Shown: positions 1 to 64,000 of the stretch, one piece after another
Numbering within the stretch: the stretch's first letter is position 1
How the letters are laid out: every line of letters begins with the position of its first letter
NCBI RefSeq assembly: GCF_004362045.1
Contig: NZ_SNWX01000003.1
Coordinates: forward strand, 62,001 to 126,000
Direction: 5' to 3'
Length of the DNA: 64,000 bases
Source: Halanaerobium saccharolyticum
GTDB taxonomy: Bacteria > Bacillota > Halanaerobiia > Halanaerobiales > Halanaerobiaceae
Translations under genes and position numbers: made by a program
The notes under the pieces: generated by a model
What the model saw: the letters and a program-made list of their open reading frames with translations, nothing else
Database searches by the model: none
What the model was told of the DNA's origin: nothing

Positions 1-52
1 CAGTAAGATAATATATTGGTACCAAAGAAATAATTCACAATAAGCAACTTTT

Positions 53-134
53 TTGACTTCATTACTCCATTTAATGTATAATATAATATATAGATTAGGA
101 GTTGTAATCAACTCCATTGAGGCTTGAGAGGAGG
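53..134 (+). promoter_or_regulatory. Promoter, 5' UTR hairpin and RBS
   Basis: A sigma-A-like promoter is visible: TTGACT at 53-58, an 18-nt spacer and TATAAT at 77-82. The predicted transcript soon forms a perfect hairpin, GGAGTTG-TAAT-CAACTCC (98-115), followed by GGAGG at 130-134, eight bases before the ATG at 143. The 5' arm holds GGAG, so it could mimic or compete with the real ribosome binding site; that role is inference. Confidence 0.6.
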
Positions 135-142
135 AGTTAAAA

Positions 143-880
143 ATGAAAGATAAGCAAAGAATTAAAGAAGTACTGGAGAATACCGAGATATTGCTTGAGC
201 CAGACGATTTAATTTCTACCGAACATGATACAACTCTTCACTATTATGTACTCAGCAAGCCATATTATCTGGATGAATTTCCGGAGGAAGGTCCAGAAAC
301 AAAGGTGAGAGAAGGAAAAATCACCTGGGAGAAACCAAAGCTTTTAACACCGGATTATATGATAAATATGAGCGGTTTTAGTGGTGAAGCAAAGGATGCC
401 ATGCAGATCATAGCTCAGGAAAATCCCGATCTTGCTGGATTGCTTTATAAGATGAATTATAAAAAACAATCGATTAGTACATTTACTATTGCTAGAGAAA
501 TTGAAGCTGCCGAAGCAGAAATAAGAGAAGATATAGATGAAGATGACAGTAGTTTAACTGTAATTATCAAGGGAGTAGATGAGCTCTGGGATGTTTCGCT
601 GATGAAGTTTATTCAGACTCTAATGCTCAAAAGTGCCTATAAATCTCAGCTTCCTGATTATGAGGAAAAAGGATTTTTGAGCACAGATGATAAGGGCTAC
701 TCTGTAGTTACCAGAAATCTCGAAGGACTGCCAATCGCAGCCAGTGAAGAGATCGAAAAAATGTTTGAGATGGTTAAAAATGGTGATGAGGATCCTTCAA
801 AATTGAAAAGGGAACTTGATCGCTGGGGAGTTTTTAATGCATATCAGGATAGATTTTTTGATCTGTTTAGGGAGGACTGA
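143..880 (+). CDS. Hypothetical acidic protein, first of a gene pair
   Basis: I do not recognise this 245-residue protein. It is acidic, has no signal peptide or membrane segment, and is probably cytoplasmic. Runs of Glu/Asp occur around residues 120-140, and the C-terminal third is helical in character and ends in an aromatic segment (WGVFNAYQDRFFDLFRED). The ATG has GGAGG eight bases upstream and a promoter with a 5' UTR hairpin. The next gene starts two bases after this stop, so the two are surely cotranscribed and may form one complex. No catalytic motif is evident. Confidence 0.7.
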   Translation: MKDKQRIKEVLENTEILLEPDDLISTEHDTTLHYYVLSKPYYLDEFPEEGPETKVREGKITWEKPKLLTPDYMINMSGFSGEAKDAMQIIAQENPDLAGLLYKMNYKKQSISTFTIAREIEAAEAEIREDIDEDDSSLTVIIKGVDELWDVSLMKFIQTLMLKSAYKSQLPDYEEKGFLSTDDKGYSVVTRNLEGLPIAASEEIEKMFEMVKNGDEDPSKLKRELDRWGVFNAYQDRFFDLFRED

Positions 881-882
881 TA

Positions 883-1461
883 ATGATGAAAAGTGCTTAT
901 GAAATTGCAATGGAAAGAGCAGATGAAGTTTATGGTGCAGGAGATGAGGATGTCAATTCTTTAGAAATCAGAGAAGAGCTAAAAGAAATTATGGCTCCAT
1001 TTTTTAAAGAAGAAATGGATGCTGAAGGTTTATGGCACCAGCTGGAAGATAAAGAGCAAGAATATTTAAAAGAAGCCCAGCTGATGTTAATTGAGTCAAT
1101 TGGACTTCGTAATTCTTCTGAGCAGATAAAAAGGCGCAAAGAAGCTGTTGTTGCTGTTGAATCACTTAAAGAGGGGGGAAATACTACCTTTTTTGAAAAA
1201 CAGTTTACTCAGGCTCAGAGCCTGCAGCAGCAGTATCAAACTCAGAAGCAGCAGCTGGATGAGCAGGTAAAACAGCATCTGGAGCAGGCTCAGGGCCAGG
1301 GCCAGAATCCTCTGGCTGCTCAAGCTGGGAATGAGCAGGGCCAGAATGGAATGAATGCTCAGATGAGACAGCAGCTGGCTCAAAAGGTATCAGAATTTCA
1401 GGAAAGTTTTAATAAACGTTTCAATAAACTAATAGAAAAAATGAAAGCAGAAATAGAGTAA
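883..1461 (+). CDS. Hypothetical glutamine-rich coiled-coil protein
   Basis: This 192-residue protein is not recognised. Residues 1-95 are mixed acidic/basic and helical; residues about 105-170 are very rich in Gln with Gly, Ala and Asn; the C-terminus (about 168-192) is a charged amphipathic helix. The composition suggests an elongated or coiled-coil scaffold, which is inference only. Two in-frame ATG codons (883 and 886) follow GGAGG at the end of the previous gene, so the start could be three bases later. It is translationally coupled to the upstream gene and followed by a terminator. Confidence 0.7.
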   Translation: MMKSAYEIAMERADEVYGAGDEDVNSLEIREELKEIMAPFFKEEMDAEGLWHQLEDKEQEYLKEAQLMLIESIGLRNSSEQIKRRKEAVVAVESLKEGGNTTFFEKQFTQAQSLQQQYQTQKQQLDEQVKQHLEQAQGQGQNPLAAQAGNEQGQNGMNAQMRQQLAQKVSEFQESFNKRFNKLIEKMKAEIE

Positions 1462-1547
1462 AGTAATTAAAGCTTTTTTTAATTATTATTACTTAGATAG
1501 AATTAGTAATATAAAATCTAGCATAAATAAAATCACTAAAGATAATT

Positions 1548-1587
1548 AAACCCTGCTCTGACTTGATAATAAGTCCGGCAGGGTTTT
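1548..1587 (+). terminator. Rho-independent terminator after the first gene pair
   Basis: AAACCCTGC with TCTGACT pairs with AGTCCG and GCAGGGTTTT around a short AT loop. The stem is symmetrical, so it could work on both strands. The 315-base gap 1462-1776 otherwise holds only AT-rich sequence and the palindrome at 1682-1756. Confidence 0.85.
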
Positions 1588-1681
1588 AATTTATTTTAAA
1601 TATTAAAAGATATACTTAATTATCTGCTAATAAACAGGAGAACTTTAATTAAGCTAGAATATTATATTAAGAAGATATTTA

Positions 1682-1756
1682 GGTACCGGGTACTTGTAAA
1701 TTTTTGCCATATTGAGCTGAATATATTTTGGTAAAAATTTACAAGTACCCGGTACC
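1682..1756. repeat. GGTACC-type intergenic palindrome, copy A
   Basis: A 27-base inverted repeat (1682-1708 against 1730-1756) has one G/T mismatch and a 21-nt loop. The tips read GGTACCGGGTACTTG and its complement. It ends 20 bases before the ATG of the HAD gene. Four other elements with the same GGTACC(G/A)GGTAC tip lie in this window at 46892, 52356, 55370 and 60939. Confidence 0.85.
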
Positions 1757-1776
1757 ATCAAGATGGAGGCAAGATA

Positions 1777-2379
1777 ATGATTAGGAATATAATATTTGAT
1801 CTCGGTAATGTACTGCTCAATTTTGAACCTGAGAGTTATTTAAATAAATTGGGCTACAATGGGGAAATAGAAGCCCAATTAAGGGCAGAAATTTTTGAGA
1901 CAGAAGAATGGCTGCTGCTTGATCGGGGAACTATCACTCAGGAGCAGGCAGTTAAAAAATGGCAGCAGCGCAATCCTGAATTAAAAGACGAAATTGCAGC
2001 TGTGATGGCAGAGTGGGAAAAAATGCTTACTTTAAAGGAAGATAGCTTAGAAATTTTAAAAAAATTAGCTGACAGAGATTTTAATTTATATATTTTATCT
2101 AATTTTCATCAGAAAGCATTTGAATATGTCAGCAGCAAATATGAGTTTTTCAATTATTTTGATGGTCAGGTAATTTCAGCAGATATTGGGATGATTAAAC
2201 CTGAGCTTGAAATCTATGAACATCTTTTAGATAAATTTAATTTAAAAGCAGAAGAAACACTCTTTATTGATGATTCTAAAGCAAACATTAAAGCAGCCCT
2301 TAAAAAGGGGATCAGAGTCATTCATTTTAAAGATGCAGCTAGTTTAGAAGAAGAGTTAAAATTATACCTCAGGGAGTGA
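1777..2379 (+). CDS. HAD-superfamily (subfamily IA) phosphatase, YihX-like
   Basis: A 200-residue cytosolic phosphatase of the haloacid dehalogenase fold. The N-terminal motif FDLGNV gives the nucleophile Asp8; the usual second Asp is Gly, as in Escherichia coli YihX, an alpha-D-glucose-1-phosphatase. A Ser/Asn motif (LSNFH), a Lys motif (GMIKPE) and the FIDDSKAN acidic motif follow in the correct order, and the cap between motifs I and II is of the helical type. A glucose 1-phosphate substrate would fit the storage-sugar block downstream, but the substrate cannot be read from the sequence. RBS TGGAGG precedes the ATG. The DUF47 gene begins six bases after the stop. Confidence 0.85.
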   Translation: MIRNIIFDLGNVLLNFEPESYLNKLGYNGEIEAQLRAEIFETEEWLLLDRGTITQEQAVKKWQQRNPELKDEIAAVMAEWEKMLTLKEDSLEILKKLADRDFNLYILSNFHQKAFEYVSSKYEFFNYFDGQVISADIGMIKPELEIYEHLLDKFNLKAEETLFIDDSKANIKAALKKGIRVIHFKDAASLEEELKLYLRE

Positions 2380-2384
2380 CAAAA

Positions 2385-3041
2385 ATGCCTCATATTTTAT
2401 TTGGCCGTTCCAGAGAGCTGGAAATTGAAATCACTGAATATTTAGACCTGGTTAATCAGGGGGCTTTAACTTTTAAAAGAGATTTAAAAAGATATATCAA
2501 AAAAGATTTTGAGATTTTTGAAGAAGCACTGACAGATATTAAAGAAATTGAAAATGATGCTGATGAACATCAAAAAGATATTAAGTACAAGCTTTATAAG
2601 TATATGCTGATTCCTGACTCCAGAGCTGATGTCTTAAATATTATTGAAGAAATTGATACTATTACTGATCTGGCAAAGGAAGTGATTTATGAAATTTCTA
2701 TAGAGAAACCGATAATTCCTGCTAAACTGGAAAGTGATTTTTTAGAGCTGGTGGAAAACAGTGCGGAAGCAGTTGATATGCTGGTCAAAGCAGTTAGATC
2801 TTTCTTTGAAGAAATTGCCCAGGTTAATGATTATGTAAATAAAGTTCATTTTTTTGAACATGAGGCAGACAAAAATGAGGAGAGATTGAAGAGAAGAATT
2901 TTTTCGGAGGAATGCCAGGAAGTTGAGATAGCTTATAAGCTGCAGTTAAGATATTTTATTGAAGAAATCGCCGCCTTATCTGATCAGGCCGAAATGATAA
3001 GTGAAGAAGTATTAGTGGCAGCTGTCAAAAGGAAAATCTAA
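2385..3041 (+). CDS. DUF47/PhoU-like partner of the PiT phosphate transporter
   Basis: An all-helical protein of the DUF47 (TIGR00153) family, which normally sits beside PiT-type phosphate transporters and is thought to modulate them. The sequence shows repeated amphipathic helices with PhoU-like acidic patches (KEIENDADEHQKDI near residue 60; FFEHEADKNEERLKRRIF near 160). I place the start at the ATG at 2385 because AGGGAG lies eight bases before it; the in-frame GTG at 2376 would overlap that RBS. The length is then 218 residues. The PiT gene follows after 23 bases, so the two form an operon. Confidence 0.88.
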   Translation: MPHILFGRSRELEIEITEYLDLVNQGALTFKRDLKRYIKKDFEIFEEALTDIKEIENDADEHQKDIKYKLYKYMLIPDSRADVLNIIEEIDTITDLAKEVIYEISIEKPIIPAKLESDFLELVENSAEAVDMLVKAVRSFFEEIAQVNDYVNKVHFFEHEADKNEERLKRRIFSEECQEVEIAYKLQLRYFIEEIAALSDQAEMISEEVLVAAVKRKI

Positions 3042-3064
3042 ATCAGTAAATGGTGGTGTAAAAA

Positions 3065-4108
3065 ATGATTGAAGTTATTATTTACCTATCCAGCGGTCTC
3101 TTTTTAGGCTGGTCCCTGGGAGCCAATGATGCAGCCAATATTTTTGGAACAGCAGTTGGCAGTAAAATGGTTAAATTTTCAACTGCAGCTTTAATTATGA
3201 CGATTTTTGTGATTCTAGGTTCAGTAGTTAGTGGAGCTGGAGCTTCTCATACTCTGGGAGCTTTAGGCCAGGTGGGAACACTACCTGCAGCCTTTGTTGT
3301 GGCCTTTGCAGCAGCAGTTGCAGTTTACTGGATGACTAAATTAGGTCTGCCAGTTTCAACCTCTCATTCAATTGTTGGGGGAATTATCGGCTGGAATCTT
3401 TATTCAGGTCTGGCTACAGATTTAGGAGTATTACGAGAAATTGTAGGTGCCTGGATATTTTCACCTGTTTTATCAGCTTTTTTTGCAGTAGTTTTATATT
3501 TCATCTTTAAAAAGTGGTTAAATAATGCAAAAATACATCTGCTGCATCTTGATTTTTATACAAGGTGGGGATTATTAATTGTAGGCGCTTTTGGAGCTTA
3601 TTCTCTGGGAGCCAATAACATAGCCAATGTGATGGGAGTTTTTATCGGAATTATGGAGATCCCTGCTTATAATATTGGTTTTCTAACATTTAGTGGTGCC
3701 CAGCAGCTGTTTTTACTTGGTGGTATTGCAATATCTGTAGGAGTTGTGAGCTATTCTAAAAAGGTGATGCTTACTGTCGGTACCAATATAATGGATATTT
3801 CTCCTATTGGTGCTTTTATAGTTGTGCTTGCCAGTTCTACCACTCTCTTTATTTTTGCTTCTGCTGCCCTGAAAAACTTTTTGATAATGCTGGGTTTGCC
3901 TTCTTTACCACTGGTTCCGGTTTCGAGTTCACAGGCGGTGGTCGGTGCTGTTCTGGGTCTGGGAATTGCTAAAGGAGGAAGAAATATTAATTTTAAACTG
4001 CTCGGTAAAATTGGAGTTGGCTGGATATTAACCCCAATTACAGCGGCAGTTATTTCCTTTATTTTATTATTTTTTATGCAGAATGTTTTTATCAGATCAG
4101 TGGTTTAA
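3065..4108 (+). CDS. pit: PiT-family inorganic phosphate transporter
   Basis: A 347-residue membrane protein with about ten transmembrane helices. The family's duplicated signature is present in both halves: GANDAANIFGTAVGS near residue 20 and GANNIANVMGV near residue 180, with the paired PVSTSHS and PVSSSQA segments. PiT carriers import metal-phosphate complexes with protons or sodium; in a halophile sodium coupling is plausible but not shown. It is cotranscribed with the DUF47 protein. There is no obvious PhoB box. Confidence 0.92.
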   Translation: MIEVIIYLSSGLFLGWSLGANDAANIFGTAVGSKMVKFSTAALIMTIFVILGSVVSGAGASHTLGALGQVGTLPAAFVVAFAAAVAVYWMTKLGLPVSTSHSIVGGIIGWNLYSGLATDLGVLREIVGAWIFSPVLSAFFAVVLYFIFKKWLNNAKIHLLHLDFYTRWGLLIVGAFGAYSLGANNIANVMGVFIGIMEIPAYNIGFLTFSGAQQLFLLGGIAISVGVVSYSKKVMLTVGTNIMDISPIGAFIVVLASSTTLFIFASAALKNFLIMLGLPSLPLVPVSSSQAVVGAVLGLGIAKGGRNINFKLLGKIGVGWILTPITAAVISFILLFFMQNVFIRSVV

Positions 4109-4200
4109 AAATCATAGAAATAGAATGCTGATTTTAATATTAACTTAAATTTAATAATTAAAGTCTGAACAAGAAAATCAGGATTTAAAGAGGTGGTTAA

Positions 4201-5544
4201 ATGTTTGAAGGAATTCAAATTGAAAATTATATAGCTATTTTAATAGACAAAATTGAAAATAGTTTTTTAGTCTGGTCTAATTTATTTGAACTGCTGCTTT
4301 TTTTATTTTTATTAGTAGCTACTTATTTTTTAACTAAATTATTATATAAACATGTTGATCAACTGCTTGATAAAATTGAGGCCTTAAATGAGAGAAAAAG
4401 GTTTAGAATAATTGATCAATTGTTATATCCTTTAATTTTAATGATTCTGGTTGGTATTTATTATGTTATTGCTGCTTCTTTTAATCTGCCAAGTGTAATT
4501 ATCAGTATTGCTGGTAATTTAGTATCGGCCTGGCTGATAGTTAAGGCTCTAACCCTATTTTTTCCACGCAATAGGATGTTTCGTTTTCTTTCCGCTTTTA
4601 TCTGGATAATTGCAGCCTTAAGGATACTTAATATTTATCAGGAGACACTTAATTTGTTAGATAGTTTAGCTTTTAACAGCGGCAACCTGAGAATTTCGTT
4701 ATTATTAATTATAAAGACAGTAATGATCTTTAGCATTTTATTCTGGCTGGCTGGAAAATTAAGTCGGTTGGTGACAAAGAGAATTGATAGTAGTGATGAT
4801 TTGACACCTTCTATAAAAGTTTTACTAAATAAGATAGCTAAATTTTTAATTTTTACTTCTGCAATCTTATTTACTTTAAGTGGAGTTGGTGTTGATTTAA
4901 GCGCCTTTGCGTTTCTCGGTGGTGCTATTGGTGTTGGGTTAGGTTTTGGACTGCAGAAAATCGTCTCTAATTTTATCAGTGGAATTATTATTCTGGCAGA
5001 TAAATCAATTAAACCTGGTGATGTGGTAGAAATAGGAGATGTCTATGGCTGGGTTCGAAAACTGGATACTCGTTTTGTTTCGGTAGTAACTCGTTCCGGT
5101 AAAGAATTCTTAATTCCGAATGAAGACTTTATAACAAAACAAGTAATTAACTGGTCCTATAGTGATGAACTGGTCCGAGTTGAGGCAAAAGTAGGAGTTT
5201 CTTATAGTAGTGATTTAAGATTGGTGCAGGAACTAATGATGCAGTCTATTACAGAAAAGGAAAGAATTTTAACAGATCCGGCCCCAAATGTGCTTTTGAT
5301 TGAGTTTGGCGACAGCTCTGTTAATTTTGAGCTCCGTTTCTGGATCAGTGATCCCCGAAATGGGATTCAGAATGTCCGCAGTCAGGTACTGCTTTCTATC
5401 TGGGATAGTTTTAAAGAAAATAATGTTGAAATTCCATTTCCACAGCGAGATTATCACTTAAAATCTCTGCCTGATGATTTAAGTAATTTTTTAAATCAAA
5501 ATAAAGAACTTAACTCAGAAGATAAAGAAAGGAATAATAATTAG
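4201..5544 (+). CDS. MscS-family mechanosensitive ion channel
   Basis: A 447-residue inner-membrane channel expected to open on hypo-osmotic shock, a useful safety valve for a halophile. Several N-terminal transmembrane helices precede the Gly/Ala-rich MscS pore helix (GGAIGVGLGFGLQKIVSNF, about residues 238-256), then the beta domain (KPGDVVEIGDVYGWV) and the cytoplasmic alpha/beta vestibule ending in IPFPQRDYHL, a typical family ending. The C-terminal tail is short and hydrophilic. AAGAGGTGG precedes the ATG. The 92-base gap upstream holds no clear promoter. Confidence 0.92.
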   Translation: MFEGIQIENYIAILIDKIENSFLVWSNLFELLLFLFLLVATYFLTKLLYKHVDQLLDKIEALNERKRFRIIDQLLYPLILMILVGIYYVIAASFNLPSVIISIAGNLVSAWLIVKALTLFFPRNRMFRFLSAFIWIIAALRILNIYQETLNLLDSLAFNSGNLRISLLLIIKTVMIFSILFWLAGKLSRLVTKRIDSSDDLTPSIKVLLNKIAKFLIFTSAILFTLSGVGVDLSAFAFLGGAIGVGLGFGLQKIVSNFISGIIILADKSIKPGDVVEIGDVYGWVRKLDTRFVSVVTRSGKEFLIPNEDFITKQVINWSYSDELVRVEAKVGVSYSSDLRLVQELMMQSITEKERILTDPAPNVLLIEFGDSSVNFELRFWISDPRNGIQNVRSQVLLSIWDSFKENNVEIPFPQRDYHLKSLPDDLSNFLNQNKELNSEDKERNNN

Positions 5545-5609
5545 GTTTTGTTAAAATAATTATAGAGAAGTCTTTAAATAAGCACAAAAAAATTTAAGGA
5601 GGCTAATTT

Positions 5610-6158
5610 ATGGCTAAGATATTAATTCCCTTAGCACCTGGTTTTGAAGAAATTGAAGCGGTCACAAATATTGATGTTCTTCGTCGAGCCGGACTTGATG
5701 TACTGACGGCTGGAATTGGAAGTAATAAAATTGAAGGAGATCATGGAATAAAGGTTGAAACAGATACTGAGATTTCAAAAGTAGAAGCTGCTGATTTACT
5801 GGCTGTAGTTTTGCCTGGTGGAATGCCGGGAGCAGCTAATTTACGGGACAGTGATCAACTGCTTAAGATTATTAAAGAAGTTTATGAGGAAGACAAACTC
5901 TGTGCAGCAGTCTGTGCAGGTCCGATAGTTCTGGAAGCTGCCGGGATCTTAAAAGGAAAAAATGCAACCAGTTATCCTGGTTTTGATGAAGAAATGCCTT
6001 CCTGTAATTATCGGGAAGAACGAGTTGTAATTGATGGTAATATAATAACCAGTAGAGGACCAGGGGTTGCCATGGAATTTGCTTTAACAATTGTTGAATA
6101 TTTACTTGATGCTGAGAAAAGATCTGATCTGGAAGAAGCAATGCTGGTTAAAAAATAA
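5610..6158 (+). CDS. DJ-1/PfpI-family protein
   Basis: A 182-residue DJ-1/YajL-type protein. The nucleophilic cysteine is Cys102 in VCAGP and the conserved acidic partner lies in GFEEIE (residues 11-16). The motifs PGGMPGA and SRGPGVAMEFAL are typical of the DJ-1 clade rather than the PfpI protease clade. Members act as oxidative-stress chaperones, glyoxalase III or deglycases; which applies here cannot be told. GGAGG precedes the ATG, and a strong terminator follows. Confidence 0.9.
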   Translation: MAKILIPLAPGFEEIEAVTNIDVLRRAGLDVLTAGIGSNKIEGDHGIKVETDTEISKVEAADLLAVVLPGGMPGAANLRDSDQLLKIIKEVYEEDKLCAAVCAGPIVLEAAGILKGKNATSYPGFDEEMPSCNYREERVVIDGNIITSRGPGVAMEFALTIVEYLLDAEKRSDLEEAMLVKK

Positions 6159-6168
6159 AAATTTTATG

Positions 6169-6206
6169 AAGCCACACTCAATTAAAATAAATTGGGGGTG
6201 GCTTTT
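6169..6206. terminator. Bidirectional terminator between convergent genes
   Basis: AAGCCAC...AATT pairs with AATT...GTGGCTTTT. T or A tracts on both sides let it end both the DJ-1 gene and the converging regulator, whose stop codon it touches. Confidence 0.85.
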
Positions 6207-7008
6207 AATCATTAATTAATGAAAAAATATTATTTTTAAAAACTTCAATACAGATTTCAACAATTTCTGGATCATATTTTATATTTTTATTTTTAGCTAA
6301 AATTCTTAGAGCTTCTTTTTTACTGTATGCTTTTCGATATGGTCTTTCAGAAAGCATTGCAATAATTGAATCAGCAGCTGTAATAATTTTAGCCTCTTTT
6401 AATATCATTTTTCCTTTTAATCCCTCTGGATAACCTGAGCCATCAACTTTTTCGTGATGCTGCAAAATAATATTTTTTATTTTTGGATCAAATTTAACAT
6501 CTTTTAAAAGATCATAACTGAGTTTAGGATGTGTTTCAATTAATTTAAATTCTGCCTCTGTTAATTTTCTATTTTTATTAATAATTTCTGAAGGTAAATA
6601 TATTTCACCAATATCATGCAGCAAAGCAGCAATGTTTAATAATTCTAAATTCTTAGAGGATAAAGACAAAAATTTTCCAATTTCAAGGGCAAGAGCTGCT
6701 ACATTCTGTGAAAAAAAATTTTTATAGAAAATCTTTGTGGAATGCATTTTACTCAAAGCATAAATTAAGGATTCATTTAATTTATTATTTTTTTTTCTTG
6801 TTTCAACATTTTTTAACCCCATTAAATAATCCAGTGAGACTTCAAAAAAATTAGCAACTTCAATTAAGAAGTTATTGGAGGGGATTCTAATACCTCTTTC
6901 ATATTGAGCAATAGTGGATCTGGAATAATTTAGTTTATCTGCCAATTTATCTTGAGTTAAATCCATATTTTTTCTTAATGTCCTCAAACGGTCTTTAAAA
7001 TTACTCAT
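6205..7008 (-). CDS. XRE-type HTH fused to an HD-GYP phosphodiesterase domain
   Basis: A 267-residue two-domain protein. Residues 6-62 form an XRE/Cro helix-turn-helix (LTQDKLADKLNYSRSTIAQYERG). Residues about 100-260 form an HD-GYP domain: H131-D132 (HDIGE), H160-P, H184-H185, D189-G-S-G-Y-P194 and a downstream AADS/RPYR segment. HD-GYP domains hydrolyse c-di-GMP or related dinucleotides with a two- or three-metal centre. The usual HDxGK Lys is Glu here, so activity or specificity may differ. The fusion suggests a regulator that senses or degrades a cyclic dinucleotide while bound to DNA, which is inference. It is divergent from the chemoreceptor gene. Confidence 0.85.
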   Translation of the reverse strand: MSNFKDRLRTLRKNMDLTQDKLADKLNYSRSTIAQYERGIRIPSNNFLIEVANFFEVSLDYLMGLKNVETRKKNNKLNESLIYALSKMHSTKIFYKNFFSQNVAALALEIGKFLSLSSKNLELLNIAALLHDIGEIYLPSEIINKNRKLTEAEFKLIETHPKLSYDLLKDVKFDPKIKNIILQHHEKVDGSGYPEGLKGKMILKEAKIITAADSIIAMLSERPYRKAYSKKEALRILAKNKNIKYDPEIVEICIEVFKNNIFSLIND

Positions 7009-7241
7009 TTATATACCTCATTTCAATTACACTTTTATCATTTTATTAAAAAAAGAAAATTAATTCAACACTTAAAATAAATCGAACAAAATTTGTAACA
7101 AATATCATTATATTTTATTTTAATAGTATAATATGTAATTATTGTAACATTTTTTTGTAATAAATTAATGATTTAAAATCCTAAATATAATATACTCTAA
7201 TTGTGTATATTAATTTAACTTAAAAAAGGGGTGCAAAAATA
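7009..7241. other. Divergent intergenic region
   Basis: A 233-base AT-rich gap between the XRE/HD-GYP gene and the chemoreceptor gene. A TATAAT lies near 7130 on the plus strand, and GGGGTG near 7228 is the RBS of the TTG-started gene. Repeated TTGTAACA-like words (near 7095, 7143 and 7157) could be binding sites for the divergent regulator, but no clear palindrome is visible. Confidence 0.4.
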
Positions 7242-8510
7242 TTGACGAAGAAAAAGACGTTTAAATTAGATAAATTATCATTAAAAAAACAGATCAAACT
7301 TTCATATTTTATAATGCTTACACTGGTGTTACTGATCAGTATTTATTCGATTTATAACATTTATAGGACTTCTCTGGATGCTGCTTCCTTGTCTGTGCCA
7401 ATAACAATTTCAATAATTGCAGTTATATTTTCTCTGTTAATTATTAAATTAATTAACAATCAAATAAATTATAGATTAGAAGAAATTAAAGAAGCTACTA
7501 AAAATAGTAAATCGGCTTTAGAAGATATTGCAGCAGCTTCTGAGGAAATAGCTGCCAGTAATGAAGATTTAGATGAAGAATTAACTAAAAGTATAAAGTC
7601 TGTAAAAAAAGTGAACAAAGCTAATAACCAGACTAGTTCAGAATTTAAAGATATATATAATAACTTAAGTGAAACAACAACAGCAGTAGAAGAAATAGCT
7701 AAAGCAAATGAGGAATTAACTGAAGTTATTGAAAACCTGGCAGAAAACTCTCTCGAAATCAGAAATGAAGCTAAGACCAGTAGAAAAGAGATGAAAGAAA
7801 CCAATCAGCTAATACATAAAGGTAATTTAATTTTAAAGAAAACATTAAAAGCAACTGAAAAACTTCAGGAAAAGATTGACGATATAGATTCTATTTCTGA
7901 TACTATTTTAGAAATTTCTGATCAGACAAATCTTTTAGCTTTAAATGCTGCAATTGAAGCAGCAAGAGCAGGAGAAGCAGGTAGAGGATTTTCAGTGGTG
8001 GCAGAAGAAATTAGAGAGTTAGCTGAAAAAAGCAATGGGGCAACTATTGAAGTTCAAAACATATTAGATGAAATAACTGTTAATGCTAATCAGGTTAAGA
8101 ATTTTTTAAGAGAAAATAAAGGGGCTAAAAATAAAGGGAAAACTGTAGAATTTATTTTTAATGAAATAACGGAAAATGCTGCCGAAGTATATCAATCAAT
8201 GGATTCAATGTATGAATTGTCAGAAAATCAGGCAGCTGAAACTGAAGAAGCAGGTGCTTCAATTCAGGAAGTATCAGCAAATTCAGAAGAAGTATCTGCT
8301 CAAAATGAAGAAGTTTTAAATAGTTTTGAAATTGCTTCAGATAAATTTGATATAAATATTAAAGAAAGTAATAGATTAGACAGAACGCTTGATGAGATTG
8401 AAGAGTTAAGTAAAGACTTTGCAGCTGGAGCAGAAGAACAGGCTGGAGGGACAGAAGAAGTTTTAGCTATGTTAGAAGATTTAGTAGAACAAACTAATTA
8501 TTTAGGTTAA
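7242..8510 (+). CDS. Methyl-accepting chemotaxis-like protein lacking a periplasmic sensor domain
   Basis: A 422-residue chemoreceptor. Two closely spaced transmembrane helices (about residues 20-40 and 48-68) leave only a handful of residues outside, so no Cache or four-helix sensor domain exists, and no clear HAMP domain follows. The rest is a long coiled coil with the conserved hairpin tip [20 protein letters not shown] (about residues 227-246), the CheA/CheW contact site. It must sense through the membrane, the cytoplasm or a partner protein. The start is TTG with GGGGTG upstream; no better ATG exists. The divergent neighbour is the XRE/HD-GYP protein, hinting at a shared signalling role. 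Confidence 0.85.
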
Positions 8511-8526
8511 GAGTTATTCTGAAAAT

Positions 8527-8676
8527 AAAAAAAGAATTGGCACTTTAACCGGAACAGACTTGAATATAAATAATAAGCGATCGCAGTTTCCCTGTCTGAC
8601 TGAAAGAAGTTAGAAACTGCAGCTTATTATTTATCAATGAAAGTCGTCGTGTAGGTTATGGCCAATTCTTTTTATT
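8527..8676 (-). ncRNA. Structured intergenic element with conserved-loop hairpin, copy 3
   Basis: Between two convergent genes, AAAAAGAATTGGC (from 8528) pairs with GCCAATTCTTTTT (to about 8674), closing a region of about 150 nt and ending in a T tract on either strand. Inside, 8566-8578 pairs with 8622-8634 (13 bp), then 8583-8590 pairs with 8613-8620 (8 bp, GCAGTTTC/GAAACTGC), leaving a 22-nt loop. Read on the minus strand the loop contains AACTTCTTTCAGTCAGACA, nearly identical to the loops at 37255-37276 and 37379-37400. It lies in the 3' UTR of glgP and probably doubles as a bidirectional terminator. I match it to no known RNA family. Confidence 0.6.
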
Positions 8677-8678
8677 AT

Positions 8679-10289
8679 TTATTTATTATACATTTCCGCA
8701 TAATATCTTTCCAGCATTCTTTTAGCGGAGAATCTTTCATAAGTAGTATCAATACTTTCCATCATCATATCTTTCCAGCGGTCTTTGTTACCATAAAAAG
8801 CAGGGACAACTTCGTTAAATAAGACCCTGTAGAGTGCGTAAAGATCACTTTCGTCCTGACCTTCACCTACATAGCCGTCTCCAAACTGCCAGCCGTTGAT
8901 TCCATGTTCACAACCTTCAACCCACCAGCCATCAAGGATACTTAAGTTTAAGCCGCCATTCATAGCAGCTTTCATACCGGAAGTACCACTTGCTTCCAGT
9001 GGTTTACGGGGATTATTTAACCAGATATCAACACCGCGGGTCATATAGCGTGCAATTTCCATATTGTAATCTTCTAAGAAAACCACACTGTCTGGAAACT
9101 CTTTTGCCTTTTTAACCAGGTTGGCTACAATTTCTTTGCCGTTATCATCTGTTGGATGAGCTTTACCGGAAAATACTAACTGGATCTCACCAGATTCTAG
9201 ATATGGATCGATAATATCCGACTTTTTAAAGATTAAATTAGGTCTTTTATAAGCAGTTGCTCTCCGGGCAAATCCAATTATTAATTTATCAGGATCTAAT
9301 TGGGCACCATTTCTTTCTTTAATAAAGTCTACTAATTCCTGTTTCATTGTTTTGTGAGTATTATAGATAGCTTCTGTATCACCCATATTTTTCACAATTC
9401 TATCATCAACCCAGGTACCTCTGTGGACACCATTGGTAATTGAGATAATAGGTGATTTACCGCTAACATCTTTCCACATTTCGCGGGAAGTCTGTCCGTG
9501 CAGTTTAGCAACACCATTAGAAATTCTTGATAATCGCAATCCTGCTACAGTCATTCCAAATGGACTGTCACCAATTTCTTTCATCTGTTCTCTAGTTAAG
9601 GTATTGAAAGCACTCATTTTTTTGAGGCTGTCTAAACTGTGAGATTCGTTTCCTTCTTTGACCGGGGTATGGGTTGTGAAGACAATATCTTCTTTAACCC
9701 TGTCCCAGGCAGCATGGAAGTCCATTCCGCTTTCCATTTTTTCTTTAATTAATTCTGTTCCTGCTAAAGCAGCATGACCTTCATTAAAATGATAAATATC
9801 AATGTTGAGGCCAAGTTTGCGAATTGCTCTGACTCCACCAATACCAAGTACAATTTCCTGGGCGATTCTTCTCTCATTAAAGCCGTCATAAAGCCCGTCA
9901 GTAATTGTCTGGTATTTTCTGTTTTCTGGAAAGTTGGCATCAAGCAGATATAAGGTTGCATTATCAAACTTATCCAGCTTCCAGATTTTTAGAGTTACTT
10001 CCTGATCTCTAATTGTTACAGATACAGTTTCACCTGTATCTTCAGCATGTTCATAAATCTCATCATTTACGGGATGCTGGTTTTCAGGTCTGCCTTCTTT
10101 GTTGATTACCTGTTTTGAATATCCTTTGCGCCATAAAAGTCCAATTCCAGTTACAGGATAAGAAAATTCTTTTGCTCCTTTAAGAATATCTCCTGCTAAA
10201 ATTCCAAGCCCACCTGCATAGATACGCATATTTTCATTTAAACCGTATTCCATACAAAAATAAGCTGTGTGCGGCTTACTATTGTTCAT
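8679..10289 (-). CDS. glgP: Alpha-glucan (glycogen) phosphorylase, short form
   Basis: A GT35 phosphorylase that releases glucose 1-phosphate from glycogen or maltodextrin. It is 536 residues long against about 800-850 for classical enzymes. It begins almost at the AYFCMEYGL motif, as in the short alpha-glucan phosphorylases of the TIGR02094 type that lack much of the N-terminal domain. The pyridoxal-phosphate site EASGTSGMKAAMNGG is intact, with Lys440 as the Schiff-base residue. GGGAGTGA lies ahead of the ATG. A LacI/CcpA-like operator lies 34 bases upstream. It heads the minus-strand end of the storage-sugar block and supplies glucose 1-phosphate to sucrose or glycogen resynthesis and to glycolysis. 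Confidence 0.92.
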   Translation of the reverse strand: MNNSKPHTAYFCMEYGLNENMRIYAGGLGILAGDILKGAKEFSYPVTGIGLLWRKGYSKQVINKEGRPENQHPVNDEIYEHAEDTGETVSVTIRDQEVTLKIWKLDKFDNATLYLLDANFPENRKYQTITDGLYDGFNERRIAQEIVLGIGGVRAIRKLGLNIDIYHFNEGHAALAGTELIKEKMESGMDFHAAWDRVKEDIVFTTHTPVKEGNESHSLDSLKKMSAFNTLTREQMKEIGDSPFGMTVAGLRLSRISNGVAKLHGQTSREMWKDVSGKSPIISITNGVHRGTWVDDRIVKNMGDTEAIYNTHKTMKQELVDFIKERNGAQLDPDKLIIGFARRATAYKRPNLIFKKSDIIDPYLESGEIQLVFSGKAHPTDDNGKEIVANLVKKAKEFPDSVVFLEDYNMEIARYMTRGVDIWLNNPRKPLEASGTSGMKAAMNGGLNLSILDGWWVEGCEHGINGWQFGDGYVGEGQDESDLYALYRVLFNEVVPAFYGNKDRWKDMMMESIDTTYERFSAKRMLERYYAEMYNK

Positions 10290-10322
10290 TAATAAATCAC
10301 TCCCTGTTAAAATTAATGTTTA

Positions 10323-10336
10323 TTCAAACGATTGCA
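10323..10336 (-). promoter_or_regulatory. LacI/CcpA-type operator (cre-like) upstream of glgP
   Basis: On the minus strand the site reads TGCAATCGTTTGAA. It fits the cre pattern TGNAANCGNWNNCA except at one position. It lies between the predicted glgP promoter and its RBS, a position suited to a repressor block. Either a CcpA-like protein from elsewhere or the LacI-family regulator at 18851 could bind. Confidence 0.5.
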
Positions 10337-10395
10337 TAAATCTTGTAATAATATCTATTCCTAATTATTTATTATATCAAATTCTCAGCAAATGT

Positions 10396-11880
10396 CTATT
10401 TTTTGAAAACTTTTTCTTTAAATGCTTCTAATAACTTATGTTCATTATCACTATCTGGCAGGAAATAGTAGGCCGGTATTTCGCTGTGAATCACTGGTAT
10501 TTCAAAGCTTAGACCTTTTTCCATTGCTTTAAGATATCGTTTTGCAGTCTGTTTCCAGGTATAAGTAGTTTCTACTCTTTCTTTTGCTTTTAGCTGATAA
10601 TCCTTCCAGACCGAATTATTAGCAACTATTCTTTTGAGGCCGTGAGCTATATCTTCGGGATCTTCCGGGTCAATTAAAATCCCAAACTCATCATTACCCA
10701 TAATTTCGCTTTGACCACCATTTTTGGTTACTACTGCAGGTAAACCAGCGGCCATTGCTTCTACCGGAGCCAGGCCAAAAGGCTCATAAAATGAGGTTAG
10801 AGAAAAAACTGATTCTCGTTCTGACAGATAACCATAGCATTCAGCTAATTCCTGCTGGCTGCTTATGGGAAACATTGAGACCTTACCCTGCAGCTCATTA
10901 TTTTCAATTACTTCCATGATTTGATCTAAAATCTCTTTTTCTTCTCCTGCAGCTGAACTATAATCTTCAAATGGGTTTTCAATTCCTCTTAAAGTAATAA
11001 TCAGGTTTGCCTTCTGCTGAAGTTCCTGATCACCGGCAAAGGCTTTAACTAAAGCCAGGTGATTTTTCTTCTGATCAAGGCGGCTGGCACAGATAATTGC
11101 TGGTTTATCTACTCGGTCAGCTTTTAAATCACGTTTAAGATATTGATTTATCATTTCTGCAGTAGCTTTAGAATAACTGCCGTCAAAAACATCAGTATTT
11201 ACTCCAGGTGGTATAACAGAGAATTTATCATTATTATTTACATCAACTGCACCTTTGTAGTAAGGATGAGAATACTGCTCCATTCTTTCCTGAGAAGTAC
11301 TGACAATAATTTGATTGGCAAATTTCATGGTTAATCTTTCGGCAATTATCCGGCTGTGAAATTTGAAGCGGTCAATCAGCTGCTCAAAATTTCCCTGAGA
11401 AAAATTAAGTTTGTCCATTTTTTGGGCACCCAGTGAGTGACCGGTAAATGAAAATGGAGTTTCCATTTTTTCTTTAAGCAGTACCCCAGCCATTCCTCCA
11501 TCTCCATAGTGAGTGGTAAAGAAGTCCGGGAAAACACCTTCTTCATCATAAAATTCAGCAACTGTATCTACATATTTTTTTAAATGAGGCCATAATTTTT
11601 CTTTGGCTAAAAATTTGTCACCGCCAAAGGGAAGACGGATAATTCTTAAATTATCATAGCCGGGATAACTGTCATAGAGTTCACTAAACTCAGGCCATTC
11701 GGGATCATTTATCTGTCGGGTAATAATATCTACTTTAATCCCCATTTCAGCCAGGGCCATACTTAGTTCCTTAACATAAACCAGCTGGCCTCCAAAATCA
11801 GGATGTTCTGTCCAGTAGCTGTCATTTTGGTCAAAATTCCCCTGAGGGTTTAAAAATGCTACATGTTTAATTTCGCTCAT
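10396..11880 (-). CDS. Sucrose-phosphate synthase (GT4)
   Basis: A 494-residue retaining glycosyltransferase that joins glucose from a nucleotide sugar to fructose 6-phosphate to give sucrose 6-phosphate. The sequence is strikingly similar to the Halothermothrix orenii enzyme as I recall it: NPQGNFDQNDSYWTEHPDFG at the N-terminus with the GGQLVYVKE segment, GHSLGAQK, and the donor-site motif SFYEPFGLAPVEAMAAG. There is no fused C-terminal phosphatase. I start it at the ATG at 11880, preceded by GGAGGTAATTTT; the frame extends 17 codons further up but that stretch overlaps the kinase and contains the RBS. It overlaps the kinase by 14 bases, so the two are translationally coupled. Confidence 0.92.
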   Translation of the reverse strand: MSEIKHVAFLNPQGNFDQNDSYWTEHPDFGGQLVYVKELSMALAEMGIKVDIITRQINDPEWPEFSELYDSYPGYDNLRIIRLPFGGDKFLAKEKLWPHLKKYVDTVAEFYDEEGVFPDFFTTHYGDGGMAGVLLKEKMETPFSFTGHSLGAQKMDKLNFSQGNFEQLIDRFKFHSRIIAERLTMKFANQIIVSTSQERMEQYSHPYYKGAVDVNNNDKFSVIPPGVNTDVFDGSYSKATAEMINQYLKRDLKADRVDKPAIICASRLDQKKNHLALVKAFAGDQELQQKANLIITLRGIENPFEDYSSAAGEEKEILDQIMEVIENNELQGKVSMFPISSQQELAECYGYLSERESVFSLTSFYEPFGLAPVEAMAAGLPAVVTKNGGQSEIMGNDEFGILIDPEDPEDIAHGLKRIVANNSVWKDYQLKAKERVETTYTWKQTAKRYLKAMEKGLSFEIPVIHSEIPAYYFLPDSDNEHKLLEAFKEKVFKK

Positions 11881-12898
11881 TAAAATTACCTCCTTCAATT
11901 GGCTGTATATCATAATAAGATATAATTTCACTTAACGGTGGAACTGAAGATAGGGCTCCTACTCCCTGAATTTTAAAAGCAGCTACAGCATTTCCCAGGC
12001 GAGCAGACTCTTTGAGTGACAGGCCTTTTAAAATACCGGTTAGTAATCCCGACCAGAATGAATCACCTGCACCTGTGACATCTACTACCTTCTCCGTAAA
12101 AACAGGTATATGCAGGGGATCAGTGCTGCCGTCAGAGAGAAGAACTCCATCTTTTCCCAGACTTAAAATAACAATTTTTGCACCATCACTGTGATATTTT
12201 TTTAAATAATTTTCGGGATGATCCTGTCCATAGAGGTGATAAGCATCATCTAAAGATGGTTTGATAATATCAGCTTGAGCTATAAGCTCTTTGATAATTT
12301 GAGCGCCTTTTTTACCTTCCGGCCAGAGCTGAGCTCTAAAACTTGGATCAAAAGCAAAAAATTTATCTTTTTTTACTGCATATTCTAGAGCCTTAATTGC
12401 AGTTGCCCGGGCGGGGTTTTTTGAGAGAATAAAACTGCCGGTAAAAAAGATTGAAGAATTGTCAATTTTATCATATATTTGTTTGCTTATCTGCAGCTTA
12501 ATATCTGCCCCCCGATAAGCCAGCCAGGAAGGGGTTTTCTTACTTTTGTTAACGAATATGATTGGAGTTCCCTCTTCCGGATCAGACTGTAAACAATCAA
12601 GATTAACACCTTCATTTTCCAGAATTTCTCTCAAATATTCGCCAAACTCATCTCTGCCAATTCTACTGATTAATGCTGTTTTATTTTCGAGACGCTGCAT
12701 ATTTACTAATACATTGGCAGGAGCCCCACCAAAATAGCGGGTAAAATTAGCACACTGTTTGAGTGGAACCTCTTCCCGGGATATCATATCCAGCAGAACT
12801 TCTCCATAAGCAGTTATATCGAAGTCATTTTCTTCGAAAGTAAAACTGTCATGAATTGTTAACAATCGCCTCACCTCACATTTAGATTTTAAAACCAC
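11867..12898 (-). CDS. PfkB-family sugar kinase, probable fructokinase
   Basis: A ribokinase-fold kinase of 343 residues or fewer. The substrate-side motif FGGAPANVLVNMQRL and the ATP/anion-hole motif DVTGAGDSFWSG (catalytic Asp279 counting from the GTG) are complete. Coupling to sucrose-phosphate synthase suggests it phosphorylates fructose, giving fructose 6-phosphate for sucrose synthesis and recycling the fructose freed by sucrose phosphorolysis. The start is uncertain: GTG at 12898 has a weak RBS, while TTG at 12865 has AGGTGAGG close upstream, giving 332 residues. No other sugar specificity can be excluded. Confidence 0.85.
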   Translation of the reverse strand: MVLKSKCEVRRLLTIHDSFTFEENDFDITAYGEVLLDMISREEVPLKQCANFTRYFGGAPANVLVNMQRLENKTALISRIGRDEFGEYLREILENEGVNLDCLQSDPEEGTPIIFVNKSKKTPSWLAYRGADIKLQISKQIYDKIDNSSIFFTGSFILSKNPARATAIKALEYAVKKDKFFAFDPSFRAQLWPEGKKGAQIIKELIAQADIIKPSLDDAYHLYGQDHPENYLKKYHSDGAKIVILSLGKDGVLLSDGSTDPLHIPVFTEKVVDVTGAGDSFWSGLLTGILKGLSLKESARLGNAVAAFKIQGVGALSSVPPLSEIISYYDIQPIEGGNFNERN

Positions 12899-13093
12899 TC
12901 TTAAATATTATTTCTACATAGATTACAAATAACCTGTTTTTTTAATGAATTAATCTCGGCTGAGGGCAGGAATAGTAATAAAGATAAAGAATAATAAGTA
13001 ATACAGACAATTGTAGTAAATGACAGCAAAATACTTCTGAAATTCAATGCTGTCAGAGTACAATCTATAAATTGTAGTAGTGGAGATGATTTT
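12899..13093. promoter_or_regulatory. Divergent promoter region with an inverted repeat
   Basis: This 195-base region separates the kinase and pullulanase genes. TGACAGCA (13021-13028) and TGCTGTCA (13048-13055) form an inverted repeat with a 19-base gap, suitable as an operator pair or leader hairpin. The word AATTGTAGTA occurs at about 13009 and again near 13073, close to the pullulanase RBS (GTGGAGATG). The binding protein is unknown. Confidence 0.4.
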
Positions 13094-15013
13094 ATGTTTA
13101 ATCAAAATATTAGTAATAAGCCGGCAAGACTATATTATCCAGGTGATGATTTAGGGTTAACATTTTCTGAATCAGAGATAACATATAAAATCTGGTCACC
13201 GCCTGCTCAGGCAGCCGTGATTGAGATTTATGCTGATGACCAGGGAACCAGGAAAGTGGATGAGTTTGCTCTGCAGTCTGCTTTCAGTGATACCTGGGAA
13301 GTTAAGCTGCCGCAAAAACATTATGGAAATTATTATCGTTTGAATCTGCGACTTCCCCGGCAGGAATTTAATTTCGTGGATCCCTGGACTAAAGCAGTGG
13401 GTACAAATAGTGAGTATGGGTTGATCGTTGATCCCTCTCAGATATATCCTCCAACCTGGACTCATGATCAAAGGGTTGAATTAGAAGATCCGGTTGATGC
13501 AGTAATTTATGAACTGCATGTTAAAGATTTTTCTATTTCTAAAGAAAGTGGAATCAGGCACCGGGGAAAATATACGGCTTTTACCGAGCGGCACAGTGTA
13601 AATAGTGAGGGAATGCTGACCGGGATTGCCCACCTTCAGGAACTGGGAGTTACCCATGTCCATTTACTGCCTGTTTATGACTTTGCTTCTGTTGATGATA
13701 CAGATCCAGATGACTATAACTGGGGCTATGATCCACTTTATTATATGGTACCTGAAGGTTCTTATGCCTCTAATCCTGCAAATGAGAGTAGAATTTATGA
13801 ATTTAAAAAGATGGTCAAAACCCTTCATTCTTATGGAATTGGAGTGATCATGGATGTAGTTTATAATCACACCTATCACACTCAAAACTCTCCCTTCCAG
13901 AAGATTTTCCCCAACTATTTTTATCGATTTACCGAAGATGGTAATTTTGCCAATGCTTCTGGTTGTGGCAATGAGATTGCAAGTGAGCGCGAAATGATGC
14001 GGAAATTTATTGTTGATTCACTTTTATACTGGAGTCGGGAATATCATATTGATGGTTTTCGTTTTGATTTGATGTCTTCGATTGATCGAGAAACTATGCT
14101 TCTGGCCGAGAATAAATTACGGGAAGAAAACCCTTCAGTATTAATTTATGGAGAACCATGGACCGCACTGGAGCCTCAGCTTGAGAGATACCAGCAGATT
14201 CGCAAGGGTGATCAGCGGGGAACAGGAATTTCAGTTTTTAATGATAATTTCCGCAATGCTCTCAAAGGTGACAGTGATGGTACAGATAAAGGATTTATTC
14301 AGGGTAAAATTGGGCTGGAAAGAGAAATAGATGAGGGAGTTATTGGAGCAATTGGTTTAGAAGAAAGACGATTATATGGTTTTGCTCTGCATCCTGGAGA
14401 AAGCATTAATTATTTAGAATCACATGATAATTTAACTCTCTGGGATAAGTTAGCCCGCTCCTGCCCGGGAGCTAATGAGCAGCAGCGCCAGAAAATACAT
14501 AAACTGGGTCAGATGATTTTATTTACCTCTCAGGGAGTTCCCTTTATTCCAGCCGGGACTGAGTTTTTAAGGACAAAATTTGGTGATAAAAACAGCTTTG
14601 ATTCCGGGATTGAAGTAAATGAGTTGAAATGGGAAAGGAAAACTACTTACCGGGAACATTTTAACTATATTAAAGGATTGATTAATTTACGCAGCCACCA
14701 TCCTGCTTTCAGGATGCGAAATCGGTTAGCAATTAAAGAAAATATACATTTTATAGATTCGCCTTTTGGAACTGTAGGTTATGGTCTTTTTAATAATGCT
14801 AATGAAGATGCCTGGAGTAAAATTATAGTGCTCTTAAACCCTTCTCAGGAGTGGAAGCAGTTTTATTTACCCGATTACCGAACCTGGGCTATAGTAGTTG
14901 ATGATAAAAAAGCGGGCACTGAACCGATTCGATTTTTTCATTCTAATGAAGTAAGGGTTCCACCAATCTCCGGGATGGTAATTTATGCAGCAGATCTGGT
15001 TACAGGCTATTAA
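13094..15013 (+). CDS. pulA: Type I pullulanase (GH13_14), intracellular
   Basis: A 639-residue debranching enzyme that hydrolyses alpha-1,6 bonds of glycogen-derived dextrins. An N-terminal CBM48-type beta domain (about 20-130) precedes the GH13 barrel. The type I signature YNWGYDP is present, with nucleophile Asp325 (GFRFDLM), acid/base Glu354 (GEPW) and stabiliser Asp445 (ESHDN). There is no signal peptide, so it acts in the cytoplasm on stored glycogen, next to glgP, and not on external starch. GTGGAGATG precedes the ATG. Confidence 0.93.
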   Translation: MFNQNISNKPARLYYPGDDLGLTFSESEITYKIWSPPAQAAVIEIYADDQGTRKVDEFALQSAFSDTWEVKLPQKHYGNYYRLNLRLPRQEFNFVDPWTKAVGTNSEYGLIVDPSQIYPPTWTHDQRVELEDPVDAVIYELHVKDFSISKESGIRHRGKYTAFTERHSVNSEGMLTGIAHLQELGVTHVHLLPVYDFASVDDTDPDDYNWGYDPLYYMVPEGSYASNPANESRIYEFKKMVKTLHSYGIGVIMDVVYNHTYHTQNSPFQKIFPNYFYRFTEDGNFANASGCGNEIASEREMMRKFIVDSLLYWSREYHIDGFRFDLMSSIDRETMLLAENKLREENPSVLIYGEPWTALEPQLERYQQIRKGDQRGTGISVFNDNFRNALKGDSDGTDKGFIQGKIGLEREIDEGVIGAIGLEERRLYGFALHPGESINYLESHDNLTLWDKLARSCPGANEQQRQKIHKLGQMILFTSQGVPFIPAGTEFLRTKFGDKNSFDSGIEVNELKWERKTTYREHFNYIKGLINLRSHHPAFRMRNRLAIKENIHFIDSPFGTVGYGLFNNANEDAWSKIIVLLNPSQEWKQFYLPDYRTWAIVVDDKKAGTEPIRFFHSNEVRVPPISGMVIYAADLVTGY

Positions 15014-15150
15014 AAGCTTGTAGCTTTTCTGCTTTTGTGATAAAATTAATACTAAGTATTTGAAAATACTGAAAGCTTTTGTTTTTAAATTGTAACAATC
15101 TTCACTATTTTTTAGAATTTAACACAAAGAAGGGAGTAGTAGAGTAAAAT
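15014..15150. other. Intergenic region with weak hairpin
   Basis: AAAAGCT-TGT-AGCTTTT at 15013-15029 is followed by a loose pyrimidine tract and may attenuate or terminate pullulanase transcription. AGAAGGGAG ahead of 15151 is the RBS for the DUF4914 gene. No other structure is seen. Confidence 0.4.
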
Positions 15151-17052
15151 ATGATTAAAGATGAAAATTTGAAGAATGTTGAGCTGCCAGAAGAGGTTGA
15201 GGAATTACTGGAGGCCTGTCCTGAATATACTGTGGCTCATAATGAACAGCAGCTGGTTGAACTTTCAGTTAGAGATGCTAAAAACGGCTGTCAGGAAGTT
15301 AAATATGAGATACCTGATAAGGGGCAGGTGGTAGAAGCAGTAGTCTGTAAAGTGCGAAATGGTATTTCTGCCAATTATCCTGAAACCTATATGCGCCGTC
15401 GTGATCCTGACTGTATGTTAATTGCTGATGAGAAACCTACTGACAAAGAAAGATATGAAGAGAGATTTGGAGAAAAATTTGAAGAAAATATGAGAGGTGA
15501 AACATTTGACTGGCTGAAGTCCCAGGAACTTGCTTTATTCTTTTTTGAAACAGGTCCCAGTGGACTGGGAGTTAAAGCTTTAGCTGTAGTACCGGCCAAT
15601 GCTGCTTTTTTTGCATTTGGTCTTTCCCTGCTGCAGGGAATAGTAGATACAAGGGAGCGGGAAGAAGTATTTAAGCCCAGCTCTCATATTTATATAGCCC
15701 CCCCATTCCGTCATACTCATTTTGACGGGAAACAGGTAGTTGTTCACCGCCGAATGACCAGTAAATACGAGATGTTTGCCTATAATCTTTATCCTGGACC
15801 CAGTGCCAAAAAGGGTGTTTATGGTATGTTAATCAATCAGGGAGAAAAAGAAGAGTGGGTAACCCTGCACTGTTCAGCTGTTCAGGTAGTAACTCCTTAT
15901 GGGAATACGGTCAACATATCTCACGAAGGTGCCAGTGGTGGTGGAAAAAGTGAGATGTTAGAGGATATGCATCGAGAAAGAAGTGGACGCCTGCTCTTTG
16001 GTAAAAATTTAATGACAGATGAGAAGTTCCATATTACTTTACCACAGGGTTGTGGTTTAAGACCGATGACTGATGATATGGCAATCTGTCATAATTCACT
16101 GCAGAAGGATAATGGCAAGTTAACTTTAATGGATGCTGAAAATTCCTGGTTTGTACGAGTTGATCATATTGACAAATATGGAACTGAGCCCAACCTGGAA
16201 GCGATTACAGCTGATCCTGATAAACCATTATTATTTTTAAATATTGATGCAGCACCAAATAGTACTGCCTTAATCTGGGAACATATTGAGGATGAACCGG
16301 GCAAGCCCTGTCCTAATCCCCGGGTTACCATCCCCAGAGATATTATACCGGATGTTTTAAAAGAACCGCTTTCTATTGATGTCCGCAGTTTTGGAGTTAG
16401 AGTACCTCCCTGTACTAAAGAAAATCCGACTTATGGAATTATGGGGCTTTTCCATGTTCTGCCTCCAGCTTTAGCCTGGTTGTGGCGCCTGGTTGCACCA
16501 AGAGGCCACGGTAATCCAAGTATTATTACAGGAGAAGGAATGAGTTCTGAAGGTGTTGGATCTTACTGGCCTTTTGCAACCGGTAAAAAGGTAGATCAGG
16601 CAAATTTATTACTGGAACAAATCATGGATACACCAGAGGTTAAATATATTTTAATTCCCAATCAGCATATTGGAGCCTGGAAGGTAGGATTTATGCCGGA
16701 GTGGATTACCAGAGAATATTTAGCTCGCCGGGGAGGAGCCTGGTTTACTGAAGATCAGTTGAGACCGGCCAGAATGCCTCTGCTTGGATATTCACTGCAG
16801 GAGCTGCTGGTTGAGGGACAGCATATAGAAAAAGAATTCTTACAGGTCCACCGTCAGCCCGAAGTTGGCGAAAAAGATTATGATTTAGGTGGAAAGATTC
16901 TTTCGGATTTCTTCAAAAAGTGTATTAAACAGTATTTAGAACCGGGACTTGATCCTGTTGGTAGAAAAATTATTGAGACTGCCCTTAATGATGGTGGTGT
17001 AGATGATTACTGTGATTTGATAGAAGGACAACCGATAATCAGGCAGATCTAA
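15151..17052 (+). CDS. DUF4914-family protein with PEPCK-like P-loop
   Basis: A 633-residue protein that I match to DUF4914. The P-loop GASGGGKS (residues 260-267) resembles the nucleotide loop of ATP-dependent phosphoenolpyruvate carboxykinase, and I believe the family is placed near that fold. It has several Cys and His residues in conserved-looking blocks (PPFRHTHFDG near 190, CGLRPMTDDM near 300, APRGHGNPS near 450). There is no signal peptide or membrane helix. A small-molecule kinase or a carboxykinase-like role is possible; no reaction is established to my knowledge. Its position between pullulanase and sucrose phosphorylase suggests a role in storage-carbon metabolism. Confidence 0.75.
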   Translation: MIKDENLKNVELPEEVEELLEACPEYTVAHNEQQLVELSVRDAKNGCQEVKYEIPDKGQVVEAVVCKVRNGISANYPETYMRRRDPDCMLIADEKPTDKERYEERFGEKFEENMRGETFDWLKSQELALFFFETGPSGLGVKALAVVPANAAFFAFGLSLLQGIVDTREREEVFKPSSHIYIAPPFRHTHFDGKQVVVHRRMTSKYEMFAYNLYPGPSAKKGVYGMLINQGEKEEWVTLHCSAVQVVTPYGNTVNISHEGASGGGKSEMLEDMHRERSGRLLFGKNLMTDEKFHITLPQGCGLRPMTDDMAICHNSLQKDNGKLTLMDAENSWFVRVDHIDKYGTEPNLEAITADPDKPLLFLNIDAAPNSTALIWEHIEDEPGKPCPNPRVTIPRDIIPDVLKEPLSIDVRSFGVRVPPCTKENPTYGIMGLFHVLPPALAWLWRLVAPRGHGNPSIITGEGMSSEGVGSYWPFATGKKVDQANLLLEQIMDTPEVKYILIPNQHIGAWKVGFMPEWITREYLARRGGAWFTEDQLRPARMPLLGYSLQELLVEGQHIEKEFLQVHRQPEVGEKDYDLGGKILSDFFKKCIKQYLEPGLDPVGRKIIETALNDGGVDDYCDLIEGQPIIRQI

Positions 17053-17125
17053 AGCAGACTCCAGATAGCAGACAGTGATTTGTTTTACTGAAAAGAATGA
17101 AGTTTCTGATCAAAATCATATAAAA

Positions 17126-17158
17126 AGAAAAGGAGAGTTAGCAGCTCTTCTTTTTTTA
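17126..17158 (+). terminator. Probable terminator after the DUF4914 gene
   Basis: An A/G-rich arm with GGAGAG pairs with GCTCTTC followed by seven T residues. The stem is AT-rich but the T tract is good. Confidence 0.65.
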
Positions 17159-17175
17159 AAAAATATGTTATGCGC

Positions 17176-17204
17176 TTGACATATAAAATGTTAGATATTA
17201 AAAT
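17176..17204 (+). promoter_or_regulatory. Sigma-A promoter of sucrose phosphorylase
   Basis: TTGACA (17176-17181), a 17-base spacer and TAAAAT (17199-17204) form a near-consensus promoter. The 5' UTR is about 85 bases. I see no clear LacI operator overlapping it. Confidence 0.7.
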
Positions 17205-17296
17205 AAGAATATAATTAAAGTTGAATTAGTGCTTAATTGGATAATAGTCTTAAATTGTTTTAGAAATTAAAAGATATTAATTAGGGAGGGGTTAAG

Positions 17297-18748
17297 TTGT
17301 CAGTAGAAAATAAAATAATGTTAATTACATATGCCGATAGTCTGGGCCAGAACCTCAAAGATTTAAAAGAAGTATTAGACACTCATTTTAAAAAAGCAGT
17401 TGGTGGAGTTCATATTCTTCCTTTTTATCCTTCTTCTGCAGATCGGGGGTTTGCACCTCTAACTTACAGAGAAGTTGATCCTAAATTTGGGGACTGGAGT
17501 GATCTTGAAGCCTTAAAAGAAAATTATTATTTAATGTTTGATTTTATGGTTAATCACATTTCAAAACGGTCTGAGTACTTTAAGGATTTTCAGCAGCATA
17601 AAGATGATTCACAGTTCTCTGACTTTTTTATTCGCTATCAGGATTTCTGGGAAGATGGTGAGCCAACAGAAGAGGAAGTAGATTTAATTTATAAGAGAAA
17701 ACCCCGAGCGCCTTCGATTGAGGTAGAATTTGAAGATGGTACAGCTGAGAAAATTTGGTGCACCTTTGATCAAGAACAGCTTGATTTAAATATGGAATCT
17801 GAGGTTGTACGAAAATTTATTCAGGAAAATCTGGAATTTTTGGCGGATAAAGGTGCTTCCATTATTAGACTGGATGCTTTTGCCTATGCGATCAAAAAGG
17901 CGGGGACCAGCTGTTTCTTTATTGAACCTGAGATCTGGGAACTGTTAGATTACTGTAAAGATATTTTAGCAGAAAAAGGTGTAGAAATATTATCCGAGAT
18001 TCACGAGCATTATTCAATTCAGCTCAAAATTGCCGAAAAGGGTCATCCTGTTTATGATTTTTCTCTGCCGATGCTGTTACTGCACTCAATTTACAGTTCA
18101 AACTCGAAAAGGCTTAGAGACTGGCTAAAAAAGTGTCCTGAGCATCAATATACAACTCTAGATACTCATGATGGGATTGGAGTCGTTGATGTCAAAGATT
18201 TAATGACAGACCAGGAAATAGAGGCAGCCAGAGAAACGCTTTACAAACAGGGTTCTAATGTTAAAAAAGTCTACAGCAGTGAGGCTTATGATAACCTTGA
18301 TATTTATCAGATTAACTGCAGTTATTATTCAGCTTTAGGTAATGACAATGATTCTTATCTGCTGGCAAGAGCTGTCCAGTTTTTTGCTCCCGGTATCCCA
18401 CAGGTTTATTATGTAGGAATGCTGGCTGGGAAAAATGATATTGAACTTTTAGAAGCGACAAAGGTAGGGCGTAATATTAACCGCCATTATTATTCTAAAG
18501 CAGAAATAGATAAGGAAGTAAAACGACCTGTGGTTCAGAAGCTGATAAAATTAATGGAATTCCGCAATTATTATCCCGCCTTTGATGGAGATTATACAAT
18601 TCATGATTCGGAGAGTGAGGAAAATCTAAAGATAAGCTGGCAGAAGGGAGAAACAGAAGCACACTTAAATGCTGATTTTAGCAGCTGCAGTTTTGAAATC
18701 AAGTATTTTGATCGGGAAAATGCAGAGCTAAAAACTTTAAATCTCTAA
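17297..18748 (+). CDS. Sucrose phosphorylase (GH13_18)
   Basis: A 483-residue cytosolic enzyme that cleaves sucrose with phosphate to glucose 1-phosphate and fructose. The GH13_18 blocks are present: LPFYPSSADRGFAPL near residue 36, nucleophile Asp193 (RLDAFAYA), acid/base Glu234 (SEIHEHY), Asp292 (DTHDGIGV) and the FFAPGIPQVYYVGMLAGKND loop. The acceptor-loop segment NLDIYQIN keeps a Tyr that in my recollection marks sucrose phosphorylase, whereas sucrose 6'-phosphate phosphorylases carry His; this favours free sucrose. The start is TTG with GGGAGGGG upstream. A LacI regulator follows on the same strand. Confidence 0.88.
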   Translation: MSVENKIMLITYADSLGQNLKDLKEVLDTHFKKAVGGVHILPFYPSSADRGFAPLTYREVDPKFGDWSDLEALKENYYLMFDFMVNHISKRSEYFKDFQQHKDDSQFSDFFIRYQDFWEDGEPTEEEVDLIYKRKPRAPSIEVEFEDGTAEKIWCTFDQEQLDLNMESEVVRKFIQENLEFLADKGASIIRLDAFAYAIKKAGTSCFFIEPEIWELLDYCKDILAEKGVEILSEIHEHYSIQLKIAEKGHPVYDFSLPMLLLHSIYSSNSKRLRDWLKKCPEHQYTTLDTHDGIGVVDVKDLMTDQEIEAARETLYKQGSNVKKVYSSEAYDNLDIYQINCSYYSALGNDNDSYLLARAVQFFAPGIPQVYYVGMLAGKNDIELLEATKVGRNINRHYYSKAEIDKEVKRPVVQKLIKLMEFRNYYPAFDGDYTIHDSESEENLKISWQKGETEAHLNADFSSCSFEIKYFDRENAELKTLNL

Positions 18749-18850
18749 AGTAAATAATTAAATTAGAGGTGCAAAATTATCAGGACTCTAAATTATAGCA
18801 GTTGATTTACTATTTTAAGGGCATTAATTATTCAGGAGGTAGAGTTTAAG

Positions 18851-19825
18851 ATGACTACACAAAAAGATGTAGCCGAAAAGGCAGGTGTGACGGTAACTAC
18901 AGTCTCCCGGGTGATTAATAATCGGGGTTATATAGCTGATGAGACTAGAAATAAAGTTTTTACGGTAATGGAAGAGCTGAATTACCGTCCTAATGCTGTT
19001 GCCAGGTCACTAACTAAACAGCAATCGAATGTTCTGGGAGTTATTTTACCAGCAGTTAATCATCCCTTTTTTAGCAGCCTGTTATCCTATTTAGAAGAAT
19101 TTGCCTACCAGCAGGACTATAAGATTATGCTCTGTAATTCCCGGCTGGAGGCAGAAAAGGAAAAAGACTATTTTAATATGCTGCGGGCCCAGCAGGTAGA
19201 CGGAATTTTTCTGGCCAGCCATACTATTGATATTGCTGCTGAAACGAAGATTGATCTGCCAGTTATAACTTTTGATCGCGAAATTGAAGGTCTCCCTTAT
19301 ATCTGTGCTGATAACAAAAAAGGGGGTAAACTGGCAGCAGAACATCTGCTGGCCCGGGGAGCAAAAAAACTGGCCTATATTGGGGGAAGTCTGGAACTGG
19401 ATTTACTCTCCAATCAGCGTTATCAGAGTTTTAAGGAAAAAGCGGAAGCAGCTGGCTTTAAGGTTGAGAATTATCAATGTCAGTTGGACAGCTTTGACCG
19501 TCGAGAATATCAGCAGCTGGCAGCCAAAATCTTTTCTGAAAATAGAGAGCTTGATGGTATATTTGCCGGCAGTGACCTGATTGCTGCTGCAGTGATTAAG
19601 CAAGCTCAAAAAAATGGGATTAAGGTGCCTGAGGACTTAAAAGTTATTGGTTATGATGATCTTGAGCTGGCCCGCCTCTATAATCCGGAAATCACAACAA
19701 TTAGACAGCCGACAGCAGAGATAGCCCGGAAAGCTGTGGGGCAGCTGCTGAAGGCAGTAAAGGGAGAAGAAATTAATAAGAAGAATATTTTAGATGTCGA
19801 ATTAATTGTCCGGGAATCGGCCTAA
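18851..19825 (+). CDS. LacI-family transcriptional regulator
   Basis: A 324-residue repressor. The N-terminal helix-turn-helix and hinge (TQKDVAEKAGVTVTTVSRVI, about residues 3-22, with the ARSL hinge near 55) are followed by a periplasmic-binding-protein-like ligand core (about 60-324) with the usual VDGIFLAS and IGYDDLELARLYNPEITTIRQP segments. Being downstream of sucrose phosphorylase, it probably answers to sucrose or a breakdown product and controls the storage-sugar genes. The cre-like site before glgP is a candidate target. CAGGAGGT precedes the ATG. Confidence 0.9.
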   Translation: MTTQKDVAEKAGVTVTTVSRVINNRGYIADETRNKVFTVMEELNYRPNAVARSLTKQQSNVLGVILPAVNHPFFSSLLSYLEEFAYQQDYKIMLCNSRLEAEKEKDYFNMLRAQQVDGIFLASHTIDIAAETKIDLPVITFDREIEGLPYICADNKKGGKLAAEHLLARGAKKLAYIGGSLELDLLSNQRYQSFKEKAEAAGFKVENYQCQLDSFDRREYQQLAAKIFSENRELDGIFAGSDLIAAAVIKQAQKNGIKVPEDLKVIGYDDLELARLYNPEITTIRQPTAEIARKAVGQLLKAVKGEEINKKNILDVELIVRESA

Positions 19826-19893
19826 ATAATTAATAATCTGGCTTTTAGTAGAAATTTTAAAATGGTTTAATGGCAGACCTAGCTTAAATAATA

Positions 19894-19925
19894 AAAAGGC
19901 AGGGTTTAGACTTCCCCTGCCTTAG
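19894..19925. terminator. Bidirectional terminator between lacI-type gene and glgD
   Basis: AAAGGCAGGG pairs with CCCTGCCTT around a nine-base loop, with A and T tracts on the two sides. It separates two convergent genes. Confidence 0.85.
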
Positions 19926-19970
19926 TTAACTTTAATCTCCTTATTTTTTAAAAGTGATTCAGGTTTTAAT

Positions 19971-21086
19971 TTAAACTATAGCATTTTTGGCAATAATCAT
20001 TGGTAAATTAGTATCACCTTTAAGTGATTTATTAGAAGTTATCTGAACTCCCTTATCTAAAATCACATTTTCCAGATAAGCATTGGCCCCTATCTCTGAT
20101 TTCTGCATAATAATTGAGTTTTTAATAACTGCTCCAGGGTGGACTTTAACTCCCCTGAATAAAACACTATTTTTAACCTCCCCTTTGATGGAACAGCCAT
20201 TTGCAGCCAGAATGTTTCTGGCATTTACACCATTTTTATAGGCAGTTGGAGCTTCATCTTTGGGTTTGGTAAAAATTGGACCGTTTTTTAAAAAGAGGTC
20301 CTGCCAGACATTCGGTTTTAATAGTTCCAGATTACTCTTGTAATAACCATTGATAGAATTAATAACAGCTGCATAGGAATGGAAGGGATAACCATAGACT
20401 TTTAGATGATCAAGATTACCAATGATTGCATTTTTAACAAAATCCCATTCTCCTTTAGAAATGCAGTCATCAATAATATCTAATAGCAGTTCTTTTTTCA
20501 TTATATAACGCTGGAGAGAAATCTTTTTGTAAAAATTCTTTTTGGGGTCAACTTTCATGTCAATAATTCGATCATTATCATCAGTATTAATTACTGTATA
20601 AGTTGTGTCTCTGCGAAAGACATCCAGCTCCCGGTAAATTATTGTAATATCATTTTCATGTTCTACATGATATTTAAAGGCATCTCGGTAGTCAATATTG
20701 GCAACAACATTGGGACTGCCGATAATTACATATTCCTGATTGCTTCGTTTAATATAGTCAATATTACTGGCGAAGTTCTGAAGATCTCCTTTGTAGGCTC
20801 TATTTGCCTGATAAATATGGGCTGGAGGCAGAATAAAGAGACCATTGCGTTTGCGGTCTAAATCCCAGGCTTTGCCAAAACCTATGTGGTCCATTAGTGA
20901 GCGGTACTTAGTTTGTAAGAGCAGACCAACATTAGTTACTCCTGAGTTAACCAGATTGGATAAAGGAAAATCAATTAGTCGGTAGCGAGCTCCAAAAGGA
21001 ACAGAAGCTAAAGAACGGTGGCCGGTTAATTTATCCAGGAATGATTCATCAAGGGCATTGTTGATAATAGCCATTACATTATTCAT
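19971..21086 (-). CDS. glgD: ADP-glucose pyrophosphorylase-like regulatory subunit GlgD
   Basis: A 371-residue GlgC paralogue. It has the nucleotidyltransferase N-domain ([17 protein letters not shown]) and the left-handed beta-helix C-domain (VHPGAVIKNSIIMQKSEIG). The GGKGTRL nucleotide loop of GlgC is absent, with AIINNALDES in its place, as in GlgD subunits that tune rather than catalyse. I start at 21086, the ATG after GGCGGAG, because the family begins with NVM-type sequence; the frame extends 33 codons further but that part overlaps the end of glgC. It is the last gene of glgB-glgC-glgD. Confidence 0.92.
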   Translation of the reverse strand: MNNVMAIINNALDESFLDKLTGHRSLASVPFGARYRLIDFPLSNLVNSGVTNVGLLLQTKYRSLMDHIGFGKAWDLDRKRNGLFILPPAHIYQANRAYKGDLQNFASNIDYIKRSNQEYVIIGSPNVVANIDYRDAFKYHVEHENDITIIYRELDVFRRDTTYTVINTDDNDRIIDMKVDPKKNFYKKISLQRYIMKKELLLDIIDDCISKGEWDFVKNAIIGNLDHLKVYGYPFHSYAAVINSINGYYKSNLELLKPNVWQDLFLKNGPIFTKPKDEAPTAYKNGVNARNILAANGCSIKGEVKNSVLFRGVKVHPGAVIKNSIIMQKSEIGANAYLENVILDKGVQITSNKSLKGDTNLPMIIAKNAIV

Positions 21087-21126
21087 ATTTGCTCCGCCTT
21101 TTTTATAAACAGGTGTCATCATCATT

Positions 21127-22317
21127 TTATCCCACCACCATTCCTGCTTTAATATTTGAGGCTTCAGGGATGACCTCATCATCACCGATAACTGTAATTT
21201 TTAGTTCATCACTAGCTTCTTTTTCTTTTTCAATTCCAATTTTAGAATCTTTTTCTACAATTACATTTCTACCCACAATGGAGTTTTTAATTTTGGCACC
21301 AGTATTGACCCTGGTATTGGGCAGGATAACTGAATCTTCCACAACAGCATCCTGGGCCACTTTAACCCCAAAGAAGAGAACTGAATTTTTGACTGTTCCC
21401 ATAATTTGAGTTCCCTTATTGATCATCGAATTATCGACCACTGCATCTTCGGATAAATACTGGGGCGGTCGATTGGGGTTAACACTATAAATAATCCAGT
21501 TTCTGTCCTGGAGTTCCAGATCTGGCTCTTCTCCCAGCAGATCCATATGTGCCTGCCAGTAACTCTCGATGGTTCCTACATCTTTCCAGTACCCATCAAA
21601 GGTATAGGCATAAAAGTTTAATTCATCAGCCATCATTTTTGGAATAATATTGTGCCCAAAATCTCCGGCTGAATCTTCATTTTCTTCTGCTTCTTCAATT
21701 AAATATTTTCTTAGATATTCCCAGTTAAAGATATAAATTCCCATTGAGGCGAGATTGTTTTTGGCGTTTTCTGGTTTTTCCTGGAACTCAATAATTTTTT
21801 GATCCTGATTGGTATTCATAATGCCAAAACGGTGAGTTTCCTTCCAGGGAACCTCCACTACCCCAATAGAAATGTCAGCATTTTTTTCTTTATGATAATT
21901 TAACATTTCTGCATAATCCATTTTATAAATATGGTCTCCTGAGAGGACCAGCACATACTCCGGATCATGAATATCTAAAAATTCTATATTCTGGTAGATT
22001 GCATCTGCAGTTCCTTTATACCAGGAACCTCCCCCTTCTCTAACATAAGGGGGAAGTACAGTTACTCCTCCATTGTGGCGGTCAAGATCCCAGGAACTGC
22101 CGCTGCCAATGTAGCTGTTTAAAACCAGGGGTTTATACTGAGTTAAAACTCCAACAGTAGTGATCCCGGAATTAGTACAGTTGCTGAGGGGAAAATCAAT
22201 CAATCTATATTCTGCCCCAAAGGGAACAGCTGGTTTTGCGATATTATTAGTTAAAACTCCCAATCTTGTTCCTTTTCCACCGGCAAGTAACATAGCTACC
22301 ATTTCTTCTTTAGGCAT
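21127..22317 (-). CDS. glgC: Glucose-1-phosphate adenylyltransferase GlgC
   Basis: A 396-residue enzyme making ADP-glucose from ATP and glucose 1-phosphate, the committed step of bacterial glycogen synthesis. It shows the nucleotide loop [14 protein letters not shown] (residues 10-23), the conserved KPAVPFG Lys, [21 protein letters not shown] (catalytic Asp and Lys) and FQEKP, and a C-terminal left-handed beta-helix. The start overlaps the end of glgB by eight bases, and glgD follows, so the three are one minus-strand operon. Activity probably requires GlgD, as in Bacillus and its relatives. Confidence 0.95.
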
Positions 22318-24217
22318 ATCTATTACCTCCTTTGTATTTCAAGTAGATACCGGCCAGCGGCGGCAGATTAATACTAATTGAGTAATCAAAACCATGGAAA
22401 GGCTTTGCTTCAGCTTTGACTCTGGCTGCTGTTTCATAGTCAGAGCCTCCATAAACTTTTTGGTCACTGTTTAAAAGAAGTTCGTATTCTCCAGGTCCGG
22501 GAACTCCAATTCGGTAGTCATCTCTTGGTACAGGAGTAAAGTTTAAAACAATTATTAGCTGCTGCGCTTCATTTTCAGAACTTCTGATAAAGCTGAGAAC
22601 ACTCTGCTCATAATCATCTGCTTCAATCCAGCGAAAACCGGCATGTTCATGATCCAGTTCCCAGAGTGCTTTTTCCTTAAGATAAACCTGATTTAATTCC
22701 TGCATAAAGTCCTGAGTTAATTGATGTTTTTCATAATCCAGCAAAAGCCAGTCCAGATCCTGTTTAAAATCCCATTCAATAAATTGTCCAAATTCTCCTC
22801 CCATAAAGAGAAGGTTTTTGCCGGGGTGAGCATACATATAGGTAAAAAGAAGCCTCAGGTTGGCAAATTTTTGCCAGTAATCTCCCGGCATTTTGTCGAG
22901 TAATGACTTTTTGCCGTGGACAACTTCATCATGGGAAAGAGGAAGCACATAATTTTCGCTCTGACTGTACATACTGGAAAAAGTTAATTTGTTGTGTTCC
23001 CATTTTCGATAAACTGGATCATGTTCCATATAAGCAAGAGTATCGTTCATCCAGCCCATATTCCACTTGAAGTTAAAACCGAGACCTCCTTCATCAACAG
23101 GAGCTGTAACTAAAGGCCAGGCACTTGATTCCTCAGCGATCATTAAAATTCCAGGATAACGTTCAAACATTTCACTGTTTAGTTCTTTAATAAATTCTAT
23201 GGCCTCTAAATTTTCAAAACCACCATATTCGTTGGCAGCCCACTGGCCATCTTCTTTTTCGTAGTTTAAATAAAGCATATTGCTGACTGCATCAACTCTT
23301 AATCCGTCAATATGAAACTTATCCAGCCAGTAATCAGCACTGGAAATTAAAAAACTCCAGATTTCATTCTGGGCGAAGTCAAAATTTAGAGTATCCCACT
23401 GGATATTTTCGGCTCGGCGGGGATCAGAACTTTCATAAAGGTGAGAGCCGTCAAATAATCTTAAGCCGTGATCATCTTTACAAAAATGGCTTGGAACCCA
23501 GTCCATAATAACTCCTATATCATTCTGATGCAGCTGATCTACAAAATACATAAAATCTTCGGGAGTACCATACCGGGATGTTAAGGCGAAATAACCTGTA
23601 GTTTGATAGCCCCAGGAACCGGGAAAAGGATATTCCGTTAAGGGCATCAGCTCTACATGTGTAAAACCCATTTCATTAATATAGGGTACCAGTTCATCGG
23701 CAATTTCTCTGTAATTCATTAACTCCCCATCTTTTTGTTTCCAGGACCCCAGATGCATTTCGTAAATACTGAGCGGTTCTTTATGATAGTTAGCCTTTTT
23801 CCGTTTCTTGACCCATTTTTGATCACTCCAGCTGTGTTTTTCTGCCTCATAAATTTGAGAAGCTGTTTTGGGAGCTGGTTCCTGTCTTCTGGCATAGGGA
23901 TCTGCTTTAACTCGAACTACCCCTCTATAGCCTCGAATCCAGTATTTATAATACATTTTATTTTCTGCACCTGCGACAAAAGTGGTCCAGATTCCGGAAT
24001 CTTTAATCTTCTGCATTGGATTTTGAAGTTTATCCCAGTCATTAAAATCACCAATCACACTAATTTCTTCAGCATTTGGTGCCCAGAGTGTAAAGCGTAC
24101 TCCTTTTTTACCGTTCTCTTCTGTGATATGTGCTCCTAAAAAATTATAACTTTCATAATGTCTGCCCTGATGAAAAAGATAGCGATCGTAATCACCAGGA
24201 AAATTATTTTTTGGCAT
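22310..24217 (-). CDS. glgB: 1,4-alpha-glucan branching enzyme GlgB
   Basis: A 635-residue GH13 enzyme that introduces alpha-1,6 branches into glycogen. A CBM48 domain (about 25-120, with [20 protein letters not shown]) precedes the barrel. Catalytic residues are Asp309 (GLRVDAVSN) and Glu362 (IAEESSAWP), with [16 protein letters not shown] carrying the third Asp. The C-terminal beta domain is complete. At 635 residues it is the shorter form without the extra N-terminal repeat of the E. coli enzyme. It is first in glgBCD, divergent from glgA. Confidence 0.95.
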
Positions 24218-24486
24218 AAAGCTTCCCCCCTAGAATCTTAAATAAATTTATTTTAAAAAATCTAAATCTTCTGTTGTATTGTATTTATTCTCTATTTATT
24301 TTAAATTTCCTTTAATTAATCAGTGTCTAGGTTCTTAATTTACAAGTCTTTTTATAAAAATCGATTTAGTTGACATTGGACTTTACTTTTATTAAACTAA
24401 AGATGTAAGATATAAAATTTAGTTGATTTTGTAAATTTAACAGACAGTAGATAGAATTGAGTTGGATACTTACAGGAGGTGGCTCC
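24218..24486 (+). promoter_or_regulatory. Divergent glgB/glgA promoter region
   Basis: On the plus strand TTGACA (24370-24375), 17 bases and TAAACT (24393-24398) form a good promoter for glgA. On the minus strand GGGGGGAAGC is the glgB RBS. The remaining AT-rich sequence shows no obvious operator. Confidence 0.65.
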
Positions 24487-26256
24487 ATGAATAACGAAAA
24501 GAAGAAAATTTTATTTGTAGCTTCAGAGGCGGATCCATTTATTAAAACCGGGGGACTGGCTGATGTTGCTGGATCTTTACCACAGGCACTGAGAGATGAA
24601 GGGCATGATGTTCGACTGGTGATTCCACAGTACCGACAGATTCCCCAGAAATACAAGGATAGAATGGAAGCGGTCTGCCATTTTAGAACAAATCTGGGCT
24701 GGAGAGATACATATCTAGGTGTAAACAGATTAGAAGAAGATGGAGTTCCAGTTTATTTTATTGACAATAATTATTATTTTGATCGTGATTCAATTTACGA
24801 AAATGAAGATAAACACGAGCAGTTTGCATTTTTCTCACAGGCAGTTTTAGATATGCTGCCGGTAATTGGTTTTAAGCCGGATATTATTCATGCAAATGAC
24901 TGGCAGACCGGTCCTCTGCCTCTGCTTTTTGCCGATCGTTATCGACAGCAGAGTTATTATCAGGATATTAAAACAGTGTTTACAATCCACAATCTGCGTT
25001 ATCAGGGCCAGTTTGCAGGCCATGCAGCCGGAGATGTTTTAGGGGTAGCTCCACATCACTGGGAAAGTGGTAATATTAGACATAATGGGCTGCTTAATTA
25101 TATGAAGTCGGGAATTGTCTATGCTGATCATGTAACAACAGTGAGTAAAAGTTATGCTAACGAAATTCAGACTTCCTATTTTGGTGAGGGTCTGGATTAT
25201 TCCTTAAGAATGAGGGGCGATGATTTAACTGGTATTCTAAATGGGATTAGCTATGATAAGTTTGATCCTGAGACCAATAAAAATCTGGCAGTTAATTTTT
25301 CTAAAGGGGAAACTGACAAAAAATTAGCCAATAAGGTTTATATTCAGCAGAAACTCGGTCTGGAAGTCAGGGGAGATAAACCACTGATTGGTTTTATTTC
25401 GAGAATGGTTGAGCAGAAAGGTCTTGATCTGATCCAGGCTGTCTTTGACGAAATAATGGCAGCCGGAGCTCAGCTGTTAATTCTGGGTACAGGCCAGAGG
25501 GAATACGAAGAGTTCTTTAAGGCCAAACAGCATCAATATCCGGATAACCTGTCGGTTAATATTAAATATGATGCTCAGCTGGCAGATCAAATTTATGCCG
25601 GTGTTGATATGTTCTTAATGCCTTCCCGATATGAGCCCTGTGGTTTAAGTCAGCTGATTAGTTTTCGCTATGGCACCATTCCTGTAGTTAGAGAAACCGG
25701 AGGCTTAAATGATACGGTAGTTCCCTATAATGAAGAGACAGGTGAAGGTACAGGTTTCAGTTTCAGTGACTATAATGCCCATGATATGCTGCATACAATT
25801 GAGAGAGCAGTTTCTTTTTATGATCAGAAGGGAGTCTGGAATAAGCTAGTCAATCGAGTTATGAATCTTGATTACAGCTGGCACCACTCGGCTAAAAAAT
25901 ATTCTGAGCTTTATCATAAATTGACCGCTGAGGAAAAAGAGAATCTGCTGCAGCAGGGAGTTCAATCAGCAGTTAAGATAAAGATTTATCAACCTGATCC
26001 AGAAAAAGCTGCTGCTAAAGAAAAAAGTAAAAAGCAGAGTCAAAAAGTTAAAAGTAAAAAGCAAGATTTAGTAAATATTAATCAGGCTTCAGTGTCTGAA
26101 CTGGCTGAACTTCCTGGAATTGGAAATGCCTATGCAGAAAGAATAGCAGCCTTTAGAGAAAAAAATGGTGAGTTTAAAAAGAGATCAGAACTGACTAAAG
26201 TTAAAGGGATTGGTCAGAAAAAATACCAGAAGATATCTAATTTGTTAACTATCTAA
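24487..26256 (+). CDS. glgA: Glycogen synthase GlgA fused to a C-terminal ComEA-type HhH domain
   Basis: Residues 1-480 are a normal GT5 starch/glycogen synthase that adds glucose from ADP-glucose to glycogen: KTGGLADVAGSLPQAL near residue 20, HANDWQTGPLP, and the donor-site block PSRYEPCGLSQL near 382. Such proteins usually end near YSWHHSAKKYSELY. Here a Lys/Gln-rich linker (about 495-526) leads to residues 527-589, a helix-hairpin-helix pair: DLVNINQASVSELAELPGIG, then FREKNGEFKKRSEL and VKGIGQKKYQKI, as in the competence protein ComEA. HhH domains of this type bind DNA. The fusion is in frame with no gap or stop. The ATG follows CAGGAGGTGG; an upstream in-frame TTG at 24457 would translate the RBS and is rejected. 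Confidence 0.93.
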   Translation: MNNEKKKILFVASEADPFIKTGGLADVAGSLPQALRDEGHDVRLVIPQYRQIPQKYKDRMEAVCHFRTNLGWRDTYLGVNRLEEDGVPVYFIDNNYYFDRDSIYENEDKHEQFAFFSQAVLDMLPVIGFKPDIIHANDWQTGPLPLLFADRYRQQSYYQDIKTVFTIHNLRYQGQFAGHAAGDVLGVAPHHWESGNIRHNGLLNYMKSGIVYADHVTTVSKSYANEIQTSYFGEGLDYSLRMRGDDLTGILNGISYDKFDPETNKNLAVNFSKGETDKKLANKVYIQQKLGLEVRGDKPLIGFISRMVEQKGLDLIQAVFDEIMAAGAQLLILGTGQREYEEFFKAKQHQYPDNLSVNIKYDAQLADQIYAGVDMFLMPSRYEPCGLSQLISFRYGTIPVVRETGGLNDTVVPYNEETGEGTGFSFSDYNAHDMLHTIERAVSFYDQKGVWNKLVNRVMNLDYSWHHSAKKYSELYHKLTAEEKENLLQQGVQSAVKIKIYQPDPEKAAAKEKSKKQSQKVKSKKQDLVNINQASVSELAELPGIGNAYAERIAAFREKNGEFKKRSELTKVKGIGQKKYQKISNLLTI

Positions 26257-26285
26257 CTGCTTGAATAACTAAAATAAATGTCTGG

Positions 26286-26313
26286 GCCGTCTTCACTGGC
26301 GGTCTTTTTCTTG
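26286..26313 (+). terminator. Terminator after glgA
   Basis: CCGTC-TTCACT-GGCGG, with flanking pairs, is followed by CTTTTTC. The stem contains one G/T pair. Confidence 0.65.
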
Positions 26314-26361
26314 TTAAATGTTGATAAAAATATCACAATTTAATAAAAATCTCACTTTTGT

Positions 26362-26390
26362 TTGCTTATAGCTTTTAGATTAAATATAAT
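26362..26390 (+). promoter_or_regulatory. Promoter of the FucI-like gene
   Basis: TTGCTT (26362-26367), 17 bases and TATAAT (26385-26390). GGAGG follows ahead of the ATG at 26458. Confidence 0.6.
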
Positions 26391-26457
26391 AGAAGTAGAG
26401 AAATATAAGTTGAGTTGGGTTTAAATAATATTTTAAATAATAGCTGGAGGTTTAATA

Positions 26458-27681
26458 ATGAAAATAGCATTAGTGTCTATTGTATCTGAGATTCATGATC
26501 AAAAAGAAATTAATGAAACTTTAGAAGATAAGTATCAAATTTTGGAGGATAATTTTGAGCTGGAGGAAATTGCAGCTGATGAGATTCCTTATACTGATTT
26601 TAATGAATTTGATCTGACAATTAATTTTATTAAATCAGGGGGATCCGAAAATATTTTTGCAGAAAATGTGGAATATCTGCCGCAGCCTGCCTATCTCTTA
26701 GCGACTGAACTGCATAATTCTCTTCCTGCTGCTTTAGAAATTTTAAGTTTCTTAAATGCGGAAGGACTGGATGGAAAAATTCTGCACGGGGAAATGGAAG
26801 ACCTGGTAGGTGAAATTGAAGAACTGGCAGAATATAAAAAAGTAAGAGATAGTATTGCTGAGGCCCGGCTTGGAATTATCGGTCAGCCTTCGGACTGGTT
26901 AATCGGCAGTCAGATTGATTATCCACATGCAGCTCATCACTGGGGAACTGAATTTGTAGATATTGAACTGGAGGAAGTGTATCAGGCCCTGGAAAAAATT
27001 GATTCTGGCAAAGCAAAGCGTATTGCAGCTGATTTTTTAGAAAATGCTGCTAAAATTGTGGAGAGCAATGAAGCTGCTCTGGTAGAGGCTTCTAAAATTT
27101 ATCTGGCCTTAAAGGAAGTAATTACAGAAAATGATCTGGATGCTCTGACTATCCGCTGTTTTGATATTGTAAAGGAACTTAATACAACCGGCTGTCTTGC
27201 CCTGGCTCTTTTAAATAATGAGGGTCTGGTTGCAGGATGTGAAGGAGATGTTCCGGCAGCTTTTACTATGTTTTTAGCTCATCAGCTGACTGGACAAATG
27301 CCCTTTATGGCCAACCCGGCAGCAATTGATAAAAATAATGATCAGATATTATTTGCCCACTGTACAGTAGCTACAGATATCAGTAAAGAATATATTATCC
27401 GCTCTCATTTTGAAACAGGTATTGGAGTTGGAATTCAGGGGATTTTAGAAGCGGGGCCGGTGACAGTTTTTAAAATTGGGGGAGCCGGACTGGAGCAGTA
27501 TTTTGTAGCAGAAGGAGAAATTATTGAAAACATGGATTCTCCTAATACCTGCAGAACCCAGCTGAAAGTATCTTTACCTCAGAGTTCAGATTATTTCTTA
27601 AATGATGTGATTGGTAATCATCATTTGATTATTCCCGGGAGGCATGCAGATCAGATTAACGAATTTTTGGGTAAGGAGTAA
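26458..27681 (+). CDS. L-fucose/L-arabinose isomerase-fold protein
   Basis: A 407-residue protein of the FucI/AraA-like fold, shorter than true fucose isomerases (about 590). The C-terminal half carries the typical metal-site region: RCFDIVKELNTTGCLALALLNN, then GCEGDVPAAFTMFL with the ligand-type Glu and Asp, and a late His-rich segment (IGNHHLIIPGRHADQ). The N-terminal domain is Rossmann-like and very acidic. Many such proteins are listed as fucose isomerase-like with no proven substrate, and I make no further claim. It stands alone between glgA and sufC; the palindromic element at 27682 begins right after its stop codon. Confidence 0.75.
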   Translation: MKIALVSIVSEIHDQKEINETLEDKYQILEDNFELEEIAADEIPYTDFNEFDLTINFIKSGGSENIFAENVEYLPQPAYLLATELHNSLPAALEILSFLNAEGLDGKILHGEMEDLVGEIEELAEYKKVRDSIAEARLGIIGQPSDWLIGSQIDYPHAAHHWGTEFVDIELEEVYQALEKIDSGKAKRIAADFLENAAKIVESNEAALVEASKIYLALKEVITENDLDALTIRCFDIVKELNTTGCLALALLNNEGLVAGCEGDVPAAFTMFLAHQLTGQMPFMANPAAIDKNNDQILFAHCTVATDISKEYIIRSHFETGIGVGIQGILEAGPVTVFKIGGAGLEQYFVAEGEIIENMDSPNTCRTQLKVSLPQSSDYFLNDVIGNHHLIIPGRHADQINEFLGKE

Positions 27682-27780
27682 CGTACAGCTACCGTTTACG
27701 CGACCAATTTTTACCATTAATTTAAACTTCCAGTTAAATGAATTGGTAGCTGGATAAAAATGGTCTGGTAAACGGTAGGT
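27682..27780. repeat. CTACCGTTTAC inverted-repeat element, copy 1
   Basis: CTACCGTTTAC (27689-27699) and GTAAACGGTAG (27768-27778) form perfect ends. The stem continues inward as GACCA-TTTTTA against TAAAAATGGTC, and then as ACCATTAATTT against AAATGAATTGGT. The element begins with CGTACA directly after a stop codon, exactly as copy 2 does at 29498. It lies just upstream of sufC. Confidence 0.8.
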
Positions 27781-27809
27781 TAATTTAATAAATTCACAGG
27801 AGGAATATA

Positions 27810-28559
27810 ATGTCTAAATTATTAGAAGTTAAAGACCTGCATCTAAAAATTGAGGATGCAGAAATTTTAAAGGGAATGGAATTTTCTCTAGAAAAAGGGG
27901 AGGTATTTGCTCTGATCGGACCCAATGGCTGTGGTAAATCAACTCTGGCCTATAGTTTGATGGGGATTAACAACTATCATCCTCAAAAAGGAGAAATGAT
28001 TTTTAAGGGGGAAAAAATAAATGACCTGGCGATTAACGAAAGAGCCAAAAAGGGTATTACTTTGGCCTGGCAGGAGCCGGCTCGTTATCAGGGTGTAACA
28101 GTGCGTGAGTTTTTATCCTTAGGGCTCAAAAGCAAAGGGGAAGAAGTTACAGAAGAAAAATTAAAAAGTGCTTTAAACAAGGTAGCTATTAACCCCTATC
28201 AGTATTTAGATCGCTATGTCGATAAAAGTTTAAGTGGGGGCGAAAGAAAAAGAATCGAGCTTGCTTCCTTAATTTTAATGCATCCGGAGCTAATTATTTT
28301 AGATGAGCCAGACTCCGGGGTTGATGTAGTTGCTTTAAATAATATTGCTGAGATGATTAATTATTTTAAGGAATCCGGAAGTGGAATTTTATTGATTACT
28401 CACTCTGAGGAAATGCTTAAATATGCAGACAGGGCAGCTTTAATCTGTGAAGGCGAAATCATTCGTCAGGGTGACCCTTCAGATATCAGTGAATATTTTA
28501 AGTCTTTTTGTGGCCCCTGTGTTAAAGAAGAAGAATGTGAGACGGAGGTGGCCAGCTGA
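27810..28559 (+). CDS. sufC: SufC Fe-S assembly ATPase
   Basis: A 249-residue ABC-type ATPase of the SUF system, soluble, that drives conformational change in its SufB-like partner during iron-sulfur cluster assembly. Walker A GPNGCGKST (near residue 37), the signature LSGGERKRIE and Walker B LIILDEPDSGVDV, with the SufC-type Asp-Ser-Gly after the Glu, are all present. A Cys pair near the C-terminus (FCGPCVKEEEC) is unusual. The stop overlaps the start of the next gene by one base. There is no sufD, sufS or sufU beside it, so this is the two-gene minimal arrangement known from archaea and deep-branching anaerobes. Confidence 0.93.
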   Translation: MSKLLEVKDLHLKIEDAEILKGMEFSLEKGEVFALIGPNGCGKSTLAYSLMGINNYHPQKGEMIFKGEKINDLAINERAKKGITLAWQEPARYQGVTVREFLSLGLKSKGEEVTEEKLKSALNKVAINPYQYLDRYVDKSLSGGERKRIELASLILMHPELIILDEPDSGVDVVALNNIAEMINYFKESGSGILLITHSEEMLKYADRAALICEGEIIRQGDPSDISEYFKSFCGPCVKEEECETEVAS

Positions 28560-29497
28560 TGAGTGATTATCAAATGATGGTTGATGCCTATCAAGAAGCC
28601 GGTGGAGACGATATCTTTTCTGACAGTGAAGTAGCACATGTTGTCCTGGAAAGGGATAAAATTCTGGGTATGCATGCTGTGGAAGGACTGGAAGTTGAAG
28701 CTGATAAAGTAGAGGCTAATAAGGTAAAAGTTAAAGTTACTGTCAGAGCAGGCTATAAAATTAAAAATCCGGTGCATATGTGTTTTGGAGTTTTACCTAA
28801 GGAAGGTAAACAAATAATAGATATGAATGTCGAAATTGAGAAAGATGCTCAGGTAGAAGTAAGAGCAGATTGTGTTTTTCCCAATGCAGTCAAAGTTGAG
28901 CATATCATGGATGCAGTGATCAATATCGGAGAAGGCGGCAGCTATATTTATAAAGAACATCACTTCCACGGTGATAATGGTGGAGTAGAAGTAATTGCTA
29001 AATCAGATATAAATGTTGAGGCTCACGGTAAGCTGGTTACCAAATTTGATCTGCTTAAAGGTAGAGTTGGAAAAATAGACTTTGATTATGAAGCAGAAAT
29101 TGCCGAGCATGGAACAGTAGAAATGCTGGCCCGGATCAGCGGCCAGAAGGATGATCTGGTTAAAATCAGAGAGTCGGCTCATTTAAATGGTGAGTCAGCG
29201 AGAGGTGTTTTAGATTCCAAGATTGCTTTAAAAGATCAGGCAGAGGCTGAAATTTATAATGAGCTGACTGCAGATGCTGCAGGGGCAATGGGCCATGTTG
29301 ACTGTACTGAGATTATTAAAGATCAGGCTATTGCCCGGGCAATTCCAATTGTAGATGTCCGCCATCCAGAAGCAAAAGTAACTCATGAGGCGGCAATTGG
29401 TAGTGTGGACAGTACACAGCTGCAGACACTAATGGCCCGCGGTCTGGATGAAGAAGAAGCCTCAGAAGTAATTATTCAGGGACTATTAAACGATTAG
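28559..29497 (+). CDS. sufB: SufB/SufD-like Fe-S scaffold (minimal SUF)
   Basis: A 312-residue protein with the SufBD beta-helix core (about residues 90-290), much shorter than classical SufB (about 470). The conserved segment DAAGAMGHVDCTEII contains Cys249, equivalent to the cluster-ligand Cys of SufB, so it is likely the scaffold and not SufD. It overlaps sufC by one base. A SufC/SufB-like pair without other suf genes matches the minimal systems described as SMS-type. The second CTACCGTTTAC element starts immediately after its stop. Confidence 0.9.
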   Translation: MSDYQMMVDAYQEAGGDDIFSDSEVAHVVLERDKILGMHAVEGLEVEADKVEANKVKVKVTVRAGYKIKNPVHMCFGVLPKEGKQIIDMNVEIEKDAQVEVRADCVFPNAVKVEHIMDAVINIGEGGSYIYKEHHFHGDNGGVEVIAKSDINVEAHGKLVTKFDLLKGRVGKIDFDYEAEIAEHGTVEMLARISGQKDDLVKIRESAHLNGESARGVLDSKIALKDQAEAEIYNELTADAAGAMGHVDCTEIIKDQAIARAIPIVDVRHPEAKVTHEAAIGSVDSTQLQTLMARGLDEEEASEVIIQGLLND

Positions 29498-29610
29498 CGT
29501 ACACCTACCGTTTACTTCCCGTTTCTTGTCGCATTTTGTCGAAAGTGATCTTCTTAAGACAAAATCAATTTAAATTAGACAAAATTCGACAGGTAAACGG
29601 TAGGTGTAAT
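29498..29610. repeat. CTACCGTTTAC inverted-repeat element, copy 2
   Basis: ACACCTACCGTTTAC (29501-29515) and GTAAACGGTAGGTGT (29593-29607) are a perfect 15-bp inverted repeat. Inside, CTTGTCGCATTTTGTC (29525-29540) pairs with GACAAAATTCGACAG (29578-29592). The tips match copy 1 while the inner arms differ. The two copies bracket sufCB. Confidence 0.8.
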
Positions 29611-29651
29611 AGGTGTAAGCTGTAGGGAGCACAAATAATGGAGGGATATTT

Positions 29652-30602
29652 ATGTTAAAGAAAAAGAGATTATTAACAGCAGTTATGATTGTGGGTTTTG
29701 TTTTGATGTCAGTTTTACCGGCAGCAGCTCTGGAAATTAATGTACAGACACCGAATATACCCGCAGCACTGCCATTTTTCTGGATGCAGGAGAAAGCAGA
29801 ACTTCCGGCTGCAATTGATTTGAATATTAATTTATCACCAAATCATCAGCGAGGAATTACTCTGCTGGGTCGAAATAATATTGATCTTTTAGTCACCGGA
29901 AGTAATGTAGGTGCCAATGCCTATAATCGTGGTCTTAATATTAAAATGTTGAATGTTAACACCTGGGGGATTGATTATCTGCTGACAAATGGTTTTCAGG
30001 CAGATAGCTGGCAGGATTTAAAGGGAAAAGAACTTGCTTTGCCTCTGCAGGGGGGACCCCTTGACTTTTTAGCCCGCTACTTAGCTTCAGAGAATGGCCT
30101 TAATCCAGAAGAAGATTTAAACTTAGTTTATAGACCTCTACCTGGAGCAGCTAAGTTATTTATGTCCGGTGAATTTGACGCAATTATTTTACCGGAACCA
30201 CTTGCTACTGTTAGTCTGGCCAGAGGAAAAGATGCTCAGCTGTCAATGGATATTCAAAAAGAATGGGCGGAAATTCATGGTGATGACCGGATTCCCTTTG
30301 TAGCGCTTTTTGCAAGTGGCAAATTTACTGAAGAATATCCTCAGTTTACAGATATTATTAACGGCTATTATAAACAGGGGGTTGCCTGGATTAATAATAA
30401 TCCCACAGCAGCTGCAGAGCTTGCCTCGAGGCATTTTAATATGCCGGCACCTCTTTTAAAACGCTCATTTAGCCGGGTTAATTTAAATATCTATTCTGAC
30501 GCAGAAACACGAGAGTTAATAGAGCTTTATTTTGGAGAAATCCTGGAAATGTATCCAGAATTAATAGGCGGAAATCTACCAGATGAAGAATTTTATTACT
30601 AA
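29652..30602 (+). CDS. SsuA/THI5-like ABC substrate-binding protein
   Basis: A 316-residue binding protein for an ABC importer. Residues 1-26 form a signal peptide (KKKRLL, hydrophobic core, AAALE); no lipobox Cys is present, which suggests a soluble periplasmic protein in a diderm cell. The rest follows the NMT1/SsuA fold, with DLKGKELALPLQGGPLDFLARYL and DAIILPEPLATV as typical segments. The ligand (sulfonate, thiamine precursor, nitrate or other) cannot be read. It overlaps the permease gene by 20 bases, so this is a three-gene importer operon. Confidence 0.88.
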   Translation: MLKKKRLLTAVMIVGFVLMSVLPAAALEINVQTPNIPAALPFFWMQEKAELPAAIDLNINLSPNHQRGITLLGRNNIDLLVTGSNVGANAYNRGLNIKMLNVNTWGIDYLLTNGFQADSWQDLKGKELALPLQGGPLDFLARYLASENGLNPEEDLNLVYRPLPGAAKLFMSGEFDAIILPEPLATVSLARGKDAQLSMDIQKEWAEIHGDDRIPFVALFASGKFTEEYPQFTDIINGYYKQGVAWINNNPTAAAELASRHFNMPAPLLKRSFSRVNLNIYSDAETRELIELYFGEILEMYPELIGGNLPDEEFYY

Positions 30603-31335
30603 ACCATTCTGGATTTTATTAATTATTATTTTTCTAATCTGGGAAAGGGGTGCGGCTGGACTTAACAGCCTCATCCTGCCCTCGATTGGAGAAACATATC
30701 AGGCCTTAAAAGAAATTGCTGTTTCCGGTATTTTAGTGGAAAGTTTTTTGATTACTTTTAGAAGAACTGTAATTGCCTATGGCATGGCTGTAATAGCAGG
30801 AATAATTTTAGCTCTTTTGCTGCACCGATTTTCTCTGCTGCAGCGTACATTTAGACCTTTAATTACAATTATTCAGTCTACACCACCAGTAGTCTGGGTT
30901 TCACTGGCAGTGGTCTGGTTTGGAGTGGCTGATGATTTAACACCAATTTTTTTAATTTTTATTGTTTCAATGCCAGTAATTTTCGTTAATATCTATCAGG
31001 GTTTAGAAGAAATGAATACTGATTTGATTGAGATGGCCCGGGCTTACTCTACTCCCCGTTTTAGAATTTTAAAGGAAATTTATTTACCTTCTTTACTACC
31101 TGCTTTAGTATCTGCTTTGAGTGTGGCTTTTGCTTTTGCCTGGAAATCATCGGTTTTTGCCGAGTTTATTGCTTCCTCAAGTGGAATTGGCTATCAGCTC
31201 AGCCGGGCAAATTCTATGCTGGCAACTGATCGACTTTTTGCCTGGACTATAATTTTGATTTTATTTATGTTATTTGTAGAATATTATCTTTTAGAAAAAC
31301 TAAAAGAGCATGTCAGCAGGTGGAAAAATGACTGA
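30583..31335 (+). CDS. SsuC-like ABC transporter permease
   Basis: A 250-residue permease with about six transmembrane helices and the cytoplasmic EAA-type loop EMARAYSTPRFRILKEIYLPSLLPALVSAL, where the ATPase docks. It resembles SsuC/TauC/NrtB permeases. The start lies within the end of the binding-protein gene, and the stop overlaps the ATPase start by eight bases; translation of the three is coupled. Confidence 0.9.
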   Translation: MKNFITKPFWILLIIIFLIWERGAAGLNSLILPSIGETYQALKEIAVSGILVESFLITFRRTVIAYGMAVIAGIILALLLHRFSLLQRTFRPLITIIQSTPPVVWVSLAVVWFGVADDLTPIFLIFIVSMPVIFVNIYQGLEEMNTDLIEMARAYSTPRFRILKEIYLPSLLPALVSALSVAFAFAWKSSVFAEFIASSSGIGYQLSRANSMLATDRLFAWTIILILFMLFVEYYLLEKLKEHVSRWKND

Positions 31336-32098
31336 AGCAAATAAGGTTCTGGAACTTAAAAATATTAATAAATCATTTCAAAGCTTAAAAGTACTTCAGA
31401 ATTTGAACCTTGAGATTAAGAAAGGTGAAATCTGCTGTCTGCTGGGACCTTCAGGAAGTGGGAAAACAACACTCTTCCGGATAGCTTCCGGACTTGAAAA
31501 TGCAGATTCGGGTCAGATAATCAAAAATAACAAGCTCCGTTTTGCTTATGTTTTTCAGTCACCCAGACTTTTACCGTGGAAAACAGCTGCCGAAAATCTT
31601 ATTTTTGTGCAGAAAAATTACGGTCTGGAAAAAGAGGCTGAACTTAGAAATCTACTTTTTGAGTTATCCGGACTGGCTCAGTTTAAAGATGCTTATCCCC
31701 ATGAGTTTTCTGGGGGGATGCAGCAGCGGTTAGAACTGATCAGGGCTTTTGCAGTAAAACCCGATCTTGTATTTTTAGATGAACCATTTAAATCACTGGA
31801 TATGAAAACGAGAGTCAATTTGAGAAAATTAATCAGTGTAATTCAGGCAGAAACCGGGATTACTATTTTCCTAATTACTCATGATCCCGAAGAAGCACTG
31901 CTGCTTGCTGATAGAATTTATATTCTGGCAGCTGAAGCTAAAGGAATAAAAAAAGAAATAATGGTAGAACAGCCAAGAGACAGTCGGGAAATCGCTGATC
32001 CAGAACTTTATCGGGAACTGGAAAATATTATGGAGATCTTTACCGATTTAGTTTCGGATATAGAATATGTGAGAGAAGATATTAAGAAATTATTTTAG
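31328..32098 (+). CDS. SsuB-like ABC transporter ATPase
   Basis: A 256-residue ATPase with Walker A GPSGSGKTT, Q-loop QSPRLLPWKTAAENL (the SsuB/TauB hallmark), signature FSGGMQQRLELIRA, Walker B LVFLDEPFKSLD and H-loop THDPEEAL. I start at the ATG at 31328, which has CAGGTGG upstream; an ATG six codons earlier is less well placed. The C-terminal extension of about 40 residues is acidic. It energises the importer encoded just upstream. Confidence 0.9.
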   Translation: MTEANKVLELKNINKSFQSLKVLQNLNLEIKKGEICCLLGPSGSGKTTLFRIASGLENADSGQIIKNNKLRFAYVFQSPRLLPWKTAAENLIFVQKNYGLEKEAELRNLLFELSGLAQFKDAYPHEFSGGMQQRLELIRAFAVKPDLVFLDEPFKSLDMKTRVNLRKLISVIQAETGITIFLITHDPEEALLLADRIYILAAEAKGIKKEIMVEQPRDSREIADPELYRELENIMEIFTDLVSDIEYVREDIKKLF

Positions 32099-32137
32099 GC
32101 AGTTTGTTTTAAAATTTTAAGTTGGAAGGATGGTTTT

Positions 32138-32887
32138 ATGGCAGCAAAAATAGGAATTGCTTTATCCGGGGGAGGAGTTAAAGGCTTTGCCCATCTGGGA
32201 GTTTTAAAAGCTCTGGCAGAAAAAGGGATTGAGCCAGATATTCTGGCAGGAGTAAGTGCCGGGGCAATTGTGGGTTCTTTTATTGCAGCCGGTAAAAAGC
32301 CGGCAGAAGTTATGGAATTGATTAATGAAAACGATTTTTTTGATTTTGCCAAACTGAGTATTCCAGATCGGGGAATATTTACTCTAGATAATATGACCAA
32401 AAATTTGGAAAAATCTCTTGGAATCAAGACTTTTGAAGAATTAAAGATTCCTTTTTATGTGGGAGCAGCAAATATAGAAAAAGCACGAATGGAGTATTTT
32501 AGTGAGGGAGATTTGATAAAAATTATTCAGGCCTCTTCCTCAATTCCTGTACTTTTTTCTCCAGTTGAGATAAATGGTGACTTATATGTTGATGGTGGTT
32601 TATTTGAAAATCTACCGGTTACTCCCCTGCTCAATAAATGTGATAAAATAATTGCTGTCAATGTGATGCCGGTAAATTTAAAAGAAAAAATAGAAAGCAT
32701 AACCGATATAGCTGTTAGAACTTTTCAGCTAAAAACCCTTGCTAAAGCAATGGAGCTTAGAGAAAAAGCAGATATTTATATTGAGCCCACAGGAATCGCG
32801 AAATATAATATTTTAAATACCAAATACAGTCAGGAACTTTATGATCTGGGATATAATTATGGCAAAAATTTAGAGATTGAGATATAA
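32138..32887 (+). CDS. Patatin-like phospholipase (RssA type)
   Basis: A 249-residue cytosolic serine hydrolase. The oxyanion loop SGGGVKG (residues 10-16), nucleophile Ser40 in GVSAG, and the DGGLFENLP block with the catalytic Asp (about residue 151) are intact. RssA-type patatins cleave acyl chains from membrane lipids or act in lipid turnover. The cyclopropane synthase downstream also acts on phospholipids, but a 143-base gap separates them. GGAAGG precedes the ATG. Confidence 0.9.
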   Translation: MAAKIGIALSGGGVKGFAHLGVLKALAEKGIEPDILAGVSAGAIVGSFIAAGKKPAEVMELINENDFFDFAKLSIPDRGIFTLDNMTKNLEKSLGIKTFEELKIPFYVGAANIEKARMEYFSEGDLIKIIQASSSIPVLFSPVEINGDLYVDGGLFENLPVTPLLNKCDKIIAVNVMPVNLKEKIESITDIAVRTFQLKTLAKAMELREKADIYIEPTGIAKYNILNTKYSQELYDLGYNYGKNLEIEI

Positions 32888-33030
32888 ATATTGGGATCAG
32901 AAGCTTGAGTTAAGAGCAAATTAATTATAAACTAAAATTAGTACAGATTAAAAACATTTAAGCTGCTGCTAAAATATTCAATGATAAATTAGAAATAGGT
33001 AGCAAAATAAAAAATCAGGAGGTTTTAATA

Positions 33031-34233
33031 ATGCTCACAAAGAAAATTTTGAATGCTGTGTTTAAAAGAGTTGCCGGCCAGAAATTTGAGATTGAATACT
33101 GGGATGGAGAAACTAAAGTTTTTAATCAGCAGCTGCAGTCAGAGCCCGCTTTTAAGATTATTTTTTCGGAAAAATTAAGTCTAAATGAAATCAGGAAAAG
33201 CCCCCAGCTTAAAATGGCTGAGGCATATATGGAAGGCAAAATCAACTTTGAGGGAAGTATTAAAAAACTAATTGAGACCGCCGGTGAGAATGTTTTTGAG
33301 CTGAAGGAAGAAGTTGAACAGTATAAAATTGATCAGGTTCTGGACTTTCAGACTTCTGATTCCCCGGCGGAAGAGGAAGAAGGAGTCAGAAAGCATTATG
33401 ATATTGGAAATGACTTCTTTAAACTCTGGCAGGATGAGACAATGACCTATTCCTGTGCCTATTTTAAGAATAAAGATGATGATCTTAAGGATGCACAGCT
33501 GCAGAAAATTGATCATGTTTTAAAAAAGGTGAATTTAAAAGAAGGAGAAAGACTGCTTGATATCGGCTGCGGCTGGGGTTCTCTCGCTCTTAGAGCAGCA
33601 GAAAAATATGGAGTAGATGTAATGGGAATAACCTTAAGTAAGGAACAGGAGATTGAAGCTAAAAGAAGAGCTGCTGAGGCAGGTCTGGCTGATAAAATAG
33701 AAATTAGAAGACAGGATTATAGAGATTTAGCTGAAGAAGATGGACAGTTTGATAAAATAGTAAGTGTTGGGATGTTTGAACATGTAGGCAAAGAAAATAT
33801 TCCAGTTTATTTTGAAGCAATAGATAAGTTATTAAAAAATGAAGGATTATCTCTGGTTCATTCAATAACTCATTTAAAAGAACAGCCAGCTCATCCCTGG
33901 CTGCAGAAATACATTTTCCCCTGGGGCTATATTCCCTCAGTTAGAGAAATAATCTGGGAGCTGCCGGAAAATAATTTTCATCTTTTAGATGCTGAAGATA
34001 TTGGTTATCATTATTCTCTAACAGCCGAAAGATGGCTGGATAATTTTGAAAAAGTCAGTGATCAGGTTAAAGAAAAATTTGATGAGCATTTTTATAGAAT
34101 GTGGAGAACATTTTTAATGGGGGCTGTATTTACATTTCGCTATGCTTCAACTTCAGTTCATCAAGTTCTTTTCTCAAAGGGAAAAAATACTGAGCTGCCT
34201 CTAACCAGAAATTATATTTATCAGGAAGATTAA
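33031..34233 (+). CDS. cfa: Cyclopropane-fatty-acyl-phospholipid synthase family methyltransferase
   Basis: A 400-residue SAM-dependent enzyme that adds a methylene bridge to unsaturated acyl chains of membrane phospholipids. The N-terminal lipid-binding domain is followed by the CFA hallmark HYDIGNDFFKLWQDETMTYSCAYF (about residues 125-148), SAM motif LLDIGCGWGSLAL (about 176-188) and the FEHVGKENI region. Cyclopropanation changes membrane order under acid, salt or stationary stress. AGGAGG precedes the ATG. Confidence 0.92.
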   Translation: MLTKKILNAVFKRVAGQKFEIEYWDGETKVFNQQLQSEPAFKIIFSEKLSLNEIRKSPQLKMAEAYMEGKINFEGSIKKLIETAGENVFELKEEVEQYKIDQVLDFQTSDSPAEEEEGVRKHYDIGNDFFKLWQDETMTYSCAYFKNKDDDLKDAQLQKIDHVLKKVNLKEGERLLDIGCGWGSLALRAAEKYGVDVMGITLSKEQEIEAKRRAAEAGLADKIEIRRQDYRDLAEEDGQFDKIVSVGMFEHVGKENIPVYFEAIDKLLKNEGLSLVHSITHLKEQPAHPWLQKYIFPWGYIPSVREIIWELPENNFHLLDAEDIGYHYSLTAERWLDNFEKVSDQVKEKFDEHFYRMWRTFLMGAVFTFRYASTSVHQVLFSKGKNTELPLTRNYIYQED

Positions 34234-34310
34234 TTTTTGAAATTGTTTTCTTTTAATTATTAAAGGAAATTGCTGAAGCCGATAAATTAATTATTTTAGG
34301 AGTTGAAAAA

Positions 34311-35708
34311 ATGGCAGATAAAAAATATAAAATTGCAATCATTGGCAGTGGTCCAGGAGGTTATGTGGCCGCATTAAGAGCCGGCCAGCTTGGAATAGAC
34401 ACAGTTTTAATTGAAAAAGAAGCTCTGGGAGGTACCTGTTTGAACTGGGGCTGTATTCCAACCAAGGCTTTTGTTCGTTCTGCCGAAGTTTTTGCTGATA
34501 TTCAGAATGCAAAAGATTTTGGAATAAATGTAGAAAAAGCTGAGGTGGACTTTCCGGCAGTGGTAAAAAGAAAAGATAAAATAGTTAGCCGCCTGGTCCG
34601 GGGAATTGAGCATCTGCTGGTAAAAAATCATGTTGAGCGGATCGATGGAAAGGCTTCATTTATTAATCAGAATCGCCTGAAAATAGAAAAAGAATCTGAA
34701 ACGGTGGAAATTGAAGCAGAAAACATAATAATCGCTACCGGTTCTCAGGCAGCCTCGCTTCCCATTCCTGGAGCTGATCTTGACGGTATTTTAGACAGCA
34801 GAACCGCCCTTGCTCTGGAACAATTACCGGAATCGCTGGTAATTGTGGGGGGAGGAATTATCGGTATGGAATTTGCCTTTATCTTCCGCAATTTTGGAGT
34901 TGAGGTAACTGTTATTGAATATTTAGATCAGCTGGTGACTGGAGTTGATGCTGATATTGCTGCAGAACTTAACCGCTCTGCCAGACGCCGACGTATCAGT
35001 GTTAAAACTTCTTCCGAAGTAAAAGAAATTAAAAAAAATGATAGTGGTTATCAGGTTATATATCAGCAGAAAGAGAAGGAAAAGTCTGTCCGGGCAGAAA
35101 AAGTACTGATGGCAGTTGGCCGCAAACCCTATATCGACGGGCTAAAACCGGAAAATGCAGGAATTGAAATTTCAGAAAGAAGAAAGGCAGTTCAGGTCAA
35201 CAAAAAGATGCAGACCAGTACTGAGGGAATTTATGCTGTAGGTGATGTAACAGATAAAATTCTTTTAGCACATGTAGCTTCTCATCAGGGAATTATTGCA
35301 GTCGAGAATATTATGGGGTTGGATAAGGAAATGAATTATCAGGCTGTTCCGGGAGCTATTTTCACTTCTCCGGAAATTGGGACAGTAGGTTTAACAGAGT
35401 CTGAAGCAGAGGCAGAAGGTATAGATTATAAGATTGGGACTTTCCCTTTTGCAGCCAGTGGAAAAGTAATGGCTATGGGCGAAAGAGAAGGTATGGTTAA
35501 AATAATTTCTGAGAAAAAAAGTGATAGAATTATTGGAGCTGCTCTGATTGGAATTGAATCCAGTGATTTAATTGCAGAACTTACTCTGGCAGTAAATCTT
35601 GGTTTAACTGCAGAGAATTTAAGGGAAACAATTCATGCTCATCCAACAACAGCAGAGGTGATTTACGAAGCTGCTTTAGATCTTGAAGATGGTGCGATTC
35701 ATGCTTGA
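34311..35708 (+). CDS. lpdA: Dihydrolipoyl dehydrogenase
   Basis: A 465-residue flavoprotein disulfide reductase. FAD motif GSGPGGYVAALRAGQLG (12-28), redox pair Cys43 and Cys48 (GGTCLNWGCIPTK), NAD motif VGGGIIGMEFAFIF, and the C-terminal HAHPTTAEVIYE carrying the catalytic His are complete. It oxidises dihydrolipoamide of 2-oxoacid dehydrogenases or of glycine cleavage. No E1/E2 or gcv gene is nearby, so its partner is elsewhere or it serves another disulfide. Confidence 0.92.
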   Translation: MADKKYKIAIIGSGPGGYVAALRAGQLGIDTVLIEKEALGGTCLNWGCIPTKAFVRSAEVFADIQNAKDFGINVEKAEVDFPAVVKRKDKIVSRLVRGIEHLLVKNHVERIDGKASFINQNRLKIEKESETVEIEAENIIIATGSQAASLPIPGADLDGILDSRTALALEQLPESLVIVGGGIIGMEFAFIFRNFGVEVTVIEYLDQLVTGVDADIAAELNRSARRRRISVKTSSEVKEIKKNDSGYQVIYQQKEKEKSVRAEKVLMAVGRKPYIDGLKPENAGIEISERRKAVQVNKKMQTSTEGIYAVGDVTDKILLAHVASHQGIIAVENIMGLDKEMNYQAVPGAIFTSPEIGTVGLTESEAEAEGIDYKIGTFPFAASGKVMAMGEREGMVKIISEKKSDRIIGAALIGIESSDLIAELTLAVNLGLTAENLRETIHAHPTTAEVIYEAALDLEDGAIHA

Positions 35709-35791
35709 TTAGAATTAGATTAACTGCTTAAGTTGAAATAATAGACTCTGTTTTGACAGGCTTAATCAACATTTTTCGACAAAGTTAAAAT

Positions 35792-35841
35792 TTGACTTTT
35801 GCAGGGCGAAATTGTATAATGTTCTTTGAGAATGACTATCA
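35792..35841 (+). promoter_or_regulatory. Promoter with Fur-type box for the encapsulated ferritin operon
   Basis: TTGACT (35792-35797), exactly 17 bases, TATAAT (35815-35820). Immediately downstream, over the expected start site, TGAGAATGACTATCA (35827-35841) matches the Fur 7-1-7 consensus TGATAATNATTATCA at 12 of the 14 specified positions. A repressor there would block transcription. This predicts induction of the iron store when the regulator releases DNA. No fur gene is in the window. Confidence 0.7.
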
Positions 35842-35891
35842 ATTTTTAATTTTTTGATTTAAGTATTTAAAATTAAAGGGAGGTCAGATTT

Positions 35892-36266
35892 ATGGGCGAA
35901 TATCATGAACCAGAAGAAAAATTAACGGAAGAAGCAATTGATTATCATCGTATTATTAAGAGTGTAATTGAGGAGTTAGAGGCGGTAGACTGGTACAATC
36001 AGCGTGCTGTAGCAACTAATGATCCTGATGTACAGGCAATTGTGGAACATAATCGTGATGAAGAAATTGAACACGCCTGTATGGGATTAGAATGGCTGCG
36101 ACGTAATAATCCTGTCTGGGATGAAATGTTGAGAACTTTCCTTTTTCAAACTGCAAAAATAACTGAAATAGAAGAAGAGGGTGAAGGTGAAGAAGGAGGA
36201 GAAAGTATAGAAGCTCCTGCTTCTAGCAAAACACTTGGTTTAGGTAATATGAAAGGAGGAGAATAA
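35892..36266 (+). CDS. Encapsulated ferritin (EncFtn)
   Basis: A 124-residue ferroxidase cargo of the encapsulated ferritin family. It is a short two-helix protomer that forms its iron site at a dimer interface: Glu30, Trp34-Tyr35, Glu58 and His61 match the known ligand pattern. An acidic spacer (about 93-108) leads to a C-terminal encapsulin-targeting peptide, KTLGLGNMK (about 113-121). The shell gene begins on the next base after its stop. It oxidises Fe(II), which is then mineralised inside the shell; it is likely under Fur-type control. Confidence 0.92.
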   Translation: MGEYHEPEEKLTEEAIDYHRIIKSVIEELEAVDWYNQRAVATNDPDVQAIVEHNRDEEIEHACMGLEWLRRNNPVWDEMLRTFLFQTAKITEIEEEGEGEEGGESIEAPASSKTLGLGNMKGGE

Positions 36267-37067
36267 ATGGATATTTTAAAACGCTCATTAGCACCATTTG
36301 CAGCAGAAGCCTGGGACTTTTTGGACGAAGAGGCAACTGATGTACTGGGTCAGAAATTAAAAGCTCGAAAAGAGGTGGATTTTCTGGGCCCTAAGGGTTT
36401 AGAATTATCTTCAGTAAATACAGGTCGTTTTAGTCCTGTAGGAATTGAAGATGTTGAAGGAGTAAGTTATTCTACCAGAGAAGTTCTTCCTTTAGTAGAA
36501 TTAAAAGTTCCATTTACAATGAAGCTCAGCGAAATTGATGCTCTGGCTCGTGGAGCAGAAGATGTTGATACCGATAACTTAATTGAGGCTGCTTCTAAAC
36601 TTGCAAAAGCAGAAAATAAAGCTGTATTTTACGGGCTGGATAAAGTTAATATTGAAGGTATTGTAGAAGCATCTGAATACGAAGAGGTTAGTGTCTCCGC
36701 TGGAGAAAAAGAGCTAATTTCCGGTCTGCTTAAGGCTCTGACTCTATTTGAAGAAAATAGTGTTGGTGGACCCAAACGTTTATTATTAGGATCAGAACTT
36801 TATTCTCTACTCTATGAATTAGATGATAAAGGTTATCCACTGAAGCGTAAGGTTGAAGAAATGGTTGACGGTGGTGCTGTTTTAGTACCTGATCTCGGCA
36901 ATAGAGGTCTTTTAATATCCGAACGAGGTGGAGACTTTGAGTTAACAGTGGGTCAGGATATTTCACTTGGATTTGAAAACAGAAAAGATGATGAAGTAGA
37001 ATTATTCTTCCTTGAAACATTTACCTTTAGAGTAAATGGTCCGGAAGCCGCTGTAGTATTGAAGTAA
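36267..37067 (+). CDS. Encapsulin shell protein (family 1)
   Basis: A 266-residue HK97-fold protein that self-assembles into the protein nanocompartment. The start LKRSLAPFAAEAWDFLDEEA is typical of family 1 and forms the cargo-binding N-terminal helix; the E-loop and P/A domains follow, with the late LFFLETFTFRV block. The ATG directly abuts the TAA of EncFtn, with AAAGGAGG inside that gene as RBS. Together they form an iron-storage compartment (ferrosome-like function but proteinaceous). A strong terminator follows. Confidence 0.93.
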   Translation: MDILKRSLAPFAAEAWDFLDEEATDVLGQKLKARKEVDFLGPKGLELSSVNTGRFSPVGIEDVEGVSYSTREVLPLVELKVPFTMKLSEIDALARGAEDVDTDNLIEAASKLAKAENKAVFYGLDKVNIEGIVEASEYEEVSVSAGEKELISGLLKALTLFEENSVGGPKRLLLGSELYSLLYELDDKGYPLKRKVEEMVDGGAVLVPDLGNRGLLISERGGDFELTVGQDISLGFENRKDDEVELFFLETFTFRVNGPEAAVVLK

Positions 37068-37090
37068 AACTTGCATAAGTTAAATTATAA

Positions 37091-37133
37091 ATTGCCGTCT
37101 GCTAAATGACTTTTTAGTGGGCGGTATTTTTTT
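37091..37133 (+). terminator. Terminator after the encapsulin operon
   Basis: TGCCGTCTGCTAAA pairs with TTTTAGTGGGCGGTA, including G/T pairs, followed by eight T residues. Confidence 0.85.
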
Positions 37134-37155
37134 TGGCTGGGCTGCAAACATTTGT

Positions 37156-37184
37156 TTGAAAAATTTGTTTTGATGTAGTATAAT
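37156..37184 (+). promoter_or_regulatory. Promoter of the structured leader
   Basis: TTGAAA (37156-37161), 17 bases, TATAAT (37179-37184). The predicted transcript begins near 37191 and carries both conserved-loop hairpins before the first RBS at about 37506. The leader is more than 300 nt long, unusual for a housekeeping mRNA. Confidence 0.65.
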
Positions 37185-37225
37185 GTAATTAAAGATATCA
37201 ATAGTAATACAATCTCCATTTAACG

Positions 37226-37310
37226 TATAGTTTTGTTATTTTAAGGAGCTTCTCTAACTCCTTTCAGTCAGACATTGAGAAGCTTAATACCTTAAAATAA
37301 CAAAACTATA
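37226..37310 (+). ncRNA. Conserved-loop stem-loop, copy 1 (leader RNA)
   Basis: The outer stem is a perfect 21-bp pairing (37226-37246 with 37290-37310). The inner stem AGCTTCTC/GAGAAGCT (37247-37254 with 37277-37284) holds a 22-nt loop (37255-37276) containing AACTCCTTTCAGTCAGACA. The same loop occurs in copy 2 and, on the other strand, in copy 3 at 8591-8612, while the stem sequences differ. That points to selection on structure plus loop. There is no T tract after the stem, so it is not a simple terminator. Confidence 0.7.
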
Positions 37311-37362
37311 CTATTACGATTGAATCATTTGTAATTATTTATTTGAAACTATCTAATTATCA

Positions 37363-37416
37363 GGGTTAGGAGCTTTCCTAACTCCTTTCAGTCAGACAGG
37401 GGAAAGCTTTAAACCT
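37363..37416 (+). ncRNA. Conserved-loop stem-loop, copy 2 (leader RNA)
   Basis: Inner stem AGCTTTCC/GGAAAGCT (37371-37378 with 37401-37408) around a 22-nt loop (37379-37400) with AACTCCTTTCAGTCAGACA. The outer pairing (GGGTT with AACC) is short. About 25 bases downstream, CGATTGAATCATTT (near 37440) repeats the sequence following copy 1 (near 37317), so a unit of roughly 120-130 nt seems to have been tandemly duplicated. Confidence 0.65.
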
Positions 37417-37519
37417 CATAAACTTAAGTTAATGCTATTTCGATTGAATCATTTCTATCGAAGAAACTAATTACCGGGTTAAAGATATATAAAACAGCTT
37501 TTTCAGAAAGGAGATAATT

Positions 37520-37591
37520 ATGGAATATATTAGAAAAATTGATGTATTTTCCTTTGATAAGAAATTAAATCGAGAAATGAATCAGGATTAG
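37520..37591 (+). CDS. Small ORF of 23 codons between the structured leader and the radical SAM gene
   Basis: ATG at 37520 has GAAAGGAG six bases upstream and encodes MEYIRKIDVFSFDKKLNREM plus three residues. The stop is 12 bases before the radical SAM gene, whose RBS GAAAGGAAAG overlaps the stop. It may be a leader peptide coupling translation to the downstream genes or a small protein in its own right. The RBS is exactly complementary to CTCCTTTC in the leader loops. I recognise no family. Confidence 0.5.
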   Translation: MEYIRKIDVFSFDKKLNREMNQD

Positions 37592-37603
37592 AAAGGAAAG
37601 AAT

Positions 37604-38875
37604 ATGGAACTTCAAAAAAAACTTGAAATTTTAAGTGATGCAGCTAAATATGATGTTTCCTGTTCCTCCAGCGGCAGCAGTGGGCGTGGTGACAGTTCCA
37701 GTCTGGGTAATACTAAAGCAGCAGGTATCTGTCACAGCTGGACTGATGACGGCCGTTGTGTTTCGCTGCTTAAAATTCTTTTTACAAATTACTGTATTTA
37801 TGACTGTCAGTACTGTGTTAATCGGGCCAGCAATGATCGCCCACGTGCTTCTTTTACTCCAGAAGAGGTGGCCCAGCTGACTGTTGACTTTTATAAGCGC
37901 AATTATATTGAAGGCTTATTTTTGAGTTCTGCAGTCTGTAGAGATCCGGACTGGACCATGGAGCAGCTGTTAAAAACTGTTCAGCTGCTGAGGAATAAAT
38001 ATAATTATCAGGGATATATTCATTTAAAGGCAATTCCAGGTGCTGATTTTAAATTGATTTATCAGGCAGGTATGCTGGCAGATCGAATGAGTGTTAATAT
38101 AGAACTTCCCAGTGAGAGCAGTCTGGAAAAACTAGCTCCCCAGAAGAAAAAAGCGGGAATTCTGGCACCGATGAAGGGAATTGGGGCTGGAATAGAAAAT
38201 AATATTATTGAGCGAAAAAAATATAAAGTTAAGGATAAATTTGTGCCGGCTGGTCAGTCAACCCAGCTAATTGTGGGAGCCAGTCCTGAATCAGATAGAC
38301 AGATTATTTCTCTTTCCGAAGGTTTATATGATCATTTCAATTTAAAAAGAGTTTATTACTCTGCTTATTTACCGGTTAATAATTCTTCACTTTTACCAAC
38401 TATACCCGGGCCACCACTTAAAAGGGAACACCGCCTCTATCAGGCAGACTGGCTTTTGCGTTTTTATGGTTTTAAAGCAGATGAGTTATTAACTCCAGGC
38501 AGAGAAAATTTTGATTTAAAAATTGATCCCAAAGCAGACTGGGCTCTCAATAATTTAGATAAATTTCCGGTAGAGGTTAATACTGCAGGTTACGAGATGC
38601 TGCTTAGGGTGCCCGGAATTGGACCGCGCTCAGCGGCAAAAATAGTTAAGGCCCGAAAAGAAAAAAGATTAACTCACTATAATCTAAAAAAGATGAGGAT
38701 TGTTTTAAAAAGAGCCAATTTTTTTATTACCTGTGATGGGAAATATGCAGCGGCAGTTCCCTTTGAAAGCAGTGTGATTTATGACCGGCTGGCAGAAAAC
38801 GAAAGCCAGCAGCTTTCTTTATTTGGATCCAGTTCTGGCAGTAATCAGGGCTGGGATTTAGAAAAGGCAAAATAA
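37604..38875 (+). CDS. Radical SAM protein, putative DNA modification/repair (TIGR03916 type)
   Basis: A 423-residue radical SAM enzyme. The cluster motif is Cys64-x3-Cys68-x2-Cys71 (NYCIYDCQYC). A Ser/Gly-rich N-terminal stretch (about 18-35) precedes it. After the radical SAM barrel, residues about 325-360 form a helix-hairpin-helix (VNTAGYEMLLRVPGIGPRSA) typical of DNA-contacting proteins. It corresponds to the family annotated as putative DNA modification/repair radical SAM protein, normally paired with the DUF4130 protein that follows here. The reaction is unknown. The structured leader and small ORF upstream suggest post-transcriptional control. Confidence 0.88.
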   Translation: MELQKKLEILSDAAKYDVSCSSSGSSGRGDSSSLGNTKAAGICHSWTDDGRCVSLLKILFTNYCIYDCQYCVNRASNDRPRASFTPEEVAQLTVDFYKRNYIEGLFLSSAVCRDPDWTMEQLLKTVQLLRNKYNYQGYIHLKAIPGADFKLIYQAGMLADRMSVNIELPSESSLEKLAPQKKKAGILAPMKGIGAGIENNIIERKKYKVKDKFVPAGQSTQLIVGASPESDRQIISLSEGLYDHFNLKRVYYSAYLPVNNSSLLPTIPGPPLKREHRLYQADWLLRFYGFKADELLTPGRENFDLKIDPKADWALNNLDKFPVEVNTAGYEMLLRVPGIGPRSAAKIVKARKEKRLTHYNLKKMRIVLKRANFFITCDGKYAAAVPFESSVIYDRLAENESQQLSLFGSSSGSNQGWDLEKAK

Positions 38876-38902
38876 GATAACTTAATTTAGAGAGGTTCGA
38901 AA

Positions 38903-39694
38903 ATGATGAAGAATACCGAAAATAAAAAAGTATATATCTATGACGGAAGCTATCAGGGATTATTGACAGCTTTATTTCGCTCTTTTAAGCAGAGAGAAAT
39001 TCCGGCAAAAATAATAGCAAAATCTAAATTTAGAGATGACCTTTTTTATGAACGAGTAGAAGTGAAAACGGAGAACGAAAAAGCTCAATTTTTCAGCAGT
39101 CAGATTAAAGAACATATTTCAGCTCAGGCCTTAAATAATATTTTCCATGCTTATTTATCTGAATCCGAAAAAATGGAACTCTATATTTTTCGTTATTTAT
39201 TTACTGGTTTTAAAGTAGGGAAAAAGGTCGATGAGTTTTTAACAAAAGATTATGTGCGCCAGGTTCAGGATCTAGCCCATAAAGTTAGACACGAAAGTCA
39301 CCGGCTTAAAGGTTTAGTCCGACTGCAGGAAGCAGCAGGAGGAAAATATTATGCAGCAGTTGAACCTGATTATAAAACTTTAGCTTTACTGGCACCACAT
39401 TTTAAAAATAGATTTTCAACAATGGACTGGATAATTCATGATAAAAAAAGAGAAGAGGCTGTAATTTTTTCAGCAGCAGAGAAAGAATGGCTTTTAATTG
39501 ATTTAGAAAATGAATTTGAGCCAGAACTATCATTAAAAGAAAAAGATGTACAGCAGCTCTGGCAGGCTTTCTTTTCGGCAGTCAGCATCAAAAACCGCAG
39601 CAACCCCGGAACTCAGAGGCAGTTTATGCCTAAAAAATACTGGAAACATTTAATAGAAAGTCCTGGAAGCAGCCGGAAGTTTAAAATTAAATAA
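38903..39694 (+). CDS. DUF4130 (TIGR03915) DNA-metabolism protein, radical SAM partner
   Basis: A 263-residue protein with the typical opening YIYDGSYQGLLTALFRSF and the later FKNRFSTMDWIIHDKKREEAV block. DUF4130 proteins sit beside the radical SAM partner and are sometimes fused to a uracil-DNA glycosylase domain in other genomes; no such domain is present here (the protein ends after the PKKYWKHLIE motif). The pair is thought to act on DNA, but without a defined reaction. The gene starts 27 bases after the partner. Confidence 0.88.
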   Translation: MMKNTENKKVYIYDGSYQGLLTALFRSFKQREIPAKIIAKSKFRDDLFYERVEVKTENEKAQFFSSQIKEHISAQALNNIFHAYLSESEKMELYIFRYLFTGFKVGKKVDEFLTKDYVRQVQDLAHKVRHESHRLKGLVRLQEAAGGKYYAAVEPDYKTLALLAPHFKNRFSTMDWIIHDKKREEAVIFSAAEKEWLLIDLENEFEPELSLKEKDVQQLWQAFFSAVSIKNRSNPGTQRQFMPKKYWKHLIESPGSSRKFKIK

Positions 39695-39705
39695 AATTTA
39701 TTAAC

Positions 39706-39731
39706 TGCAGTCTAAATGACTGCTTTTTTTA
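39706..39731 (+). terminator. Terminator after the DUF4130 gene
   Basis: GCAGTC-TAAAT-GACTGC with a following T tract. Confidence 0.8.
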
Positions 39732-39742
39732 TTTAAAAACTA

Positions 39743-39815
39743 TTGACAATCATAAAAAATAGAATTATAATTAATTAGTAATTTAGTAATTTAGTAATTT
39801 ACTAAACTAGTAAAA
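39743..39815 (+). promoter_or_regulatory. Strong promoter followed by phased 8-bp repeats (operator)
   Basis: TTGACA (39743-39748), 17 bases and TATAAT (39766-39771) form a near-perfect promoter. From the start site to the RBS the sequence is TTAGTAAT three times in tandem, then TTACTAAA and CTAGTAAA (about 39775-39813). The junction of the third and fourth units gives the palindrome TTAGTAATTTACTAA. Such phased repeats look like a multi-site operator. Confidence 0.6.
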
Positions 39816-39828
39816 AGGAGACAAAATA

Positions 39829-40308
39829 ATGAAAATACCAACAAAATTAAAACACAAACCGGTAATAGTTTGTGAAAATTATGAAAATGTTGACGGCAGA
39901 AAAGCTTATGACTCTGATGCAAAGGGACTTTCTTTAGGTTTGGCTCAGTGGAATGACCGCGGCAAAGTAGATATTTCAGCTAAGGTCTGGCGCCACACTG
40001 GCAACAAATGGTCACGACAATCGGAAGAATTACCATTACATCGGGTACTGGATCTGGCAATTTTAGTGGCCAGAACCTCCAAACATTTTAAAGAGGCCTA
40101 TCGTTACGATAATTTGTATGATCAGGAAAATCCTCAATTAGACCGTATTGGACTCCAGGGGGATGCAATGACTGTAGCAGTTGCAGAAGATAATGAGAAC
40201 TTAAAAGAAGATATAAAATTATTTGATCAGGCTTTACACAATGATGATGAGTTAATTGGAGAAAGATTAGCTGTACTGGCCAGACTTTTAAAAGATATGG
40301 GCTATTAG
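39829..40308 (+). CDS. DUF6530-like protein
   Basis: A 159-residue soluble protein that I tentatively match to DUF6530. Conserved-looking segments are KHKPVIVCENY, SLGLAQWNDRGKVDISAKVWRHTG and SRQSEELPLHRVLDLAI. Its function is unknown. The strong promoter with repeated TTAGTAAT operator suggests high but conditional expression. It lies ten bases before wecB and is probably cotranscribed with it. Confidence 0.65.
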   Translation: MKIPTKLKHKPVIVCENYENVDGRKAYDSDAKGLSLGLAQWNDRGKVDISAKVWRHTGNKWSRQSEELPLHRVLDLAILVARTSKHFKEAYRYDNLYDQENPQLDRIGLQGDAMTVAVAEDNENLKEDIKLFDQALHNDDELIGERLAVLARLLKDMGY

Positions 40309-40318
40309 GAGGAAAAAG

Positions 40319-41467
40319 ATGCAGAAAAAAATTATGGCTGTTTTTGGTACCAGACCGGAAGCTATTAAAATGGCACCTTTATTAAAAGCTCTGCAGAAAA
40401 ATAAAAATTATAAGCTGATCATTACAGTTACGGCTCAGCACAGAGAAATGCTGGATCAGGTTATGGATCTCTTTCAGCTAAAAGCGGATTATGATCTGGA
40501 TATCATGAAAGATAGACAGACTTTAAGCGGTCTTTCAGCTCGCATCATTACGAAGCTTGATGGGATTCTGGCAGAAGAAAAACCTGATCTTCTACTGGTT
40601 CATGGTGATACTTCTTCTACCTTTATTGGGGCTTTAACCTCTTTTTATCATCAAATAAAAATCGCCCACGTAGAGGCTGGATTGAGAACTCACAATAAAT
40701 ATTCACCTTTTCCCGAAGAAATGAATAGACAGCTGACAGGGGTACTGGCTGATTTAAACTTTGCTCCAACTAAAAGAGCTAAAGAAAATTTACTGCTGGA
40801 AAATACAGCGGCAGAAAAGATATATGTGACCGGAAATACAGTAATTGATGCTCTGCTTTCTGTAGTAGATCAGAATTATAAGTTTGAAGATGAACTACTC
40901 AAAAATTTAGATTTCGAGAATAAAAAAGTTATTTTATTGACAGCTCACCGCCGGGAGAATTTGGGAGAACCAATGGAAAATATTTTTAGAGCGGTGCAGC
41001 AGCTGACAGAGCAAATTGATAATTTGGAAGTTGTTTTTCCGGTTCATTTAAATCCTGTAATTCGGGAATTGAGCAAAAAAATGCTGGCCGGAAATAAACA
41101 GATTCATTTAATTGAGCCCCTTGATTATCTTCCCTTTGCAAATTTGATGGCCAGATCTGATCTGGTTTTAACTGATTCGGGTGGAATTCAGGAAGAAGCC
41201 CCATCGCTGGGAAAACCTGTTCTGGTTTTAAGAAATACAACTGAAAGACCAGAAGCCGTTGAAGCAGGTACTGTACTTAAAGTTGGCACAAATGCAGAGG
41301 CAATTTTTAAGGAAAGTTTAAAATTATTAACTGATGCAAAAGAATATCAAAACCGGGCTGCAGCAGTTAATCCCTATGGGGATGGGAGAGCAGTAGAGAG
41401 AATAATCAAAGCAATTGATTACCACTTTGGATTCACTAATCAGCGGCCTCAGAATTTTGAGGTTTAG
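40319..41467 (+). CDS. wecB: UDP-N-acetylglucosamine 2-epimerase (non-hydrolysing)
   Basis: A 382-residue GT-B-fold epimerase converting UDP-GlcNAc to UDP-ManNAc for surface polysaccharide. The N-terminal GTRPEAIKMAPL, HVEAGLRTH and PFPEEMNRQLTG blocks and the C-terminal TDSGGIQEEAPSLGKPVLVLRNTTERPE region (given here only in part as family hallmark) are intact. GGAGG before the ATG; coupled to the DUF6530-like gene. No other polysaccharide genes are adjacent. Confidence 0.93.
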   Translation: MQKKIMAVFGTRPEAIKMAPLLKALQKNKNYKLIITVTAQHREMLDQVMDLFQLKADYDLDIMKDRQTLSGLSARIITKLDGILAEEKPDLLLVHGDTSSTFIGALTSFYHQIKIAHVEAGLRTHNKYSPFPEEMNRQLTGVLADLNFAPTKRAKENLLLENTAAEKIYVTGNTVIDALLSVVDQNYKFEDELLKNLDFENKKVILLTAHRRENLGEPMENIFRAVQQLTEQIDNLEVVFPVHLNPVIRELSKKMLAGNKQIHLIEPLDYLPFANLMARSDLVLTDSGGIQEEAPSLGKPVLVLRNTTERPEAVEAGTVLKVGTNAEAIFKESLKLLTDAKEYQNRAAAVNPYGDGRAVERIIKAIDYHFGFTNQRPQNFEV

Positions 41468-41540
41468 CAATATATTGAAGTTAATAAATTTTTAAACAAA
41501 AACTTGTATTAATCTAAAAAATAATAAGAGAATTTTTAGA

Positions 41541-41580
41541 GGGCTCTCAGTTAAAATATATTTAGCTGGGAGCCTTTTTA
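41541..41580 (+). terminator. Terminator after wecB
   Basis: GGCTCTCAG-TTAAA pairs with TTTA-GCTGGGAGCC, followed by TTTTTA. The 300-base gap 41468-41767 also holds a Fur-like site at 41590 and a weak promoter near 41665-41695; the rest is AT-rich without a gene. Confidence 0.85.
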
Positions 41581-41589
41581 TGTCAGCAA

Positions 41590-41604
41590 TGATAATTATT
41601 ATTA
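41590..41604. promoter_or_regulatory. Fur-box-like sequence upstream of korAB
   Basis: TGATAATTATTATTA matches the TGATAATNATTATCA consensus at 13 of the 14 specified positions. It lies directly after the wecB terminator and 163 bases before korA. AT-rich sequence makes chance matches likely, and no strong promoter overlaps it. Confidence 0.35.
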
Positions 41605-41767
41605 CTATTAGAGTAATCTAAATTTTTAGCAAACCAGGCCAAAAATTATCCATTTTGAAGCAGGATTTACCAGCTGTCTCTTGAATAATATATATTAGAA
41701 AGAGAAATACTATATTCATGCGAAAAATTAAAGGAAATTTTCAAAACTGGAAAAGGAGGTAATAAGA

Positions 41768-43444
41768 TTGGATTTTAATATTGTAATTGCTGGAGAGGCA
41801 GGACAGGGTTTAAAAACAGTCGAAGCAATGCTGACTAAAACTTTCTCCCGTCATGGTTATTACTTATTCAGCACTAAAGATTATATGTCCCGGGTTAGAG
41901 GTGGACATAACTTTATGCAGATTAGAATAAGTGACCAGAAGCTTGAAGGTCCTGATGAAGGCATAGATTTATTATTGGCTTTAAATGAAGAAAGTGTGGA
42001 AATTCATAGTCCTCAAATGAATGAGGATGGAACAATCTTATCGGAAGTTGAATCTGATAAAGATGAGATGGTCTACCTTGATGCAAAGGGAATAGCCAAA
42101 GAGGTTAACCCTCGTGCAGTCAATACAGTCTTTGTTGGAGCGGCTTTCAAGATTATGGGTCTGCCAACAGATCAGGCTGAAGAAGCTGTTAAAGAACATT
42201 TTGCTAAAAAAGAAGAAGTAGTTGATGATAACTTAGATTTATTAAAAAAAGGTTATGATGCAGTCAACGAATTATATAATCTTAAAGACCTCGGAAAAAA
42301 TGAAGAAAATATTGTAATTGACGGTAATAGTGCCGTTGGTCTGGGTGCTTTGCTGGCGGGTTTAAGTTATTATACTGCCTACCCTATGTCACCTTCTACA
42401 GGAATTTTGCATTATGTTGCCGGTAAACAGGAGGAATTGGGCATCGTGGTAGAACAGTCGGAAGATGAGATTGCTTCTATTAATATGGCACTTGGTGGTT
42501 CTTATGCTGGAATGAGATCGATGACTGGTACCTCTGGTGGTGGACTCGCGCTAATGGCTGAGGGAATCGGTCTGGCTGGAATTACAGAATTACCAATTGT
42601 AGTTGCCGATGTGCAGCGTCCAGGACCTGCAACAGGTTTACCAACCAGAACCGGTCAGGGAGATTTGTTATTTGCAGTTAATATTGCTCAGGATGAGTTT
42701 CCACTGATGGTTTTAGCTCCTAAAGACCAGGAAGATGCTGTTTATCAGACATTTAGGGCTTTTAATCTTGCCGATAAATATCAGATTCCGGTTATTATTC
42801 TTTCTGATCAATTCCTGGGAGACGGCTCCAAAACTATTAAAGAAATTGATACATCTGAAATGAAAATTGAAAGACATTTAGTTGATCCAGCAGAGGTGGA
42901 GGGAGAATACAAACGCTACAAATTTACTGAAGACGGAATTTCTCCCCGGGCCTATCCAGGACAGCTGAAAGATAATATAGTACTTATAGATAGTGATGAA
43001 CATGACGAATTTGCTCACATTGTTGAAGATGCAGAAACCAGAAATAAGATGGTTGAAAAAAGAAATAAAAAAATGGAAAAATTGAAAAACGAAGATCTGC
43101 TGGAACCAGAATACACAGGTCCTGAAGCACCTGACTATATTTTAGTAGGCTGGGGTTCAACTGCTGGCCCAATCAGAGAAGCTAAAGATATTCTTTCTGA
43201 TGACTACAAAGTTGGACAGCTGGCATTTAATGATGTCTGGCCGCTTCCGACTAAAACTATTAAAGAAATAGCAGAAAAGGATGCTAAACTGGTATTTGTC
43301 GAAAATAATGCTGGTGCTCAATTTGATAGACTGGTCAGAAGTGAAACAGGAATCAAAGCAGACTATAATATTTTAAAAGATGATGGTCGACCATTTTCCG
43401 GCCAGGAAATCTATAGAAGATTTAAAGAAGAGGTGAGTGAATAA
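41768..43444 (+). CDS. korA: 2-oxoacid:ferredoxin oxidoreductase, fused gamma-alpha subunit
   Basis: A 558-residue subunit of a thiamine-dependent 2-oxoacid:ferredoxin oxidoreductase. Residues 1-180 are the gamma domain (GEAGQGLKTVEAMLTKTFSR, YMSRVRGGHNFMQIR); residues about 185-558 are the alpha domain, with YYTAYPMSPSTGIL and TGTSGGGLALMAEG. With the beta subunit it oxidatively decarboxylates a 2-oxoacid (2-oxoglutarate or branched-chain type) to acyl-CoA and reduces ferredoxin, a key step in anaerobes. The start is TTG with AAAGGAGG at seven bases. The stop overlaps the korB start by one base. Confidence 0.92.
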   Translation: MDFNIVIAGEAGQGLKTVEAMLTKTFSRHGYYLFSTKDYMSRVRGGHNFMQIRISDQKLEGPDEGIDLLLALNEESVEIHSPQMNEDGTILSEVESDKDEMVYLDAKGIAKEVNPRAVNTVFVGAAFKIMGLPTDQAEEAVKEHFAKKEEVVDDNLDLLKKGYDAVNELYNLKDLGKNEENIVIDGNSAVGLGALLAGLSYYTAYPMSPSTGILHYVAGKQEELGIVVEQSEDEIASINMALGGSYAGMRSMTGTSGGGLALMAEGIGLAGITELPIVVADVQRPGPATGLPTRTGQGDLLFAVNIAQDEFPLMVLAPKDQEDAVYQTFRAFNLADKYQIPVIILSDQFLGDGSKTIKEIDTSEMKIERHLVDPAEVEGEYKRYKFTEDGISPRAYPGQLKDNIVLIDSDEHDEFAHIVEDAETRNKMVEKRNKKMEKLKNEDLLEPEYTGPEAPDYILVGWGSTAGPIREAKDILSDDYKVGQLAFNDVWPLPTKTIKEIAEKDAKLVFVENNAGAQFDRLVRSETGIKADYNILKDDGRPFSGQEIYRRFKEEVSE

Positions 43445-44295
43445 TGGTAGATAAAAATCTTTATCAAGCTGATCGAGAAACTGCCTGGTGTCCAGGTTGT
43501 GGTAACTTCCCTTTAAGAACAGCCTTAGCAGATGCTTTAGCTGACCTGGATTTAAAACCAGAGGAAGTTACAATGTATACTGGAATTGGACAGGCAGCAA
43601 AGATGCCTCATTATATTAAAGTTAATGGTTTTAATGGACTGCACGGACGTTCATTTCCACCTGCAATTGGAATGCGGGTTGCTAATCCGGAAATGACAGT
43701 AATTGTTGAATCTGGAGATGGTTGTAGTTATGGTGAAGGTGGAAACCATATTCTGCACAACATGAGACGTAATCCTGATATTATACACCTGGTTCACGAT
43801 AATCAGATTTATGGATTGACTAAAGGACAGGCTTCACCAACCAGTGTGGAAGAACTCAGAACCCCGGTTCAGACTCATGGAGTAAATGCCGAACCACTTA
43901 ACCCTGTTCGCTTTGCAGTTGGCATGAAAGCCAGTTTTGTGGCCCGGAGTACTGTTGGGGATCGCGAACATCTTAAAGAAATGATTAGAGAAGCTAAAAA
44001 ACATAAGGGTTATGCGCTGATTGATATCTTTCAGCCCTGTGTGTCCTTTAATAAAATTAATACCTATCAGTGGTACAATAAACGTGTTTATAAATTAGAG
44101 GATCATGATCCTACTGATCATGCAGCAGCAATGAAGGTGGCCCAGGAATTTGGAGATGAAATTCCAATTGGAATCATTTACAGAGAAGAGAAACCTACCT
44201 TTAGAGATAGAATACCTTATTTAAAGGATAAGGCATTAGTTGAGCGTGATGTACAGGTTGATGACTTAAAATATTTAATTGATGAGTTCAAGTAA
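43444..44295 (+). CDS. korB: 2-oxoacid:ferredoxin oxidoreductase, beta subunit
   Basis: A 283-residue subunit carrying the thiamine diphosphate and an Fe-S cluster. WCPGCGNF near residue 15 supplies two cluster Cys; ESGDGCSYGEGGNHI near 92 is the TPP/Mg motif, and DNQIYGLTKGQASPTS near 120 and FQPCVSFNKINTYQWYN near 200 are family blocks. No separate delta ferredoxin subunit is encoded here, as is usual for the two-subunit enzymes. Substrate choice cannot be read. Confidence 0.92.
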   Translation: MVDKNLYQADRETAWCPGCGNFPLRTALADALADLDLKPEEVTMYTGIGQAAKMPHYIKVNGFNGLHGRSFPPAIGMRVANPEMTVIVESGDGCSYGEGGNHILHNMRRNPDIIHLVHDNQIYGLTKGQASPTSVEELRTPVQTHGVNAEPLNPVRFAVGMKASFVARSTVGDREHLKEMIREAKKHKGYALIDIFQPCVSFNKINTYQWYNKRVYKLEDHDPTDHAAAMKVAQEFGDEIPIGIIYREEKPTFRDRIPYLKDKALVERDVQVDDLKYLIDEFK

Positions 44296-44376
44296 AATTG
44301 ATTATTAAATCAGCAAATATCAAATTATTACAACTAAAAAAACAAAGCGAAATATAATTTTAAGGAGGCTGTTATA

Positions 44377-44871
44377 ATGAATATTTATGAATTTGCAATT
44401 GATTTTGAGGTGGAAAACCGCAAGTTTTATGAAGAATGTGCGGAAGAATCGGATAATGAAAGTCTTAGAGGTGTATTTCTGGAGCTGGCCGAGGAAGAAA
44501 AAAAGCATGAAAATATAGTAAGACAGCTGATGGAAGAAAAAAAGGTTGACGAAGTTGAGTCCGGTATCCTTCCCAAAGCTAAAGATGCTTTTGAGGCAAT
44601 CTCTAAAGATGTGACTGGTGCAGAAGATAGTATTTTTACCCAGCAGCAGGTTGATGTTTATACAAAGGCAAAGCAGATGGAAGTTGACAGCTTTAAATTT
44701 TATACAGAAAAAGCAGCAGAAACTGAACTGCCAGCAGTAGAAAAGACATTTAAACGTCTGGCAGAAGAAGAAAAAAAGCATGAGCGAATCATAGATAATA
44801 TTATCGAAATGGTTAATCGTCCTAATACCTGGCTTGAGGACGCAGAGTGGTATCACCTGGAGGATTACTAA
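44377..44871 (+). CDS. Rubrerythrin/ferritin-like di-iron protein without rubredoxin domain
   Basis: A 164-residue four-helix di-iron protein. Two internally repeated halves each carry an E-x6-Y and EEEKKHE motif (near residues 45-51 and 128-134), giving the Glu/His ligands. The rubredoxin tail of true rubrerythrins is missing, so electrons must come from another protein. It may reduce peroxide or store/oxidise iron. It lies between korAB and the nitrosative-stress block. AAGGAGG precedes the ATG. Confidence 0.85.
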   Translation: MNIYEFAIDFEVENRKFYEECAEESDNESLRGVFLELAEEEKKHENIVRQLMEEKKVDEVESGILPKAKDAFEAISKDVTGAEDSIFTQQQVDVYTKAKQMEVDSFKFYTEKAAETELPAVEKTFKRLAEEEKKHERIIDNIIEMVNRPNTWLEDAEWYHLEDY

Positions 44872-44907
44872 AAACTGTAAACTAAATTAATTTAATATAT
44901 TCCAACA

Positions 44908-45063
44908 ACACCTGTAGTCGGGGTTTATAATAGATTTTGCATGATAAAGTTATGTTTTACTGAATTACTTGTTTCTTTCAATGGAGACGGTTAAGTTTTT
45001 AATTTCAGTTAGATATATATTTGTAAGTGTAAGCTAAAGTAATTCTGACTGCAGGTGTTTTTT
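44908..45063 (+). ncRNA. Possible structured RNA ending in a terminator
   Basis: ACACCTGTAGTC (44908-44919) pairs with GACTGCAGGTGT (45047-45058), which is followed by TTTTT. Within it GAATTACTT (44962-44970) pairs with AAGTAATTC (45037-45045), and GTTTC/GAGAC plus a CAT-TTATG hairpin are possible. A closed 150-nt fold with a terminal T tract suggests a small RNA or a structured 3' UTR of the rubrerythrin-like gene. No known riboswitch is recognised. The rest of the 342-base gap is the hcp promoter. Confidence 0.45.
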
Positions 45064-45072
45064 GATTTCTTA

Positions 45073-45114
45073 TGTGATATAAATCATAGAAGAAAAGTTA
45101 GAGTGTTATATAAT
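45073..45114 (+). promoter_or_regulatory. Crp-type box and -10 element of hcp
   Basis: TGTGA-TATAAA-TCATA (45073-45088) is a near-palindromic Crp/Fnr-family site. TATAAT at 45109-45114 puts the likely start site near 45121, so the box is centred near -40.5, the class II activator position. No good -35 hexamer is present, as expected for an activated promoter. Related boxes are at 47011 and 52292. Confidence 0.7.
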
Positions 45115-45213
45115 AATACTTGAGTGAAGAACTAATACTTTAAATTTAATTTAATCTGCAGCAAAAATTAGATAAATCTGCAGTAGCAACTTATTTTAAA
45201 AGGAGGAATAATT

Positions 45214-46884
45214 ATGTCCATGTTTTGTTATCAGTGTCAGGAAACAGCAAAAAATGAAGGCTGTACAGTTAGAGGTGTCTGTGGAAAAGATGCAGATGTT
45301 GCCAACTTACAGGATTTATTAGTATTTGTACTTAAAGGAATTTCTGTTTATGCAGAAAAAGTTGAAGAAGAAGGACTTGATCTTTCTGATAAAACAGCTC
45401 CATTTATTATGGAAGGTTTATTTGCTACAATTACTAATGCTAATTTTGATTCTGAGAGATTTGAAGATCTAATTGAAGAAGCCTTTGAACTTAGAGATGA
45501 AGTTCAGGCTAAATTTGAAAAAGTTTATAAAGAAAATCACGGTGAAGAATTCAGTGGAGATTTACCTGAACATGCAACCTGGTATAGTGATGATGTAAGT
45601 GATTATTATGATAAGGGTACAGATGTTGGGGTTCTGGAAACTGAAAATGTAGATGTTAGATCTTTACGTGAGCTTGCTACATACGGACTTAAAGGGATTG
45701 CAGCTTACGGTGATCATGCAAGAGTTTTAGGTAAGCAGAAAGATGAAATTGATAGATTTGCTCAAAAATGTCTGGCAGCAACTACAGATGACAGCCTGAG
45801 TGTAGATGATTTAGTAGGATTAGTTATGGAAACTGGTGAGATGGCAGTAGAAACAATGGCTCTTCTAGATGAAGCTAATACTTCTACTTATGGTCACCCG
45901 GAGCCAACTGATGTAAATATTGGGGTCAATGATAATCCTGGTATTCTAATCAGTGGTCACGATTTAAAGGATATGGAGGAGTTATTGGAGCAGACAGAAG
46001 GTACTGGAGTAGATGTTTATACTCACAGTGAAATGTTACCTGCTAACTCTTATCCAGCTTTTAAAAAGTATGATCACTTTGTTGGTAACTATGGAAACTC
46101 CTGGTGGAAGCAGGACAAGGAATTTGAATCATTCAATGGTCCTATCTTAATGACAACTAACTGTATCACACCTGTTAAAGATTCTTATAAAGATCGTATC
46201 TTTACAACTGGTATGGCAGGATATCCAGAAGTTACTCATATTTCTGACCGTAAAGAAGGAGAAAGCAAAGACTTCTCCGAAATTATTGAATTAGCGAAAA
46301 CCTGTGATTCTCCAGTTCAGATAGAAGAAGGAACAATCCCTGGTGGTTATGCTCGTAATACAGTAATGAGTGTTGCTGACAAGGTAATCGAAGCTGTAGA
46401 AAATGGAGATATTGGCCGCTTTGTAGTAATGGGTGGTTGTGACGGCCGCTTTAAGTCCAGAGAATACTTTACAGATGTAGCTAAAGAATTACCAGAAGAT
46501 GCAGTAATTATGACATCTGGTTGTGCTAAGTACCGCTACAACAAGCTTGATCTGGGAGATATTGGTGGAATTCCTAGAGTATTAGATGCAGGTCAGTGTA
46601 ATGACTCTTACTCCTTAGCTTATATTGCTCTACAGTTAAAAGAAGCAATGGGTGTAGATGATATTAATGACCTACCAATTTCTTATGATATCGCCTGGTA
46701 TGAGCAGAAAGCTGTCTGTGTATTACTTGCACTTCTTTCTCTGGGAGTCAAGGGAATTCGTCTTGGACCCACACTGCCAGCATTTGTTTCCGAAAATGTG
46801 CTTAATGTATTAGTTGATAAGTTTGATATCAAGCCAACTGGTGAGGCTAAAGAAGATGTAGCAGCTATTATGGCTGGTGAGTAA
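45214..46884 (+). CDS. hcp: Hybrid cluster protein (hydroxylamine reductase), class I
   Basis: A 556-residue Fe-S protein. The N-terminal cysteines Cys5-x2-Cys8-x8-Cys17-x5-Cys23 give the class I pattern of strict anaerobes. The C-terminal half holds the hybrid-cluster ligands ([50 protein letters not shown]). The protein reduces nitric oxide or hydroxylamine and is linked to S-nitrosylation control. The AAAGGAGG RBS, a 100-base 5' UTR and the Crp-type box argue for strong induced expression. No hcr reductase gene adjoins it. Confidence 0.95.
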
Positions 46885-46891
46885 AAAAATT

Positions 46892-46910
46892 CCAGGTACC
46901 GGGTACCTGG
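46892..46910. repeat. GGTACC-type palindrome, copy B (short)
   Basis: CCAGGTACC-G-GGTACCTGG is a perfect 9-bp inverted repeat around one base, lying seven bases after the hcp stop. It looks like the tips of the longer GGTACC elements with the middle removed. Confidence 0.75.
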
Positions 46911-46956
46911 ATAAAGATGTAAAAAAACAGCTGAATGCTGTTGATAATATATTAAT

Positions 46957-46993
46957 AAAGATCTGTCTGCATTCGCGGGCAGGTCTTTTTTTA
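46957..46993 (+). terminator. Terminator after hcp
   Basis: AAAGATCTGTCTGC pairs with GCGGGCAGGTCTTT (G/T pairs included) and is followed by a T tract. Confidence 0.8.
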
Positions 46994-47010
46994 TCTAAAA
47001 AATTAACTTA

Positions 47011-47053
47011 TGTGATATATGTCATAGAGCTGTCTTAAAATAGATGTCATAAT
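47011..47053 (+). promoter_or_regulatory. Crp-type box and -10 element of the hemerythrin operon
   Basis: TGTGA-TATATG-TCATA (47011-47026), with CATAAT at 47048-47053. The centre of the box is again about 41 bases before the predicted start. It shares 13 of 16 bases with the hcp box. Confidence 0.65.
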
Positions 47054-47108
47054 TAAAACATAGTAAATTACTCAAGTTTAAATATAATTTATATAAGGAG
47101 GCAGTAAA

Positions 47109-47876
47109 ATGACTGCAGCAGCAAGAAAAGAAGAATTAAAAAATCTATTGGAAAGATTAAATAGTGGTCAGGCAGCAGAGGAAGTAAAAAAAGAAGCTCA
47201 GGAATTAATTGAAAGTATTAGTGCCAAAGAACTTTCGGAAGCTGAACAGGAATTAATTAATGAAGGGCTGGATGAGAAGGAACTCAGACATTTATGCACT
47301 GCACATATTGAAGCAATGGCAGAGGAATTAAAAGAACTGAAAACTAATGTACCGGTAGGACATCCTTTGAGTACTTTAATTGCTGAACATGAAGAGATAT
47401 TAAAAATACTGGACCGTTTAGATCAAGTTAATTCAGAAATTCAGACTTTAGAAAGTTATGATGCTGAAAATCCTGTTTTTGAGGAATTAAAAGAGCTGGG
47501 TGCAAAATTACTAGATACCGAAAAACACCACACCAGAGAAGAAGAAACTCTTTTCCCGGAAGTAGATAAAAGTGGAGTCACAGGACCAACCAGAATTATG
47601 AGGATGGAGCACGATGATCTCTGGCCTCACAAAGAAAAGATTAGTGAACTGGCTGAGAAAGCGGGAGAAATAGATTTTGATAAGTTTAAAAAAGAACTTA
47701 AAGAGCATACAGAATATGTAGTTGTGACTTTAAGAGACCATATCTTTAAGGAAAATAATATTTTATATCCGACAGCTAAAGATGTAATTGAAGAGAGCAA
47801 GTGGGAAGAAATTAAAGCTCAAAGTGATCAGATTGGTTACTGCGGTTTTACTCCCGAAGCAGAGATTAATAATTAA
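47109..47876 (+). CDS. DUF438-hemerythrin (HHE) di-iron protein
   Basis: A 255-residue protein. Residues about 5-70 correspond to DUF438 (a four-helix domain common ahead of hemerythrin domains); residues about 80-245 are a hemerythrin fold with ligands in IAEHEEIL, KHHTREEETLFPEV, MEHDDLWPHKEKI and LRDHIFKENNILYP. The PAS domain that many DUF438 proteins carry at the C-terminus is missing. Such proteins bind NO or O2 or serve iron-cluster repair. The Crp-type box upstream and the Ric/ScdA gene 79 bases downstream support a nitrosative-stress role. GGAGG precedes the ATG. Confidence 0.88.
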   Translation: MTAAARKEELKNLLERLNSGQAAEEVKKEAQELIESISAKELSEAEQELINEGLDEKELRHLCTAHIEAMAEELKELKTNVPVGHPLSTLIAEHEEILKILDRLDQVNSEIQTLESYDAENPVFEELKELGAKLLDTEKHHTREEETLFPEVDKSGVTGPTRIMRMEHDDLWPHKEKISELAEKAGEIDFDKFKKELKEHTEYVVVTLRDHIFKENNILYPTAKDVIEESKWEEIKAQSDQIGYCGFTPEAEINN

Positions 47877-47955
47877 ATTTGAAAATATTTATAAATTAAG
47901 GTTAAATGAGCAAAATCTATTTTGTTAAATATAAATCTGATATGAGGTGTAGAAA

Positions 47956-48669
47956 ATGTTTAAATTAAATGATACAGTTGGAAATATTGTGACAGAATTT
48001 CCTGGAGCGGCAGAGATTTTTAAGCAAAATAAAATTGACTTTTGCTGTGGAGGGGACAGAAAGTTAAAAGAAGCAGTAAAGAAAGATTTAAACGAAAGTG
48101 TAAAAGCAGAATCAATACTCAAAGAAATAAATGAAAATTATTCTGAGAAAAAAGACTATTATGCAGAGATTGAGGATCCTAAAAATCTCTCACAGTCTCA
48201 GTTAATTGAATATATTATAGATAACCATCATGCTTTTTTACAGCAGACACTGCCCCAGCTTTCAGAACTTACAACTAAGGTTTTACGGGCCCATCGTCAA
48301 AAACATGGAGAAGTTTTAAAGAAGGTGCATCGACTCTTTAATATTTTAAAGATGGAACTGGAAGAGCACTTAATCAAAGAGGAAGAAGAGATCTTTCCTT
48401 TAATTAAAGAATATTCTCAGGCAAAAGAAAATGCTGATCGGAAAGAAACCCTGAATGGGATTTTAGAACTGGAAGCTGAACATGATACAGCTGGAGATAT
48501 AATCAAAGAATTGAGAGAAATTACTGCTGATTATCGTCTGCCTGAAGATGCCTGTAATTCTTATAAGTTAACCTATCAATTGCTTCAGGACTTAGAAGCA
48601 GATTTATTCCAGCATATTCATTTAGAAAATAATATTCTTTTTGCCAGACTGGAAAGTAAAAATATATAA
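47956..48669 (+). CDS. ric: Iron-sulfur cluster repair di-iron protein (Ric/ScdA/YtfE family)
   Basis: A 237-residue protein that repairs Fe-S clusters damaged by NO or oxidants. The N-terminal DUF542/ScdA_N domain (residues 1-60) carries the hallmark Cys pair in KIDFCCGGDRKL. The hemerythrin domain (about 75-235) has its ligand His/Glu in DNHHAFL, VHRLFNILKMELEEHLIKEEEEI and EAEHDTAGDII. It is probably cotranscribed with the DUF438-hemerythrin gene under the same box. A bidirectional terminator follows. Confidence 0.92.
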   Translation: MFKLNDTVGNIVTEFPGAAEIFKQNKIDFCCGGDRKLKEAVKKDLNESVKAESILKEINENYSEKKDYYAEIEDPKNLSQSQLIEYIIDNHHAFLQQTLPQLSELTTKVLRAHRQKHGEVLKKVHRLFNILKMELEEHLIKEEEEIFPLIKEYSQAKENADRKETLNGILELEAEHDTAGDIIKELREITADYRLPEDACNSYKLTYQLLQDLEADLFQHIHLENNILFARLESKNI

Positions 48670-48695
48670 TTACCTGCTTAGAAGAGTGTAATCAA

Positions 48696-48727
48696 AAAAT
48701 CCCCCGGCAAATTTACCGGGGGATTTT
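48696..48727. terminator. Bidirectional terminator after ric
   Basis: AAAATCCCCCGG (48696-48707) and CCGGGGGATTTT (48716-48727) form a perfect 12-bp stem with an 8-nt loop. It serves the converging chemoreceptor gene as well. Confidence 0.92.
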
Positions 48728-48796
48728 AGGTTATTCAGATTTTAAAATAATTATAATAAAACTGATTAAAATACATACGATTATTCTAATTATTAA

Positions 48797-50569
48797 TTAC
48801 TCAACCTTGAATTTAGAAATCATATTTTTAAGATTATCTGACATCTCTGACAATCTGTGAGCCGCAGATACAATTTCTTCAGTTGAAGCAATCTGTTCTT
48901 CACTGGAGGCTGCAACTTCTTCAGCATTGCTGGCAGCTTCATCACTAACAGCGGCAACATTATTGATCATATTATCAACATTCTCACTTATATCTGCCAT
49001 CTGCATAGTTTCGCTATCTATTTCTTTGATCAAACTGCTCAGTTGAGTAACTGCACCTTCAATGTTTTTAAATACTTCACCGGTGTCTTCAATAACCTCA
49101 ACACTGCTATTTACAGCAGATTCGGTTCCATCCATTTTTTGAACTGCATTATTAACACCAGCCTGAATTTTATCAATTAATTTAGAAATATTATCGGTAG
49201 CAGCTGCTGATTCTTCAGCCAGCTGTCTGATCTCATCAGCAACAACTGAAAATCCTCGTCCGGCCTCACCTGCTCTGGCAGCCTCTATAGCAGCATTCAG
49301 GGCCAGTAAGTTTGTCTGCTGTGATATATTATTGATTAATTGAACAATATCTCCAATTTCTTCTGATAAATCTCCCAGATTATTAATGGTAACTCCAATT
49401 TCTGCAGAATTATCTTTTACCTGATTGACCTGCTTAATTGAGCTTTCCATTGATTCAGTTCCTGTTTTAACATTTTCAATAACCTGAGTAGAGGATTGGT
49501 CCATATCTTTAGATTTTTTGCGAGTTGTTTCAATTTGGTTAATTAACTGACTGACATTTTTACTTGTTTCAGAAATTTGTGCCGATTGTTCTTCAGCTCC
49601 AGAAGCAACATTTTCGATTGCTCCACCAACCTGTTCGGCAGCTCTTTCTACTTCCTGACCAGATGCTGCTAGCTCCTCACTTTGAGCACTTAATTCACTA
49701 ATTTCCATCTGGATTTCAGCAATCATTTTTTTCTGTGATTCAGCAGTTTTGTTATAGGCCTGAGCCAGTTTTCCAATTTCATCATCACTTTTTATATCCA
49801 TTCTGTAAGTTAAATCTCCAGCAGCCATTTTATTCATACCAGTTAAAACCTGATTGATATTTTTTGAAATATAGCGGGAAATGAAGTAAATGATAAGAGT
49901 AAAAATAACTGCAGCGATTAATAAGAAAATAATTAAGGCAGTAGACATATTGCCAATAATAGCTGCCAATTCACTTCTTACCCCATTTACCTGACTATTA
50001 ATTATTCCCTCATAAGTCCCAGCACCTATAAAATAGTCTGTACCTGCAATTGGAGCTACATAACTAATTTTATTTTCGGGTTCACCGGTCTCTGGGTTAG
50101 CATAAATATAATCAACAAAGCCACCACCATTTTTGGCTGTTTCTGCCAGGGAGCGAATTATATACTTACCATTAGCATCCTGGAGATCCCACCTATTGCT
50201 GCCCACAATTTCTGGAGAGGGAGGAAGAGAAATAGTATTCCCCTTATTATCATAAATGAAAAAATATCCTAATTCACCAAAACCTACATCCTGATTATAA
50301 TTTCGGATAAGCTCCTCCAAATTTTGTTCACTTAATTCACTATTTGAAATACTTAATTCTCCCAAAAATTGGGAAGCTGTTTCTGTAGAATTTTTAATTC
50401 TCTTTTTTTCTAAATCCAGCAGATAGCTGCTGACTGTTTGTGTGTTTTCCTCGCGTAAAGTGTTAAACTGTTGATTGAAAAAATACCCCATAATCAATAC
50501 TAAAATCAAAAAACTAAGCCCAATTACTAAAAATATTTTCTTAGCAATATTTAAATTTTTAAATCCCAT
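48797..50569 (-). CDS. Methyl-accepting chemotaxis protein with single Cache sensor
   Basis: A 590-residue chemoreceptor. TM1 spans about 12-32; the extracytoplasmic domain (about 33-190) shows the sCache_2 pattern ([39 protein letters not shown]); TM2 about 205-230; HAMP about 230-285; then the signalling coiled coil with the tip [20 protein letters not shown] near 415. It ends without a CheR-tether pentapeptide. Small organic acids are typical ligands of this sensor class, which is family knowledge and not shown here. GGAGG precedes the ATG. Confidence 0.92.
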
Positions 50570-50826
50570 TAAATTTCCTCCCTGTTTTGATTAATAATGC
50601 GAAAATTGTTGAAAAAAGTAAAACTTTGCTTAATTATATCATATAAATTTTTTATTTAAAGTTAAATATAAAACCTTTATAAATATGAAATGCTTTTTTT
50701 GATCGAATTTGTAAAAAAAGTTAGAGTTTAGTTTTTTTAACTAATCTGGCTGAAAAAAGAAGAATTAAGTTCTTTGTTCTAGAAATAAATGCTTAAAGTA
50801 ATCATAATTATACTGGAGGCAAGAAA
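50570..50826. other. Divergent intergenic region, no clear feature
   Basis: 257 AT-rich bases between the chemoreceptor and the pyrophosphatase-like gene. ACTGGAGG (before 50827) is the RBS of the plus-strand gene. No convincing promoter pair or operator is visible. Confidence 0.4.
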
Positions 50827-51120
50827 ATGAGTGATAACTTAATTGATGTTTTGGTAGAAATACCAAAGGGTAGCAACAACAAGTATGAGTATGATAAGGA
50901 AAAAGATAAGTTTCGACTGGATAGAGTTATGTATTCACCAGTTTATTATCCTGCTGATTATGTATATTTAGAGGAACATCTGCTCAAAGAATACGAGCAT
51001 TTCTTTTCTGTGTATAAGAATTTAGAAAAAAAGATAAACATTATCGGCTGGGCTGGAATAGAAGAGGCACTGCAGGTAATTGAAGAATCAAAAGCAGCTT
51101 ATCAAAAAAATGATAAATAA
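50827..51120 (+). CDS. Internally deleted family I inorganic pyrophosphatase-like protein
   Basis: A 97-residue protein. Residues 6-43 match the N-terminus of family I pyrophosphatases (VEIPKGSNNKYEYDKEKDKF, DRVMYSPVYYPADY), and residues about 50-90 match their C-terminus (LLKEYEHFFSVYKNLEKKIN, GWAGIEEAL). The central block of about 75 residues, with the DGDPxD motif and the other metal-binding Asp residues, is missing, so it cannot hydrolyse pyrophosphate in the normal way. The frame is open and has a good RBS (TGGAGG) and terminator, so it may be expressed. It is either a remnant that kept its frame or a repurposed small protein. Confidence 0.75.
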   Translation: MSDNLIDVLVEIPKGSNNKYEYDKEKDKFRLDRVMYSPVYYPADYVYLEEHLLKEYEHFFSVYKNLEKKINIIGWAGIEEALQVIEESKAAYQKNDK

Positions 51121-51134
51121 TTTTTAAAAAAGTA

Positions 51135-51169
51135 AAAGTCCCAGGGACTTTAAATCCCGGGACTTTTTA
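51135..51169. terminator. Terminator between the pyrophosphatase-like gene and the small protein
   Basis: AAAGTCCCAGGGA pairs with TCCCGGGACTTTTT around an AT loop. Its near-symmetry suits both strands. Confidence 0.85.
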
Positions 51170-51191
51170 AGTGCTTAAAACAATTAATATT

Positions 51192-51278
51192 CTAGTTATT
51201 TTTTGAAACATATAATTCAGCTAACTGTGGTATCATTACTATACCTACCATTAGTGCTGATATTAGTAAATCTCTCAT
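51192..51278 (-). CDS. 28-residue putative membrane peptide
   Basis: The ATG (51276-51278, minus strand) is preceded by AAGGAGG at eight bases and by a strong promoter (TTGACA 51360-51355, 16 bases, TATAAT 51338-51333). The peptide starts MRDLLISALMVGIVMIPQLA and ends in a hydrophilic tail with two Asn. It reads as one transmembrane helix. Peptides of this form include subunits of membrane complexes and type I toxins; nothing decides between these. It is convergent with the pyrophosphatase-like gene and shares its terminator. Confidence 0.6.
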   Translation of the reverse strand: MRDLLISALMVGIVMIPQLAELYVSKNN

Positions 51279-51332
51279 AATATCAACCTCCTTTTCTTAT
51301 AGTCTTATAATCTTATAAAGGTTATTAAACTC

Positions 51333-51390
51333 ATTATATATCATCAGGTAGGTATGTCAAGTAAAATAGTTAACAATAATAATTATTAAC
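51333..51390 (-). promoter_or_regulatory. Strong minus-strand promoter with upstream palindrome
   Basis: TTGACA/TATAAT with a 16-base spacer (51360-51333). Just upstream, 51369-51390 is a palindrome, GTTAACAATAAT with AATTATTAAC, which may be an operator or part of the 3' end of the Crp/Fnr-type gene, whose stop codon is 24 bases away. Confidence 0.6.
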
Positions 51391-51413
51391 AATAAATTAA
51401 CATTAGCTTTCAA

Positions 51414-52082
51414 CTAGGTATATGACTTAATTTTCTCAGGTTGGTAAATATTAATTTTTTTACGGGAAGTTTTAATGAGGCCTTCACTTTCAAATTTTCC
51501 TAAAACTCTGGAAACAGTTTCTCTACTGCTGCCGATCATACTGGCCAGTTCTTGCTGAGTTAAAGAGATGTCCAAAACGACTTTATTCTTTTTCTTTTTT
51601 CCATATTTTTCAGCCAGAAAGATTAACAGTCCAGCCACTCTGGCAGAGCTATCTTTTAGAGCCAGATCTCTAACATTTTGCTGGGCCCGGCGTAAACGTC
51701 CACTCATTTCCCGGAGTAGTTTAATTCCAATTGATGGATGCTTTAAGATTAAATTTTCCAATTCTGACTGGTCAAAAACAATAACTTCAGTATCAGTCAT
51801 AGTAACTGCAGAAGCCGGGTAATTACCCTTATCAAAAGCGATGATTTCTGCAATGATATCATTATTACTAAAAATATTTAAAATCTGTTCATCTCCGTTT
51901 TTAATCATCTTAGTCAGTTTTACCTGACCCTCTCTGATAATAAAAAATTTGTCACCAGATTCACCTTCAAAAAAGATATATTCTCCTTTCTGGAATTCTT
52001 TTTCAGCGGCAATCTTATCAATTAAATTTAATTCTTCTTCTGTCAGCAAACTAAAAAAAGGTATTTCTTTAACTACACTCAT
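51414..52082 (-). CDS. Crp/Fnr-family transcriptional regulator (HcpR-like by context)
   Basis: A 222-residue regulator. Residues about 5-115 form the cyclic-nucleotide-binding-like beta roll, but the phosphate-binding cassette is degenerate (AEIIAFDKGNYPASA, no Arg at the cAMP-phosphate position), and there is not one Cys, so it is neither a normal Crp nor an Fe-S Fnr. Residues about 145-222 are the Crp helix-turn-helix, with Arg187-Glu188-x3-Arg192 in SRETVSR, the pattern that reads TGTGA in E. coli Crp. Boxes of that kind precede hcp, the hemerythrin operon and the operon at 52417. An NO-sensing, possibly haem-binding, role like HcpR is inference. Confidence 0.88.
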   Translation of the reverse strand: MSVVKEIPFFSLLTEEELNLIDKIAAEKEFQKGEYIFFEGESGDKFFIIREGQVKLTKMIKNGDEQILNIFSNNDIIAEIIAFDKGNYPASAVTMTDTEVIVFDQSELENLILKHPSIGIKLLREMSGRLRRAQQNVRDLALKDSSARVAGLLIFLAEKYGKKKKNKVVLDISLTQQELASMIGSSRETVSRVLGKFESEGLIKTSRKKINIYQPEKIKSYT

Positions 52083-52416
52083 CTATTTCCACCTCAAATT
52101 TATTTTCTATTTCTATAATAAGTAATTATTTTTAAAAAAGCAAGTGAATTACTCAACTTTAGTGATTTATTGTCAAAAAACACTGTTTCTGTGATATAAG
52201 ACGCAGACTAGAGCTGTTTTTAATGATATCCTTAAACTACTGTACATAATTTATTCTATCAAAAATTAGATATTAAAAAAAGTTTTACTTGAGTGAGATA
52301 TGTCACAGAATAAAGTTGAGTAAAATGCTAAACTTTAAATAGTTAATAAAAAGCAGGTACCGGGTACTTGGAAATAATTTCCAAGTACCCGGTACCAAAT
52401 AAGGAGTGTTTTAGAA
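52083..52416 (+). promoter_or_regulatory. Control region with Crp-type box upstream of the soluble ABC/GTPase operon
   Basis: AGTGA-GATATG-TCACA (52292-52307) is the most symmetric of the Crp-type boxes here. A -10-like TAAACT at 52329-52334 would put it at about -41. A half-box, TGTGATATAAG, lies at 52190 nearer the regulator gene and may serve autoregulation. The rest of the 334 bases is AT-rich and includes the palindrome at 52356. Confidence 0.6.
52356..52396. repeat. GGTACC-type palindrome, copy C
   Basis: A perfect 19-bp inverted repeat, GGTACCGGGTACTTGGAAA, with a 3-nt spacer. It lies in the expected 5' UTR, directly before the RBS (AAGGAG) of the gene at 52417, so it will form a strong hairpin in that mRNA. 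Confidence 0.9.
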
Positions 52417-53625
52417 ATGGAAAGAAAAATTGATATTAATAAAAATTTATTTGAGATAACTGAGGAATATCCGGAAGTTATTTCAGTACTGGTTAATAAA
52501 GGGTTTAATCAACTCGATGATGAGGCTAAACGAAAAAGTTTTGGGAAACAGATAACTTTAAAGCAGGCAGCAGGTCTTAAAAATCTTGATTTAGAAAAAC
52601 TTGTAGATTTGATGGAAACAGAGATTGCAAAGAAAGCCGCCAAAAATGTTAGTGGAGACAAAATTAAAGTATCAGGTTCTTTACCCTGTCCGGTAAAGAT
52701 TCCAATGACTGAGGAATTAGAAAAAATAAGTGCTGAACTTGATTATGAGGTAGAGCTTGATCTTAAATCTGCTTCTCAGGGTCTGGAGTGGCTGCAGGAT
52801 GGATTTGAAGAAATAAAGTCGGCCGATGAACTTTCTGATATATTTATTTCCGCCGGTTTTGATTTATTTTTTGATAAAGATTTAATGGACCGCTTCCGCC
52901 GCCAGGATGTTTTTAAAGATGCTACCGGAATTAAAGAACTTAACAAAGATTTTACCGAAGCAGGTGTTGATTTATTGGATCCTGAAGGTGACTATTCTGT
53001 TTTAAGTATAGTACCAGCAGTATTTCTGGTCAACAAAGAAGAATTGGACGGAAGAGAAATCCCAAGAAGCTGGAAAGAAATTTTAAGTGAAGAATTTGCC
53101 AACAGTGTCAGTTTACCTGTTAGTGATTTTGACCTTTTTAATGCGATTTTATTAAACATTTATAAAGCTTATGGCAGAGAAGGTGTTCAGAATCTGGGCC
53201 GTTCAATGAAAAAAGCACTGCATCCTTCCCAGATGGTTAAAGAAGGTGGCCGTAAAGCTGATGATCAGCCAGCAATTACAATTATGCCCTATTTCTTTAC
53301 CAGAATGGCAAAGCGGTTTCCACATATGGAATTTGTCTGGCCTGAAGATGGAGCAATTGTTTCTCCAATCTTTATGTTAACTAAAAAAGAGAAGATAGAA
53401 CAGATGCAGCCTTTAATTGACTTAATGGCTTCTAAAAAAATGGGTAAGATTCTGGCTGAACAGGGATTATTCCCGAGTGTGCTGCCAAAAGTTGATAATG
53501 GACTGCCCGAAAATGCAGATTTTATGTGGCCTGGCTGGGATTTCCTGAGAGGGGAAAATCCGGGCGAACTTTTAAGAGACTTAGATGCAGAATTTAACAA
53601 AGCTGTGGAGGTGGCTGCAGTATGA
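52417..53625 (+). CDS. Cytoplasmic DUF1858 plus periplasmic-binding-protein-fold protein
   Basis: A 402-residue protein without a signal peptide. Residues 1-68 match DUF1858 (DINKNLFEITEEYPEVISVL, then LKQAAGLKNLDLEKLVDLM), related to the ScdA_N domain of Ric. Residues about 80-395 look like an extracellular solute-binding protein of the Fe(III)/thiamine type (GSLPCPVKIPMTEELEKISA; YSVLSIVPAVFLVNKEEL; PRSWKEILSEEF; GAIVSPIFMLTKK; ILAEQGLFPSVLPKVDNGLP). A binding-protein fold kept in the cytoplasm is odd and suggests a role as ligand carrier or sensor. It overlaps the GTPase by four bases (ATGA). Confidence 0.75.
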   Translation: MERKIDINKNLFEITEEYPEVISVLVNKGFNQLDDEAKRKSFGKQITLKQAAGLKNLDLEKLVDLMETEIAKKAAKNVSGDKIKVSGSLPCPVKIPMTEELEKISAELDYEVELDLKSASQGLEWLQDGFEEIKSADELSDIFISAGFDLFFDKDLMDRFRRQDVFKDATGIKELNKDFTEAGVDLLDPEGDYSVLSIVPAVFLVNKEELDGREIPRSWKEILSEEFANSVSLPVSDFDLFNAILLNIYKAYGREGVQNLGRSMKKALHPSQMVKEGGRKADDQPAITIMPYFFTRMAKRFPHMEFVWPEDGAIVSPIFMLTKKEKIEQMQPLIDLMASKKMGKILAEQGLFPSVLPKVDNGLPENADFMWPGWDFLRGENPGELLRDLDAEFNKAVEVAAV

Positions 53626-54317
53626 ATCTAGTAACTTTTTCCGGACCACCGTCTTCCGGTAAAACTGCTGTGATTTTGAAAACTATAGAAGCGATCCAGC
53701 AGCGAGGTTTAAAAGTTGGAGTAGTTAAATTTGACTGTTTATATACAGATGATGATGAACTTTACCGTAAAGCGGGTGTGCCGGTTAAAAAAGGTTTGTC
53801 AGGTTCTCTCTGTCCGGATCACTATTTTGTCAGCAATATAGAAGAAGTTGTACAGTGGGGTAAAGAAAGAGATTTAGATCTTTTAATTACAGAAAGTGCG
53901 GGATTATGTAACCGCTGTTCTCCTTATATCAAAGATATCAAGGCAATCTGTGTGATTGATAATTTAAGTGGAATTAATACTCCTAAAAAAATTGGTCCGA
54001 TGTTAAAAACAGCAGATATTGTAGTAATTACCAAAGGGGATATTGTTTCTCAGGCAGAAAGAGAAGTTTTTGCCTCCCGGGTCAGTACAGTTAATCCGGA
54101 TGCTATGGTAATGAATGTTAATGGACTTACCGGTCAGGGTGCTTTTGAGTTTTCAACTCTGCTCTATGATGAAGAAGATCATATAGAGACTGTTACAGGT
54201 AAAAAGTTGAGATTTTCTATGCCTTCTGCTATGTGTTCCTACTGTCTTGGTGAAACCAGAATCGGAAAAGAACACCAATTAGGAAATGTTAGAAAAATAG
54301 AACTGGGTGATGAGTAA
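53622..54317 (+). CDS. G3E/HypB/UreG-type P-loop GTPase with Cys motifs, probable metallochaperone
   Basis: A 231-residue SIMIBI-class NTPase. P-loop GPPSSGKT (residues 8-15); a metal-type motif Cys64-Pro-Asp-His67, reminiscent of the UreG Cys-Pro-His site; E91-SAG-L-Cys96-x2-Cys99 at the switch II position; TKGD (137-140) as G4; and a C-terminal Cys205-x2-Cys208. UreG, HypB and CobW relatives deliver Ni, Co or Zn or related cofactors to enzymes in a GTP-dependent way. The Cys pairs suggest metal or Fe-S binding. It is coupled to both neighbours (ATGA and a one-base overlap). The client is unknown; Hcp is one candidate from context. Confidence 0.78.
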   Translation: MNLVTFSGPPSSGKTAVILKTIEAIQQRGLKVGVVKFDCLYTDDDELYRKAGVPVKKGLSGSLCPDHYFVSNIEEVVQWGKERDLDLLITESAGLCNRCSPYIKDIKAICVIDNLSGINTPKKIGPMLKTADIVVITKGDIVSQAEREVFASRVSTVNPDAMVMNVNGLTGQGAFEFSTLLYDEEDHIETVTGKKLRFSMPSAMCSYCLGETRIGKEHQLGNVRKIELGDE

Positions 54318-55354
54318 TGATAAGTAAAGACAAATTAAAAAATTTAAGTATCAACGAAATTATAGAGAAATATCCTTATACAGAAGGTTTTTTTGAAGAT
54401 CAAAAATTGGCTGTTGATGATAAAGATAAAAGCTTAAAGGAAATATTTTCAGAATTAACTATAGAAGAGATGGAAGATGTAGTATTTGATCTGGACCAGT
54501 TTGCAGGTAGTCTTACTTCTCACATTAGAAATATGCAGGAGTTTCTGGGGGAAAATGATTCGATTGTAGGAACCCTTTCCATAGTTGCCGGAAAAGACAA
54601 AGATGGTGAGTGGGAAAATTACGAAAAACTGGATATTAAGAGTGGAGAAATTATTTCTATAGTTGGACCAACTGGTTCAGGTAAAAGCCGACTGCTGGCA
54701 GATATAGAGTGGACTGCCCAGGGTGATACTCCCACTGAAAGACAGATTTTGATTAATGATGAGGTTCCTGATAAAAAATGGCGCTTTACTGGCGGTAAAA
54801 AGCTGGTTGCCCAGTTATCACAGAATATGAATTTTGTGATGGATCTTTCGGTGATGGAGTTTTTAAATCTGCATGCAGAAAGTCGTTTAATCGATAATCA
54901 GGAAGATGTTGTGGAAAGAATTTTTAAAGAAGCAAATCAGCTGGCGGGAGAACAGTTTGGCCGCGAGACTCAAATTACAAGTTTAAGTGGTGGTCAGTCT
55001 CGAGCACTGATGATAGCAGATACTGCAATTTTGAGTTCTTCCCCCATTATTTTGATTGATGAGATCGAGAATGCGGGTATTAACCGCGAAAAAGCACTAG
55101 AACTGCTGGTAGGAGAAGAAAAAATAGTCTTAATGGCTACCCATGATCCAATACTGGCTTTAATGGGAGATAAGCGGATTATAATTAATAATGGTGGAAT
55201 TAAAGATATAATTGAAACTACTGGGGAAGAAAAAGAATTAATGAAGGAATTAAAAGTGTTAGACAAGGTGATGACTGATTTAAGAGATGATCTTCGTTAT
55301 GGTAATAATTTATCTCGAATCAGTGATGAACTGGCTGAAATAAAAACTGCATAA
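54317..55354 (+). CDS. Soluble ABC-type ATPase with DUF1858-like N-terminus
   Basis: A 345-residue protein. Residues about 1-55 resemble DUF1858 (SINEIIEKYPYTEGFFEDQK). The ATPase domain has Walker A GPTGSGKS (117-124), Q-loop VAQLSQNMNF, signature SLSGGQSRA (about 222-230), Walker B ILIDEIENAG and H-loop MATHDP. No membrane segment exists and no permease is encoded nearby. It could act like SufC or UvrA-type ATPases, energising a soluble complex. It follows the GTPase with a one-base overlap and is the last gene of the operon. Confidence 0.78.
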   Translation: MISKDKLKNLSINEIIEKYPYTEGFFEDQKLAVDDKDKSLKEIFSELTIEEMEDVVFDLDQFAGSLTSHIRNMQEFLGENDSIVGTLSIVAGKDKDGEWENYEKLDIKSGEIISIVGPTGSGKSRLLADIEWTAQGDTPTERQILINDEVPDKKWRFTGGKKLVAQLSQNMNFVMDLSVMEFLNLHAESRLIDNQEDVVERIFKEANQLAGEQFGRETQITSLSGGQSRALMIADTAILSSSPIILIDEIENAGINREKALELLVGEEKIVLMATHDPILALMGDKRIIINNGGIKDIIETTGEEKELMKELKVLDKVMTDLRDDLRYGNNLSRISDELAEIKTA

Positions 55355-55369
55355 TTATAAATTATTTAG

Positions 55370-55403
55370 TACCAGGTACAAAACAGCTGTTTTGTACCTG
55401 GTA
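55370..55403. repeat. GGTACC-family palindrome, copy D
   Basis: A 34-base perfect palindrome with arms TACCAGGTACAAAACAG, lying between two convergent genes. There is no T tract, so it is not a standard terminator. The tips TACCAGGTACAAA match copy E at 60939. Confidence 0.85.
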
Positions 55404-55436
55404 TAAGATATTAATTTCACAATAATTACAGATATG

Positions 55437-55997
55437 TTAGATTTTTTGAAAGGTATTTATATAACCTGAAAGCAAATAATAGGCGGCTGTAACCGTAAGT
55501 GTTATAGGAATCATGGTAATTTTAATGAGATTAACTGTGCCAATTGTCAGGATAATTATAATTAATTTTTCTAAGTTATGTTGAATTATTATCTCTTTTA
55601 GTTTCTCATTTTTGTTTTTTTGATAGTAGCTGCTGTAAGCTGAGTTTAAAATTCCGTAGATTAGTGCTACACTAAAAATTAGCAGATAGAAAGCTGCTGA
55701 TTCAAAACTATAATCATTGTAGATTAAAAGAGCTGCGATAAATGTAATTACTGCCAGAATAAATTTTGCAGTGATAATGGTATTTTTAAGATTTAAAATT
55801 CTAATTATTAACTCAGATTTAAGAATACTAAAAAAGAAAGTTGAGATAAAAAGGATCAGGATGAATAATAAGTTAACAAGATTAGTATTAAAGCTCAAAA
55901 AATAATTAATTACAGTACTCATAAATAGATAGATACATAGATTAATAACAAAAAGACCAGGATAGTAAAACTCAAGATTTTTTTGATTAAGAACCAC
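55437..55997 (-). CDS. Hypothetical membrane protein controlled with the ArsR-type regulator
   Basis: A 186-residue protein with about five hydrophobic helices and short loops; the loop YYQKNKNEKLKEI is the only long charged one. I do not recognise a family. The start is GTG at 55997 with AGGAGG eight bases before it. It follows the ArsR-type gene after 78 bases, and the gap contains an AGAT-N4-ATCT site like that in the regulator's own promoter, so it is likely a target gene. Confidence 0.7.
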   Translation of the reverse strand: MVLNQKNLEFYYPGLFVINLCIYLFMSTVINYFLSFNTNLVNLLFILILFISTFFFSILKSELIIRILNLKNTIITAKFILAVITFIAALLIYNDYSFESAAFYLLIFSVALIYGILNSAYSSYYQKNKNEKLKEIIIQHNLEKLIIIILTIGTVNLIKITMIPITLTVTAAYYLLSGYINTFQKI

Positions 55998-56016
55998 TTT
56001 GGACCCTCCTTACTTG

Positions 56017-56034
56017 TTAAGATAAATATCTAAT
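56017..56034. promoter_or_regulatory. AGAT-N4-ATCT operator upstream of the membrane protein gene
   Basis: TTAAGAT-AAAT-ATCTAAT shares its core and right arm with ATTAGAT-AAAC-ATCTAAT at 57188. A further half-site, GGATATCTAA, lies near 56049. Confidence 0.55.
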
Positions 56035-56075
56035 GACTTTGAATTCGATGGATATCTAAATTCATTCTAAAAAAA

Positions 56076-57146
56076 TTAGATTAAATTATCAATAGACTTT
56101 AAAATTATTTTTTTAAAACTTTTTTTATTTAATTGAAAATATAGTTTATTATCTTCTTTATGAGCATTAATAATATTGTTCATTAATAATTTGCTTACAT
56201 GATGAGAAATAGTGGCATTAGTAAGATTTAATTTTTCAGCTATTTCATTACCGTACATTGTTTTTTCTGCCAGAAGAGATATGATATTTAATCTTGTTTC
56301 ATCTGCCAGGGCTTTAAATATTTCCAGGCTGCCTAAAATTCCTTCTTTATCTGCGGCAAAGATTTCAGGGAATCGAAATCCTATCATATAAAAATTGTCT
56401 CCGCTGTCAGAAATGCTGTTTAAAAGAGAAGTTTCATAAAAATAAGAAAAGGCAATATAGTTTTCTTCGGCATTTAGTGGTTCATCTATTAACTTTTCTA
56501 AAATATTTTCTAAGTAATTTTCACCATAGCGGTTTAAATTTTCTTCATAAGTATCATTGATTTTCTTTAATTTATTATTTATCCAGTCCAAATCTTCTTT
56601 AAATACTTCCTCATAATACCATTCGAGCAGGTCAATAAATTCACTTTTCATTTCTTCCGGATTAAAATAAAAATGAAGTAAATTCCATTTTTGATCAGAA
56701 GCTAAATTGATTTTATCATTAACAAATTTTGCAGCCCTTTTTTCATTATTTATTAGATTCTTAACTTTATCTAGATCAACCTTCTCTGAAGAAGCAGGGC
56801 CATATCCTGATTGAGTAAATCTTTTAATAAAATCTGCTGCTTCTTTTGTTTTTAAATAATTCAGATATTCTTCAATATTTGTCAGCTCAAGATATGGTAT
56901 CTCGGAAACAAGGCAGAGGCCAAAATAGCTTTCCTCATTGAAATATTTAGCTATTAAATTTCTTTTTGTTTTCGGAATTTTTTTCTGTTTCTCCTCTACC
57001 CAGTTAACAATTTCTTTCTCCAGTTTTATTTCTTTTTCCAACTCTAATTTTTTTAGTTTCATTCCTTCACTATTTTCCAGACGGAAAAGGCTTAATAAAA
57101 ATTCATAGATTATCGATCTATCAAGCTGATATTTCTTCATACTCAT
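56076..57146 (-). CDS. ArsR-type winged-helix regulator with a large N-terminal domain
   Basis: A 356-residue regulator, far longer than classical ArsR (about 100). Residues about 280-350 form the winged helix (IFKALADETRLNIISLLAEK, GNEIAEKLNLTNATISHHVS). Residues 1-265 are a charged, helix-rich domain of unknown ligand, with a pattern like the DUF5937-type region of some long ArsR regulators; that match is tentative. No metal-binding ELCVCD motif is present. It is preceded by a promoter whose spacer is a palindrome, indicating autorepression. The downstream membrane protein is a likely target. Confidence 0.8.
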   Translation of the reverse strand: MSMKKYQLDRSIIYEFLLSLFRLENSEGMKLKKLELEKEIKLEKEIVNWVEEKQKKIPKTKRNLIAKYFNEESYFGLCLVSEIPYLELTNIEEYLNYLKTKEAADFIKRFTQSGYGPASSEKVDLDKVKNLINNEKRAAKFVNDKINLASDQKWNLLHFYFNPEEMKSEFIDLLEWYYEEVFKEDLDWINNKLKKINDTYEENLNRYGENYLENILEKLIDEPLNAEENYIAFSYFYETSLLNSISDSGDNFYMIGFRFPEIFAADKEGILGSLEIFKALADETRLNIISLLAEKTMYGNEIAEKLNLTNATISHHVSKLLMNNIINAHKEDNKLYFQLNKKSFKKIILKSIDNLI

Positions 57147-57181
57147 CTAAAACAACTCCTTTTTGATTAATTTCTAACTAT

Positions 57182-57210
57182 AGTATAATTAGATAAACAT
57201 CTAATGTCAA
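57182..57210 (-). promoter_or_regulatory. Promoter with an operator filling the -35/-10 spacer
   Basis: On the minus strand, TTGACA (57210-57205), 17 bases and TATACT (57187-57182). The spacer is the palindrome ATTAGAT-N4-ATCTAAT (57188-57205). Binding there would exclude RNA polymerase. Confidence 0.7.
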
Positions 57211-57323
57211 GTTAAATCTATTAATTTCTGAGAATTTATTTTCAAATAACTTTCAATTTTTTGCAATAGAGGATATAATAAAATTAACAGTAAAGATTAT
57301 TGATTTAGTCAGGGGGTAACAGG

Positions 57324-59126
57324 ATGAAAATAACTTATCTTGACGGTAAAAGACTTTATTATGCTTTCTTATCAGGAGCAAAAGAAGTTATAGCCAATAA
57401 AAGAGAATTGAATAGGATTAATCTTTTTCCAGTAGCTGATGGTGATACCGGCAGCAATCTTTCACGCACTTTAAATGTAGTTAGAAATGAAGCTGTTAAG
57501 GACAGTTCTCTGTGTGTTACTCTTGATTCTATGGGAGAGGCTGCTTTAAAAGGGGCAATAGGTAATTCGGGAATTATTTTTGCTCAATTTATAAATGGTT
57601 TAAAAAACAGTGTGGAGAGTGAAGAGTCCATAAATGTTTATAAATTTGCTCAGGCAGTGGAAAATGCTGTTAATTATACTTATCAGGGAATTAATAATCC
57701 GGTAGAAGGTACAATTTTGACTGTGATGAAAGACTGGTCTGAGGCATTAAAAAAATTAAAAAATAGGAGCAGTGACTTTGCAGAAGTAATGGAGGAGTCA
57801 CTGGTGACAGCCTGTGATTCTTTAACCAACACAAAAACTCAGCTGGAAGTTCTAAAAGAAGCTGATGTTGTTGATTCTGGAGCCAGGGCTTTTGTGCTTT
57901 TTTTAGAAGGTGTTGTTGATTTTATAAAAAGTGGGGATCTTAAGGAATTAAAGGTAGAGAAAACTTTTCCAGTTGAAAGTTTATCAGAAAAAGAAATTGG
58001 ACAGGAAGAGAAAATTAACTTTCGTTACTGTACTGAGGCCTATCTAGCTAATTTAAAAATAGAATTGGCTGAATTAAAAGAACAAATTTCTGATCTTGGA
58101 GATTCCTTGATTACTGCTGGTGATAAAAATAAATTAAGGGTTCATATTCATACCAATCAGCCACCAGAATTATTTCGCAGGTTAAATCAATATGCTGATA
58201 TTCTGGAGCAAAAAGCTGATGACATGCAGCTGCAGCAGGCAGTTAAATACAGACGAAATCATAGTACTGCTATTTTAACTGATTCTATTGCTGATTTTCC
58301 GGCAGAGTACAGAGATCGGCATCAGATCCATATTTTGCCCTTAAATATTTTAGTTGAGGGGACTAATTATCTAGACAAGTTAACTATAGATACAGAAAAC
58401 TTTTTTGATATTATTGATCAGGCAGAAGAATATCCTTCTTCAGCTCAACCCCCGGTTAAAAGAATTGAAGATAAGCTAAATTATTTAGCAGAGCATTATG
58501 ATTCGATTATCGCCATTACTGTTTCCTCAAAAATGAGCGGCACCTATGATAATCTGACGAAAGCTGCAGAAAATGTTATGGCAGAAAATAGGGATAAGGA
58601 GCTTGAAATTGAAGTTATTGATTCGAAGACTAACTCCGGAGCTGAAGGATTATTTGTAATGGAAGCAGCTGAGCAGCTTGAGGCCGGCAGAAGTTTTGCT
58701 GAGACTGTTGAATATTTGAAATCTATTCGAGAAAATTTATATATTTATGTTAGTGTCAGTGATTTTAAATATATGGTTCGTGGAGGTAGAGTCAGCCCCC
58801 TTAAAGGAAAGCTGGCTGGAATTTTAAATTTAAAGCCAATAATTTCAATTGACCGGGAGGGTAAGGGTAATGCTTTTGCAACTGCCTTCAGCAAAAAAGG
58901 TAATTTCAAAAAGATAAAATCAATTTTAAAAAATCATCAAAACAAAAATGGCATTAAGCGTTTTGCTGTTGTTCACGGTGATGATTTAAAAAGAGCAGAA
59001 AGGTATAAAGAATCTTTCAGCGAATTATTATCTATAGAAGCTTATTTTTTAGAAGCGATATCTCCAATAGTGGCTATGAATGCAGGGAGAGGTAGTACAG
59101 CAGTTGCATTAATAGAAAAAAACTAA
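57324..59126 (+). CDS. DAK2-DegV fusion (fatty acid kinase FakA-FakB type)
   Basis: A 600-residue fusion. Residues about 8-205 are a DAK2 kinase domain with the ATP/Mg motif DGDTGSNL (39-46) and GNSGIIFAQF. A middle segment (about 225-305) resembles the FakA linker domain. Residues about 312-598 are DegV (ILTDSIADFP, TVSSKMSGTYDNL, VRGGRVSPLKGKLAGILNLK), the fatty-acid-binding fold of FakB. In Gram-positive bacteria FakA phosphorylates acyl groups held by FakB for phospholipid synthesis; here both are one chain. A -10 TATAAT lies near 57275. The next gene follows after 12 bases. Confidence 0.9.
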   Translation: MKITYLDGKRLYYAFLSGAKEVIANKRELNRINLFPVADGDTGSNLSRTLNVVRNEAVKDSSLCVTLDSMGEAALKGAIGNSGIIFAQFINGLKNSVESEESINVYKFAQAVENAVNYTYQGINNPVEGTILTVMKDWSEALKKLKNRSSDFAEVMEESLVTACDSLTNTKTQLEVLKEADVVDSGARAFVLFLEGVVDFIKSGDLKELKVEKTFPVESLSEKEIGQEEKINFRYCTEAYLANLKIELAELKEQISDLGDSLITAGDKNKLRVHIHTNQPPELFRRLNQYADILEQKADDMQLQQAVKYRRNHSTAILTDSIADFPAEYRDRHQIHILPLNILVEGTNYLDKLTIDTENFFDIIDQAEEYPSSAQPPVKRIEDKLNYLAEHYDSIIAITVSSKMSGTYDNLTKAAENVMAENRDKELEIEVIDSKTNSGAEGLFVMEAAEQLEAGRSFAETVEYLKSIRENLYIYVSVSDFKYMVRGGRVSPLKGKLAGILNLKPIISIDREGKGNAFATAFSKKGNFKKIKSILKNHQNKNGIKRFAVVHGDDLKRAERYKESFSELLSIEAYFLEAISPIVAMNAGRGSTAVALIEKN

Positions 59127-59138
59127 GGGGTTGTTAAA

Positions 59139-59915
59139 ATGCTGACTTCTATTTATTTCCAGGTATTTCTTTTAGTTCTACTTTATTTTACCATATTTTT
59201 TGTAATCGCAGTTTTAAAAAAGGATAATTCTATTGTTGATATTGGCTGGGGTTTAGGGTATGTTTATACAGCTAATATGGCGCTCTACCTGACCAATAAT
59301 TATAATTTGCGTTCTTTTCTGATTACTTTTATTGTAACCATCTGGGGTTTAAGATTAAGTTATCATATTTTTAAAAGAAATTTGGGTCAGGGTGAAGATT
59401 TTCGCTATGCAAAATGGAGAGAAAACTGGGACCATTTTTATCTAAAGTCTTTTTTAAGAGTATTTATGCTGCAGGGAGTACTTTTATTTATAATTTCTAC
59501 ACCAATTATTAAAATTATTTCTGCTCCTTACCATAGTTTAAAGATAATTGATTTTATTGGGCTTTTTATCTGGGGTCTTGGTTTTGCTTTTGAGGCAGCA
59601 GCTGATAAACAGCTTAAAGAGTTTAAAGCACTTCCTGAATCAGAAAAAGACGGTCATGTCTTAAAATCTGGAGTCTGGAAATATACCCGTCATCCTAATT
59701 ATTTTGGTGATGCTTTAGTCTGGTGGGGTTATTTTGTTATTGCACTTGCAGTCAGTGGAGGCTGGAAATTTATTTTTAGTCCAATAATTATGACTTTATT
59801 GCTCCGGTTTGTTTCCGGGGTACCTTTATTAGAAAAGCGATATGCTGATGATGAAGAATACCAGAGATATGCGGAAAAAACTAATAAATTTTTTCCCTGG
59901 TTTCCTAAAAAATAA
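59139..59915 (+). CDS. DUF1295 membrane protein (steroid reductase/ICMT-like)
   Basis: A 258-residue membrane protein with about six helices. The C-terminal block [20 protein letters not shown] followed by [20 protein letters not shown] is the signature of DUF1295/steroid 5-alpha reductase C-terminal and isoprenylcysteine methyltransferase-like proteins, which use NADPH or SAM at this site. The substrate is probably a lipid. It lies 12 bases after the DAK2-DegV gene and before the DUF523 gene, so the three may be an operon with a lipid theme. Confidence 0.88.
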
Positions 59916-59939
59916 AAATAGAGGCAGGAGGAATTTATT

Positions 59940-60914
59940 TTGAGAGATTTTGAAAAACCTAATTTGATTTTAAGTAAATGTTTAGAGTACTGTAAGTGCC
60001 GCTATAATGGTGATAAAATCCCTGATAAATTTGTGCGGAATTTAGAGGAACATGTTAATTATATTAAGATCTGTCCAGAAGTTGAGATTGGTCTGGGGGT
60101 TCCCCGTAACTCTATTCGTCTGATTAAAAAAGATGATCAGTATAAACTGGTGGATTCAATGACTGGAGAAGACCATACAGAAAAAATGGATATTTATATT
60201 GAAAAACTAACTTCCGAATTAGAGGAAGAAAAGGTGGAAGGTTTTATTGCTAAAACCAGATCTCCTTCCTGTGGAAGCAGTGATTCTAAGGTTTATCCTG
60301 AGGCAGGAAAGGTGCCTGCACTGGGTGAAAAAAGAGCAGGTTATTTTACAGATGAGCTGGCAGAAATTTTTCCTTCTCTGGTTATAGAAAATGAGGGAAG
60401 ACTCAAGAATTTTAAATTAAGGGAGAATTTCTTGATCAAAATTTTTATGCTGGCAGATCTCCGAACTGTATTAGAAAGTGGAGAGATAAAAGAACTGATT
60501 AATTTTCACAGTAATAATAAATATTTGATTATGTCCTATAACCAGAGTGGCTTAAATAAACTGGGAAGAATAGCTGCTGCTCACGAAAAAGGAAAAACTA
60601 AAGCAACAATGGATAAATATAGAGATAAATTAGTTGAAACTATCAATGTACTGCCTGATACAGGCAAAAGAGTTAATATGCTGCAGCATATTTTTGGATA
60701 TGTATCATCAGATATCAGCCGGGAGGAAAGAGAGTATTTTTTAGATACTCTTAAAGATTTTCGTAATGATAAAGTTCCATTTTCACTGCCTCTTGCTTTA
60801 CTTAGATCCTGGGTTATTAGATTTAAAGTGGAATATCTGATACCGCAGACAGTATTCAGTCCTTATCCAGAGGGCCTGATTGATTTGAGTGATTCAGGAA
60901 ATGGTAGAATATAA
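59940..60914 (+). CDS. DUF523 plus DUF1722 (YbgA-like) protein
   Basis: A 324-residue two-domain protein. DUF523 (about 8-150) has the Cys-rich opening SKCLEYCKCRYNGD, the CPEVEIGLGVPR block and SPSCGSSDSKVY. DUF1722 (about 185-310) has HSNNKYLIMSYNQSGLNKLG and the later SFPLALLRSW-like region (PFSLPLALLRSWVIRFK). Family functions are poorly known; a DNA-repair or thiol-related role has been suggested for relatives. The start is TTG with GGAGG ten bases before it. Confidence 0.88.
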   Translation: MRDFEKPNLILSKCLEYCKCRYNGDKIPDKFVRNLEEHVNYIKICPEVEIGLGVPRNSIRLIKKDDQYKLVDSMTGEDHTEKMDIYIEKLTSELEEEKVEGFIAKTRSPSCGSSDSKVYPEAGKVPALGEKRAGYFTDELAEIFPSLVIENEGRLKNFKLRENFLIKIFMLADLRTVLESGEIKELINFHSNNKYLIMSYNQSGLNKLGRIAAAHEKGKTKATMDKYRDKLVETINVLPDTGKRVNMLQHIFGYVSSDISREEREYFLDTLKDFRNDKVPFSLPLALLRSWVIRFKVEYLIPQTVFSPYPEGLIDLSDSGNGRI

Positions 60915-60938
60915 AAATAGTAAAAAGATAGAAAGGTA

Positions 60939-60976
60939 GGTACCAGGTACAAATCGAACGATTTGTACCTGGTACC
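60939..60976. repeat. GGTACC-type palindrome, copy E
   Basis: Perfect 18-bp arms, GGTACCAGGTACAAATCG, around AA, between two convergent genes. It shares 13 tip bases with copy D. There is no T tract, so its use as a terminator is doubtful. Confidence 0.9.
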
Positions 60977-61003
60977 TATAATATTATTGATAACTATAAA
61001 ATT

Positions 61004-62401
61004 TTACTCCCACTCAGTGTGGAATGTACCTTCATCATCTCGTCTCTGATAGGTGTGAGCTCCAAAGAAGTCGCGCTGGGCCTGAATTAAATTGGCAGGT
61101 AGTTCTTCCGATTTAAGGCTGTTAAAATAATCTAGAGCAGAATGAACAGCAGTCAGGGGTAGTCCTGATTGAGCTGCAGTTGTTATTAATTCAGTAATTT
61201 CTTCAGCGGCTGCATTAAGCTGAGATTTAAATTGCTGAGCTGTAATTAAAGTATTTAAATCCCTGTTATCTGAAAAAGCTTCCTGGATAGGTTCTAAAAG
61301 CCCGGAACGAATAATACAGCCATCTTCCCAGATGCGGGCAATTTCTTTGTAATTCAAGTTATAATCATATTCCTCAGAGGCAGCATTTAGAAGTTTAAAA
61401 CCTTCTGCATAAGCAATTACCGAAGAAAAATAAAGTGCTGATTTGAGCAGAGGCAGCATTTCTTTTTTATTAACTACGGCTCGATTACTGCTTTTAAGTT
61501 GAGCGGCATTTTCCACTCTTTCTTCTTTAATTGCTGACATCAAACGAGCATTAACTCCGGCGTTGATGGTAGGAATTGCCGTTCCCAGGTCTAAAGCACT
61601 CTGAACACTCCATTTACCGGTACCTTTGTGTTTGGCTTTATCAAGAATTAAATCTATTAATTTTCGGCCGGTTTTAGGGTCATCTTTTTTCATGATTTTA
61701 GCAGTTATTTCGACTAAATATGACTCAAAATCCTGATTCCATTCAGCGAAAATATCTCCCATTTCTGCCGGTTTTAGCTGCAGCACTTTCCGCAGATAGT
61801 CATAGACTTCAGCCAGGACTTCCATAATACCATATTCAATCCCATTATGAACCATTTTTACATAGTGGCCTGCAGAACGGGGGCCTAAGTAACTGACACA
61901 GGCACCTTTTTCAGTTTTGGCAGCAGCATCTTCCATAATATCGGATACTTCTGAATAGGCTTTTTCGTTACCACCGGGCATAATGGAAGGTCCATGCAGG
62001 GCACCATATTCACCACCACTGATTCCGACTCCCAGATAACGAATTCCTTTCTCCTTAAGATTATTTAATCGTCTATTGGTATCTTCAAAATAAGAATTTC
62101 CCCCATCAATAATAATGTCATCTTTTTCTAAATAAGGTAGCAGGCTGTCAATAACCAGGTCAACAGGTTTACCAGCCTGAATCATCAGCATAATTTTGCG
62201 GGGCTTTTCAAGAGAAGAGACAAAGTCCTCCAGCTCATAAGCTGCTTTAACTTCCTGATTATCCACTTTGTTATTAATAAAATTTTCGGTTTTACTTGTT
62301 GTCCGATTGTAAACGGCAATGGAATGGCTGCGGGCAATATTAAGAGCCAGATTCTGACCCATTACTGAAAGTCCGAACAATCCAATCTCGTATTTTTTCA
62401 T
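61004..62401 (-). CDS. gnd: 6-phosphogluconate dehydrogenase, decarboxylating
   Basis: A 465-residue enzyme of the oxidative pentose phosphate pathway, giving ribulose 5-phosphate, CO2 and NAD(P)H. NAD-binding GLSVMGQNLALNIA (10-23), the substrate block GVGISGGEYGALHGPSIMPGG and KMVHNGIEYG with the catalytic Lys, DKAKHKGTGKW and a complete C-terminus (FFGAHTYQRRDDEG) are visible. AGGAGG precedes the ATG. It lies in the order zwf, cyclase, gnd on the minus strand; 71 bases separate it from the cyclase gene. Confidence 0.95.
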   Translation of the reverse strand: MKKYEIGLFGLSVMGQNLALNIARSHSIAVYNRTTSKTENFINNKVDNQEVKAAYELEDFVSSLEKPRKIMLMIQAGKPVDLVIDSLLPYLEKDDIIIDGGNSYFEDTNRRLNNLKEKGIRYLGVGISGGEYGALHGPSIMPGGNEKAYSEVSDIMEDAAAKTEKGACVSYLGPRSAGHYVKMVHNGIEYGIMEVLAEVYDYLRKVLQLKPAEMGDIFAEWNQDFESYLVEITAKIMKKDDPKTGRKLIDLILDKAKHKGTGKWSVQSALDLGTAIPTINAGVNARLMSAIKEERVENAAQLKSSNRAVVNKKEMLPLLKSALYFSSVIAYAEGFKLLNAASEEYDYNLNYKEIARIWEDGCIIRSGLLEPIQEAFSDNRDLNTLITAQQFKSQLNAAAEEITELITTAAQSGLPLTAVHSALDYFNSLKSEELPANLIQAQRDFFGAHTYQRRDDEGTFHTEWE

Positions 62402-62448
62402 TTATAATTACCTCCTTATAGGCATTTCAAAATAAAGATAATTTCAAA

Positions 62449-62472
62449 TCCAGTGACAGTTCCAGTGACAGT
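62449..62472. repeat. 12-bp tandem duplication
   Basis: TCCAGTGACAGT occurs twice in direct tandem, at 62449-62460 and 62461-62472, ending right at the stop of the cyclase gene. It is probably a replication slippage product. Confidence 0.8.
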
Positions 62473-63129
62473 TTATTTAAATAGCTTCAGTATGGTTTCA
62501 ATTTCACCCTGTTCAAATAAATAAGCTCTTCCAGGAAGGCCGTCACTGTCTGCAATTTTTAAAAGTGAAAGCAATAAAACATAATTTCCTGCGGGAACTT
62601 CATTTAGTCTCAAACCTTCCAGAATCATGATCGGTTGAGTCAGCAGTTTTTTATGAGTTGGATGCTCAGATTGAGCTCTTTCTATACCATTAGTGTCAAT
62701 TCCGACTCCTTTAACACTTTTCGCAATTAGATATTCTGCACCGCTTTCAGCCAGATAAATAAATTTTTCTGGAGTTTCTTCCAGAAAACCGGGAATAGAA
62801 TTTTTGGTCTTTAGAATTAAAAAAGAATTTTCTTCTATTTCATATTCTTTTAAGTCAGCAGCTGTAATTTTTTCATCCAGCTCGGTTAAATCAATTAACT
62901 GAGCCTGATAAAATGGATTTTCTGCAAAGAATAAGTTTGCACTGTCTCCGTCTTTCAGCATATGGAGTGGTGCATCAACATGGGTTCCAGTGTGGACATT
63001 CATCTGCAGTTCAGACTCGTGGGCATCCCCCTGACTGAAGTCTCTGACTGTAGAGAGACGTGGTCTAATTTCATTTTTTCCTTTATAAACTAACATATCT
63101 TTTTTGATAGTCATTGAAATATCATACAT
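62473..63129 (-). CDS. Cyclase/kynurenine formamidase-like metal hydrolase
   Basis: A 218-residue member of the putative cyclase family. The metal-site motif HTGTHVDAPLHM supplies His46, His50, Asp52 and His56. Later blocks (VKGVGIDTNGIERAQSEHPTH in part, ILEGLRLNEVPAG) match the family end. Relatives hydrolyse N-formylkynurenine or other cyclic or amide bonds; tryptophan-degradation genes are absent, so the substrate is open. It sits between zwf and gnd, possibly as an insertion: the 17-mer TTAAATAGCTTCAGTAT occurs at both ends. Confidence 0.88.
   Translation of the reverse strand: MYDISMTIKKDMLVYKGKNEIRPRLSTVRDFSQGDAHESELQMNVHTGTHVDAPLHMLKDGDSANLFFAENPFYQAQLIDLTELDEKITAADLKEYEIEENSFLILKTKNSIPGFLEETPEKFIYLAESGAEYLIAKSVKGVGIDTNGIERAQSEHPTHKKLLTQPIMILEGLRLNEVPAGNYVLLLSLLKIADSDGLPGRAYLFEQGEIETILKLFK
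62477..62493. repeat. 17-bp direct repeat flanking the cyclase gene (copy 1 of 2)
   Basis: TTAAATAGCTTCAGTAT at 62477-62493 lies within the last codons of the cyclase gene and is repeated exactly at 63151-63167, just upstream of its RBS. The pair brackets the gene at a distance of 674 bases. Confidence 0.6.
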
Positions 63130-63150
63130 CTATATTTCCTCCTTTAAAGC

Positions 63151-63167
63151 TTAAATAGCTTCAGTAT
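63151..63167. repeat. 17-bp direct repeat flanking the cyclase gene (copy 2 of 2)
   Basis: Exact second copy of the 17-mer at 62477, lying between the zwf stop and the cyclase RBS. It may mark a duplication or insertion event. Confidence 0.6.
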
Positions 63168-63201
63168 AAGATGGTTGTAGTATAATTTGTTTTTCCCTGG
63201 A

Positions 63202-64000
63202 TCACTCCTTATCAAGCCAGCTGCGTCCATCGGCTTCCAGCAGTTTATCCGCTGCTTGAGGACCTTCACTTTGAGCGGGATATTGATGAAGCTTAATATT
63301 TTCTTCTGCACATTTATGCTGAATCTTATCTATAAACTTCCAGGAATAAGAAACTTCTTCCCAGCTGGTAAAGAGCGTTTTATCCCCGTGGATCATATCA
63401 TAAATAAGGCCTTCATAATTCTCGGGTGAGTTAAAATACTGCTGACAGCTCTGACAGAATTCCATTTCGACCGGTATAATCTGATTATTACTTGCTGGTT
63501 TACGGGTGTTAAACCGCAGAGAAACTCCTTCTTCTGGTTGAATATTAATTAATAAGAGATTAGTATCCAAATCTTGCTTTTCCAGATAGGCAGAATGAAA
63601 ATCATCTTTAAATTCAATCGCAATTGCAGCTTCTTTTTTACTTAATCTTTTACCTGATTTTAGATAAATTGGTACATCACGCCAGCGCTGATTATTTAAA
63701 AATAATTTAAGAGCCATAAAGGTTGCAGTTTCTGATTCGGGATCAATTTCTTTTTCTTCTCGATAGGCTTTCAACTTTTCTCCGTCAACGGTATTGGAAT
63801 CATACTGCCCCCGGACAATATGTTTATCAATATTACTTAGATCATTATCAGCTAATTCTTTAAAAACTTCCACTTTTTTATCAGAAATTTCTTCAGCACT
63901 TAAATTTTCCGGTTCTTCCATGGCAATTAAGGATAAAACCTGGAGTATGTGATTCTGGAACATATCTTTAATTACGCCGGTATCATCATAATACTTACCG
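63202..64000 (-). CDS. zwf: Glucose-6-phosphate dehydrogenase, C-terminal part (cut by the window end)
   Basis: The frame stays open to 64000 (upstream codons read GKYYDDTGVIKD), so the N-terminal half with the NADP fold and the active-site His lies outside. What is visible is the C-terminal domain: IKDMFQNHILQVLSLIAME, VRGQY, ALKLFLNNQRWRDVPIYLKSGK and FEDIIHGDKTLF-like YDMIHGDKTLFTSWEEV. The enzyme oxidises glucose 6-phosphate to 6-phosphogluconolactone, the first step of the oxidative pentose phosphate pathway. With gnd it forms an NADPH-producing operon. No pgl gene is seen here. Confidence 0.93.
   Translation of the reverse strand, partial: GKYYDDTGVIKDMFQNHILQVLSLIAMEEPENLSAEEISDKKVEVFKELADNDLSNIDKHIVRGQYDSNTVDGEKLKAYREEKEIDPESETATFMALKLFLNNQRWRDVPIYLKSGKRLSKKEAAIAIEFKDDFHSAYLEKQDLDTNLLLINIQPEEGVSLRFNTRKPASNNQIIPVEMEFCQSCQQYFNSPENYEGLIYDMIHGDKTLFTSWEEVSYSWKFIDKIQHKCAEENIKLHQYPAQSEGPQAADKLLEADGRSWLDKE

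Follow-up and report, generated by a model that had tools for sequence, protein, structure and literature searches.

The window, by which we mean the whole 64,000-nucleotide stretch of Halanaerobium saccharolyticum DNA that was analysed (contig NZ_SNWX01000003.1, positions 62,001 to 126,000), belongs to a genome of 3.36 Mb. Between two genes read from the minus strand, it holds on the plus strand a short open reading frame (ORF) that starts with ATG, encodes 97 residues and is related to the soluble family I inorganic pyrophosphatases. The features of the locus, in window coordinates, are the following.

48797 to 50569, minus strand: left flank, a 590-aa protein of the methyl-accepting chemotaxis (MCP) type, recognized by eye and through its similarity to a PF00015 protein; used as a locus anchor
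50815 to 50819, plus strand: GGAGG, a likely ribosome-binding site (RBS), from the sequence
50827 to 51120, plus strand: family I pyrophosphatase ORF lacking 66 core codons, from the ORF listing, the PF00719 profile and comparison with relatives
50962 to 50964, plus strand: codon 46, GTA (Val), where all 23 full-length relatives and the sister strain MSL 17.2 have Gly
50968 to 50976, plus strand: the LEE codons TTA GAG GAA that form the deletion junction, from comparison with full-length relatives
51025 to 51036, plus strand: hinge, LEKKI against LEEKEV in the alignment with relatives, one codon fewer
51134 to 51167, plus strand: terminator-like hairpin with a T run, from folding
51414 to 52082, minus strand: right flank, a 222-aa CRP/FNR-type regulator, recognized by inspection; used as a locus anchor

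The encoded protein matches the family I profile PF00719 in two stretches (E 1.3e-20) with 74.2 bits, which passes the curated cut-off of 23.5, and in a six-frame search of its own genome profile positions 1-40 directly adjoin positions 107-153, so that positions of about 41-106 are missing from the complete domain (1-153). A sequence search of the PDB returned 37 distinct matches, all of them named pyrophosphatases except one labelled only APC40078. With the family the ORF shares its N-terminal 50 and C-terminal 47 residues as well as its locus, which is that of the full-length genes (162-163 aa) of three relatives, whereas it differs from the family in that 66 core residues, conserved Asp residues among them, are missing and an invariant Gly is replaced by Val. 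The original prediction of an in-frame pyrophosphatase without its catalytic centre is thereby confirmed, its estimate of about 75 lost residues being somewhat high: relative to the full-length genes the gap measures 66 codons (198 bp), running from LEE codons 48-50 to LEE codons 114-116, and the hinge is shorter by another codon (aligned with 15 full-length relatives of those fetched).

Conservation was counted in 23 full-length relatives, which remained of 33 after duplicates and one protein of 140 aa had been dropped. Among them 31 columns are invariant or all-but-one invariant; 18 of these are kept in the short form, and 13 (T51, D55, D57, L59, D60, V63, T65, G72, D87, D92, K94, V98, and D102) were removed. 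The conserved core formed by D55, D57, D60, D87, D92, K94, and D102 thus lies entirely within the deleted part, and its Asp residues are those that we take, from the E. coli and yeast enzymes, to bind metal and act in catalysis. The earlier statement that all catalytic Asp residues are gone accordingly stands as regards the loss of D55, D57, D60, D87, D92, and D102, their catalytic role being background knowledge. Judged from its sequence, the 97-residue product should not hydrolyse PPi by the family I mechanism. Active-site Asp residues of the yeast pyrophosphatase are named in a review (PMC11210485).

Around the ORF, the signals described at the outset as intact are recognizable in part. The GGAGG stands, as does a hairpin of 13 pairs followed by T's (-17.7 kcal/mol, z -2.75), to which a similar sequence, compared as sequence only and without folding, is present in MSL 17.2; a terminator scan near this hairpin listed a site on the minus strand only and none on the plus strand. 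Promoter-like matches across the region are at chance level, with 7 found against 5.4 expected.

Downstream, on the minus strand, a separate 28-aa hydrophobic ORF (MRDLLISALMVGIVMIPQLAELYVSKNN, 51195-51278) is preceded by AGGAGG and has its own 12/12 match to TTGACA-16-TATAAT at 51360-51333. It is kept at the same position in L022, L023, and L024 (identified below) at 61-89% identity and shortened in the sister strain, and it has no convincing match at the loci of the genus genomes G007, G008, and G011.

The locus was compared with that of four relatives: the sister H. saccharolyticum MSL 17.2 (L021), H. saccharolyticum WC1 (L022), H. kushneri (L023), and a Halanaerobium metagenome-assembled genome (L024). 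Trees of the FNR-type regulator, and of this regulator plus the MCP, place the window and MSL 17.2 as sisters with a support of 1.0; WC1, despite its species name, is not the nearest relative of MSL 17.2. The window and MSL 17.2 have in common the order MCP (-), pyrophosphatase (+), FNR-type regulator (-), and in WC1, H. kushneri, and the metagenome-assembled genome a full-length pyrophosphatase lies at the same place between the same flanking genes, preceded by an additional gene of 280-285 aa that combines a Rossmann-like N-terminus (PF01408, 2.8e-6) with an MCP signalling domain (PF00015, 1.8e-24):

L022:3073-3930 (also in L023 and L024): Rossmann/MCP-domain gene beside the pyrophosphatase, from profile matches

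A fossil of about 23 codons of this gene remains in MSL 17.2, and an orthologue was not found in the window genome, which has lost the gene and where the best match (37%) is to MCP paralogues; matches lying elsewhere than at the locus, for the most part to MCP domains with 25-45% identity, were taken to be paralogues. For the regulator, the match in L024:4618-5004 (-), or G002:C242:13520-13981, covers only residues 68-221 (the C-terminal 154 codons).

MSL 17.2 has the same 198-bp junction as the window; in addition it lacks a base at codons 9-10 and is truncated at the 3' end, into the terminator region. This frameshift and truncation, which disrupt the frame in the sister only and have no counterpart in the window copy, mean that the sister copy is dead. 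Because its genome was assembled independently, the junction is unlikely to be an assembly artefact. Full-length genes at the locus in relatives that lack the short form are what the original prediction had regarded as pointing to decay; three relatives have such full-length genes, and the short form, which it had suggested looking for in relatives, does recur in the sister, as a dead copy.

Within the genus, 12 genomes were searched. Five have a full-length family I enzyme (G002, G004, G006, G009, and G010, the gene of G006 and G010 lying far from the FNR-type regulator or on another contig), and two have the cut form (G000 and G003, the latter apparently the genome of MSL 17.2). In the other five (G001, which is 75% complete, G005, G007, G008, and G011) no family I pyrophosphatase was found; the gap between MCP and FNR genes is only 149-158 bp in G007, G008, and G011, with no recognizable pyrophosphatase in it, and in the 5-kb stretch taken from G005 the FNR gene alone was found. 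Across the phylum, the short protein matched relatives in 69 of 398 genomes, a set to which that of MSL 17.2 does not belong, and a contiguous match over residues 1-97 was found in its own genome only. Three other matches lie in open frames shorter than 130 aa, all of them one-sided: 57 aa in G013, 67 aa in G152, and 85 aa in G116, the last at a contig end.

The sequence at the junction suggests how the core may have been lost. The stretch ATTTAGAAGA occurs three times in the WC1 gene, each time encoding an in-frame LEE, and two of its copies are 198 bp apart. Two in-frame LEE stretches at this distance are likewise present in H. kushneri and in the metagenome-assembled genome, and one copy remains in the window. 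As the two stretches are in phase, a deletion between them leaves the frame open whatever selection does, and the open frame of the window is by itself no evidence of selection. RecA-independent deletions between short direct repeats do occur in E. coli, according to a published account (PMC5426353). We infer a course of events in which an ancestor carried a full-length soluble family I gene at this locus, slippage or annealing between the LEE-encoding stretches would have taken the catalytic core out, and the frame would have stayed open through the geometry of the repeats; the loss would have been tolerated because an ion-pumping membrane pyrophosphatase elsewhere in the genome could dispose of PPi, and the sister genome would have made the same deletion, most likely independently, before decaying further. 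Recurrence at just this repeat pair is not strongly predicted: WC1 alone has a perfect 10-mer at the cut, the pair being imperfect in the other two relatives, and a longer match, of 12 exact bases in WC1 and in the metagenome-assembled genome, exists between the first copy and the third, which lie 252 bp apart. The case resembles bacterial pseudogenes formed by deletion between short direct repeats, in that a short repeat (10 bp in WC1) bounds the cut, relatives keep the full-length gene and the sister has decayed further, whereas it differs from them in that the frame is still open, the repeats being in phase, and in that the same deletion probably occurred twice.

How the retained codons have evolved was examined by counting substitutions between the window and MSL 17.2, the codon-level analysis that had been proposed at the outset. 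Over 66 comparable codons (hinge codons 68-70 being omitted for the alignment gap and codon 10 for the base missing in the sister), there are 13 synonymous (S) and 3 nonsynonymous (N) differences, with a dS of 0.50, a dN of 0.019, and a dN/dS of about 0.04. By site counts, about 82% of differences should be nonsynonymous under neutrality, and the observed 3 of 16 has a p of 7e-8 (3e-5 for an expectation of only 70%); the retained codons have thus been under purifying selection across this divergence. The full-length genes of WC1 and H. kushneri differ at the same codons by 2 N and 24 S, so that constraint between the short forms is not detectably weaker (Fisher p 0.35). The dS of the ORF falls among those of neighbouring genes (0.19-0.52 in six genes, 0.48 and 0.52 in the two adjoining ones). 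By comparison, the 23 codons of the fossil of the 285-aa gene in MSL 17.2 show 5 amino acid differences from WC1, while 22 codons compared between WC1 and H. kushneri show 1.

Assigned to branches, the differences are 0 N and 6 S in MSL 17.2 and 3 N and 5 S in the window (codon 9 included), with 2 S placed on neither; when the hinge is counted in, the window branch gains about 2 N and the loss of one codon, and stands at 5 N to 5 S. The two branches do not differ significantly (Fisher p 0.21). A two-phase estimate puts the neutral fraction of the window branch at 0.12-0.31, depending on the assumptions and with support intervals within 0.01-0.71, and that of the sister branch at 0.00, with an upper limit of 0.07-0.11. 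The 3' part of the window gene differs by 1 N and 8 S from H. kushneri, by 6 N and 8 S from WC1, and by 6 N and 9 S from the metagenome-assembled genome; this part is loosely constrained in any case, with 7.5 N and 8.5 S even between the full-length genes of WC1 and H. kushneri. Taken together, the excess of synonymous changes and the drifted neighbour fossil indicate constraint on the pyrophosphatase codons over the greater part of the period after the two lineages split. If function ceased with the deletion, the cut must have been made twice at one site, each time late in its branch; a cut made only once would mean that the short form itself was constrained.

The interpretation turns on this choice. 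An identical junction in two sister genomes normally means one ancestral deletion, and the simplest account would then be that both copies have decayed neutrally ever since the common ancestor of the two lineages; we hold that account to be very improbable, given that most differences are synonymous, that a dS of 0.50 represents time enough to drift, and that the neighbour fossil in the sister locus did drift. The substitution counts lead us to reject it, and only a wrong alignment or a very unusual mutation bias could rescue it. The single junction would also be explained if the deletion allele had moved between the lineages by recombination. Synonymous differences at codons 48, 49, and 53 flank the junction on both sides, which would reduce the transferred tract to about a dozen bases, and the dS lies in the span seen for neighbouring genes; divergence right up to the junction thus makes such a transfer highly unlikely.

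There remains a single deletion whose product was selected in both lineages, repurposed perhaps for binding or regulation, and was later lost in MSL 17.2. The shared junction, the intact frame of the window, and the strength of the constraint favour it, and several points count against a relic: with one deletion, 13 S to 3 N would make the short form useful, the window has kept its RBS along with its frame, its branch was not neutral throughout, and three indels with 0 nonsynonymous changes are an odd mix for a drifting sister copy. We nevertheless regard it as unlikely. The constraint resembles that of the full enzyme, down to conserved residues for which a protein without the core should have no use, the only other cut copy found is dead, Gly46 has become Val and the hinge codon has gone in the window, and the phylum search brought up no further contiguous short form. 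The structure model suggested at the outset gave low confidence: AlphaFold2, applied to the short form alone, reached a mean pLDDT of 54.8 from the single sequence and 43.3 with a 16-row alignment, so that no confident fold is predicted, which is weak evidence against repurposing. A separate full-length family I enzyme, which the original prediction had envisaged as a possible partner, is absent, as the six-frame search of the window's own genome gave no further PF00719 match at E <= 0.001; the role of such a partner was rejected on this ground. The idea of a repurposed sensor or partner is therefore not supported; purifying selection on the retained codons leaves it some probability, and repurposing of the short form appears unlikely. 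That the core deletion created a 97-residue protein held under purifying selection in two Halanaerobium lineages, one of which later lost it, seems to us quite improbable.

We prefer the reading in which the full enzyme persisted until recently in the two lineages, which then made the same deletion independently, because the constraint is like that of the full enzyme (extending to conserved residues useless without the core), because the three codons of the junction themselves contain two of the synonymous differences between window and sister, which could stem from different crossover points, and because the sister copy is dead. This preference is a judgement, not a proof. On balance, the ORF is probably a young loss-of-function relic, presumably without present function, of a soluble family I pyrophosphatase, shortened by a deletion between repeats, with a membrane enzyme making the loss tolerable. 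The young deletion that the original prediction had offered as its second option draws support from the full-length orthologues at the locus in three relatives, the further damage behind the same cut in the sister, the other species without the gene, and the membrane pyrophosphatase of the genus.

The membrane pyrophosphatase (H_PPase, PF03030) was found as a 654-aa open frame in each of the 12 genus genomes, the window's own included. It catalyses the same reaction as the lost enzyme and is encoded full-length in the same genome, but it is not related to that enzyme, being an ion pump integral to the membrane and encoded at another locus. These 12 frames could offer redundancy for loss of the soluble enzyme, and their presence makes the membrane enzyme a likely functional replacement for it in Halanaerobium. 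According to a published report (PMC9959109), the membrane pyrophosphatase of R. rubrum complements the essential soluble enzyme of E. coli. Replacement by a family II pyrophosphatase was rejected, PF02833 being absent from all 12 genus genomes.

An in-frame "mini-enzyme" can thus arise by accident from the geometry of repeats that are in phase, and without further evidence such a short ORF should be annotated neither as a pyrophosphatase nor as a new regulator. The relic is ordinary in kind, its modest twist being that the same deletion probably occurred twice. It offers a small, clean case in which an enzyme essential to E. coli has been lost repeatedly, within a genus with a membrane pyrophosphatase in all genomes searched and with a deletion that may have arisen twice.

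Several partial forms came to light elsewhere. In G013, from another genus of the same family, a stretch of 43 codons (L113:2923-3051) resembles the 3' end of a family I gene, and a search of the vicinity gave no N-terminal part; this is apparently one more loss that occurred independently. G036 (L017; positions 66-153, frame of 108 aa), G057 (L019; positions 31-113, 117 aa), and G025 (L020; positions 28-111, 284 aa) have partial PF00719 matches, which may be truncated or divergent forms, or contig ends. Halanaerobium polyolivorans (L025) has its full-length pyrophosphatase at a different locus, near an 873-aa protein that by eye resembles pyruvate phosphate dikinase; the two genes lie at 314-2935 and 4001-4486.
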